Origin: Candidatus Poribacteria bacterium
Lineage (GTDB): Bacteria; Poribacteria; WGA-4E; WGA-3G
NCBI GenBank assembly: GCA_028820845.1
Contig: JAPPII010000049.1
Location: forward strand, 1-32,176
DNA: 32,176 bases
Direction of reading: 5' to 3'
Under the pieces are notes generated by a model that worked only from the letters and a program-made list of their open reading frames with translations, was not told where the DNA came from and made no database searches. This document shows, one piece after another, positions 1 through 32,176 of the stretch; the first letter of the stretch is position 1; each line of letters opens with the position of its first letter. The translations under genes and the position numbers were made by a program.

Positions 1-57
1 CCCATAGGAACACCCATAACTATTGAATCAAACACTCTTTTGAGAAATATCAGATAG
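1..57 (+). CDS. possible 3' end of a reading frame entering from the left edge
   Basis: Frame 1 is open from the window edge to TAG at 55-57 and reads PIGTPITIESNTLLRNIR. It is too short to identify. It could be the tail of an upstream gene. It could also be the N-terminal part of the small membrane protein that follows, separated from it by a one-base frameshift, since the next frame opens only 1-2 nt later. Nothing but the open frame supports it. Confidence 0.2.
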   Translation, partial: PIGTPITIESNTLLRNIR

Positions 58-58
58 A

Positions 59-394
59 TTGTTATGGTTTGGCGGGGGTTGTCTTCTTGCTGGTACTTCA
101 TTAGTCACATACGGGATAGTAGAGGCTTCTGATACTTTCTCATCTTTTAGCAATGGTGTTTGTCTTTTACCTGTAGTAGGTATTGTTGCCACTTATTTCT
201 ATCAGCCTGTACCACAACCTTCCTTACTCATTGGGAAATCACCAGAATATATAACCGCTTACACAGAAGCTTACAAATCAAAAAGAGCAAGAATTTAAGC
301 ACAATGGGCATCAGCAGGTTGTCTTAGTGGTGGTGTAGTGCTTGGAGTTTTGGTAGTTGGGTTTGCGATCGGACTGGATGCCGCACAAGAGTGA
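59..394 (+). pseudogene. small two-helix membrane protein gene interrupted by an in-frame stop
   Basis: From a TTG at 59 the frame encodes a hydrophobic Gly-rich segment (GGGCLLAGTSLVTYGIV), a Pro-rich linker, then LIGKSPEYITAYTEAYKSKRARI, and stops at TAA 296-298. Reading through that stop in the same frame gives AQWASAGCLSGGVVLGVLVVGF and a clean TGA at 392-394, which is a plausible second membrane helix. A single C-to-T change (CAA to TAA) would explain the interruption. TTG is a poor start without a clear ribosome binding site, and the preceding open frame (1-57) lies in another register, so a 5' frameshift is also possible. Function unknown. The alternative is a genuine 79-residue protein with coincidental downstream coding potential. 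Confidence 0.45.
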
Positions 395-456
395 ATTAGA
401 AGAACAAGAGTTGGCAGTTATTAGAAACAGGCCACACGCTACTCATAAAGGAAAAG

Positions 457-1176
457 ATGCCTGATAAATTTCTATCTACCATCACGCTTTTGATCGTGTT
501 CTTTCTCGCTGATGTGGTCCATGCTACACCGTTAAAAACCCTCTCTTTAAACTTTACGCGCGAATTAACTGAAAATGATAAGACTGAACATATTATAGGC
601 ACGCTCCACTATGATGTAAGGACATCGCGGGTTGTCGTCGAAATTAACCAACCGCTCCAACAAGTAATGGTTGTGAAGGACAATATACTGGAGATTTATT
701 ATCCTATAGACAAACAGGCATTCCGTTTTATATCCCAAGGTCGGGTTCCACTTCCGTTTGTCGAATCTATCATTCACTCTACACAAGCGGAATATGGATT
801 GACGGCAATCGGTTATACTTTAGACCAGCACGATGTTGTTGGTGAAGTGTTGTATACTTATTGGACACCACCTGAAAAGGCGAAAGACGAACTTGGTCGC
901 ATCATCTTGGGGATGCGTGATGACCGACTCATCTCAGCGGAGGTTAAAAACTCGAAAGGGCATATTATCGGTAGGTCTCGCTATGAGAACCACAGCAAGG
1001 TCGGTACAAGTTATATTCCGATGACTATTACCTCCAGTACGTTTGGTGAAAAATCTGAAGTGCTTCAGCGTGAAAAGATCGTCTATAGCAATCCAGAGAT
1101 AAACATGGAAACGTCAAAAACAATGCTGAATTTCGTAATTCCCGAATCTGTAGAGGTTAAAGAGATCAAATGGTAA
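457..1176 (+). CDS. LolA-like periplasmic outer-membrane lipoprotein carrier/sorting protein
   Basis: The 239-residue protein has a typical signal peptide: a short basic start, a hydrophobic stretch TITLLIVFFLADVV, and likely cleavage after VHA near residue 23. The mature part is rich in alternating beta strands, with segments such as GTLHYDVRTSRVVVEINQP and DNILEIYYPIDKQAF. These fit the half-barrel LolA/LolB fold that carries lipoproteins across the periplasm. The ATG is preceded by AAAGGAAAAG, a good ribosome binding site. The stop overlaps the start of yidD by 7 nt, so the two are probably translationally coupled. The family is assigned from fold-like features and length, not from catalytic residues. 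A generic 'outer membrane lipoprotein-sorting protein' is the safest name. Confidence 0.6.
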   Translation: MPDKFLSTITLLIVFFLADVVHATPLKTLSLNFTRELTENDKTEHIIGTLHYDVRTSRVVVEINQPLQQVMVVKDNILEIYYPIDKQAFRFISQGRVPLPFVESIIHSTQAEYGLTAIGYTLDQHDVVGEVLYTYWTPPEKAKDELGRIILGMRDDRLISAEVKNSKGHIIGRSRYENHSKVGTSYIPMTITSSTFGEKSEVLQREKIVYSNPEINMETSKTMLNFVIPESVEVKEIKW

Positions 1177-1613
1177 ATCCCCCCGTCTATCGTATGTTTG
1201 TTACTTTCTGTGTGCACTGTTTGTTGATTGTTATGTTCGTGTCGCCTATGCCTGCCAATGAAGCCGCAGATCTTGCCTTCATGCGCAAGTTTAACCCAAT
1301 AACAACAGAGAAACCTCAAGAAGTTATCCGCTTTAATCCTGAGGAAACGTCGGAATTAAAACTCGCTGCAACGGGGCTGATACGGTTGTATCAGAAATTC
1401 ATCTCAAGTCAGGACGTTCCAGCGTGCGGCTTCTCACCGACCTGTTCGCGTTTCTGTATGGCTTGCATACAGGAGTACGGTCTGGTGCGTGGCATATTTC
1501 TTGCCGCAGATAGGTTGCTTCGGTGCAACGGATCGCAATCAAGGTATTACCATAAAGATGAGGCAACGGGTAAGTACGTTGATCCTGTTTCGGACTATGC
1601 AACGCTAAAATAA
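1170..1613 (+). CDS. yidD: YidD-family membrane protein insertion efficiency factor with exported N-terminal extension
   Basis: Residues about 65-142 match the YidD (DUF37) family: LIRLYQKFISSQ, then CGFSPTCSRF, then a helix ending LAADRLLRCN. The family cysteines are C86, C92 and C119, with additional C96 and C99. YidD assists YidC-dependent membrane protein insertion and is usually about 70-90 residues. This protein has 147, because about 60 residues precede the domain, starting with a hydrophobic signal-like segment (VTFCVHCLLIVMFVSPMPA). The usual GGYDPVP ending is replaced by a spaced YVDPV. The ATG overlaps the upstream LolA-like gene (ATGGTAA), indicating coupling. It is not next to rpmH, rnpA or yidC, the classical context. 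Family assignment is firm. Whether the domain lies outside the membrane, as the N-terminus suggests, is inference. Confidence 0.85.
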   Translation: MVNPPVYRMFVTFCVHCLLIVMFVSPMPANEAADLAFMRKFNPITTEKPQEVIRFNPEETSELKLAATGLIRLYQKFISSQDVPACGFSPTCSRFCMACIQEYGLVRGIFLAADRLLRCNGSQSRYYHKDEATGKYVDPVSDYATLK

Positions 1614-1624
1614 TAAAGAAAGTT

Positions 1625-1668
1625 GGGTTTCACTACGTTCAACCCTATTGAATGCCACACGCGCATTC
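1625..1668. repeat. two small hairpins downstream of yidD
   Basis: In the 78-nt gap after yidD there is GGGTT (1625-1629) pairing with AACCC (1641-1645). It is followed by GAATGC (1650-1655) pairing perfectly with GCATTC (1663-1668) across a 7-nt loop. There is no trailing T-run, so a rho-independent terminator is not clear. They may be transcript-stabilising or processing hairpins, or members of a short palindromic repeat family. Confidence 0.4.
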
Positions 1669-1691
1669 AGTGTTGATTCTCTACGAGCTCT

Positions 1692-2585
1692 ATGAACGCT
1701 ACACAAATACACAAATTCCTGCTCATAGTCTTCCTCGCCAGTACGCTTCTATCTTTCGTATCCGCTGAAGAACCCATTGAATACTATGCCCCTGAAAACG
1801 TCCGTAAATTCGCCGATTTTTTGTATGAACAAGGCGATTACCTCCGCGCCGCAGGTGAATACCAACGCTATCTTTTTTCTCTTTCTGAGGAATTGGAAGA
1901 AAGCGAGCAAATTCGCTATAAGATTGCCCTCTGCTATCGCTTTGCCGGTGAAAATGAACAAGCCATTCGGAATTTTGAGATGCTTTTGCGGTCGCGTCCA
2001 CAGAGCCAATTTGCAAGCCGTGCCTACTATCAGATTGGTGCTACCTATTTTCTGATGGATCAATTTGAACAATCTACGCAATTTCTACGTGAAGCCCTGC
2101 CACACATAACAGATGCACAGCAACACGCCGAAGCCGAGCAACTTATTGGACTCTCGTACCTAATGCAAAAACAGTGGTCTGAAGCGGGTGAGGTCTTCAA
2201 AACATTGCAGGGGTCAGATGTAATCGCCATTAGAGAAAAGGCTTCGGTATATCACGGTTACGCAGAGGCAGGAACGCAGCTACCGAGTCGCAGCCCATTT
2301 TTAGCGGGGGTCCTCTCTACAATTGTCCCCGGGGCAGGACGACTCTATACTGGACGTATCGGTGATGCTCTGAATTCTCTACTCACTATGGGTATAGCAG
2401 GTTGGCAGGCTTACGATGGCTTTCATAGAGATGGAATATCGTCTGCAAAAGGATGGACACTCGGCACGCTCGGTGGCATCTTCTATGTCGGTAACATCTA
2501 CGGTTCTGTGATTTCTGCGCGCGTTTATAACCAAAATGTAGAAGCTGAGTTCTTGGCAACCATATCTGTGGAATTGCCGTATTAA
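1692..2585 (+). CDS. TPR-repeat protein with C-terminal TM2-like membrane domain
   Basis: The 297-residue protein has a signal peptide (IHKFLLIVFLASTLLSFVSA). About four tetratricopeptide units follow (roughly residues 35-185), with pieces such as FADFLYEQGDYLRAAGEYQ, IALCYRFAGENEQAIRNFE and AYYQIGATYFLMDQFEQS. The C-terminal third is hydrophobic and begins LAGVLSTIVPGAGRLYTG, a Pro-Gly-Ala-Gly...Tyr-x-Gly motif seen in TM2/DUF5683-like membrane domains. Two or three helices follow. The protein is probably anchored in the cell envelope with its TPRs exposed for protein-protein contacts. A paralogue with the same domain order lies at 16543-17400. It follows the lolA-like and yidD genes by 78 nt and may belong to their operon, which suggests a role in envelope assembly. 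No enzymatic residues are evident. Confidence 0.7.
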   Translation: MNATQIHKFLLIVFLASTLLSFVSAEEPIEYYAPENVRKFADFLYEQGDYLRAAGEYQRYLFSLSEELEESEQIRYKIALCYRFAGENEQAIRNFEMLLRSRPQSQFASRAYYQIGATYFLMDQFEQSTQFLREALPHITDAQQHAEAEQLIGLSYLMQKQWSEAGEVFKTLQGSDVIAIREKASVYHGYAEAGTQLPSRSPFLAGVLSTIVPGAGRLYTGRIGDALNSLLTMGIAGWQAYDGFHRDGISSAKGWTLGTLGGIFYVGNIYGSVISARVYNQNVEAEFLATISVELPY

Positions 2586-2604
2586 AATGGCTAATTAACT
2601 GTTT

Positions 2605-3969
2605 TTAGTCTATATCGGTTTTGAGAAAAATATCTCCATCGAAATCCGAAATCGAATGACTCGTCTGATGTTGGTTGGTGTTGGTGCTAACAACCGGAAG
2701 GTCAAACGTGACAGTTTGTGACGCGCCACTGCGGTTGTACACTGCCCAACCCTTTGCAAATTCACGGATGAAGATGCCTGTCACCTCGCGGTACTGAACT
2801 GCTTTCTTTTGAATTGGTTGTCCAAGGTCAGCATCCCAGAAGTTGTACCAGTTGTGCAAATGGTCAGAGACAGGAATAGCATTATCATCACCAAAAAGCA
2901 CATACCCGTCAGAGTGGGTCAAACTGAGTGTGGTAATCATACGCATCCACTGCTGGTTTTCTTCACTGTTCCGCTCCTTAACTCTTGTATCAAGATCCCC
3001 CATATAATCCATTACCACGCGCCAACCCTCTAAGCAATTGATTTGTGGCTCCCTCAGATGCCGTTCTGCCCATAGGAGTGTCTCCTCCATCAGCAGCATC
3101 TGCTCAAGGTTATACCCTTTGGCGTATTCCTGCTTGTAACACTCCATAAAGATGCCGTTCACGTAGGATGCGGACTTTGGAATCTGACGCATATTTGCAT
3201 TGACGAGGATTAAGAAGTCTTCACTGACCGCTGCCCGTATTTTGCGCAAGATGGACAATCTCGCCTCTGACTCCGCCTCCCGTGTGAGAATTGTCGCTGA
3301 CCAATCATCAACAGCGATTGGACTGGTCGCATAATCCTCGTTCCACCAATCCAGCATGATTCCGTCAAAAAGATCGGACTTGTCCAAGGCAACGGCTTGC
3401 TTGACCATCAGATTCTGCATATCTGTATTTGTGAAGTCTATGAGGTAACCGAGGACTGCGTCATTTTCGTCTATCTTTTCATCGCCATTTGTGTCTTCAC
3501 CCCAGCCGACGACGGGTTTACCCTCGCTATCTTTAAGCCAATATGGAGAATCTGGCGGGAAATAACCGACCTCCCACCAGTTGTTCACGTCTGTTTCATT
3601 TTCACGCGATACATATCTCGCGTCCCTGTATCGGATTTCAACAAGCAGTAAGAGATTCGGATTTAAATCCCATAACTTCCGTTTTCTTTGACGAGCTGTA
3701 TCCAATTGACTTGGATTTAAATCTGTTGCCAACCCTGAATACGGTTGCGCTTCTGATATATTCCAAGCAATCCTGAGCAGCGTGTAGGGATGCGCAAAAG
3801 CGAGGTCGTGCTGCGCGAGCCGATGAAGTTCATCCATATCTTTCTGATTTTCAGTGCCGTTCCATGCCTGAAAGATGGAAGGGTAATTTCGCTGCGCGTT
3901 TTCAGCATTTACCGTTATTGCACCTAAAATGAGAAGTGCGATAAGATATTGCGTCCGAAATGTTTTCAC
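2605..3969 (-). CDS. secreted putative glycoside-hydrolase-like TIM-barrel protein
   Basis: The 454-residue protein starts with GTG and a signal peptide (YLIALLILGAITVNAE). It has features of barrel-type hypothetical glycosidases (GH114/GHL families): a predicted strand with acidic end FDGIMLDWWNED (D207, E211, D212), preceded by LLLLVEIRYRD and followed by FLILVNANMR and NGIFMECYKQEY. Tryptophan-rich segments (NNWWEVGYFPP) would suit sugar binding. Residues about 159-171 contain DTNGDEKIDENDA, an EF-hand or dockerin-like calcium loop. The C-terminal part (GWAVYNRSGASQTVTFDLP) looks like a beta-sandwich. It lies 18 nt downstream of the LamG gene on the same strand, so they are probably co-transcribed. 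A ribosome binding site AAGGA lies about 12 nt before the GTG. Substrate unknown, and activity is not certain without known catalytic residues. Confidence 0.6.
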   Translation of the reverse strand: MKTFRTQYLIALLILGAITVNAENAQRNYPSIFQAWNGTENQKDMDELHRLAQHDLAFAHPYTLLRIAWNISEAQPYSGLATDLNPSQLDTARQRKRKLWDLNPNLLLLVEIRYRDARYVSRENETDVNNWWEVGYFPPDSPYWLKDSEGKPVVGWGEDTNGDEKIDENDAVLGYLIDFTNTDMQNLMVKQAVALDKSDLFDGIMLDWWNEDYATSPIAVDDWSATILTREAESEARLSILRKIRAAVSEDFLILVNANMRQIPKSASYVNGIFMECYKQEYAKGYNLEQMLLMEETLLWAERHLREPQINCLEGWRVVMDYMGDLDTRVKERNSEENQQWMRMITTLSLTHSDGYVLFGDDNAIPVSDHLHNWYNFWDADLGQPIQKKAVQYREVTGIFIREFAKGWAVYNRSGASQTVTFDLPVVSTNTNQHQTSHSISDFDGDIFLKTDID

Positions 3970-3987
3970 TGTTGCGGATTATCCTTA

Positions 3988-4770
3988 CTATTGTTTGAAG
4001 TCTGACTTCAGTCTTCCCCACGTGAGCGTTAACTTATCCTGCGGTTTGACGGCAAGTACACCTTCAATACCTTTGTCCATGAGCTCTTGAATCTCTTGTT
4101 GGGAGCGCGCAATATTGGAAATCCGCACTTCGTCTATACGGCCGTGGAGAAAGGGCCCCGCTCCGCGTCCGAGCCACAAAACATCGTCGTTCGGGGTGAT
4201 ATTGCCACCGATTTTGCCTTCGCCGTCTAAGACACCGTTGATATAAACCTTGCCTTCACCGGATTTTCCGTCGTAAGTGCCAGCGATATGCACCCACTTC
4301 CGCAACGGCACATCTGTTTTACCTTGAACGACTGCAGGAGCCCAAGCAATCTTATCTGTAGTCATCCGAATTAGGGCCTTCTTGTTGCTCCGCGGTCCCA
4401 CTTTGTAGGCCTTCTCTTTCGTGGCACCTGTACCGCCAGCAGTTGACCATGCCTCAAGATAAATCCACATTTCGACCGTCAGTCCTTCAACGACATCTAA
4501 ACTCTCGCTGTCGGGGATTTCTACAAAATCTCTGGGAGCGTTTCCTCCGAAGACGAGTCCACCACCCGGATTGCCTTCACCCCACTTGGGTCCCATGAGT
4601 TCACCATCATTTCCGTTACCAGAGAGGTCTTTAACAGTTTTCCCCGCACCTGTTTCAAAGGTATACAGTAAAACGGTGTGTTCATCTTGCGCGAGACTGA
4701 GTAATCCATCTCCAGAGGCCAACAAAACAATTAGTGTTACGCAAAACGTCGTGCATATAACATTTTTCAT
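3988..4770 (-). CDS. secreted LamG (concanavalin A-like) domain protein
   Basis: The 260-residue protein has a signal peptide (residues about 1-28, TFCVTLIVLLASGDGLLSLA). One LamG/laminin-G-like jelly-roll domain follows. Hallmarks in order are LLYTFETGAGKTVKDLSGNG, a 'GLTVEMWIYL' strand, RKWVHIAGTYDG, GKVYINGVLDG, and GRIDEVRISNIARSQQEIQEL. Such domains bind carbohydrate or protein and are very abundant in Poribacteria. The last 22 residues (LAVKPQDKLTLTWGRLKSDF...) follow the domain and match the ends of two other proteins in the window (see findings). GAGGAG lies 11 nt upstream of the ATG. It precedes the glycosidase-like gene in the same operon, and its promoter faces away from the GH36-like gene. 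Ligand unknown. Confidence 0.85.
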   Translation of the reverse strand: MKNVICTTFCVTLIVLLASGDGLLSLAQDEHTVLLYTFETGAGKTVKDLSGNGNDGELMGPKWGEGNPGGGLVFGGNAPRDFVEIPDSESLDVVEGLTVEMWIYLEAWSTAGGTGATKEKAYKVGPRSNKKALIRMTTDKIAWAPAVVQGKTDVPLRKWVHIAGTYDGKSGEGKVYINGVLDGEGKIGGNITPNDDVLWLGRGAGPFLHGRIDEVRISNIARSQQEIQELMDKGIEGVLAVKPQDKLTLTWGRLKSDFKQ

Positions 4771-4824
4771 GATAAAATTGTCTCCTCTGTTGAATGTATT
4801 CTTAAGATTTTGAATGTGGTTGAT

Positions 4825-4852
4825 ATTTTATCATGGATACGTCGGGTGTGAA
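4825..4852 (-). promoter_or_regulatory. candidate sigma70 promoter for the LamG/glycosidase-like operon
   Basis: On the minus strand TTCACA (4852-4847) is followed after 16 nt by TAAAAT (4830-4825), about 55 nt upstream of the LamG start codon. Both boxes deviate from consensus, so this is a prediction only. Confidence 0.35.
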
Positions 4853-4923
4853 AGAAAATTTTAATTCGCTACTTAAAAACGAAGCACAACCCATTTTTTC
4901 TAAACAAATTGGGTTTTTATCGG

Positions 4924-4929
4924 TATAAT
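4924..4929 (+). promoter_or_regulatory. candidate -10 box for the GH36-like gene
   Basis: A perfect TATAAT lies 70 nt before the start codon at 4999. The expected -35 window (around 4901, taaaca) is poor, so an activator or a weak promoter is possible. Just upstream, AACCCA (4889-4894) can pair with TGGGTT (4910-4915). Confidence 0.35.
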
Positions 4930-4998
4930 ATAGCAAATGGAATCCGATTTCACACTCGTTTCCAGCACTCAATCCTTAGAATCGAATAGGGGCTTAAT

Positions 4999-7050
4999 AT
5001 GCACTACACATCACAGCAAAATGACTGGCTGGTTCACCCCTTCCGTCAGTCTGCTTCAGTAGAGGAAGCGGACAATCGACTTATTCTCAATAATGGACTT
5101 ATTCGCCGAACATTCGTCACTTCACCTAATTTCACAACAGTTGATTATACCAATCAGATTACCGGTATCAGTCTTCTTCGGGGCATCAAACCAGAGGCGG
5201 TCCTTACGATTGACGGACGCGAATTTGAGGTAGCCGGCTTGAAAGGACAACCCGATTACGCCTATCTTGATTCGGATTGGATTGCGGACTTGGGCAGTGA
5301 CGAGAACGCATTTCAATTTCGCGAGTATCGAATCAGTAAACCTGAAATCCGCTATCCGTGGGTCCGCAGGCGTTCTACGGCACCATCCGTCTATCCACCA
5401 GAGGGCGTAACACTGACGGTTGCGTTTTCATCGCCCCCATCTGTTGACTCCCTTCAGGTTTGCGTACATTATGAATTATATCAAGGCATTCCAGTCTTGT
5501 CCAAATGGATCACTATTCGTAATGAGGGGCAACAACCGATTCAATTGGATGGCTTAAGCTGTGAAATCCTTGCTGTCAATGAGCAGGAGAAGCATCGGTT
5601 ACATGTCGAGAGTGATTATGCCTTCAGTGGAATGGAAACGACACACTGGGGACCGGATGCGGATTACAAGACACAGGTTGATTACCATTATCAGATGCCA
5701 CTCTTGATGACAAGTCGCTATCCACTCGGTCCGGGGGTATCTCTGCAACCGGGAGAAACTTTCAGGAGTTTTCGCACCTTCGAGATTCTGCACGATAGTG
5801 ACGATCGTGAACGAAAAGGACTCGCACGTCGTAAGATGTATCGCGCACTGGCACCACAGGTCACGGAGAATCCGATTCTCATGCACGTTCGGAGTGCCGA
5901 ACCGAACGCGGTACGTTTGGCGATAGATCAGTGTGCCGAAGTCGGATTTGAAATGGTGATTATGACCTTTGGGAGTGGATTCAATATTGAAAGCGAAGAC
6001 CCAGAATACATTACCACAATGAAAGGATTAACCGACTATGCACACAGCAAAGGGATTCAACTCGGTGGTTATACCCTGATGTGTGCTTCGCGGAATGCGG
6101 GTGAAGACTTCAACTGTATTGATCCAGACACAGGGCAGCCCGGAAGTCGGTTTGGACAGAGTGCGTGTCTTGCCAGTGGATGGGCAGACGGCTATTCCCA
6201 GCGAGTGCTGAATTTCATAGACGCAACCGGAATGGATGTCATAGAGACTGATGGTCCCTATCATGGTGATGTTTGTGCTGCAAAGACGCACGAACATCAT
6301 GACAGTTTAGCAGATTCACAGTTGCGCCAGTGGGAAGCGTGTGTACATTTTTACCATGAATGCCGAAAACGCGGTATCTATATCAATTCACCAGATTGGT
6401 ATTACCTCAACGGTTCAAACAAATGCGGTATGGGCTATCGCGAGACGAATTTCAGCTTACCTCGCGAGCGGCAAATTCTAATTGCCCGGCAGAATATCTA
6501 CGATGGAACTTATGAAAAGACACCGAGTATGGGTTGGATGTTCGTCCCCTTGGTGGAGTATCATGGCGGCGGGGCAGCCGCGACATTTGAGCCCCTTTGT
6601 GATCATCTTGATGATTATGAATCGCATTTAGCACAGAACTTCGGCAGTGGCGTGATGGCGTGCTATCGCGGTCCCCGGCTTTTTGACACTGAACAGACCA
6701 AGGTTGTCGTTAAGAAGTGGGTTGACTTCTATAAACAGTATCGTCTAATATTGGATTCTGACCTGATTCACGTACGCCGTCCAGATGGATGCTCCATTGA
6801 TTGTATGCTTCACGTTAATCCGCTGATCACACCTTGTGGACTCGCGATGCTCTATAATCCTACACGGACGGTGAAACAGATCACTTTGAAATTACCCGTC
6901 TATTATACTGGATTATCTGAAGTTGCCGAGATTCGCCAAGAAGAAGGAGCACCTAAACGGTACAAAATTGACCGGAATTACAACGTTGAGATCCCAATTG
7001 AGATGGAAGCAAAAAGCGTTAGTTATCTTATTATTGAATCTGGAGTATGA
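4999..7050 (+). CDS. GH36/clan GH-D-like alpha-galactosidase-type glycoside hydrolase
   Basis: The 683-residue protein has the three-part layout of clan GH-D enzymes. An N-terminal beta-supersandwich covers about residues 1-280 (LILNNGLIRRTF, VHYELYQGIPVLSKWITIRN). A TIM barrel covers about 290-590 (ILMHVRSAEPNAVRLAIDQC, GFEMVIMTFGSGFN, KGIQLGGYTLMC). A C-terminal beta domain follows (LAMLYNPTRTVKQITLKLPV). The segment GMDVIETDGPYHGDVC contains D418 at the place where the family nucleophile ends a barrel strand, but this is a positional guess. No signal peptide is present, unlike its neighbours, so it is predicted cytoplasmic. The ATG follows AGGGG at 7 nt. It probably removes terminal alpha-linked sugars from glycans. 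Exact substrate and family are unproven. Confidence 0.65.
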   Translation: MHYTSQQNDWLVHPFRQSASVEEADNRLILNNGLIRRTFVTSPNFTTVDYTNQITGISLLRGIKPEAVLTIDGREFEVAGLKGQPDYAYLDSDWIADLGSDENAFQFREYRISKPEIRYPWVRRRSTAPSVYPPEGVTLTVAFSSPPSVDSLQVCVHYELYQGIPVLSKWITIRNEGQQPIQLDGLSCEILAVNEQEKHRLHVESDYAFSGMETTHWGPDADYKTQVDYHYQMPLLMTSRYPLGPGVSLQPGETFRSFRTFEILHDSDDRERKGLARRKMYRALAPQVTENPILMHVRSAEPNAVRLAIDQCAEVGFEMVIMTFGSGFNIESEDPEYITTMKGLTDYAHSKGIQLGGYTLMCASRNAGEDFNCIDPDTGQPGSRFGQSACLASGWADGYSQRVLNFIDATGMDVIETDGPYHGDVCAAKTHEHHDSLADSQLRQWEACVHFYHECRKRGIYINSPDWYYLNGSNKCGMGYRETNFSLPRERQILIARQNIYDGTYEKTPSMGWMFVPLVEYHGGGAAATFEPLCDHLDDYESHLAQNFGSGVMACYRGPRLFDTEQTKVVVKKWVDFYKQYRLILDSDLIHVRRPDGCSIDCMLHVNPLITPCGLAMLYNPTRTVKQITLKLPVYYTGLSEVAEIRQEEGAPKRYKIDRNYNVEIPIEMEAKSVSYLIIESGV

Positions 7051-7146
7051 GTTCTCTCTATTTTTTTTGAACAAATTCAGTACTTATCTGCCTAATCTAA
7101 TAGCGGAAGATATAGCGAAAACTTCTAACGATTAGTGAGGAGACAG

Positions 7147-9294
7147 ATGAAACAGAAATATGTTATCGTAGCACTTTACGCTTGCACGCTGATATTTTCA
7201 ACGATAGTCGTGCTAAATACTTGGACACAAAATAATCTTTCGGTAGACGAGAAGCGATTTGATCTTGACAAGAATGACGAGCTCAGTGAGGCTGAAAAGG
7301 CACTCATGATTAGAGTCATGCGGCTCGAAGATGCCAGAGGCACCCAATTCAGTGAGAGCCAGATCCGGGAGATGCAAAGTGGTCAGCAAGGTAGATCCCG
7401 CGGAAGGGGTGGATTCGGAAGACGACGCTCCAGAGTACCTTCAGGACCCCGCTTGGATCCTGAGCAGGTTCAGTTTAGGGATGGCGCAGCCACGGTTCCC
7501 GACCGTGAGACATTTGAAAAACTGTCGTATCAGGGAACAGATGTTCGTATTGACACGCAACTTACTGGTATCGAATTCGTAAAATTCCAGATTGAAAGAA
7601 CGCATACGGAAAATCCGCAACTCTATTTCATGAATACGGAGACGCATCGCTCCCACGGGAGCTTTATGGATGCTGCCGGGTTGGGCCGCGGTCAAGGACA
7701 AATGCGAGGTGTGCTGAGTTATCGCCCACTTTTCACGGCACCAAACGGTGAACCCGGTGTTTATACATTTGAATTTAATCCGAACGATGCCTTTCCGTTT
7801 GAAGAAATCAAGCTTGCCCACGATCTTCTCGTAGCAAAGATGCCAATCCTAAAAAATCGACTCGGTTATTGTCCATTGTGGGGTGCCATCGGTATTTATA
7901 ATCGCGAAAAAGCACTCTATGACGCAGCGGAGTTCCCTGTCTATTTTGAGGACGATCTCTATGCCAATATCGGCTATCTGCCACTGAATCAGGCAGCGTC
8001 ATTCGGTCGGCTGCGTGTATTGGAGATAGATGAGCGTCCTGTAGTTCGAGACATCGTTATCTGCAAAACTTTGCCAAACGAGATGCCACGCGTTGCTGGT
8101 GTTATCACGGGTGTTCGGCAAACGCCGCTTTCACACGTTAACCTCCGTGCAATTCAGGATAAGGTCCCCAACGCCTTCATAGACAAAGCGTGGGAGAATA
8201 ACGCCATTGCACCGCTCATCGGCAAATACGTTTACTACAAGGTCAACCACGATGGTTTTGAAATTAGGGAAGCGACGCTTAAAGAAGTAGAAACCCACTT
8301 CGCTGATCTGCGTCCCTCTAAAACACAAACGCCTGAACGTGATCTATCTACTAAAAAGATTTCGCCCCTTGATGACATTGAATTCGCAGATTCTTCGAGT
8401 TTTGGCGTAAAAACGACGAATTTGGCGACCCTTCGTACATTCGGATTTCCTGATGGAACTGTGCCAGATGGGTTCGGGATACCCTTCTATTTCTATGATG
8501 AATTTATGAAGCATAACGGCTTCTATGCGAAAATTGAGGCGTTGCTCAAAGATTCAGCATTTCGGAATTCACAGGACACGAAGGCATCTGAATTGAAAAA
8601 ACTCAGAGATGAAATCGAAGCAGGTGAGATGCCGGTATGGATGATGAATGCCCTTTCAGAATTACATAACGCATTTCCAGAAGGCACGCCTCTCCGATGC
8701 CGTTCCAGCACGAACAACGAAGACCTCCCCGGCTTCAGTGGCGCGGGGTTATACGACTCCTACACGCATTACCCGAACGAGGGGCATCTGTCAAAATCGG
8801 TTAAGCAGGTATTTGGAAGCCTCTGGAATTTCCGAGCGTTCGAGGCGCGTGATTTCTATCGCATCGACCACCTGACAACCGCTATGGGGGTACTTGTCCA
8901 TCCCAACTTCTCAAAGGAGTTGGCGAATGGGGTTGCTGTAACCGATGACGTTGTCTATCAAACAGTAGGAAATTATTATCTCAACACCCAAGTCGGTGAG
9001 GACCTGGTGACGAATCCTGAAGAACAGTCTATTCCAGAGGAGATCTTGTTGGATTGGTGGGACAGCAATGACTATAGGGTTGTAACTACGTCTAATCGGA
9101 CGACCGATGGCGCACGCATCTTGAAGGATGAGTACTTACGCCAACTGAATCTCTATCTCGGCACGATACATAATAAGTTCAGTCGTCTCTATCCACCGGA
9201 TTTAAGAACAGATAAATTCGCCATGGAAATTGAGTTCAAGATTACCAGTGAGGGTAAGCTCTCCATCAAGCAGGCAAGACCATGGGCACAGTAA
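7147..9294 (+). CDS. membrane-anchored or exported PPDK/glucan-water-dikinase-like phosphotransferase
   Basis: The 715-residue protein starts at ATG 7147 behind GAGGAG, not at the upstream GTG 7135. Residues 1-28 form a signal peptide or anchor (KYVIVALYACTLIFSTIVVL). An EF-hand-like loop follows (FDLDKNDELSEAEK, about 38-52), then an Arg/Gly-rich stretch (about 78-96). A phosphohistidine swivel-type segment lies near residue 330 (TPLSHVNLRA). The C-terminal half is a PPDK/PEP-synthase nucleotide-binding domain: GVKTTNLATL with the conserved Lys, LRCRSSTNNEDLPGFSGAGL (about 516-535), WNFRAFEARDFY, and the terminal strand KLSIKQARPWA. His domain before ATP domain is the order of plant glucan/phosphoglucan water dikinases, not of PPDK. 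Known relatives transfer ATP phosphate to glucans. Substrate here is unknown, and export of an ATP-using enzyme is odd. Confidence 0.7.
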   Translation: MKQKYVIVALYACTLIFSTIVVLNTWTQNNLSVDEKRFDLDKNDELSEAEKALMIRVMRLEDARGTQFSESQIREMQSGQQGRSRGRGGFGRRRSRVPSGPRLDPEQVQFRDGAATVPDRETFEKLSYQGTDVRIDTQLTGIEFVKFQIERTHTENPQLYFMNTETHRSHGSFMDAAGLGRGQGQMRGVLSYRPLFTAPNGEPGVYTFEFNPNDAFPFEEIKLAHDLLVAKMPILKNRLGYCPLWGAIGIYNREKALYDAAEFPVYFEDDLYANIGYLPLNQAASFGRLRVLEIDERPVVRDIVICKTLPNEMPRVAGVITGVRQTPLSHVNLRAIQDKVPNAFIDKAWENNAIAPLIGKYVYYKVNHDGFEIREATLKEVETHFADLRPSKTQTPERDLSTKKISPLDDIEFADSSSFGVKTTNLATLRTFGFPDGTVPDGFGIPFYFYDEFMKHNGFYAKIEALLKDSAFRNSQDTKASELKKLRDEIEAGEMPVWMMNALSELHNAFPEGTPLRCRSSTNNEDLPGFSGAGLYDSYTHYPNEGHLSKSVKQVFGSLWNFRAFEARDFYRIDHLTTAMGVLVHPNFSKELANGVAVTDDVVYQTVGNYYLNTQVGEDLVTNPEEQSIPEEILLDWWDSNDYRVVTTSNRTTDGARILKDEYLRQLNLYLGTIHNKFSRLYPPDLRTDKFAMEIEFKITSEGKLSIKQARPWAQ

Positions 9295-9312
9295 GTCAGT
9301 CAATTCAATATT

Positions 9313-9343
9313 GGCATACGCGATGCCCTGTATCGCGCATGCC
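9313..9343. terminator. strong hairpin between convergent genes
   Basis: GGCATACGCGAT (9313-9324) pairs with ATCGCGCATGCC (9332-9343) with one mismatch and a 7-nt loop. It sits in the 80-nt gap between two genes that end towards each other. A T-rich stretch (ggttttag) follows on the plus strand. It may be a bidirectional terminator or a copy of a dispersed palindromic repeat. Confidence 0.55.
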
Positions 9344-9374
9344 TCGGTTTTAGTAGTTGGTTCGGGGACGTACC

Positions 9375-10124
9375 TCAATTGGCTTTGAGTTTTCCCCATG
9401 TCACCGCGAGTTTATGTGCCGGATCTACAGCGAGAATTGTGTTAAACCCAGAATTCATAAATTCCTGAATTTCCTTTTGAGACTTCACCTCATTAGAAAC
9501 CCAGAGTTCGTCCATACCGCCAATAAAATGAGATGAGCTAGAAGTCCGCCGATATCCGATGTCAAGGCTGGGTTCTCCAGAAACATCAATGACCCCGCCG
9601 CCAGCAATTGGACCCCCGTCGTCTTCTTCGCCGTTGATATAAATAATCGCTTCTTTGCCATCCCAAGTTGCGGCGACGTGACTCCATTCGCCTTCAGCAA
9701 TCGTGGTTTGCCCAATAAAGTCTTTGACATGATACGTTGTCCAGACGACCCTCTTTGAACCGTGAAACCCAAATTTCCACCCGGCTCCGCCGTCCATCTC
9801 CACGATATTCTGCCAATTGGTAATTCCATCAGGATTTATCCATGCCCCGACACTCATAGGATGCGAGAGTTCCTTTAGAGGTGCCGCGTTTTCGACTGTA
9901 ATAAACGTCTTACCGTCAAAATTAAAACCTTTCTCAAACTCGCCATCAATCCAATCTGCTTTTCCATCAACAGTCCCATCATTTCCATTGCCTGAGAGGT
10001 CGGTGAGGGCATCTCCTTTCCCCTCGTCGAATGTGGCAAGGAACACAATATCTTTCGGTAGTTCAGCGTATATGCTTCCGACACATACTGTTAAGATGAG
10101 GAGTGAATAGACTAAAGTTCGCAT
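9375..10124 (-). CDS. secreted LamG (concanavalin A-like) domain protein, second copy
   Basis: The start at 10124 is chosen because TAAGGAGTTGTAAA gives a good ribosome binding site and the protein then begins with a signal peptide (RTLVYSLLILTVCVGSIYA). An upstream start at 10226 would put 34 non-signal residues in front. The 249-residue protein is a single LamG domain: FLATFDEGKGDALTDLSGNG, HPMSVGAWINPDG, EWSHVAATWDG, EAIIYINGEEDDGG, GGMDELWVSNEVKSQKEIQ. It is paralogous to the LamG protein at 3988-4770, sharing DLSGNGNDG and the whole domain order. It ends in LAVDPAHKLAVTWGKLKAN, the shared C-terminal motif. Predicted role: extracellular or cell-surface binding of glycan or protein. Ligand unknown. 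Confidence 0.85.
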   Translation of the reverse strand: MRTLVYSLLILTVCVGSIYAELPKDIVFLATFDEGKGDALTDLSGNGNDGTVDGKADWIDGEFEKGFNFDGKTFITVENAAPLKELSHPMSVGAWINPDGITNWQNIVEMDGGAGWKFGFHGSKRVVWTTYHVKDFIGQTTIAEGEWSHVAATWDGKEAIIYINGEEDDGGPIAGGGVIDVSGEPSLDIGYRRTSSSSHFIGGMDELWVSNEVKSQKEIQEFMNSGFNTILAVDPAHKLAVTWGKLKAN

Positions 10125-10146
10125 TTTACAACTCCTTATAGGGAAA

Positions 10147-10159
10147 TTGCCAGTGGCAA
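10147..10159. promoter_or_regulatory. perfect inverted repeat upstream of the second LamG gene
   Basis: TTGCCA G TGGCAA is a perfect 6+1+6 palindrome 22 nt upstream of the LamG start codon, in the 5' leader. It could be an operator for a dimeric regulator or a small leader hairpin. The rest of the 220-nt gap (10125-10344) is AT-rich, and no convincing promoter was found in it. Confidence 0.35.
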
Positions 10160-10344
10160 AATCTACTGATTTCAACTTAATAGTGATGCGAAAAGTCTCG
10201 TGATATCCTCTGGCATCACGCTGCATCCCATTTCAATCGTTGCTCATTAGCACAGGTTACGACTTACAAGATTTTAGACGAATATATCCCAATTTTGGTT
10301 GAAGATAAGAAAATTTCCGCTAATCGCGGTATTCTATAGTAATG

Positions 10345-11385
10345 TTAATCCGCTTTCTTAATTTTCCCCCAGACTGTGCGAAATCTATCCAATGCTGCTA
10401 CGCTCAGACCGCTCGGAGCGAATTGCTCAACGGTTGGAAGAATCGCGGGCCCCAATCCTTCTGCAACCCCGCCAACAGCATAGATTTTATTCGTAATAGT
10501 ACCAACTCCCAAGAAAACTCTCGCCGTTGGCATCTCGGAAGTTTCTGTCCATGTGTCCGTGTCGGGATCGTATATTTCAACGGTTGTTAGTCCAGGCCCT
10601 TGCACACTGGAGGTCCCCCCAACGGCGTAAATTTTCCCAGCCACAACGCCCAGAGCCAAAGCCGTTCGGGGTGTAGGTATATCTGCTTTCTCTGTCCACG
10701 TTTCTGAGTTAGGATCGTATTCTTGAACCGTTGTGAGCACGGGGCCTTGCACGGCCGGTGTTCCGCCAATGAGATATATTTTTCCCTCAATGCTCGCGGC
10801 GGCCATCCCTGAGCGGGGTGTGGGCATATCTGCCTTTTGTGTCCATGTATCGTTTGCTGGATCATATTCTTCAATGGTCGGCAATATGGGCCCGACATTT
10901 TGCGCGACACCACCAATGGCGTAAATTTTGCCACCTACAGCAGTCGCGGTAAAAAAGGATCGAGGTGTAGGCATATCTGCCTTTTGTGTCCATGTATCGG
11001 TTGCTGGATCGTATTCTTCAACGCTTCCAAGGGCTGGAGATTGTCCGTTCCACCCGCCGATAGCATAGATCTTCCCACCGACAACACAGGTTACAACACC
11101 AGCGCGTCCCGCTGGTAGACTCGCTTTCTGAACCCATTTGTCCGCATCCGGGTCATAAGCATCAACAAAGCCAATGGGTTCAGCGAGCATTCCGCCGATA
11201 GTGTAGAGTTGGTTATCAACAGCAGATACGGAGAAAAAAAGTCTCGGAATAGGCATGTCTGCTTTTTGGATCCAGTTTTCAGCTGTAGCGTTATGTATCA
11301 AATTGAAAGTGAGTAGGGCAGCGAATAGCCAGCCCGAATAAAAAAACAAAGGTTTGTTTGATTTTATCATAAATTTTCTTTTCAT
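10345..11385 (-). CDS. secreted six-bladed Kelch-repeat beta-propeller protein
   Basis: The start at 11385 has GGAGAAG 8 nt upstream. It gives a 346-residue protein with a signal-type segment (FFYSGWLFAALLTFNLIHNA). An upstream start at 11460 would overlap the DUF5916 gene. Six Kelch units of about 48 residues follow, each with W-x-x-KADMPTPR, then GKIYAIGG, then EEYDPATDTW. This makes a complete six-bladed propeller. Blades 3 and 4 are nearly identical at DNA level. The last 20 residues (LSVAALDRFRTVWGKIKKAD) are not Kelch-like but align without gaps to the ends of the two LamG proteins. It lies 32 nt downstream of the DUF5916 gene, probably in its operon. Galactose-oxidase-type copper ligands are not apparent, so it is likely a binding or scaffold protein. 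Confidence 0.85.
   Translation of the reverse strand: MKRKFMIKSNKPLFFYSGWLFAALLTFNLIHNATAENWIQKADMPIPRLFFSVSAVDNQLYTIGGMLAEPIGFVDAYDPDADKWVQKASLPAGRAGVVTCVVGGKIYAIGGWNGQSPALGSVEEYDPATDTWTQKADMPTPRSFFTATAVGGKIYAIGGVAQNVGPILPTIEEYDPANDTWTQKADMPTPRSGMAAASIEGKIYLIGGTPAVQGPVLTTVQEYDPNSETWTEKADIPTPRTALALGVVAGKIYAVGGTSSVQGPGLTTVEIYDPDTDTWTETSEMPTARVFLGVGTITNKIYAVGGVAEGLGPAILPTVEQFAPSGLSVAALDRFRTVWGKIKKAD
10817..11005 (-). repeat. near-identical tandem coding repeat (Kelch blades 3 and 4)
   Basis: A block of about 36 nt containing gcatatctgccttttgtgtc occurs at about 10826 and again at about 10973, roughly 148 nt apart, with almost no change. This equals one Kelch blade and indicates recent duplication or gene conversion of blades. 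Confidence 0.7.
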
Positions 11386-11417
11386 TGAAAGAACTTCTCC
11401 GTTCAGTTTAGAAAGTA

Positions 11418-13709
11418 TTAACGATTCCACCAGTAGGTCAATTTCCCGACAACCGTCCAACCGAGAAGTTTGAACCCACCATCACGGGTGTCATAATTCT
11501 GATCAAAGACGAAATAAAGGTCGCTACCGGGACGGTAGATGTAGTTAACCAGGAAATTCGCTGAGAGTACGTCTCTGTCCGTACTCCATTGTGTGAACAA
11601 CTTTGTGAAAAGTGTCGTCGAAAAGGAGTAACTGACGCGTCCACCGAAAGCATTGGCATCGAATTCTTCACCGGATAGCGTAATTCGGTTGAATTCGATG
11701 AAGGGTTCTATACTCAATTTGGCGGTCGGTCTGGCGGTTGCATCTATTGAGAAACCGCGTCTCGTTCCGCTGTAAAACTCACCGAATTCCACACGCAGTT
11801 CCCCACCGATCATCCGGCTGCTGCTACTACGAATTGAGGTTTGAAATGAAGTGAAATTGTAATCATCTGCCGGAATCTCGATCCCTTGAATCCGAAAACC
11901 ACGATCAAGATTTTCTGTTGTATTCTTAACTTCAAACCCAATGTCGTCGCCTGTTACAAAATCGAATTCTGTCTCAAACGTTATTTCTTGGGTTTCCAAC
12001 TCGTTTGCTTGGGTGAGGACGAGATCGATATCTGGTCCAATCTGAATCTCGCGAATGCCAAATTTATCGGGCCACGGCGTATAACTTCCACCGCCGCTAA
12101 AGCGACGGACATCCCTACGTTGAATATAGCCGACTTCCGGGTTGAAATCTTCACCGATGTCTGTGTATGAAGCGTCGAGTCGAAAGAGGTTCGTTCGCCA
12201 ATCCCCGCCGATAAAGAAAGCGTTGCTATTTCCAGAGACATCCGTTTCAAAGGTGCGCGCCCCCAACCCTTGGATGTTAATCTCCCGCGTCGGACGATAG
12301 GAGAAGTCAAGTCCCGCTGTGTTATTGTATGCATCAGCATCTTGCTTATGGATAACGATGCCACCGACAGTTGATCCGTCTAAAATGTCTCGATTCACCC
12401 GCATTACCGAGTAATTCGTGCGAGGTTCGTCAACGGGGGGTTGACCTATCTGAAATTCGTCATCCTTAAACTCGTTTGTCAGGACATTTAGAATTCCTAT
12501 GTCATAAGGTCCAATTTTTCCCGTCATTTTGCCACCGCCGAGAATCGGGATTGCGTTTCCCTTTGCGAGTCCGATACGACGGCTGTAAAAGAGCAGTAAA
12601 GGGGGAGGCCTTTGGAAACTCGGACGTGGGATACCGACATCAAAAATACTGGCACCTTCTAAGAAAAATGGGCGCTGTTCTGGAAAAAAGAGGCTGAAGC
12701 GCGTGAGGTTCACCTGTTCCTGGTCTGCTTCCACCTGAGCGAAATCGGTGTTGAACGTTACATCGGCAGTTAGGTTTGGGGTTACGCCATATTTAAGGTC
12801 CAAGCCACCCTTAAAAGACGCAAATGCATCGCCACGATGGATCTGAACTTCGCCGTACTTAACGTCCAAGCCATCTTCCCTTCCGTCAACTCCCGATGTA
12901 TAACTTGCCCCCGGCAGTAGGTACGGTAGCAATTCCAGATTTCTTGACGGTGTGATGCCCTCTATTCCTTCAAGCGTGCCGAAATAGGCGGTGCGATACT
13001 TTGCCAATCCACCGTAGGTCTTAGGAGCCTCATTCCACGCATCAATCTCTTGCTTACGTGCGATTTCGCGTCCGAAATTTATCCCCCAGTTCATCACGTC
13101 GCTACGTTCAAAACGGAGTTGGCTGAACGGAATGGCAATTTCTGCTGTCCAATTGTCTTCATTAATTCTGCAGCGGCACTCAAAAACAATATCCCAACTT
13201 TGGTTGAGACTACCGCCGCTATTGGATACCGCTGTGTCCTCGACTCCACCTACTGGCGTGAAACGAAAGAAAACGGCATTTCGCCGATCGTTGTAAGTGT
13301 CTAACAACAGAAACCCGTAGTCATTAGAGCGCAAACCTGGAGAATCCCGTCGCATATCGTTGGCAACGACCTTATCCATTTCTGAATCGTAGAATATAAA
13401 TCCGAAGTACAGTTTCTTGTCATCATACATAATGCGTATTTCGGAATCTTCTGTTGCCGGTTCGCCTTGATCGGGTTGAATCTGGTATAGTTGACGGATC
13501 GGTTCTACGGTCTGCCAAACGGGTTCGTCAAGAATTCCGTCAACTCTAATTTCCTCGGAAATGCGGTGTGCGGACATGCGCGGTAACTCTCGTTCGGTCT
13601 GGGCGTTGACACTGTGTGGCACGAATAGCACGCACACCCAGAGGAAAATAAAAAAATTGAGGCTTCTCAGACAGGATCCATACTGAAAGTTAGTAGTTAA
13701 AAATTTCAT
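11418..13709 (-). CDS. DUF5916 outer-membrane beta-barrel protein with N-terminal CBM9-like domain
   Basis: Starting at 13709 (AAGGAGG upstream) the protein has 763 residues with a signal peptide (FFIFLWVCVLFVPHSVNA). A carbohydrate-family-9-like domain comes first: IRVDGILDEPVWQTVEPI, IRIMYDDKKLYFGFIFYD, WTAEIAIPFSQLRF. This start is preferred to 13787, which overlaps the methyltransferase gene. The following approximately 550 residues alternate hydrophobic and polar residues in long beta strands. They contain the typical DUF5916 stretch FNTDFAQVEADQEQVNLTRF followed by FFPEQRPFFLEGASIF. The end, VVGKLTYWWNR, is aromatic-rich and suits an outer-membrane barrel. CBM9-like plus DUF5916 is a frequent arrangement. 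Function is not established; binding or uptake of extracellular glycans is plausible. Its operon also contains methyltransferase, DUF3500 and Kelch genes. Confidence 0.8.
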   Translation of the reverse strand: MKFLTTNFQYGSCLRSLNFFIFLWVCVLFVPHSVNAQTERELPRMSAHRISEEIRVDGILDEPVWQTVEPIRQLYQIQPDQGEPATEDSEIRIMYDDKKLYFGFIFYDSEMDKVVANDMRRDSPGLRSNDYGFLLLDTYNDRRNAVFFRFTPVGGVEDTAVSNSGGSLNQSWDIVFECRCRINEDNWTAEIAIPFSQLRFERSDVMNWGINFGREIARKQEIDAWNEAPKTYGGLAKYRTAYFGTLEGIEGITPSRNLELLPYLLPGASYTSGVDGREDGLDVKYGEVQIHRGDAFASFKGGLDLKYGVTPNLTADVTFNTDFAQVEADQEQVNLTRFSLFFPEQRPFFLEGASIFDVGIPRPSFQRPPPLLLFYSRRIGLAKGNAIPILGGGKMTGKIGPYDIGILNVLTNEFKDDEFQIGQPPVDEPRTNYSVMRVNRDILDGSTVGGIVIHKQDADAYNNTAGLDFSYRPTREINIQGLGARTFETDVSGNSNAFFIGGDWRTNLFRLDASYTDIGEDFNPEVGYIQRRDVRRFSGGGSYTPWPDKFGIREIQIGPDIDLVLTQANELETQEITFETEFDFVTGDDIGFEVKNTTENLDRGFRIQGIEIPADDYNFTSFQTSIRSSSSRMIGGELRVEFGEFYSGTRRGFSIDATARPTAKLSIEPFIEFNRITLSGEEFDANAFGGRVSYSFSTTLFTKLFTQWSTDRDVLSANFLVNYIYRPGSDLYFVFDQNYDTRDGGFKLLGWTVVGKLTYWWNR

Positions 13710-13748
13710 ACGGGTTGGTGCCTCCTTTTTAAAGTTTATGTATAAAAG

Positions 13749-13765
13749 GCGGGTCCAAGACCCGC
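13749..13765. repeat. perfect 7-bp palindrome with 3-nt loop
   Basis: GCGGGTC (13749-13755), loop CAA, GACCCGC (13759-13765) lies in the 77-nt gap between the methyltransferase and DUF5916 genes. Its size, 3-nt loop and flanks resemble the hairpins at 24969-24983 and 32136-32150, so it may belong to a family of short dispersed palindromes. It could also attenuate transcription within the operon. Confidence 0.5.
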
Positions 13766-13786
13766 TATCCACTTCCTCCGCTTCCA

Positions 13787-14353
13787 TCAGCGACGATAGA
13801 TGCTGACTTCCATGCCGTCCCGTCTACCCGGCCGTCGCCGGCTTTCAAACCAGTGTGTTTCAGAGTCGTAATGAGAACGGACATGCTCCAAATAGGCTGC
13901 CATCGGCTCTGGTCTACCGACGTTATCAGCGACAAGTGTTGCGGGATTGGTTAATCGAGATTCAATGGCTTGAAAACAAGCGAAATACCCGTCTTTGTTG
14001 TTATCAAGAAACAGGAAATCGACAGGTTCTTGGATGGTTTCGAGGACTTCTGCAGCGTCGCCGATACGGGAGTCCACAATATCTGCTACGCCTGCTTTCT
14101 CAAAATGTGCGCGTGCCCGCTGGGCATTGACATCCTCTATTTCCACTGTTATCAAACGTCCCGCGCCTAATGATTTTAACACACGTAACATCCAAAGTCC
14201 AGAATAACCGATGGCAGTCCCACACTCTACAATCAGGGACGGTTTTGCGTTTTCAACACAACTGGCGAGCAATTTCGCCTTGTCGGGTCCTAACATGGGG
14301 ACACGTTCCGCCCGACACTGTTCCTCAACCTCTTTGATGATTTGGTCTAACAT
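13787..14353 (-). CDS. class I SAM-dependent O-methyltransferase (family 3 type)
   Basis: The 188-residue protein has the Rossmann-type methyltransferase motifs in order. Motif I is LIVECGTAIGYSGLWML, which binds the SAM carboxypropyl and adenosyl moiety. The acidic end of strand 2 is LITVEIED. Then come GDAAEVLETIQEPVDFLFLD with NNKD following, and TLVADNVGRP. These match small bacterial O-methyltransferases of the catechol/caffeoyl-CoA type (PF01596-like), in which the Asp and Asn residues after strands 4 and 5 bind metal. No signal peptide, so it is cytoplasmic. Its ATG shares one base with the TAA stop of the DUF3500 gene (TAATG), implying translational coupling. Substrate unknown. A catechol or small phenolic is possible from the family but unsupported by neighbours. 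Confidence 0.8.
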   Translation of the reverse strand: MLDQIIKEVEEQCRAERVPMLGPDKAKLLASCVENAKPSLIVECGTAIGYSGLWMLRVLKSLGAGRLITVEIEDVNAQRARAHFEKAGVADIVDSRIGDAAEVLETIQEPVDFLFLDNNKDGYFACFQAIESRLTNPATLVADNVGRPEPMAAYLEHVRSHYDSETHWFESRRRPGRRDGMEVSIYRR

Positions 14354-15597
14354 TAGTGGGTCTCCCTATTTTCTATGTTTTTCAGATTGGCGATACTGTA
14401 GTCGAACAGCTTGTCACTCGTTTTGTGATGGTCTTCAAGGGCATAATGTTCCAAGAGTGTCTTGGGACCGTGATTCAAGGCAAAAATGCCGTAGTCTTTT
14501 CCGTTCGGCGATCGGGTTATAGAATGGATGTGATCTAAACCGTCACCACGAGATCCACCGTCCCGTCCGTCTCTACCGCCGCGCCCGCGTCTTGTGCCGA
14601 CACCGCCTTCGTTATTGAATTCAATCCAGACAGCGGGGTTAAAAACGCGGTAGTAAATCGGATCGTTGATAGTCGTGCCGCCGATCCAGACGAAATAGGT
14701 ATCGTCGAGTCCGGCATCAACATCCGTCATCCAGACATCCGCAAACTCGGTTTCAAGGTTGTAGACGTACGTTTTAATCAGGTTCCGTAGGTTCTGTTTC
14801 TGGGTATCATTCATCTCTGAAGCCTTCAGACCAACACCGACGAAATCGGAATAGTCGTAATTCAGGAAAGTATCTGTAGATCTACCGGGACCGACTTGGA
14901 GTCTACGGCGACCCGTTTGAATGGCTTTCTCTCGCTGGCTTGCGTTGAAGCTGTGCATTAACGCGAAGGCGTTGGTTCTTTCGCCATCAAGTACGACAGT
15001 TCCGTTGACAGTTGCCGGTTCCGTTCCGATGAAGGCAGGGACAATCGAGACTTCATCACCATGCACCAAAAAGTTGAGTGCCAAATGGTGTCCATCCAAC
15101 TGAAACCCCCAAGATCCGTCTGTCTCTGGGTTACCGAATAGTGCGATGTGATAGCGATTTGGGTCCCACATCCCAGGTCTGATTTTATTGAGATACGTTT
15201 CAACATCTTTTGTAATGAGAGAAACTTTGGTATAACCGTCGTCACTTAGGAATGCATCTAAAACGTAATAGAAAAGCGTTAGTTGATCTACGGACAACTC
15301 ACCGAAACGGATGCCGCCGCGATCGCTGTTTCTACCCGGTGGTGTATTCGTCCACGAATAAGATTCTTTATGTCCGAGCGGGAAGGAAGCTGCGTCAAGA
15401 AGTTCGCTGCTCAGCGATGCGCGAAAACTTTTCATGGCGTTCGCCAAAGCCACAATTGAGGGTTTTGTAGAGATTTCGGCGATCTCTGCTGTCTTTTCTG
15501 CTATATCTTCTGCAACCTCTCTATCACCGTGTCCAAAGCAGAATGATATGGCTAATAATAGTATTCCGAGTATGATGCTCGGAATCCGAAACTTCAT
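14353..15597 (-). CDS. secreted DUF3500 protein
   Basis: The 414-residue protein has a signal peptide (IPSIILGILLLAISFCFG) and a good ribosome binding site (AAAGGAGAA about 10 nt before ATG). It matches the DUF3500 family through GSWGFQLDGHHLALNFLVHG (about residues 163-182) and the C-terminal HIHSITRSPNGKDYGIFAL. Several conserved histidines could bind metal or haem, but the family's function is not established. Between the last two conserved blocks is a low-complexity Arg/Gly/Asp stretch (TRRGRGGRDGRDGGSRGDG). The gene heads an operon with the methyltransferase (1-nt overlap), DUF5916 and Kelch genes. Role unknown. Confidence 0.8.
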   Translation of the reverse strand: MKFRIPSIILGILLLAISFCFGHGDREVAEDIAEKTAEIAEISTKPSIVALANAMKSFRASLSSELLDAASFPLGHKESYSWTNTPPGRNSDRGGIRFGELSVDQLTLFYYVLDAFLSDDGYTKVSLITKDVETYLNKIRPGMWDPNRYHIALFGNPETDGSWGFQLDGHHLALNFLVHGDEVSIVPAFIGTEPATVNGTVVLDGERTNAFALMHSFNASQREKAIQTGRRRLQVGPGRSTDTFLNYDYSDFVGVGLKASEMNDTQKQNLRNLIKTYVYNLETEFADVWMTDVDAGLDDTYFVWIGGTTINDPIYYRVFNPAVWIEFNNEGGVGTRRGRGGRDGRDGGSRGDGLDHIHSITRSPNGKDYGIFALNHGPKTLLEHYALEDHHKTSDKLFDYSIANLKNIENRETH

Positions 15598-15621
15598 CAG
15601 ATATATTCTCCTTTCTTAAGG

Positions 15622-15716
15622 GTTGTTAGTTATCGGTTATTGGTTATCGGTTAGCGGCAGCTCTGTGCAATTAGAGTGGTCTTTCACTGACAGCTGAGGA
15701 CTGACCACTGATAACC
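15622..15716. repeat. heptad-repeat inverted element, copy 1
   Basis: From 15622, four to five consecutive 7-mers of the form GTTATCG (GTTATCG, GTTATTG, GTTATCG, GTTAGCG from 15629) are followed by about 30 nt of spacer. Then come four 7-mers of inverse type (ACTGACA, GCTGAGG, ACTGACC, ACTGATA from 15686). The right block read on the other strand begins GGTTATCAGT, so the ends are inverted relatives. The element fills the gap between the DUF3500 start and the chorismate-lyase-like stop codon, which it touches within 2 nt. A second copy lies at 20626-20746. Confidence 0.7.
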
Positions 15717-15717
15717 A

Positions 15718-16323
15718 TCACAGTGGGAACTTCTCGTTAATCAGCATGATCGGTTCTTGATTCGCGAACATCCGATAGGCACGACTGATAAACGTCTCGC
15801 CTTCGAGGTGTGCGACAGCGGACGGTAAATCCATTAAGGTCTCGATACCGCACCAGAGCAGCTCACGCCGGGTCTCTAAACCACTGCCCCGCAAAAGTCC
15901 ACCCAATCCCTGTTTGTCGGTTGTTAACCCATCTAAAAGGGATTGCGGGAGACGATGCGGGGCAATGAGTGAAGTTGCGTAAGTGTGAATTATCGGAGAT
16001 GATTTGTCTTGTGAGTAGGTTTGGAGGACGACTTGGCGTGAAATAATCTCTACTCCAGCGGGTAGTTGAAGCCAAGAGTGTTCGGTAGTGAGTCTCTGTT
16101 TCGTCTGTTGTAGTAGCACGACCTCCACCGGTGTGAGTGTATAGGCTTCGATAAACCGCGTAACTGTCCCGTCCATAACGAGGAGTCCGCGTTGGAATGC
16201 GGAAAGTCGTGCGAGGTTGATTTCTTTTAGGTTTTCGGGTTTGGCATTTTGTGCAACGAAGAGTGATTTCATGCGTGTGTTAACGCAGGTTCTCCGTCGC
16301 TTGTTGATTGTATCTATTTTCAT
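15718..16323 (-). CDS. chorismate lyase/DUF98-like protein
   Basis: Residues after the start region match the chorismate pyruvate-lyase-like family (DUF98): LSAFQRGLLVMDGTVTRFIEAYTL with EVVLLQQ after it, ISRQVVLQTY, YATSLIAPHRLPQSLLDGL, GLGGLLRGSGLETRREL, and the end ISRAYRMFANQEPIMLINEKF. The final ISR...Y..F.....P.M.I.E.F pattern is the most diagnostic. Chorismate lyases release pyruvate from chorismate to give 4-hydroxybenzoate, but many family members have no proven activity. The start is uncertain: ATG at 16374, 16323 or 16272 all lack a convincing ribosome binding site. 16323 is a compromise giving 201 residues. No signal peptide. The gene stands alone between the heptad element and a divergent promoter. 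No quinone-pathway partner is seen nearby. Confidence 0.7.
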   Translation of the reverse strand: MKIDTINKRRRTCVNTRMKSLFVAQNAKPENLKEINLARLSAFQRGLLVMDGTVTRFIEAYTLTPVEVVLLQQTKQRLTTEHSWLQLPAGVEIISRQVVLQTYSQDKSSPIIHTYATSLIAPHRLPQSLLDGLTTDKQGLGGLLRGSGLETRRELLWCGIETLMDLPSAVAHLEGETFISRAYRMFANQEPIMLINEKFPL

Positions 16324-16453
16324 GATGGGAAATTTCCGTTCTTTAGAAAAGATATGTTTAATTAAAAGCGACATACAATTTAAATTGATTTATGAAATTA
16401 GACATATAGATTTGAAAAAGGTTCGTTTCTGAGAACATAAAGACGAATTCGGC

Positions 16454-16482
16454 TTGACATGCCTTGTGAAGGCGGATATACT
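16454..16482 (+). promoter_or_regulatory. near-consensus sigma70 promoter for the second TPR membrane protein
   Basis: TTGACA (16454-16459), a 17-nt spacer and TATACT (16477-16482) form an almost perfect housekeeping promoter. It overlaps the longest possible reading frame (from 16459), which argues that translation starts downstream, at GTG 16543. Predicted transcript start is near 16489. Confidence 0.75.
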
Positions 16483-16542
16483 GGTTTCCGCTGGTTCGGT
16501 TTGCAATGCTACTTTCTATCAGACTATGGAGGGACATTCCGA

Positions 16543-17400
16543 GTGTCCAGGATTTTAAGTCGTTCTATATCTCTTTTCCTGATTACTTCACTTCTGTTTT
16601 TCTGCAGTTTTACGATAACAATAGAGGCGCGTCCACTGGCCCTTGGTGAACGCCTCTTCACACAGGGCAATTATGATGCTGCGGTTACTGAATATAAACG
16701 CTTTCTCTTTTTCCATCCAGATGATGAACGTATCGGGGAGGTGTATCACAACATCGGACTCGCCTACAGAGGACAAGGCTTATGGACGGAGGCAATCACT
16801 ACCCTTCGGATAGCAGTACATCACGCTACAGATGACGCATCGAAATCGGAATATCAGTTGACACTCGCTGTAACGCTAATCGCCATGCAAGATTACGATC
16901 TTGCCCAATTGGAATTGATTAAGGTGACACTACGGAGTCCATCTGCGTTGCTTTACCGTAGGGCGTTATTGTTGAGAGCGGTTGCCTATATCTACCAGTT
17001 TCGATGGGATGAGGCACGGGAAGTCCTGAAAAACTGGGGGACTGACGAGAGGTTGGATGAACTTTTTGATGCAGCGATTCATACGCCACAAAAATCTGGC
17101 AGCGTCGCAAGGATATTATCGACAATCCTTCCTGGTGCTGGACAGGTCTATGCTGGCAATTGGCGAGGCGGTTTAAACGCATTGTTCCTAAATGGCGCAG
17201 CTGGCTTCCTCACAGTTGATGCAGCGTTGGATGGATACTATTCGGATGCGCTGTTATGGGGAGGACTTGTTTTCTGGCGTTACTACCGAGGAAACACCTT
17301 CCGCGCCGGACAGGCAGCGGAGCAGTTCAACCAACAACGCACGCGAGAGGCTGCCGATGCGATCTTACAAAGGCTTCAAGAAATTGTTGACACGCCCTAA
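16543..17400 (+). CDS. TPR-repeat protein with C-terminal TM2-like membrane domain (paralogue)
   Basis: GTG 16543 is chosen because GGAGGG lies 9 nt upstream and a sigma70 promoter overlaps the longer frame from ATG 16459. The 285-residue product then begins with a signal peptide (SISLFLITSLLFFCSF). TPR units follow: GERLFTQGNYDAAVTEYKRF, VYHNIGLAYRGQGLWTEAIT, and helices through about residue 180. The C-terminal membrane domain starts RILSTILPGAGQVYAGNWRG. It shares order and the L-S-T-I-x-P-G-A-G-x-x-Y-x-G motif with the protein at 1692-2585, so the two are paralogues. Here it is monocistronic, with no yidD or lolA beside it. Predicted envelope scaffold; partner unknown. It ends 9 nt before the convergent TRAP gene. 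Confidence 0.7.
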   Translation: MSRILSRSISLFLITSLLFFCSFTITIEARPLALGERLFTQGNYDAAVTEYKRFLFFHPDDERIGEVYHNIGLAYRGQGLWTEAITTLRIAVHHATDDASKSEYQLTLAVTLIAMQDYDLAQLELIKVTLRSPSALLYRRALLLRAVAYIYQFRWDEAREVLKNWGTDERLDELFDAAIHTPQKSGSVARILSTILPGAGQVYAGNWRGGLNALFLNGAAGFLTVDAALDGYYSDALLWGGLVFWRYYRGNTFRAGQAAEQFNQQRTREAADAILQRLQEIVDTP

Positions 17401-17409
17401 AATCGCTTG

Positions 17410-19305
17410 CTACACTTCTGAACGTTTCTGAAGGATGTACACAACCACAATGAGCACAATCGCAATGGTGAACGTCCAGATGTTGTAGATGTACGCAAGG
17501 AACGCCGCAATCGCAAGCACTATCCACTCGTACCAGTGTGTCTTTCGGACGAAGTAACCCATTGTAACCATTGAGAAGACAATCGTCCCGACAACAGCAC
17601 TTACCACGGACAACGCGTATTCAAGCGGTGTGCCGTCTGTGAATAGGATATGCGTATACGCAAATAGCAGGGGCATGATGTAGAGCAGTTTGGCGAACTT
17701 GAAACATGCCCATCCTGTTTTCCATGGATCGGCACGTGCGATGGCGGCCCCAGCGTAAGCACCTAATGCGACCGGCGGTGTGATGTTTGAGTCTTGACTC
17801 AGCCAGAAGATAATCAGGTGTGCCGCAATGATGGATATGCCCATTTCAGGGGTCGTCAGGATCGGCACTGCGAGTTCAGAAGTGATTAGATAGGCAGCGG
17901 TGACAGGGATCCCCATACCGAGGACTAAAGAAGCAGCGGCGAGGAATAGTATTGCGATAGCCTTGTTGCTTCCGGCGACTGTTAGCACCAATTCCGGGAA
18001 TATCCGTCCCAAACCCGTCAAGTCAATAACGGCAACGATGATACCAATCGTGCCGACTGCGCCACCAATCGCAAGCGAATTCTTTGCACCACTCACCATC
18101 GCCTCCCAGATCCGTTTTGGTGTTAAGCGGGTCTCTGGACGGAAGTAGCTTACCGCAATCGTGACGAGTATCGCGAAGAACGCTGCTTTATAGGCGGTAT
18201 ACCCTGCGATGAGCATCCCAATCAGCGTAATCAACGGTAATAGGTAAAACCACCCACTTTTAATCAGAGATAAGAATTTAGGTGTTTCTGCTGCCGATAT
18301 CCGTTCGAGTCCCTCTTTTTTCGCTTCACAATGAACCATCACCCAGACAGATAGGAAATAGAGAACTGCTGGCACGATAGATAAGAGCGCGATTTGGCTA
18401 TAGGGCAACCCTGTTCGTTCTGCTATCAGAAACGCGCCCGCGCCCATCACTGGCGGTAAGAATTGCCCACCTACAGAAGCGGAAGCCTCAACAGCACCAG
18501 CGATATGCGGGCGGAATCCTGTGCGTTTCATTAATGGGATCGTGAATGTTCCGGTGGCTACTGTGTTTGCGATTGCGCTTCCCGCAACAGAGCCGAAAAA
18601 ACCTGAAGTCATAACCGAGACTTTTGCTGCACCGCCTGTTGAACGTCCGGCTATCGACATCGGTAGATTGATAAAGAATTGTCCAACCCCTGATTTCTCC
18701 AGAAACGCTCCGAAGAAGATAAAGAGAATGACGTACGTCGCCATCACATTTGCCATGATGCCGAAAACACCCGCCTGATTGAAAAAACAGTGCTCAACAA
18801 TTCGACGCATCGAAAAACCCTTGTGCGCAATGGCATCAGGCATAGAGCGGCCCACAAGGGCATATAGAATGCCAATGACGGCAATGATAGGCAGTGCCCA
18901 ACCGACTGTTCTGCGGCTTACCTCAAAACTAATTACTATAGCGATAGCACCCACAAAAATATCGAGTTGATTGTAATTGCCCGCACGGGTTGCCAGTTCG
19001 GGATATTCCACGATCCAGTATCCGATCGTGAAGATGCTACATGCGACGAGTCCCATGTCTAAAACAGATGGACGGTGGACTGGGGAGGTCTGTCGGCATC
19101 GGTAGAGAAACCCAATGAGGAGGTAGGTCACAAGGAGATAGAAGCCGATATGATATTGCTCACTGGCACTGCCAAAGCCTGCACTATAAAGATAAAAAAG
19201 GACAAGGCAGACGGAGCCCAACTCGAAAATCCATCTGTATACAGGTTTCAAGTCAGTCCGTTGCGTCTCGAAACCGGTAACGCCCGTTGTTTCTGATTGT
19301 GCCAT
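17410..19305 (-). CDS. fused 4TM-12TM TRAP transporter permease
   Basis: The ATG at 19305 (GGAG 4-6 nt upstream) gives 631 residues, a size fitting the TRAP fused DctQM family. The first about 150 residues hold four membrane helices (small-subunit part). The remainder is the large-subunit/DctM part with diagnostic stretches FGAFLEKSGVGQFFINLP, SGFFGSVAGSAIANTVATGT, GGQFLPPVMGAGAFLIAERT and SLVLGMGIPVTAAYLI. TRAP permeases import organic acids and related solutes using an ion gradient, with a periplasmic binding protein. Fused forms usually pair with a TAXI-type binding protein, and none is present nearby. Substrate therefore unknown. It is divergent from the Gfo/Idh/MocA dehydrogenase, which might use an imported substrate, but that is only context. 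Confidence 0.9.
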   Translation of the reverse strand: MAQSETTGVTGFETQRTDLKPVYRWIFELGSVCLVLFYLYSAGFGSASEQYHIGFYLLVTYLLIGFLYRCRQTSPVHRPSVLDMGLVACSIFTIGYWIVEYPELATRAGNYNQLDIFVGAIAIVISFEVSRRTVGWALPIIAVIGILYALVGRSMPDAIAHKGFSMRRIVEHCFFNQAGVFGIMANVMATYVILFIFFGAFLEKSGVGQFFINLPMSIAGRSTGGAAKVSVMTSGFFGSVAGSAIANTVATGTFTIPLMKRTGFRPHIAGAVEASASVGGQFLPPVMGAGAFLIAERTGLPYSQIALLSIVPAVLYFLSVWVMVHCEAKKEGLERISAAETPKFLSLIKSGWFYLLPLITLIGMLIAGYTAYKAAFFAILVTIAVSYFRPETRLTPKRIWEAMVSGAKNSLAIGGAVGTIGIIVAVIDLTGLGRIFPELVLTVAGSNKAIAILFLAAASLVLGMGIPVTAAYLITSELAVPILTTPEMGISIIAAHLIIFWLSQDSNITPPVALGAYAGAAIARADPWKTGWACFKFAKLLYIMPLLFAYTHILFTDGTPLEYALSVVSAVVGTIVFSMVTMGYFVRKTHWYEWIVLAIAAFLAYIYNIWTFTIAIVLIVVVYILQKRSEV

Positions 19306-19350
19306 TGTGTCTCCAATGTAGGTGTTTCTTTTAATTCTACATGAAAAAGG

Positions 19351-19385
19351 TTGGGAAAGCAACGGTTTTATCCGTTTGAACCCAA
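19351..19385. repeat. nested inverted repeat between divergent genes
   Basis: TTGGG (19351-19355) and CCCAA (19381-19385) enclose AACGG (19361-19365) and CCGTT (19372-19376), giving an extended hairpin with an internal loop. It lies in the 261-nt gap between the TRAP and dehydrogenase genes, in what would be the TRAP gene's upstream region. Confidence 0.35.
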
Positions 19386-19429
19386 TCCGTTCCTTGTAGA
19401 ACATTCTTATTCGGAGTTGCACGTCGTGT

Positions 19430-19445
19430 CCCGAACAAGTTCGGG
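19430..19445. repeat. perfect 7-bp palindrome with 2-nt centre
   Basis: CCCGAAC AA GTTCGGG is a perfect inverted repeat in the same intergenic region. It could be an operator for a dimeric regulator between the two divergent genes, or another short dispersed palindrome. Confidence 0.45.
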
Positions 19446-19502
19446 CATCCCTCTATGAATTATTGAAAAGTTGAGTGGCACTGCGGAAAATGAGCCGAGT
19501 GC

Positions 19503-19531
19503 TTGATGGGAAAAAATAGTTGTGATAGAAT
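19503..19531 (+). promoter_or_regulatory. sigma70 promoter for the Gfo/Idh/MocA gene
   Basis: TTGATG (19503-19508), 17-nt spacer, TAGAAT (19526-19531). The start codon is at 19567 with GAGGAG at 19555-19560, so the leader would be about 29 nt. Confidence 0.6.
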
Positions 19532-19566
19532 TACAGCACGTCAACTAATTGAGAGAGGAGATAAAA

Positions 19567-20622
19567 ATGGCAATAGGATTGGGCGTTATTGGGATGAATC
19601 CGACGAATATGGGTTCAACGGCGACACTTTTAAAGGATGTACCGGACCTGAAATATGAACTCCGCGGTATCTGTGCAAAGCGGGCAGATGTTTTGGAAAA
19701 CTATGCAAAGCAGATTGGTGTGGATTTTTGGACGACGGATTACCGGGAACTGGTGCAACGCGAGGATATTTCTGTTATCGCAATCTATTCTCCTGACCAC
19801 TTGCATGCTGAACACTGTGTCGCGGCGATTGAAGCTGGGAAACATATCATTTGTACGAAACCGATGGTGACCACATTAGCCGATGCGCAACAGTTGGTAG
19901 ATCTGGTACGCGAACACAAAGTCAAATTCCTCGTTGGGCAAACGATGCGGTTTGATCTCCAGTTTTTGACAATGAAACGGTTCTTTGACGATGGCGATTT
20001 AGGCGACATCATGATGGCGGATGCCTATTATGTTCACGACATGCGCGAGGTCTATGCGTTTACACCGTGGCGGCTCCATGAACCTCAAGATTTGATGTTC
20101 GGCGGTGTTGTGCATCCTGTTGACATATTGCGCTGTCTTCTCGGTGATGTAGATGAGGTACATGCCTACGGCACTAAAGGTCTACTCACGCCGGAATACC
20201 CGATAAAGAACAATTTCTTTCTTAACCTGAAATTTAAGAGCGGGCAGATTGCGAGAGCGATGGGGCTTTACGATATCGTCCATCCTCCGATGCCGATGAT
20301 GCAGCTCTCCGTTTTCGGAAGTAAAGGAACAATAATTGGGGACTTTACGGACAACGAAGAAGGACACGTTAAGTTGATGCTCGATAAAATGTCCACCGGA
20401 GAGCCCTTTGAAGTGACATGTCCACCGGAGACAGATACAAGTGTTTATGGACACGGACAAACAGTGATCCGATATATGCGGCATTTTCAGCAGTGTCTGG
20501 AGGAAGATTTAGAACCCTCGCCGAATGTGATTGATGGTGCGAAGTCTATCGCCGTCGGTGCAGCAGCGTGGGAATCCATTGAGACGGGGAAACCTGTGAA
20601 GGTGTTCAACGAATTTGTGTAG
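19567..20622 (+). CDS. Gfo/Idh/MocA-family oxidoreductase
   Basis: ATG 19567 follows GAGGAGATAAAA; an upstream TTG in frame is ignored. The 351-residue protein has an N-terminal NAD(P)-binding Rossmann domain and a C-terminal alpha/beta domain of the GFO_IDH_MocA type. Landmarks are ISVIAIYSPDHLHAEHCVAA and EAGKHIICTKPMVTTLADAQ with the conserved catalytic Lys. Then come KVKFLVGQTMRFDLQFLTMK and GGVVHPVDILRCLLG with the active-site region His-Asp. The dinucleotide loop GVIGMNPTNMGS departs from the usual GxGxxG, and the common EKP motif reads TKP. Family members oxidise or reduce sugars, inositols and amino-sugars. Substrate cannot be read from sequence. No signal peptide; cytoplasmic. It is monocistronic and divergent from the TRAP gene. 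Confidence 0.85.
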   Translation: MAIGLGVIGMNPTNMGSTATLLKDVPDLKYELRGICAKRADVLENYAKQIGVDFWTTDYRELVQREDISVIAIYSPDHLHAEHCVAAIEAGKHIICTKPMVTTLADAQQLVDLVREHKVKFLVGQTMRFDLQFLTMKRFFDDGDLGDIMMADAYYVHDMREVYAFTPWRLHEPQDLMFGGVVHPVDILRCLLGDVDEVHAYGTKGLLTPEYPIKNNFFLNLKFKSGQIARAMGLYDIVHPPMPMMQLSVFGSKGTIIGDFTDNEEGHVKLMLDKMSTGEPFEVTCPPETDTSVYGHGQTVIRYMRHFQQCLEEDLEPSPNVIDGAKSIAVGAAAWESIETGKPVKVFNEFV

Positions 20623-20625
20623 AGG

Positions 20626-20746
20626 GTTATCAGTTATCGGTTATCGGTTAGGAGGCTATCCCTAACAGTCCACGACTTCTTGGCGGATGCCAAGTTGGGG
20701 AAGATTGTTACGAATGACTGTTAACTGACGACTGACAACTGATAAC
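20626..20746. repeat. heptad-repeat inverted element, copy 2
   Basis: Four tandem 7-mers (GTTATCA, GTTATCG, GTTATCG, GTTAGGA, 20626-20653) are followed by a 63-nt core. The core contains a perfect hairpin, CTTGGC (20679-20684) with GCCAAG (20689-20694). Four 7-mers of inverse type close the element (ACTGTTA, ACTGACG, ACTGACA, ACTGATA, 20717-20744). On the opposite strand the right end reads GTTATCAGTTGTCAG, so both ends begin GTTATCAGTT. It fills the space between two convergent genes almost exactly, starting 4 nt after one stop codon and ending 8 nt before the other. Same design as 15622-15716. Confidence 0.75.
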
Positions 20747-20753
20747 TATTTTG

Positions 20754-23700
20754 CTATTTCAGGATTAGCATTTTCCGTAATGCGAATGTCTCGTTTGTTC
20801 GTAACTGGTAAAAATAGATACCGCTTGCGACACGCTCACCTAAAGCGTTCCGACCGTCCCAATACGCAGCACTGTTCCGCTCGGTGTAGTAGCCCTCGGG
20901 CTGATATCCAAGTGCCAGTTGCCGGATAAGCGTCCCCTTTGCGTCGTAAATGAGAATCTGCACATCCGTACCAGTCGCTAACTGGTATGGAATCCATGTT
21001 TCGGGGTTGAACGGATTTGGATAATTCGCGAGGAGTCGTGTTTCCTGTGGTGTTGCTGATGCTAAAAGACTTTGGAGAAACGCAAGCACCTTTTGGTATT
21101 TCAGTGAACCGTCATCTTCCAACTGTAAGCTGCGAATTTCTGCTTGAATCAGAGCACGGTCAACGGCTGTTAATTTGCCACCAATCTCTGGTGCCGCAGG
21201 ATTCACAGCGTCGTCGAGATCCGATATTACAACAATCAGGTCTGCAGCATTAACAGTGCCATCTCCGTTGACATCGACACGTGAGTTGACGGGTGTGTTT
21301 TGTCCCAAGGCTGCTGCCACTAACATCAAGTCTGTGTTGTTAACTTTGCCATCGGCGTTTATGTCCGAAGCAGAACGGGTTGCTGAAGTGCCCACAAATG
21401 TTTGTGATGTGCCGAGGGCGATACCAGCAGCTTCGCCAGATCCGGTGAAGATTTCTTGGACATTCGATCCGTCAAGATTCGCTCGCTGGATGCTGCTTTT
21501 GGTGATGCTCCCTGTAACAGGGTTCCATACCTGATCCGTCCAGTAAATCTTGCGTCTTGCTGTGTCTAAAACTATGTTTGACGGTCCCGCTAATCCGGTG
21601 ACGAGGGTCTCAACATTGGATCCGTTAAGGTTCGCTCGCGAGATTTGTTTCTCCTCGTAGTCAGCCCAGTACATTTTACCACCTGCAGTATCCAAGGCGA
21701 TATCGCTTGGCGTGTGCGTGCCGTTGACAAGGTCTTCGACGTTTGAACCGTTGAGGTTGGCGCGTTGGATAGTCCCCACTTCTGCGTCTGTCCAGTACAC
21801 CTTGCCCATGGAGGTGTCGAGGGCGATACCCTCTACAGTTCCCAATCCTGTGACGATGTCCTGTACATTTGAACCGTTGAGGTTGGCGCGTTGGACTTTA
21901 CTTTCCGTAATGGCACCTGTGAAGCGATCCCAGCCTTGGTCCGTCCAATAAATTTTGCCTTTAACCAAGTCCAGAGCAATTGACAACGGGCCCGTCAATC
22001 CTGTGATAAGGTCTTGAACGTTTGAACCGTTAAGATTTGCGCGTCGGATTTTACCTGTGTCGGTTTCTGTCCAATAAACCTGACCTCTCGTTAAATCCAG
22101 AGCGATTGCCGATGAATCTGGCACATTGGTGATGATGTCTTCAACGTTCAAGTTATTAATATTGACGCGTCGGATTGCGGATGCCTGTTTATCTGCCCAA
22201 TAGATTGCTGGACTTCCAACAGCCGTCCCCGTCGGGGTGTATATGAGTTCGGGCAATGCTACCGTGCTGAAGCCTTCAGGTGTTCCCAACCCAGTGATAA
22301 CAGATTCTGCATTTGACCCATTGAGATCTGCGCGTTGCACTTTTCCATTGGAATTCGTCCAGTAGAGTTTACGCGCCCCAAAGTCAACAGCGATGCCGAG
22401 AGGAACTGATGTGTTTATTGTAACAAGTCTCTCAACGTTTGATCCATTGGGGTTAGCGCGTCGAATTCTTCCGCTATTTACATTTATGGTTACGTTCAGC
22501 ATTTCTGTCCAGTAGACCTTGCCACCGGCAATAGCGATGCCTGTGAGGGTGCCAGATCCTTTGGCGATATTTTGTGGGTTTGAACCGTTAAGGTTCGCTC
22601 GCTTGAGGTTCGCTCCATCCGACCAGTAGATTCTGCTATTTTCTGTATCTATAGTAATATTGTCTGGCGAATTTGAGCCGGTGATGAAATTCGGTTGGAA
22701 GTTTGAACCGTCTAAATTGAGGCGTTGTATTTTACCCCAAGTATTCGTCACATAAATCTTGCCTTTTGTGGTGTCAATCGCAATACTTTTGACGATACTC
22801 GTTAATCGCTTAACGACTTCAATGTTTGAACCGTCCATATTGGCACGTTGGATCTTCCCCCGCGTGTTGCTAATCTTTTCTGTCCAATAGATTTTACCAT
22901 TCGCTGTATCCACAAAAATACTGGTGGCGTTTTGGACAGTTGGGAAAATCTGCTCTACTCTGTTTTCCGTCAAACGATGGAGTGTGCCTGTCCTGGCATT
23001 TACCCAAAACATTGGTGGACGTTCCGACACATCAATAAGAACGGTTGGAGATGGCGGCAGGTGTTCTGCTCCAGGAGTGCCATAATTGGGTGGGTTGAAG
23101 TTCACACGTCCACTTGATGCGTGCCAATTGTCTGGCAGTCTGCCATCAGAAATTCTGCCTATTGCGTAATTAATTACACGGTACATGGAGACGAGCGGAC
23201 GATTTTGTGAAGTGTTGCCGCTTTGACCAGGCGGATTCCAGTCTTTACGGTTGGTGGTCGTCCTGATGTTGCTCATCTGATCAATAACCTTTACCTGTCT
23301 GTTAGCGTCATAGGAAGGGGTAAACACTGTATTCGGTAATGGGTTGGCGGAGGTGTCGGAAAAACGGAGATTTAAACTACCATTGGCGAAAGTGTAGGTC
23401 CGTTTTGAAGCGTTGTAAAGTTCAATCCACTGTTTATTCGTGGAAGTGCCATCAAGGCCCCACATGATTTCAGAGATGATCAGATCACCAAATGCTGGTT
23501 GATTTGCACCGGAAGGTAACGGGTTTTGATTGGTATCTGTAATTAGTTCAATCCGTCCGCCATTTTGGAAAAAGTGTGTCAGGTTTGGAAAATCAGCATT
23601 TGTGGCATTTTGATCGACCGAGTAATATGAAAGGTAGGTTTTGAAATCGCCAGTTTCATTTACACCTGACTGACGCGTCCGTGCTAAAAGTACGAATTCG

Positions 23701-24851
23701 CCTGGGCGGATGACGAAATTATTAGGATTTAAACCAGAAGGTTTCTCGACAGCGATCGTAATCCCTGTCGTATCCACAAATTGGTGAAATTCAATATCTA
23801 TTGTTACATCTGGATTCAGTTGGCGTAGCGTGCGGAGCGGCATTAGATCGCTGATTGAATTTCCCGATACCCATAGGACTTCGAGATTTTCCAAGTTTGA
23901 GAGTGGTGCCGCGTCCGTGATTTGGTTCGTATTGAGATAGAGTCTCCTGAGGCGCGTTAAATCCTCGAGGGCAGTAATATCACGAATTTCGTTAGCACTG
24001 AGATTGAGGTGTGTTATTTCAGTCAATTCTGTGAGGGGTGTTACATCTTGAATCTGATTTCCTGAAATCTCTAATCTGATGAGCTGCTTTAATCCTGTGA
24101 GGACTGCGATATTGCTAATTTGATTCTCTGACAAGTTTAAGTATGTTATCTGCGTCAGATCCGCGAGGGGTGTGAGATCCGAGATTTGGTTTCCAAAGAG
24201 GTCTAACCTCCTGATTCCTTCTGAGTTACTGATATGTGCAATGTCGGTAATCTGATTCTCTGATAGATTCAGAGAGAATATTTGTGTCAGCCCCGCGAGG
24301 GGTGTGAGATCCGAGATTTGATTTCCCGATAGTTCTAATCTTATAATGCCTTTCAATTCTGTGAGGGGGGTGATGTCCCTGATACCATTGTTCAGGAGAT
24401 TTAAATCTGTTATTTGTATCAATTCCGTGAGCGGCGCAATATCGACAATCTGGTTGGAACCGAGGTTTAACCGGGTCAAGTTTACCAATGTCTCAAGCAC
24501 TGTGATATCTTGGATACGATTAGAATTGAGACGCAACTCTGTTAGGTGCGTTAGTCCTTCAAGGAGAGTGATGGTTGTAATTTCATTAGCACTAAGATTT
24601 AGAACTTCTAACTGGGTTGCGTGTTCTAATCCTTTAATGTCCGTTATTTCGCTGTTTTCAGCATTTAAGATGGTTAATGCTTGCATCGCCTGCTGTGTGA
24701 GCGAACCGTTTGCCTCTATGTTAAGGGCTTGACGCACTGCCGTTCTTAAATTTTCGTCCGGCATCCATTCTGTCTCATTTTGCGCCGAGGCGATGTTAAG
24801 GCAACAACTGAGAGCAGTGATCACAACAAAGAGCCTGTAAAAACCTTTCAT
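20754..24851 (-). CDS. giant secreted LRR / lamin-tail / YWTD-propeller / dockerin / FlgD-like surface protein
   Basis: A 1365-residue exported protein with a signal peptide at residues 1-23 (FVVITALSCCLNIASAQ). Domains in order: thirteen 22-residue leucine-rich repeats at about 59-345 (consensus LxxLNLSxNQIxDITPLxxL, internalin-like); a lamin-tail-like segment at about 452-500 (DLIISEIMWG, KQWIELYNAS); and about twelve LDL-receptor-type YWTD units at 612-1150 (GKIYWTE, RANLNGSNV). Two dockerin-type calcium loops follow at about 1163-1215 (DINADGKVNNTDL, DVNGDGTVNAADL). The end at 1270-1365 is a FlgD-like domain beginning NYPNPFNPETWIPYQLA and ending ASGIYFYQLRTNETFALRKM. That end resembles C-terminal sorting or attachment domains of exported proteins. 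AAAGGA lies upstream of the ATG. It is likely displayed on the cell surface for adhesion or host/particle contact, inferred from domains only. Confidence 0.9.
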   Translation of the reverse strand: MKGFYRLFVVITALSCCLNIASAQNETEWMPDENLRTAVRQALNIEANGSLTQQAMQALTILNAENSEITDIKGLEHATQLEVLNLSANEITTITLLEGLTHLTELRLNSNRIQDITVLETLVNLTRLNLGSNQIVDIAPLTELIQITDLNLLNNGIRDITPLTELKGIIRLELSGNQISDLTPLAGLTQIFSLNLSENQITDIAHISNSEGIRRLDLFGNQISDLTPLADLTQITYLNLSENQISNIAVLTGLKQLIRLEISGNQIQDVTPLTELTEITHLNLSANEIRDITALEDLTRLRRLYLNTNQITDAAPLSNLENLEVLWVSGNSISDLMPLRTLRQLNPDVTIDIEFHQFVDTTGITIAVEKPSGLNPNNFVIRPGEFVLLARTRQSGVNETGDFKTYLSYYSVDQNATNADFPNLTHFFQNGGRIELITDTNQNPLPSGANQPAFGDLIISEIMWGLDGTSTNKQWIELYNASKRTYTFANGSLNLRFSDTSANPLPNTVFTPSYDANRQVKVIDQMSNIRTTTNRKDWNPPGQSGNTSQNRPLVSMYRVINYAIGRISDGRLPDNWHASSGRVNFNPPNYGTPGAEHLPPSPTVLIDVSERPPMFWVNARTGTLHRLTENRVEQIFPTVQNATSIFVDTANGKIYWTEKISNTRGKIQRANMDGSNIEVVKRLTSIVKSIAIDTTKGKIYVTNTWGKIQRLNLDGSNFQPNFITGSNSPDNITIDTENSRIYWSDGANLKRANLNGSNPQNIAKGSGTLTGIAIAGGKVYWTEMLNVTINVNSGRIRRANPNGSNVERLVTINTSVPLGIAVDFGARKLYWTNSNGKVQRADLNGSNAESVITGLGTPEGFSTVALPELIYTPTGTAVGSPAIYWADKQASAIRRVNINNLNVEDIITNVPDSSAIALDLTRGQVYWTETDTGKIRRANLNGSNVQDLITGLTGPLSIALDLVKGKIYWTDQGWDRFTGAITESKVQRANLNGSNVQDIVTGLGTVEGIALDTSMGKVYWTDAEVGTIQRANLNGSNVEDLVNGTHTPSDIALDTAGGKMYWADYEEKQISRANLNGSNVETLVTGLAGPSNIVLDTARRKIYWTDQVWNPVTGSITKSSIQRANLDGSNVQEIFTGSGEAAGIALGTSQTFVGTSATRSASDINADGKVNNTDLMLVAAALGQNTPVNSRVDVNGDGTVNAADLIVVISDLDDAVNPAAPEIGGKLTAVDRALIQAEIRSLQLEDDGSLKYQKVLAFLQSLLASATPQETRLLANYPNPFNPETWIPYQLATGTDVQILIYDAKGTLIRQLALGYQPEGYYTERNSAAYWDGRNALGERVASGIYFYQLRTNETFALRKMLILK
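21402..23018 (-). repeat. coding tandem repeats of the YWTD propeller
   Basis: About twelve units of roughly 40-48 codons encode D...GKIYWTD...I.RANLNGSNV. The DNA segment around tttgaaccgtt(a/g)aggtt recurs almost unchanged in several units, which indicates expansion by duplication or recombination. Confidence 0.8.
23817..24677 (-). repeat. coding tandem repeats (13 leucine-rich repeats, 66-nt period)
   Basis: Thirteen repeats of exactly 22 codons, each with L..L.LS.N.I.DI..L. The constant 66-nt spacing looks array-like at DNA level but is coding. Confidence 0.85.
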
Positions 24852-24968
24852 TAATTCGTGTTCCTTTCAATTTGATTGAGGTAGAGTTAGTGGTAACTAT
24901 CCGTTGCCAAAAACGGGACGACGGCGTAGGTTTCGCGAACGATTTTTCAAGTTATGATTAGCGGATAT

Positions 24969-24983
24969 GGCGAGAACCTCGCC
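24969..24983. repeat. perfect 6-bp palindrome with 3-nt loop
   Basis: GGCGAG AAC CTCGCC, flanked by ggatat on the left and tgcg on the right. Same format (6-7 bp GC-rich stem, 3-nt loop) as 13749-13765 and 32136-32150. Confidence 0.5.
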
Positions 24984-25170
24984 TGCGTCTTGTACAATGG
25001 GATGTTCATACCACACTCAATGGACGCCTGCACTTCGTTAATCAGTTGGTCTCTTCGCATCTCCATTTCCTATTTAAGACGTTTCCAAAATGGAAAAGTT
25101 TAATCGCTCTATTTTGTAGACATGGATTTCAGGGCTCGCCTTTTTAGCAGTTAAAAAAGTAAAATTTTTC

Positions 25171-25200
25171 TTGACTTATTTTTGTCGATTCGTGTATAAT
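25171..25200 (+). promoter_or_regulatory. near-consensus sigma70 promoter of the metal-homeostasis operon
   Basis: TTGACT (25171-25176), 18-nt spacer, TATAAT (25195-25200). The -10 box overlaps a TTAGG/CCTAA palindrome, so repressor binding there would block polymerase. Predicted start of transcription is near 25207, giving a leader of about 135 nt before the repressor ATG at 25343. Confidence 0.75.
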
Positions 25201-25217
25201 TTAGGTATGCCTAAATT
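25198..25217. promoter_or_regulatory. DtxR/MntR-type operator
   Basis: AATTTAGG (25198-25205) and CCTAAATT (25210-25217) are perfect inverted arms around TATG. The TTAGG...CCTAA arms match the general shape of DtxR/IdeR-family operators, and the DtxR-family gene is the first gene downstream. Position over the -10 and start site suggests autorepression when metal is abundant. Confidence 0.65.
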
Positions 25218-25254
25218 AATTTCTCTGTATCTCTAATAATTCTGGCACATAGTG

Positions 25255-25266
25255 CCTAAAATTAGG
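25255..25266. promoter_or_regulatory. second, inverted CCTAA-TTAGG palindrome
   Basis: CCTAA AA TTAGG has the same two half sites as the operator at 25198 but in the opposite order, about 50 nt downstream inside the leader. It could be an auxiliary repressor site or chance. It directly abuts the hairpin at 25265-25283. Confidence 0.4.
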
Positions 25267-25283
25267 TAGATTGCGAATCTACC
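25265..25283 (+). promoter_or_regulatory. leader hairpin upstream of the repressor gene
   Basis: GGTAGATT (25265-25272), loop GCG, AATCTACC (25276-25283) forms a perfect 8-bp stem in the predicted 5' leader, 60 nt before the start codon. No T-run follows. It is not recognisable as a known riboswitch. Confidence 0.5.
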
Positions 25284-25342
25284 GTATACCGCAAGATAGG
25301 GATTCCACGTATTACGTGTTTTCCTGCGGATTGGAAAGATTG

Positions 25343-26014
25343 ATGCTTACACATGCGGCTGAGGACTACCTCAAGTCAATCTATAAGTTGCAAGAGAAGG
25401 GTGGCAAGGTTTCGACTGGTATTTTAGCGGCATATCTCAATGTCAAACCAGCCTCTGTCACTGGGATGATCAAAAAGTTAAAGACAATGAACCTTGTCAT
25501 CCACGAGCGTTATCAAGGTGTTACGCTGACGGATACTGGAAGATCGATTGCTCTTGAAATCATAAGGCACCATCGCTTGCTGGAGCTTTATTTGTTCAAA
25601 GCACTCGGTTTTCCGTGGGACGGTGTTCACGAAGAAGCCGAGAAATTGGAACACGTTATATCGGAAGACATGGAGGCACGGATGGACGAGTTTCTCGGTT
25701 ATCCGACTGCTGATCCGCATGGCGCGCCGATACCTGATAAAAACGGTGTTGTGGTACAAACGGAACATATTCCGATGACAGATCTACAAAACGGACAATC
25801 TTGTGTTGTTGCTGAAGTGAGTGATACCGATCCTGCGATGCTCCGGCACTTGGGCAGTCTTAATCTTTACCCCGGGACAGCGTTTCATGTGAAAGAGGTC
25901 GCTCCATTTGAGGGCCCCTTTACTATCGACGTTAGAGGCGAGCAAGTGGTTATTGGACGTGAAGTTGCCAAGCATATTTTTGTTGATAATGTACAAGATG
26001 TAGATAATGTGTAG
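25343..26014 (+). CDS. DtxR/MntR-family metal-dependent transcriptional repressor
   Basis: ATG 25343 gives the family start MLTHAAEDYLKSIYKLQ; the longer TTG frame from 25271 would run through the leader hairpin. The 223-residue protein has a winged helix (about 1-70: LAAYLNVKPASVTGMIKKLK, wing LTDTGRSIA). A metal-binding and dimerisation domain follows (72-140: RHHRLLELYLFKALGFPWDG, EEAEKLEHVISEDM), then a C-terminal FeoA/SH3-like domain (about 148-217). Candidate ligands are D8, H77, E81, H96, E100, E103 and H104. D8/E100/E103/H104 resemble the manganese site of MntR, while H77/E81/H96 match the ancillary site of DtxR/IdeR. It heads an operon of iron exporter and metal ABC importer genes, and DtxR-type palindromes lie in its promoter. 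It most likely senses Mn or Fe. The metal cannot be fixed from sequence. Confidence 0.9.
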   Translation: MLTHAAEDYLKSIYKLQEKGGKVSTGILAAYLNVKPASVTGMIKKLKTMNLVIHERYQGVTLTDTGRSIALEIIRHHRLLELYLFKALGFPWDGVHEEAEKLEHVISEDMEARMDEFLGYPTADPHGAPIPDKNGVVVQTEHIPMTDLQNGQSCVVAEVSDTDPAMLRHLGSLNLYPGTAFHVKEVAPFEGPFTIDVRGEQVVIGREVAKHIFVDNVQDVDNV

Positions 26015-26033
26015 GCGCGCTGTGAAGGCGCGC
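26015..26033 (+). repeat. intercistronic GCGCGC hairpin
   Basis: GCGCGC (26015-26020), 7-nt loop, GCGCGC (26028-26033) begins immediately after the repressor stop codon and precedes the mbfA ribosome binding site (GAGGAG). It may adjust expression of the exporter relative to the repressor. No T-run, so it is not a clear terminator. Confidence 0.4.
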
Positions 26034-26059
26034 GTGGAACTGCTAAGAGGAGCGTAAAA

Positions 26060-27199
26060 ATGGAAGATCAGAAAAAAACAAAACCCGATGCACAAACAAT
26101 CAAGGTATGGAAACACCATTTGCAAGATGAAGTTGATGCCAGTTTCCTTTATGGTGTTTTCGCCGGTCTCGAACCTGATGCCAAGCGAAAAGAAATATTA
26201 AGTGGACTCGCTGAAGTGGAGAATCGGCATGTCGAACGTTGGGAAGAGATGTTCACGGTGTATAATATAAAGTTCAAGCGACACCATCCAACGATGAAAG
26301 CGCGTTTGATGGCGTGGTATGCCCACCGCTTTGGGAGCGAGTTCCCACTTTCGCGGATGCTCGGTGAGGAGGCGAGTGAGGTCAAAGACTATCTAACGCT
26401 TCATAGGAACAGCACTTTGGCAGACGCGAAGGAGACCGCCCTTGACTTAGCCAGAGAATCTGCGCTTCATACAGAAAGTTTGCAGGAACTTACGGGGACA
26501 AGCGACGAACCGTGGCATAAAACCGAATCCGGCGGTATGTTGGGCAATATTGTTTACGGGTTTAACGACGGTTTAACGGCGAACTTCGGATTGGTCGCTG
26601 GCGTTATCGCTGCGACATCGGATCTCTCCACGATTCTTGTAACAGGCATTGTTGGAACCGTAGCGGACGCTCTGTCTATGGGGGCTTCAGGGTACCTCGC
26701 CGCCAAGAGTGAGCAAGAAGTCTATGAACACGAGATTGAGGTTGAAAGAGAAGAGATCCGTCTGATGCCCGATATTGAAGAAGACGAACTCGCCCTTATC
26801 TACGAGGCTCGCGGCATCCCAAAAGATCAAGCACGGCTCCTTGCGCAGGAAGTGATGAGTGATCCGGAACGGGCATTAGAGGAGAAGATCCAAGCTGAAC
26901 TTAAGATTGGTGAAATACACACAACGCCCTTCAAAGAAGGATGGATTACGGGATCTGCAACTGCTATTGGTGCTTTTATTCCTGTTGCACCGTTCCTGTT
27001 TACAGAAGGGTTGCTCGCTATTTGGATATCGTTCGCGCTTGCGATGTTTTCCCACTTTGCTGTCGGTGCAGCGAGAAGCCTTTTCACGGGACGCGGCTTG
27101 ATTCGGAGTGGGTTTGATATGTTTGTTGTGGGACTCGGTGTCGCTGGCGTTGGATACCTCGTCGGCGAATTGTTAGAACACTTTTTCTTTGGGAATTAA
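26060..27199 (+). CDS. mbfA: ferritin-like/VIT1 membrane iron (manganese) exporter, MbfA type
   Basis: The 379-residue protein fuses a rubrerythrin/ferritin-like helical domain (residues about 10-145) to a CCC1/VIT1 membrane domain (about 158-379). The first shows acidic metal-ligand patterns: DEVDASFLYG with E24, EVENRHVERW with E54xxH57, E103-E107, and E133/H137. The second starts GGMLGNIVYGFNDGLTANFG with GLVAGVIAAT following. It has the cytoplasmic acidic segment AAKSEQEVYEHEIEVEREEI and three later membrane helices. Characterised MbfA proteins export iron and protect against iron and peroxide stress. The start has GAGGAG and is 45 nt after the repressor gene. Its place between a metal repressor and a metal importer is notable (see findings). 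Transport of Mn instead of Fe is possible. Confidence 0.85.
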   Translation: MEDQKKTKPDAQTIKVWKHHLQDEVDASFLYGVFAGLEPDAKRKEILSGLAEVENRHVERWEEMFTVYNIKFKRHHPTMKARLMAWYAHRFGSEFPLSRMLGEEASEVKDYLTLHRNSTLADAKETALDLARESALHTESLQELTGTSDEPWHKTESGGMLGNIVYGFNDGLTANFGLVAGVIAATSDLSTILVTGIVGTVADALSMGASGYLAAKSEQEVYEHEIEVEREEIRLMPDIEEDELALIYEARGIPKDQARLLAQEVMSDPERALEEKIQAELKIGEIHTTPFKEGWITGSATAIGAFIPVAPFLFTEGLLAIWISFALAMFSHFAVGAARSLFTGRGLIRSGFDMFVVGLGVAGVGYLVGELLEHFFFGN

Positions 27200-27203
27200 A
27201 GCT

Positions 27204-28169
27204 ATGCAGAGACTATACATTTTATTGTGCCTGATTGTTCTACTTATAGGCACCGGTTGTGATTCAAAGGAACAACCCGGTGCCTCGGTTGCTGGAAAAT
27301 ACCGCGTCGTCACAACAATAGGGATGATTACAGATATCGTTGAGAACGTTGGTGGCGATCACGTTGAGGTGATAGGGCTGATGGGACCTGGCGTGGATCC
27401 GCACCTCTACAAGGCGAGCGCGGGTGATGTCCAGAAACTTAGTTCGGCAAGTCTCATTTTCTATAACGGCTTGCATCTTGAGTCAAAAATGGCGGATATC
27501 CTTGCGAAAATGTCGGGGAATACCAAGACCGTTGCTGTAACAGAAGCGGTTGACCGGAGCCTGCTGCTAACACCACCGGAATTTGAGGGACAATACGATC
27601 CGCATTTGTGGTTCGACGTGACGCTTTGGATGAAAGCGGTTGGAAAGGTTCGCGATGCCCTGAGTGAGTTTGATCCGGACAACACTTTAGGGTATTGGAG
27701 TAATGCACAACGTTATTTCGCGAAACTTGCCGAGCTGCACGAGTATGTAAAGGCACAAGCGGAACGTGTGCCAGCGGAGCAACGTGTGCTTGTCACGGCA
27801 CACGACGCTTTTAACTATTTCGGGAAAGCGTACGGATTTGAGGTTCGCGGACTACAAGGAATTAGTACCGCAACAGAGGCGGGTATCGCTGATGTGCAGG
27901 AGTTGGCGACTTTTATCGCAGCGCGACGCATCCCGGCAATTTTTGTCGAATCGTCTGTCTCTCCACGCAGTCTTGAAGCCGTAAAAGCCGCGGTGAAATC
28001 AAAAGGGTTTAATGTGGAAATTGGTGGAGAACTTTTCTCCGACGCTATGGGAAATGAAGGCACCCCCGAAGGCACCTATATCGGGATGGTTCGCCACAAT
28101 ATTGATACAATTGTGAAAGCACTGATAGGGGAATCGAAGGCAAGCTCATCTTCTACAACGGGATACTAA
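27204..28169 (+). CDS. TroA/ZnuA-like metal-binding lipoprotein of a metal ABC importer
   Basis: ATG 27204, 4 nt after the mbfA stop, gives a 321-residue cluster 9 solute-binding protein. The lipobox LIGTGC places the lipidated Cys at residue 19. The four metal ligands are visible: H67 ([10 protein letters not shown]), H134 ([10 protein letters not shown]), H200 ([10 protein letters not shown]) and D280 (GELFSDAMG). This His3Asp set is that of TroA-type proteins. The His-rich loop typical of zinc-specific ZnuA is absent, so Mn, Fe or Zn are all possible. It captures metal outside the cytoplasmic membrane and hands it to the two permeases downstream. A weak ribosome binding site and tight spacing suggest translational coupling. 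Confidence 0.9.
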
Positions 28170-28170
28170 A

Positions 28171-28917
28171 TTGCAAGCACTTGAAACCAAAGCCATTGAG
28201 GTAACCGATCTAACGGTTGCTTATCAGGATAAACCGGTCTTATGGGATATTGATCTTGATGTCCCACCGGGTGTGCTTTTATCGATCGTTGGCCCCAACG
28301 GTGCTGGGAAAACGACGTTGATTAAGGCAATCTTGGGCTTGGTGCGTCCTGCAGCGGGCAACGTTCTGATTTACGACAAGCCTTATGAAACGCAGCGGCG
28401 GATTGTTGGCTACGTGCCACAGCGGGGTACGGTTGACTGGGATTTTCCAACGAACGTCTTGGATGTCGTGATGATGGGACGCTACGGTGCGCTTGGATGG
28501 ATACGCCGGCCCGGAAGACAGGAGCGTGAACAGGCTATGTACGCATTGGAAAAGGTCGGCATGGAGGGGTATACAACTCGGCAAATCAGCCAACTCTCCG
28601 GTGGTCAACAACAACGCGTCTTTCTCGCGCGTGCGCTCGTTCAAGATGCCACAGTGTATTTGATGGATGAACCTTTTCAAGGTGTTGACGCGACCACGGA
28701 ACGCGCAATTGTAACCCTACTTCAAGAACTTCGAGCAAACGGTAAAACTGTCGTTGTGGTGCATCACGATCTCCAGACAGTAGCGGACTATTTCGACTGG
28801 GTGATGCTATTGAATATTCGTCGGATTGCCAGCGGTCCTGTTACTGAGACGTTCACACCTGAGAATTTACGTGAAACTTATGGCGGTCGCGTGGCATTCA
28901 TGGCGAACAACCCTTAA
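28171..28917 (+). CDS. metal ABC transporter ATP-binding protein
   Basis: The 248-residue protein probably starts at TTG 28171, 1 nt after the preceding stop; no ATG is available nearby. Motifs: Walker [10 protein letters not shown] (41-49), Q-loop [11 protein letters not shown] (Q84), signature LSGGQQQR (142-149), Walker B VYLMDEP (162-168) and the H-loop HH at 198-199. The segment [20 protein letters not shown] is characteristic of manganese/zinc/iron (MntB/TroB-type) ATPases. It drives import by the permeases encoded directly downstream. Confidence 0.95.
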
Positions 28918-28918
28918 A

Positions 28919-29857
28919 ATGGAAAATTTGAGTCTCCTCACCCATCTTGATTATACGCTCATGATTGTTGCTGTCGGTGCTGCACTGCTTGGGACAGTCA
29001 GTGGCGCGCTCGGCACTTATGCCGTTTTGCGCCGTCAGAGTCTTCTGGGTGATGCTATCTCACATGCGGCGCTCCCTGGTATTGCTATTGCGTTTTTACT
29101 TACAGGGAGCAAAGCACCCCTGATTCTGGTACTCGGTGCAGCGATTGCGGGATGGTTAGGCACGTTGCTGATTATGAGTGTTGTCAGACTGACGCGTATC
29201 AAATACGATAGCGCACTCGGTATCGTGCTTTCTACCTTTTTCGGGTTCGGTCTGGTGCTACATACACTGATTCAGCGTACCGGCAATGCGAATCAGGCGG
29301 GTTTGGATACATTCCTCTTCGGACAAGCTGCCACAATTTTGGAGCGCGATGTTTTGACAATAGGCATACTGGGTGGTATCGCAATTATCGTCACGCTTGT
29401 TTTTTGGAAAGAGTTAAAATTGCTGGTTTTCGATGAAGGTTTCGCTGCGTCGCTTGGGTTCTCAACCCGTGCGTTGGATGTTCTTTTAACGAGTCTTCTT
29501 GTTATAGCGATTGTTCTCGGTTTGCAGGCTGTTGGTGCCGTGTTGATGAGTGCGATGTTGGTCGCACCAGCTGTTGCGGCACGGCAGTGGACGAATAGAC
29601 TCAGTGTCATGATGCTTCTCGCTGGCGGCTTTGGCGCACTCGCCGGCGTGAGCGGAACGATTATTAGCAGTAGTGCCGCACGCATTCCGACGGGTCCAAC
29701 GATTGTCTTATGTGCGACAGTTGTCGTTGGATTTTCAATCGTTTTTGCCGCAAATCGTGGGCTTTTGTGGGATTGGATGCGTCAGCAACGGAATAGGCGC
29801 AGTCTGAAAATGGAAACGGATGGATTGTTTAAACAACCGCAGCAAGGAAACGATTGA
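28919..29857 (+). CDS. metal ABC transporter permease (first)
   Basis: ATG 28919 lies 1 nt after the ATPase stop; the longer frame from 28826 would overlap the ATPase gene and adds non-hydrophobic residues. The 312-residue ABC-3 family permease has about eight to nine membrane helices. Family motifs are LRRQSLLGDAISHAALPGIA (contact with the ATPase and the metal path), AASLGFSTRALDVLLTSLLV and GAVLMSAMLVAPAVAARQWT. It pairs with the second permease to form the membrane channel. It ends 6 nt before that gene. Confidence 0.95.
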   Translation: MENLSLLTHLDYTLMIVAVGAALLGTVSGALGTYAVLRRQSLLGDAISHAALPGIAIAFLLTGSKAPLILVLGAAIAGWLGTLLIMSVVRLTRIKYDSALGIVLSTFFGFGLVLHTLIQRTGNANQAGLDTFLFGQAATILERDVLTIGILGGIAIIVTLVFWKELKLLVFDEGFAASLGFSTRALDVLLTSLLVIAIVLGLQAVGAVLMSAMLVAPAVAARQWTNRLSVMMLLAGGFGALAGVSGTIISSSAARIPTGPTIVLCATVVVGFSIVFAANRGLLWDWMRQQRNRRSLKMETDGLFKQPQQGND

Positions 29858-29863
29858 GACAGA

Positions 29864-30973
29864 ATGTTACAGGCACAACTTGAAATCCAACTCATTGCGA
29901 TTGTCACGGCAGTGGCATGTGCCTTGCCGGGTGTATACTTGGTCCTGCGGCGGATGACGCTAATGAGCGATGCCATTAGCCATGCCATTCTTCCGGGTAT
30001 CGTACTCGCCTTTTTTTTCACAGAGAGCCTATCATCACCGCTCCTAATCCTTGCTGCTGCGGGGACGGGTGTACTGACCGTCCTCTTCGTTGAACTGCTA
30101 CAACGGACAAAACTCGTGAAAGAGGATGCGGCAATCGGATTGACGTTTCCCGCGCTTTTCAGCATCGGCGTTATCCTAATCTCCCGATTCGCAGGAAACG
30201 TTCATCTTGATATGGATGCTGTCCTTCTCGGTGAACTCGCTTATGCACCGCTGAACCGGTTAGAAGTTTTCGGATACAATTTGGGTCCCGTTTCCCTTTA
30301 TGTGATGGGTGGGATTCTTGTGCTGAACCTCGTCTTTATTCTGTTGTTCTATAAAGAATTGAAGTTGGCAACCTTTGACGCGAGTTTAGCGGCTACGTTA
30401 GGATTTGCCCCTACCTTGATTCATTACGGGTTGATGACGCTGGTATCTGTAACGACTGTAGGCGCGTTTGACGCTGTTGGTTCGATATTGGTGGTTGCGC
30501 TTATTGCTGGACCACCTGCCACTGCTTACCTTATGACAGATAGACTCTCGCGTATGCTGGTCCTGAGTGCCGTCATTGGAAGTGTGAACGCTGTGGGTGG
30601 CTATTGGTTGGCACATCTCTTTGATGTCTCAATAGCAGGATCAATTGCGACGGTGACGCTTCTCGTGTTTGGATTGGTTTTTCTATTTGTTCCGAACCGT
30701 GGCCTTATTGCTATTGCGCGTCGGCATGCGCGCCAAAGGTGGGAGTTTGCGCAGACGATGTTGGTTATCCATCTTTTGAATCACGAAGGACTTCCTGAAG
30801 CGGAGGAGGAGTCGGCGATAGCGAACCTTCATGAACATCTCAGTTGGGATCGGGCATTCGCAAATCAAGTTGTGAGATACGCACTGAATAACCGATGTGT
30901 CTCGCAAGAGGAGGCGCAGCTGGTTTTGACCGAGCAAGGACGTTCTATGGCACAACAAGCCCTTGTGCAATAG
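29864..30973 (+). CDS. metal ABC transporter permease (second) with C-terminal winged-helix-like tail
   Basis: The 369-residue ABC-3 permease has motifs VLRRMTLMSDAISHAILPGI, AATLGFAPTLIHYGLMTLVS and GSILVVALIAGPPATAYLM. Its membrane part ends near residue 282 (FVPNRG). About 85 further residues are soluble: RRHARQRWEF, HLLNHEG, DRAFANQVVRYALNNRCVSQ, and LVLTEQGRSMAQQAL at 353-367. The last piece resembles the winged-helix end LTDTGRSIA of the DtxR-type repressor in the same operon. The tail may be a regulatory domain facing the cytoplasm. It forms the transporter channel with the preceding permease. Confidence 0.9.
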   Translation: MLQAQLEIQLIAIVTAVACALPGVYLVLRRMTLMSDAISHAILPGIVLAFFFTESLSSPLLILAAAGTGVLTVLFVELLQRTKLVKEDAAIGLTFPALFSIGVILISRFAGNVHLDMDAVLLGELAYAPLNRLEVFGYNLGPVSLYVMGGILVLNLVFILLFYKELKLATFDASLAATLGFAPTLIHYGLMTLVSVTTVGAFDAVGSILVVALIAGPPATAYLMTDRLSRMLVLSAVIGSVNAVGGYWLAHLFDVSIAGSIATVTLLVFGLVFLFVPNRGLIAIARRHARQRWEFAQTMLVIHLLNHEGLPEAEEESAIANLHEHLSWDRAFANQVVRYALNNRCVSQEEAQLVLTEQGRSMAQQALVQ

Positions 30974-31011
30974 AAGTAGACCAACATTCTGTATGCTGTT
31001 GAAAAATATAT

Positions 31012-31040
31012 CTGACAAGCATCATTTTTTGTGGTATCCT
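31012..31040 (+). promoter_or_regulatory. sigma70-type promoter for the HicB-like gene
   Basis: CTGACA (31012-31017), 17-nt spacer, TATCCT (31035-31040). It overlaps the longest reading frame start at 31031, which supports a downstream start codon for the gene (31070 or 31079). Confidence 0.5.
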
Positions 31041-31078
31041 ATATATGTGGTGGTGTCGGGTTGGTAATTATGGTCACA

Positions 31079-31303
31079 ATGACATATAAAGAATATATTG
31101 GTCAAATTGTCTATAGTGAAGAAGATGGTTGTTTCATCGGAGACCTTGTCGGTATCCGTGATATAGTCTCTTTTCACGGTGATACGCTTGAAGAGATTCG
31201 GGTTGCCTTTGAAGAATCCGTTGATGATTATCTTTTAACGTGTCAAGAATTCAACCGCTCCCCGCAGAAACCGGTTAATGCAAAAGAGGCAGTAGCAGGC
31301 TGA
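31079..31303 (+). CDS. solitary HicB-like antitoxin-type protein
   Basis: The 74-residue product from ATG 31079 begins [19 protein letters not shown] and continues [32 protein letters not shown]. This is the partial RNase H-like fold of HicB antitoxins (first strand pair, then E..R.AFEE.VDDY helix). An alternative ATG is at 31070. The C-terminal 15 residues ([15 protein letters not shown]) would normally lead into or form a DNA-binding part. No HicA toxin (a short basic dsRBD-like protein) lies within the flanking sequence, so it is an orphan. It might be a regulator of its own or antitoxin to a distant toxin. Confidence 0.7.
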
Positions 31304-31350
31304 CACAAAACTGGAAAATTGTCTTTCCAGTAAGCATAAACGGAAAAGCC

Positions 31351-32176
31351 ATGAAACAGATCAACTGGAAATGGTTTTTAAGAAGCATTCTCCTTCTCAA
31401 TATAGTATTGATGGCAAGTGCCGATGAAGGGGCACTCAAGAACCCAGACGGTTCATGGAAGTGGACAAATCGACTCGTCCATGAAACCAGTCCGTATCTG
31501 CTTCTCCATGCCCATAATCCTGTAGATTGGTACCCGTGGGATGATGAGGCATTGGAACGCGCGAAGAGCGAGAACAAACTTATTTTTCTCTCTGTCGGCT
31601 ATTCCACGTGCTACTGGTGCCACGTCATGGAGCGGGAGGTTTTCTCGAACCCCGAAATCGCTGAGATGATGAATAAAGACTTCATCAATATCAAAATTGA
31701 TCGGGAAGAACGTCCAGATCTCGATGAAATCTATATGACAGCCACTCAGCTCCTAACGCAACGCGGCGGATGGCCCAACTCTGTTTTCCTCACCCCTGAT
31801 TTGAAACCGTTTTATGCAGGCACCTATTTCCCGCCAACAGATATGCCGGGTAGACCGGGATTCCCAACTATCCTTGACGCGGTTCATGAAGCATGGGTTA
31901 CGCGAGAAGACGAGGTCATCGCATCCGCCAACCAGATTTCAGAAACGATTGCGATGGCGACGAGTAGGGTCTTCACTTCACTGACTGCCAAACCGCTGAG
32001 TCGATCTCTCATCACCGGGGCACTGAATTATCTCCAAACCAACTACAGTCGCACCTACGGTGGCTTTGGCACTGCGCCGAAATTCCCGAATCCTGCGAAT
32101 CTTGAACTCTTATTAAGTGAATATCAAAGAGGGTCGGGGTTACAAACCCCTCCTACAGGAGATGGTTCGTATCAAA
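31351..32176 (+). CDS. DUF255/thioredoxin-fold (YyaL-like) protein, N-terminal part, cut by the window edge
   Basis: ATG 31351 begins a signal-peptide-like segment ([14 protein letters not shown]), then the DUF255 domain: [40 protein letters not shown] with a Cys-x-x-Cys pair, [40 protein letters not shown] and FYAGTYFPP. The beginning of the (alpha/alpha) barrel part follows ([20 protein letters not shown]). Known relatives (YyaL, human SPATA20) are about 600-750 residues, so less than half is visible. The frame is open to the edge. Near the end, codons encoding GSGLQTPP interrupt the expected sequence and coincide with a palindrome (see findings). A thiol-linked or carbohydrate-epimerase-like role is suggested by the family but not established. 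Confidence 0.85.
32131..32154. repeat. palindrome in frame inside the DUF255 gene
   Basis: GGGGTT (32136-32141), loop ACA, AACCCC (32145-32150) lies inside 24 nt that encode GSGLQTPP and keep the frame. Without them the text would read YQRTGDGSYQ, a smooth helix continuation. It matches the stem-plus-3-nt-loop format of two intergenic palindromes in the window. Confidence 0.5.

Follow-up and report, generated by a model that had tools for sequence, protein, structure and literature searches.

A conserved exported dikinase of Candidatus Poribacteria and its relatives in other phyla

Introduction

The dikinases of the PPDK/PEPS/RPH/GWD superfamily have been studied as cytoplasmic or plastid enzymes. 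GWD and PWD are plastid enzymes with carbohydrate-binding modules (CBM45), and GWD places its swivelling domain before a C-terminal ATP-grasp domain, which is also the order in the protein described here. FAM20C and CotH have a protein-kinase-like fold and are not dikinases. As far as the excerpts of their descriptions go, both resemble the proposed role of the present protein in that they phosphorylate away from the ordinary cytoplasm, FAM20C in the secretory pathway and CotH in the spore coat.

The closest described systems differ in the order and identity of their parts. PEP synthase and PPDK are cytoplasmic enzymes in which the ATP-grasp domain comes first and which carry a PEP/pyruvate barrel. 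RPH (5hv1, 5fbs) has the order ATP-grasp, rifampin domain and swivelling domain. The available sections of the RPH report, which describe no export of this enzyme, state that Lys22Ala abolishes activity and that mutants of Arg117 and Thr136 lose rifampin phosphorylation, whereas Glu297Ala does not (PMC4844700). For GWD and PWD, the available part of PMC7569903 gives a mechanism in which the beta-phosphate is transferred to a histidine and the gamma-phosphate to water. Dikinase parts have also been recombined in the two-component phenol dikinase HpeHI (PMC12167813) and in VadK, a PPDK-derived autophosphorylating kinase (PMC12636432). These reports, in the sections available, indicate that dikinase parts move to new acceptors, and they describe export for neither system.

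In this study, we analysed a gene from a Candidatus Poribacteria bacterium. It lies in the window, the 32,176-nucleotide stretch of DNA under analysis, which belongs to an assembly of 5.69 Mb. The Poribacteria lineage is best known as sponge symbionts. The protein encoded by the gene belongs to the PPDK/PEPS/RPH/GWD superfamily, having both the ATP-grasp and the swivelling domain, and ATP-dependent phosphohistidine formation is predicted for it. Public databases presumably annotate such proteins as 'PEP/pyruvate-binding domain-containing protein'. We found no description of an exported dikinase branch in the literature searched, where most subscription journals fall outside coverage.

Results

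Gene and overall architecture

The features of the gene are collected in Table 1. From the N-terminus, the protein consists of an export segment, an EF-hand-type loop, an Arg/Gly linker, domain X, the swivelling domain and the ATP-grasp domain. The model of the whole protein, built from 48 sequences, had a mean pLDDT of 85.7 and a pTM of 0.78. The ATG start was favoured over a GTG at 7135 because of the position of the ribosome-binding site, and its Met also begins the conserved N-terminus in the Poribacteria relatives. A wrong start or an internal open reading frame was ruled out by these two observations. A chance open reading frame was excluded because 191 relatives were confirmed and because the whole-gene dN/dS was 0.057-0.065 against four Poribacteria orthologues (85-89% identity), values for which dS was near saturation.

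Table 1. Coordinates of the features assigned to the exported dikinase gene
Feature	Residues	Positions	Strand	Basis
Ribosome-binding site GAGGAG		7137..7142	+	4 bases before ATG 7147, read directly
Whole gene, exported dikinase, 715 aa		7147..9294	+	ORF, Pfam, 191 relatives
Export signal, cleaved or N-in/C-out anchor	1-28	7147..7230	+	hydrophobic-core survey; model helix 2-27
EF-hand-type calcium loop DLDKNDELSEAE	39-50 (D39-E50)	7261..7296	+	read directly; canonical in relatives
Arg/Gly-rich linker, probably disordered	about 83-96 (R83-R96)	7393..7434	+	sequence; pLDDT <50 at 80-96
Domain X, proposed acceptor-binding domain, invariant His170 (7654-7656)	104-276	7456..7974	+	conservation, model, dN/dS
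Swivelling phosphohistidine domain, predicted catalytic His330 (8134-8136)	277-390	7975..8316	+	Enzyme I fold match, conservation
ATP-grasp nucleotide-binding domain (K422, R519, S538, E694, E696, Q709, R711)	401-715	8347..9291	+	PF01326, fold match, conservation

Swivelling and ATP-grasp domains

The Pfam family PPDK_N (PF01326) matched residues 418-713 with an E value of 1.6e-26 and 93.9 bits against a cut-off of 27, and all 48 members of alignment A1 matched it at E <= 1. In the model, residues 401-715 matched AMPPNP-bound RPH (5hv1) with a Z score of 28.9 and an rmsd of 2.4 over 288 aligned residues at 20% identity; PEP synthase (2ols, Z 27.7) and PPDK (1dik, Z 20.2) were also matched. The predicted catalytic His330 lies in the segment QTPLSHVNLRA, in which PLSH corresponds to residues 327-330. 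Residues 277-387 of the model matched Enzyme I (5woy) with a Z score of 9.0 and an rmsd of 4.2 over 105 aligned residues. The Pfam family GWD1_pHisD matched residues 315-377 with 11.7 bits, below its cut-off of 27; among the A1 members, 30 of 48 matched it at E <= 1, with a best value of 3.4e-05.

We compared the nucleotide site with that of RPH by mapping the numbering by hand on the alignment, with the roles of residues other than Gln309 and Arg311 taken from the available part of PMC4844700. The RPH residues Lys22, Arg117, Thr136, Glu297, Gln309 and Arg311 correspond to K422, R519, S538, E696, Q709 and R711, and His825 corresponds to H330; Gln309 and Arg311 were named by counting along the chain sequence. 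These seven positions are kept in all 88 distinct core sequences, with Ser at the position of Thr136, and position 694 is occupied by Glu in 68 of these sequences and by Asp in the other 20. The distant groups keep the key residues wherever they are ungapped, S538 being replaced by Thr in two members of the far group. An earlier, sequence-only reading of this DNA had recognised a phosphohistidine segment (PLSH) before a complete PPDK-type ATP domain and had proposed a check of the ATP site in a structural model. The two domains are found in this arrangement, and all the key residues are present.

N-terminus and export

Residues 1-28 consist of two Lys followed by about 20 mostly hydrophobic residues. 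This hydrophobic stretch exceeds the usual length in cleaved signal peptides, and in the Poribacteria species the N-terminus may therefore be an uncleaved N-in/C-out anchor. Whether the segment is cleaved or kept as an anchor, the enzyme faces outwards. A lipoprotein anchor was also considered; Cys13 lies inside the hydrophobic core and is absent in some Poribacteria relatives (L016, L026), and it was not called a lipobox. The EF-hand-type loop takes the canonical form DLDGNGELSTSE in relatives such as L021. The EF-hand_5 family was matched (9.2e-07) in 1 of the 48 members of alignment A1, most rows of which are cut after that region. The signal peptide, the EF-hand-like loop and the Arg/Gly-rich linker pointed out in the sequence-only reading are all found, with the reservation that the signal may be uncleaved. 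An export signal is carried by an intact dikinase, and the puzzle that the reading raised, ATP beyond the cytoplasmic membrane, is a real one.

The same reading had suggested a survey of homologues for the N-terminal hydrophobic segment, and the segment proved to be widely kept. The threshold was of our own choice and consisted of an uncharged core with a mean hydropathy of at least 2.0 over 10 residues after a possible start. After repeat copies of loci were removed, 87 distinct core open reading frames were counted, nine of them without a readable 5' end. The remaining 78 carried an export signal in 76 cases when any start was allowed and in 72 cases with ATG only; the two under the threshold with any start were L090 and L104. 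None of seven PPDK/PEPS-type control reading frames from the same genomes passed, their best hydrophobic core reaching 1.64. The controls were 7 of 28 rows (L080, L081, L113, L114, L116, L123 and L131), the rest being family members, broken frames or wrong-strand loci, and their scoring differed slightly from the core survey in that a Lys or Arg was also demanded before the hydrophobic core. In the far group of 13 rows, which includes ordinary PPDK/PEPS, the threshold was passed by 5 of the 11 with a readable 5' end.

The N-terminal parts of the relatives vary by branch. EF-hand-type loops and Gly/Arg-rich linkers occur in Poribacteria, some Planctomycetota and SAR86-type Gammaproteobacteria, and a different N-terminal domain, containing a DxDxDG-type stretch, is found in other branches. 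A T9SS sorting tail scored above the NCBIfam cut-off in three of six relatives scanned (L070, L047, L060) and above the Pfam cut-off in four of seven (L058, L060, L072, L070). Large versions from Planctomycetota carry FG-GAP repeats (L148, L149) or a proprotein-convertase P-domain (L150). These tails, repeats and P-domain place the family outside the cytoplasm.

Domain X

The model of domain X (170 aa) was confident, with a pLDDT of 93.1 and a pTM of 0.90. The 54 diverse sequences of alignment A2 all share His170 and Gly188, and nearly all share Lys146 and Asn163. Domain X showed the lowest dN/dS of the protein at 0.015-0.023, compared with 0.050-0.074 for the ATP part and 0.167-0.212 for residues 1-103 (four orthologue pairs; dS is high and the ratios are rough). 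A search of the PDB with the model returned nothing at E <= 0.001, an absence of match that does not show a new fold. The best structural neighbour was polyphosphate kinase 1 (PPK1), with a Z score of 5.1 and an rmsd of 5.4 over 105 residues, which is in the range of chance. The strongest constraint in the protein falls on domain X, which also contains an invariant His and occupies the position of the acceptor domain in other dikinases; on these grounds we consider that it is probably an acceptor-binding domain.

Distribution and gene neighbourhood

A scan of genome contigs gave 191 confirmed relatives, and 79 loci were retained. They come from Poribacteria, Planctomycetota, Verrucomicrobiota, Gammaproteobacteria, Bacteroidota and one Chloroflexota bin named Anaerolineae. 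In the phylum Poribacteria, 55 of 84 genomes matched at E <= 1e-10. The gene is present in 54 of the 58 genomes of one family, in a few as fragments, whereas outside that family a match was obtained in 1 of 26 (G010, with two weak partial matches resembling ordinary PPDK-type proteins). At E <= 1e-40, the phylum samples gave 8 of 296 genomes for Bacteroidota, 10 of 246 for Planctomycetota, 3 of 240 for Verrucomicrobiota and 1 of 249 for Pseudomonadota, where each count includes the centre genome and the phyla are named after the loci taken as centres. From these counts, the overall distribution is patchy, with near fixation in one Poribacteria family. In a tree of 85 sequences, constructed without plant GWD sequences, the Poribacteria formed one clade of 34 rows with a support of 100, beside a group of Planctomycetota and Gammaproteobacteria of which several have EF-hands. 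The placement of L093, L094 and L109-L112, which form long deep branches, is unsure.

Several variants were observed among the relatives. The reading frames of L109-L112 from the Bacteroidota sample (about 630 aa) show a minimal form with the export signal, domain X, the swivelling domain and the ATP-grasp domain, without additional domains. The frames of L148 and L149 (about 1,800 aa) place the FG-GAP repeats before the dikinase core, and L148 in addition shows a dockerin-like tail that scores below the cut-off. The frames of L101 and L102 of Neolewinella (about 990 aa) represent a second type, exported and dikinase-like, with another N-terminal half of ~490 residues and the His segment VSHVQLLARN. 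The dikinase-like proteins of L098 and L099 have a lamin-tail domain inserted in the ATP-grasp domain, as detected with Pfam in L099. One Verrucomicrobiales genome (G088) has 12 matches to the family profile, including several full-length paralogues, and the locus of Neolewinella agarilytica (L059) has an apparent in-frame stop near 6,070, between the N-terminal part and domain X.

Among the clusters of neighbouring reading frames, none was common to many phyla except the dikinase itself, and no widely conserved cross-phylum neighbour named an operon or a pathway. A GH36-like gene lies upstream at 4999-7050 (+), with a GH36 N-terminal domain at 22.4 bits against a cut-off of 27. Such a gene is present in 21 of the 28 Poribacteria loci with enough upstream sequence; because its distance varies from 87 to 4672 bases, the two genes are not a tight pair. 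The window also encodes two LamG-type lectin-fold proteins near the dikinase gene, at 9375-10226 (-) and 3988-4770 (-). The former gave a weak match to a clostridial-neurotoxin receptor domain (20.7 bits, cut-off 23.8), which most likely reflects the shared lectin fold. At 20754-24851 (-), a protein of 1365 aa carries leucine-rich repeats, LDL-receptor class B repeats, a dockerin domain and a FlgD-like/T9SS-like tail.

Discussion

We have described a real, conserved exported dikinase. Both the sequence and the model support export, the fold and an intact catalytic site. The features that mark the family, an export signal and a domain X with an invariant His, followed by the swivel His and the ATP-grasp domain, are all present. 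By the tests made, the protein is not GWD, PEP synthase, PPDK or RPH. On the one hand, it shares with RPH the ATP-grasp fold, the matched residues of the nucleotide site and the swivel His. On the other hand, its swivelling domain precedes the ATP-grasp domain, RPH is without domain X, and the rifampin-binding domain that stands between the ATP-grasp and C-terminal swivelling domains is absent from our protein, which scored 46.5 bits of a cut-off of 999 with the NCBIfam model of rifampin phosphotransferase. With PEP synthase and PPDK it has in common the principle of an ATP-grasp domain and a swivel His, but the C-terminal PEP/pyruvate barrel is absent; only PPDK_N and the weak GWD1_pHisD match were found, the protein ends at the ATP-grasp domain, and the PEP synthase NCBIfam model gave 73.9 bits of a cut-off of 598. 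HpeHI and VadK have other acceptor parts. The description as glucan-water-dikinase-like, given in the sequence-only reading, holds only for the domain order and the weak phosphohistidine match around His330. It does not extend to glucan binding, as no starch- or carbohydrate-binding module was found in the protein at E <= 10 in Pfam, and structurally the ATP part is matched best by RPH and PEP synthase.

Considering that the export signal and the catalytic residues are kept in other phyla, the protein probably phosphorylates something outside the cell. We therefore favour, with a probability of roughly 0.6, an exported dikinase that phosphorylates an extracytoplasmic acceptor, probably with external ATP. 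In this reading, the N-terminus would carry the protein across the inner membrane, with a possible tether in this Poribacteria species, and the ATP-grasp domain would bind a nucleotide, most likely ATP outside the cell. By homology to RPH and GWD, His330 on the swivelling domain would take the beta-phosphate and the gamma-phosphate would pass to water. The swivelling domain may then turn to domain X, where the acceptor would be held and phosphorylated if this domain corresponds to the acceptor site of other dikinases. The patchy distribution, the absence of a shared neighbour and the lack of a confident match between domain X and a known acceptor domain count against this reading.

ATP is scarce outside cells and is not expected outside the cytoplasm, which also counts against external ATP and speaks for phosphohistidine chemistry with another donor, such as PEP, pyrophosphate, polyphosphate or a phosphorylated metabolite, possibly in reverse as a means of scavenging organic phosphate. 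A swivelling domain can run without ATP, because HpeH on its own uses 4-phosphoacetophenone as phosphate donor and a second phenol, AV, as acceptor, according to the available part of PMC12167813. PPK1, as the best neighbour of domain X, points in the same direction, but its Z score is one that chance can give. Since the residues examined at the nucleotide site are kept in all core sequences, and would not be needed if the donor were not a nucleotide, we regard another donor as unlikely. The scarcity of ATP would also be avoided by an effector that is active after release in an ATP-rich place, inside sponge, algal or prey cells or at sites of lysis. The generality of export, the T9SS tails of some Bacteroidota versions and the retention of the gene in nearly every genome of one Poribacteria family are in keeping with this. 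However, we saw no delivery domain and no neighbour with cross-phylum conservation. Conservation of the core is also high, and some versions lie within large surface-type proteins with FG-GAP repeats, so that an effector seems quite improbable.

The fusions with adhesion-type repeats and EF-hands could indicate a catalytically silent protein that uses the dikinase fold as a sensor of ATP or a ligand, or as an adhesion module. We consider there to be little chance of this, as relatives in different phyla retain both the transfer His and the ATP-site residues, and mere ligand binding would not need the swivel His. An extracellular ATP-grasp ligase that joins two compounds via a phosphorylated intermediate, like the prodigiosin ligase PigC, is very improbable; the PigC and RedH models do match the ATP part (44.7 and 34.7 bits), but far under their cut-offs (1300 and 1350) and no better than those of PEP synthase or RPH. 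It is equally hard to credit a cytoplasmic enzyme, whether by a wrong start or by an anchor with the enzyme inside, although ATP is in the cytoplasm. The start is backed by the ribosome-binding site and by conservation. The anchor with the enzyme inside, which the sequence-only reading had left as a way out, is contradicted by the positive charges before the hydrophobic segment, which indicate an N-in, C-out orientation, and by the T9SS tails, FG-GAP repeats and P-domain of relatives.

In summary, if the exported dikinase phosphorylates an extracytoplasmic acceptor, this is probably a glycan of the surface or matrix, or else a small molecule. A broader proposal, which we put forward tentatively and hold to be doubtful as yet, is that widespread extracellular dikinases phosphorylate a surface or matrix polymer with outside ATP via the swivelling domain and a new acceptor domain. 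They would thus form an outside counterpart of the plant starch dikinases, present in almost every sampled genome of one Poribacteria family. The family is testable because a cultured member exists (Neolewinella persica, L060). The existence of a conserved branch that is exported and retains an intact nucleotide site implies that phosphate is transferred outside the cytoplasm in several phyla. With such an enzyme, one can test directly whether external ATP serves bacteria in phosphorylating surface glycans or in scavenging molecules.

Follow-up and report, generated by a model that had tools for sequence, protein, structure and literature searches.

Facing tandem-heptamer hairpins at gene ends in a genus of Poribacteria: a probable family of MITE-like elements that replace intergenic spacers

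Based on genus-wide copy number, a core that can be aligned across non-orthologous loci and the presence or absence of copies at orthologous sites, we propose that a repeat found twice in the analysed window (the whole 32,176-nt stretch of Candidatus Poribacteria DNA) belongs to a class of dispersed, non-autonomous, MITE-like hairpin elements, with slippage and hairpin templating driving the turnover of their arms. We give this reading a probability of about two in three; the same three lines of evidence support the original prediction of a small non-autonomous mobile element. Each element is a long hairpin made up of tandem-heptamer arms that face each other (GTTATCR / GTTRTCA), an AGAG...CTCTTAAC step and a palindromic core.

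Architecture and spread of the elements

Copy 2 spans positions 20625-20750 of the window and copy 1 positions 15616-15720. The arrangement originally described from the sequence, namely tandem GTTATCR-type heptamers facing ACTGAYN-type heptamers with four or so units per array, was recovered at both loci, as was a perfect hairpin within the longer core. The relevant features are given below; the scored arm intervals of both copies take in a few bases of step or flank.

14353-15597, - strand: DUF3500 gene flanking copy 1, with its start codon 18 nt from the element and a Shine-Dalgarno motif between
15616-15657, + strand: left heptamer arm of copy 1 (GTTGTTA GTTATCG GTTATTG GTTATCG GTTA), the interval also taking in a few flank and step bases
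15658-15685, + strand: short core of copy 1, outside subfamily A and without a match to covariance model R1
15686-15720, - strand: right heptamer arm of copy 1, beginning TGATGGTTATCAGT on the - strand
15718-16374, - strand: chorismate-lyase-like gene flanking copy 1, with its stop codon overlapping the element
19549-20622, + strand: Gfo/Idh/MocA oxidoreductase gene flanking copy 2, with its TAG stop 2 nt from the element
20625-20650, + strand: left heptamer arm of copy 2 (GTTATCA GTTATCG GTTATCG GTTA)
20651-20709, + strand: palindromic core of copy 2, subfamily A, matched by covariance model R1 and aligned with 42 other elements
20679-20694, + strand: perfect inner hairpin of copy 2, CTTGGC-GGAT-GCCAAG
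20710-20750 (start approximate), - strand: right heptamer arm of copy 2, reading GTTATCA GTTGTCA GTCGTCA GTTAACA on the - strand
20754-24851, - strand: LRR/dockerin repeat-protein gene flanking copy 2, with its stop 3 nt from the element

The tight abutment against stop codons that had been noted for both copies holds on either side of copy 2, which lies between two stops at distances of 2 and 3 nt. At copy 1 it holds on one side only, where the TGA inside TGATGGTTATCAGT is the stop codon of the gene at 15718-16374 (overlap at 15718-15720), and the other side lies upstream of a start codon. The R1 match in copy 2 (20638-20738, 97.8 bits, the model having been built from 13 sequences that include copy 2) makes it a good member of the core A subfamily; no Rfam family was matched within the window. 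Folded as RNA, the entire copy 2 forms a single hairpin (-53.4 kcal/mol, z -7.9) and the + strand of copy 1 likewise forms one (-40.4 kcal/mol, z -4.9), with no shuffled sequence equally stable in either case. The 1365-aa protein encoded at 20754-24851 combines LRR repeats, LDL-receptor class B repeats, a dockerin domain and a FlgD/secretion-type C-terminus. The best public match is the MAG Candidatus Poribacteria SB0670_bin_34, which has a 100% identical counterpart of the gene before copy 2 on a contig that aligns with 12.8 kb of the window at 99.76% identity.

The consensus of the family can be written as [TT]AATAGTTATCAGTTATCAGTTAAGAG - core - CTCTTAACTGATAACTGATAACTATT[AA], with the ends consisting of tandem heptamer arrays of variable unit number. 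The elements have terminal inverted repeats, lack coding capacity and occur in many copies. A keyword sort of 100 distinct elements, in which some members of the A and B bins are misplaced, assigned 40 to core A, 19 to core B (TTTGTGGCA...TGCCACA) and 41 to other cores, and the combination of shared ends with different cores, previously noted for the two copies of the window, is general in the family. Core A, aligned over 43 loci in many genomes, reads CTGTAACAATTCACCACTTCCTGGAGTACTCCAAGTTTGGG.AGATTGTTACA and represents about 65 nt of specific sequence present at dozens of non-orthologous loci. A small nested hairpin, TTCAGTACGATTTTTTCTGCGAAAAAATCGTACTGAA, was seen in or beside heptamer elements at three places in the relative G005 (L140 2486-2554, L143 10388-10586 and L148 1447-1616).

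The family is clearly not limited to the two copies of the window, either in this genome or in related ones, and extends through a genus of Poribacteria associated with sponges. Allowing up to two mismatches, GTTATCRGTTATCRGTTA has 159 matches in this genome versus 26 for the reversed pattern, and the abundance of the arm pattern is far beyond chance. At one mismatch the pattern occurs in all 38 genus genomes searched, with 9-190 matches per strand against 0-5 for controls, while other genera of the same family have 0-14 matches and the remaining phylum almost none. The core A covariance model likewise recovers from 10 to at least 67 matches (both strands counted) in each of the 36 genus genomes searched and none in 23 of the 24 genomes searched outside the genus. 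This distribution indicates that the family is dispersed, and there is good support for its elements being dispersed copies that descend from common ancestors. The sole carrier among the 24 non-genus genomes, G035 from another family of the order, has two core A matches, which may reflect transfer or contamination.

The arms are strongly oriented, with 44 facing pairs versus 2, 2 and 2 for the other arrangements, counted over about 0.79 Mb of this genome's own sequence picked around matches and a contiguous 0.4 Mb block of G005. These counts come from a strict arm scan, a looser one having been dropped for its many chance matches. Roughly two dozen paired elements lie in the contiguous block, a density that would correspond to a few hundred in each genome; because this genome was read only in part, around known matches, such totals are extrapolated and the figure of hundreds of elements per genome is a rough estimate.

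Placement at gene ends and replacement of spacers

Among 55 classified elements, 45 are located in tandem, five in convergent and five in divergent gene spacers, with 11 further elements overlapping a predicted frame. Among 54 tandem pairs, some of which are mutual orthologs, the left end falls between -10 and +5 nt from the upstream stop codon 32 times, against 4.3 expected from random placement in control spacers (2,000 simulations, maximum 15). Frequently the upstream stop codon is itself within the element end, in the form TAA TAGTT, TGA TGGTT or TAG TTATC, and the downstream end often lies 2-20 nt before the start codon. Many elements fill the spacer from the stop codon almost to the next start codon; over the tandem pairs the median residual spacer is 24 nt, as opposed to 94 nt in controls. 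A Shine-Dalgarno motif was found at 4 of 20 starts situated no more than 12 nt from an element, compared with 225 of 367 controls (Fisher p 0.0003), or at 4 of 16 when five orthologous sites are collapsed (p 0.007), a scarcity that is only suggestive because the gene starts are machine-called. By virtue of the stop codons carried in its ends (TAA TAG TT, TGA TGG TT, TAG TTATC), a copy arriving at a gene end would close the reading frame, and we propose that copies persist at such positions because their own stop codons would continue to do so.

A search for empty and occupied orthologous sites, as envisaged in the original prediction, uncovered both kinds. Immediately before a VIT-family gene, five genomes carry orthologous core A elements of 128-144 nt, whereas in more than 20 other genomes the spacer is mostly 55-77 nt long, contains a short GC hairpin and in most cases also has a Shine-Dalgarno motif. 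No recognisable trace of this empty-type spacer was detected in the occupied genomes, in which the upstream gene is a few codons shorter; an occupied and an empty locus (L246 and L233) have flanks that are 93% and 90% identical. The site orthologous to copy 2 has a GC-rich hairpin instead of the element in three genomes (G022, G002 and G041), and that of copy 1 holds a recognisably similar element in G012 and G009 (L060, L064). The elements replace the spacer rather than simply adding to it. Directly before the element, the occupied VIT sites display a GGAGG-like string (GTAAAGGAG, GTGGAGGAG), which we conjecture to be a displaced Shine-Dalgarno motif that the hairpin would bring beside the start codon.

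Other repeats were observed in comparable spacers. In the spacer between the Gfo and LRR genes, L165 and L285 (G045) have three tandem copies of GTAGGAGGGAACTCCGATTCCCGACC instead of the element. A second palindromic repeat, CCGGTAGGTGCGGTTTCCTAACCGCACCGG, and its relatives occur downstream of the Gfo gene in L240 and L249 and near position 10500 of L110, and a third, TGTAGCACAAACTTTTAGTTTGTGTC, is present in spacers of several genomes, including L103 near position 5400 and, downstream of the Gfo gene, L234, L262 and L266.

Turnover, mobility and competing explanations

Several comparisons bear on how the arms and cores change. Between G017 and G008 there is a difference of 14 nt, which equals two units, in elements whose flanks are 97-98% identical. 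Across elements, the type of heptamer unit is linked between the left and the right arm at positions 2 and 6 (z 4.6 and 3.7; overall p 0.002), with a correlation at position 2 of r 0.68 and no such link at positions 4 and 7; these linked arm types are consistent with mutual correction of the arms or with a common origin of both. At the copy 2 site, the G012 core has direct and inverted scores of 23 and 44 against this genome and of 40 and 56 against G023, while G023 and this genome compare at 62 direct and 40 inverted. The core thus appears to be inverted in G012, the contrast being moderate because the core is itself palindromic, and possibly its reversed core reflects an independent insertion in the opposite orientation. 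In two genomes of the same species all eight elements compared, starting from those found in one of the two, are present in both, one with a 15-nt length difference; current movement is accordingly unproven and may be slow.

Folding energies of 54 tandem elements favor the sense strand in 22 and the antisense strand in 31 (p 0.44). This lack of strand bias argues against selection for a sense-strand RNA hairpin and fits a DNA-level structure, which the hairpin probably is, although roles in expression remain compatible with it. An influence on how strongly the downstream gene is expressed is in our view putative and secondary. In our preferred scenario the element would act as DNA which, when single-stranded, for instance at replication, folds into one hairpin; slippage would add or remove units while one arm templates the correction of the other, keeping the 7-nt phase, and these two processes would explain both the linked arm types and the flipped core. 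As to the mode of spread, we infer either a transposase acting in trans or template switching combined with ectopic recombination, the two being about equally likely.

The searches for moving machinery and its footprints gave negative results within their scope. No target-site duplication was detected in 54 elements: direct repeats spanning the ends, which are placed to a precision of a few bases, are at their longest no longer than in shuffled flanks (14% of shuffles reach as high). Neither a transposase-bearing version nor a lone gene-carrying half-element was found in 2.37 Mb searched with core A halves, which returned only weak, degraded copies. Two candidate partners were set aside: XisH (PF08814) is absent from this genome and present in only 4 of 36 genus genomes searched, a mismatched distribution, and PD-(D/E)XK_2 likewise shows no matching pattern.

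These observations need to be weighed against three other explanations. Neutral slippage, by which heptamer arrays would form in place within AT-rich spacers and turn palindromic through template switching without any movement, accords with the gain and loss of arm units and with the 15-nt difference seen within a species. Local slippage cannot, however, be the source of a core of about 65 nt common to dozens of non-orthologous loci across 36 of 36 genus genomes searched, and this explanation, which we consider improbable overall, is largely refuted by the core A alignment, while being possible for short-core elements. The REP/REPIN-like unit of the original prediction, moved by a REP-associated tyrosine transposase (RAYT), fares worse still and is in our estimation the least probable of the three. 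The elements do resemble REPINs as hairpin-forming inverted doublets of high copy number and mostly intergenic position, and 29 of the 30 genus genomes searched have Y1 transposases; yet in none of 50 Y1 stretches (RAYT and IS200 types unsorted) is the gene enclosed between arms, and most are armless, and the arms are tandem heptamer arrays rather than short palindromes. Two arms that do surround a Y1 gene on contig C25 are separated by about 4.4 kb that holds several unrelated genes and were judged to be a chance occurrence.

A host regulatory element is an unlikely but more serious contender. It would account for the location of 45 of 55 elements between tandem genes, with the downstream end often 2-20 nt from a start codon, and for the low frequency of Shine-Dalgarno motifs near elements (4 of 20 versus 225 of 367 in controls), which recalls the approximately 10% of repeat-bearing spacers that hold such a motif in a Beggiatoaceae genome (PMC4679880). 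Against it, placement is patchy among close relatives, the same type of element also occurs between convergent stop codons, as at copy 2, and the RNA fold has no sense-strand advantage. The MITE-like reading has its own difficulty, in that replacement of a whole spacer is unlike the insertion of typical transposons.

Relation to known repeats and implications

Read on the other strand, the heptamer is TAACTGA (GTTATCAGTTA becoming TAACTGATAAC), a unit for which direct repeats have been reported from Beggiatoaceae, cyanobacteria and a few Bacteroidetes in a paper that makes no mention of Poribacteria (MacGregor 2015, PMC4679880). The two sets of repeats share the heptamer, a mainly intergenic location near start codons, the rarity of Shine-Dalgarno motifs, a patchy spread and length steps of 7 nt. 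They differ in that facing pairs dominate in Poribacteria, whereas the BOGUAY genome has 169 direct TAACTGA sets and one inverted (PMC4679880), and in the palindromic cores, core subfamilies and spacer replacement. The XisH/XisI company noted for some TAACTGA carriers does not extend to XisH in the Poribacteria genus. When the consensus element was compared with 72,556 plasmid records, only five matches emerged, all cyanobacterial (Nostoc, Planktothrix, Fischerella) and via the arms alone. Two Nostoc plasmids (L356, L357) have facing arms much like those of Poribacteria, with an arm of L357 ending at a stop codon, which indicates that the paired form is not confined to Poribacteria; the other three have one-direction arrays or a weak partner, and the cores are unmatched.

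Among better-known elements, MITEs and REPINs (PMC3116915) are comparable in being short, non-coding, hairpin-forming, mostly intergenic and of high copy number with inverted ends, but the Poribacteria elements depart from them in their tandem-heptamer ends, in replacing the spacer and in that a matching transposase and target duplication were not found. With MITEs in particular they share terminal inverted repeats, the lack of coding capacity and many copies, though not a target-site duplication; with REPINs they share an inverted doublet able to form a hairpin, though neither short non-repetitive palindromic ends nor, in the 50 Y1 stretches, a RAYT (Y1) gene flanked by copies. The P6b stem of the trnL intron in lichen-symbiotic Nostoc also has 7-nt repeats on both sides, with units gained or lost and the repeat class swapped (PMC4476775), but it occupies a single fixed place within a self-splicing intron and uses other heptamers.

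TAACTGA-type heptamer arrays are already known, and what is new are paired, core-bearing, MITE-like hairpins that take over spacers. More tentatively, and with rather low confidence, these might constitute a new hairpin class that replaces whole spacers from stop to start, brings its own stop codons and displaces the Shine-Dalgarno motif, so that translation signals are rewired for many genes across the genus, with related elements in cyanobacteria. The replacement of spacers seen here is a case that needs a mechanism. The findings extend the TAACTGA heptamer family to a further phylum and give it structure: the arms are paired, the core can be aligned and the position at gene ends is strict. 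Together, this structure and placement make the question raised in 2015, whether such repeats are regulatory or mobile and by what route they reached unrelated phyla, testable by comparative data.
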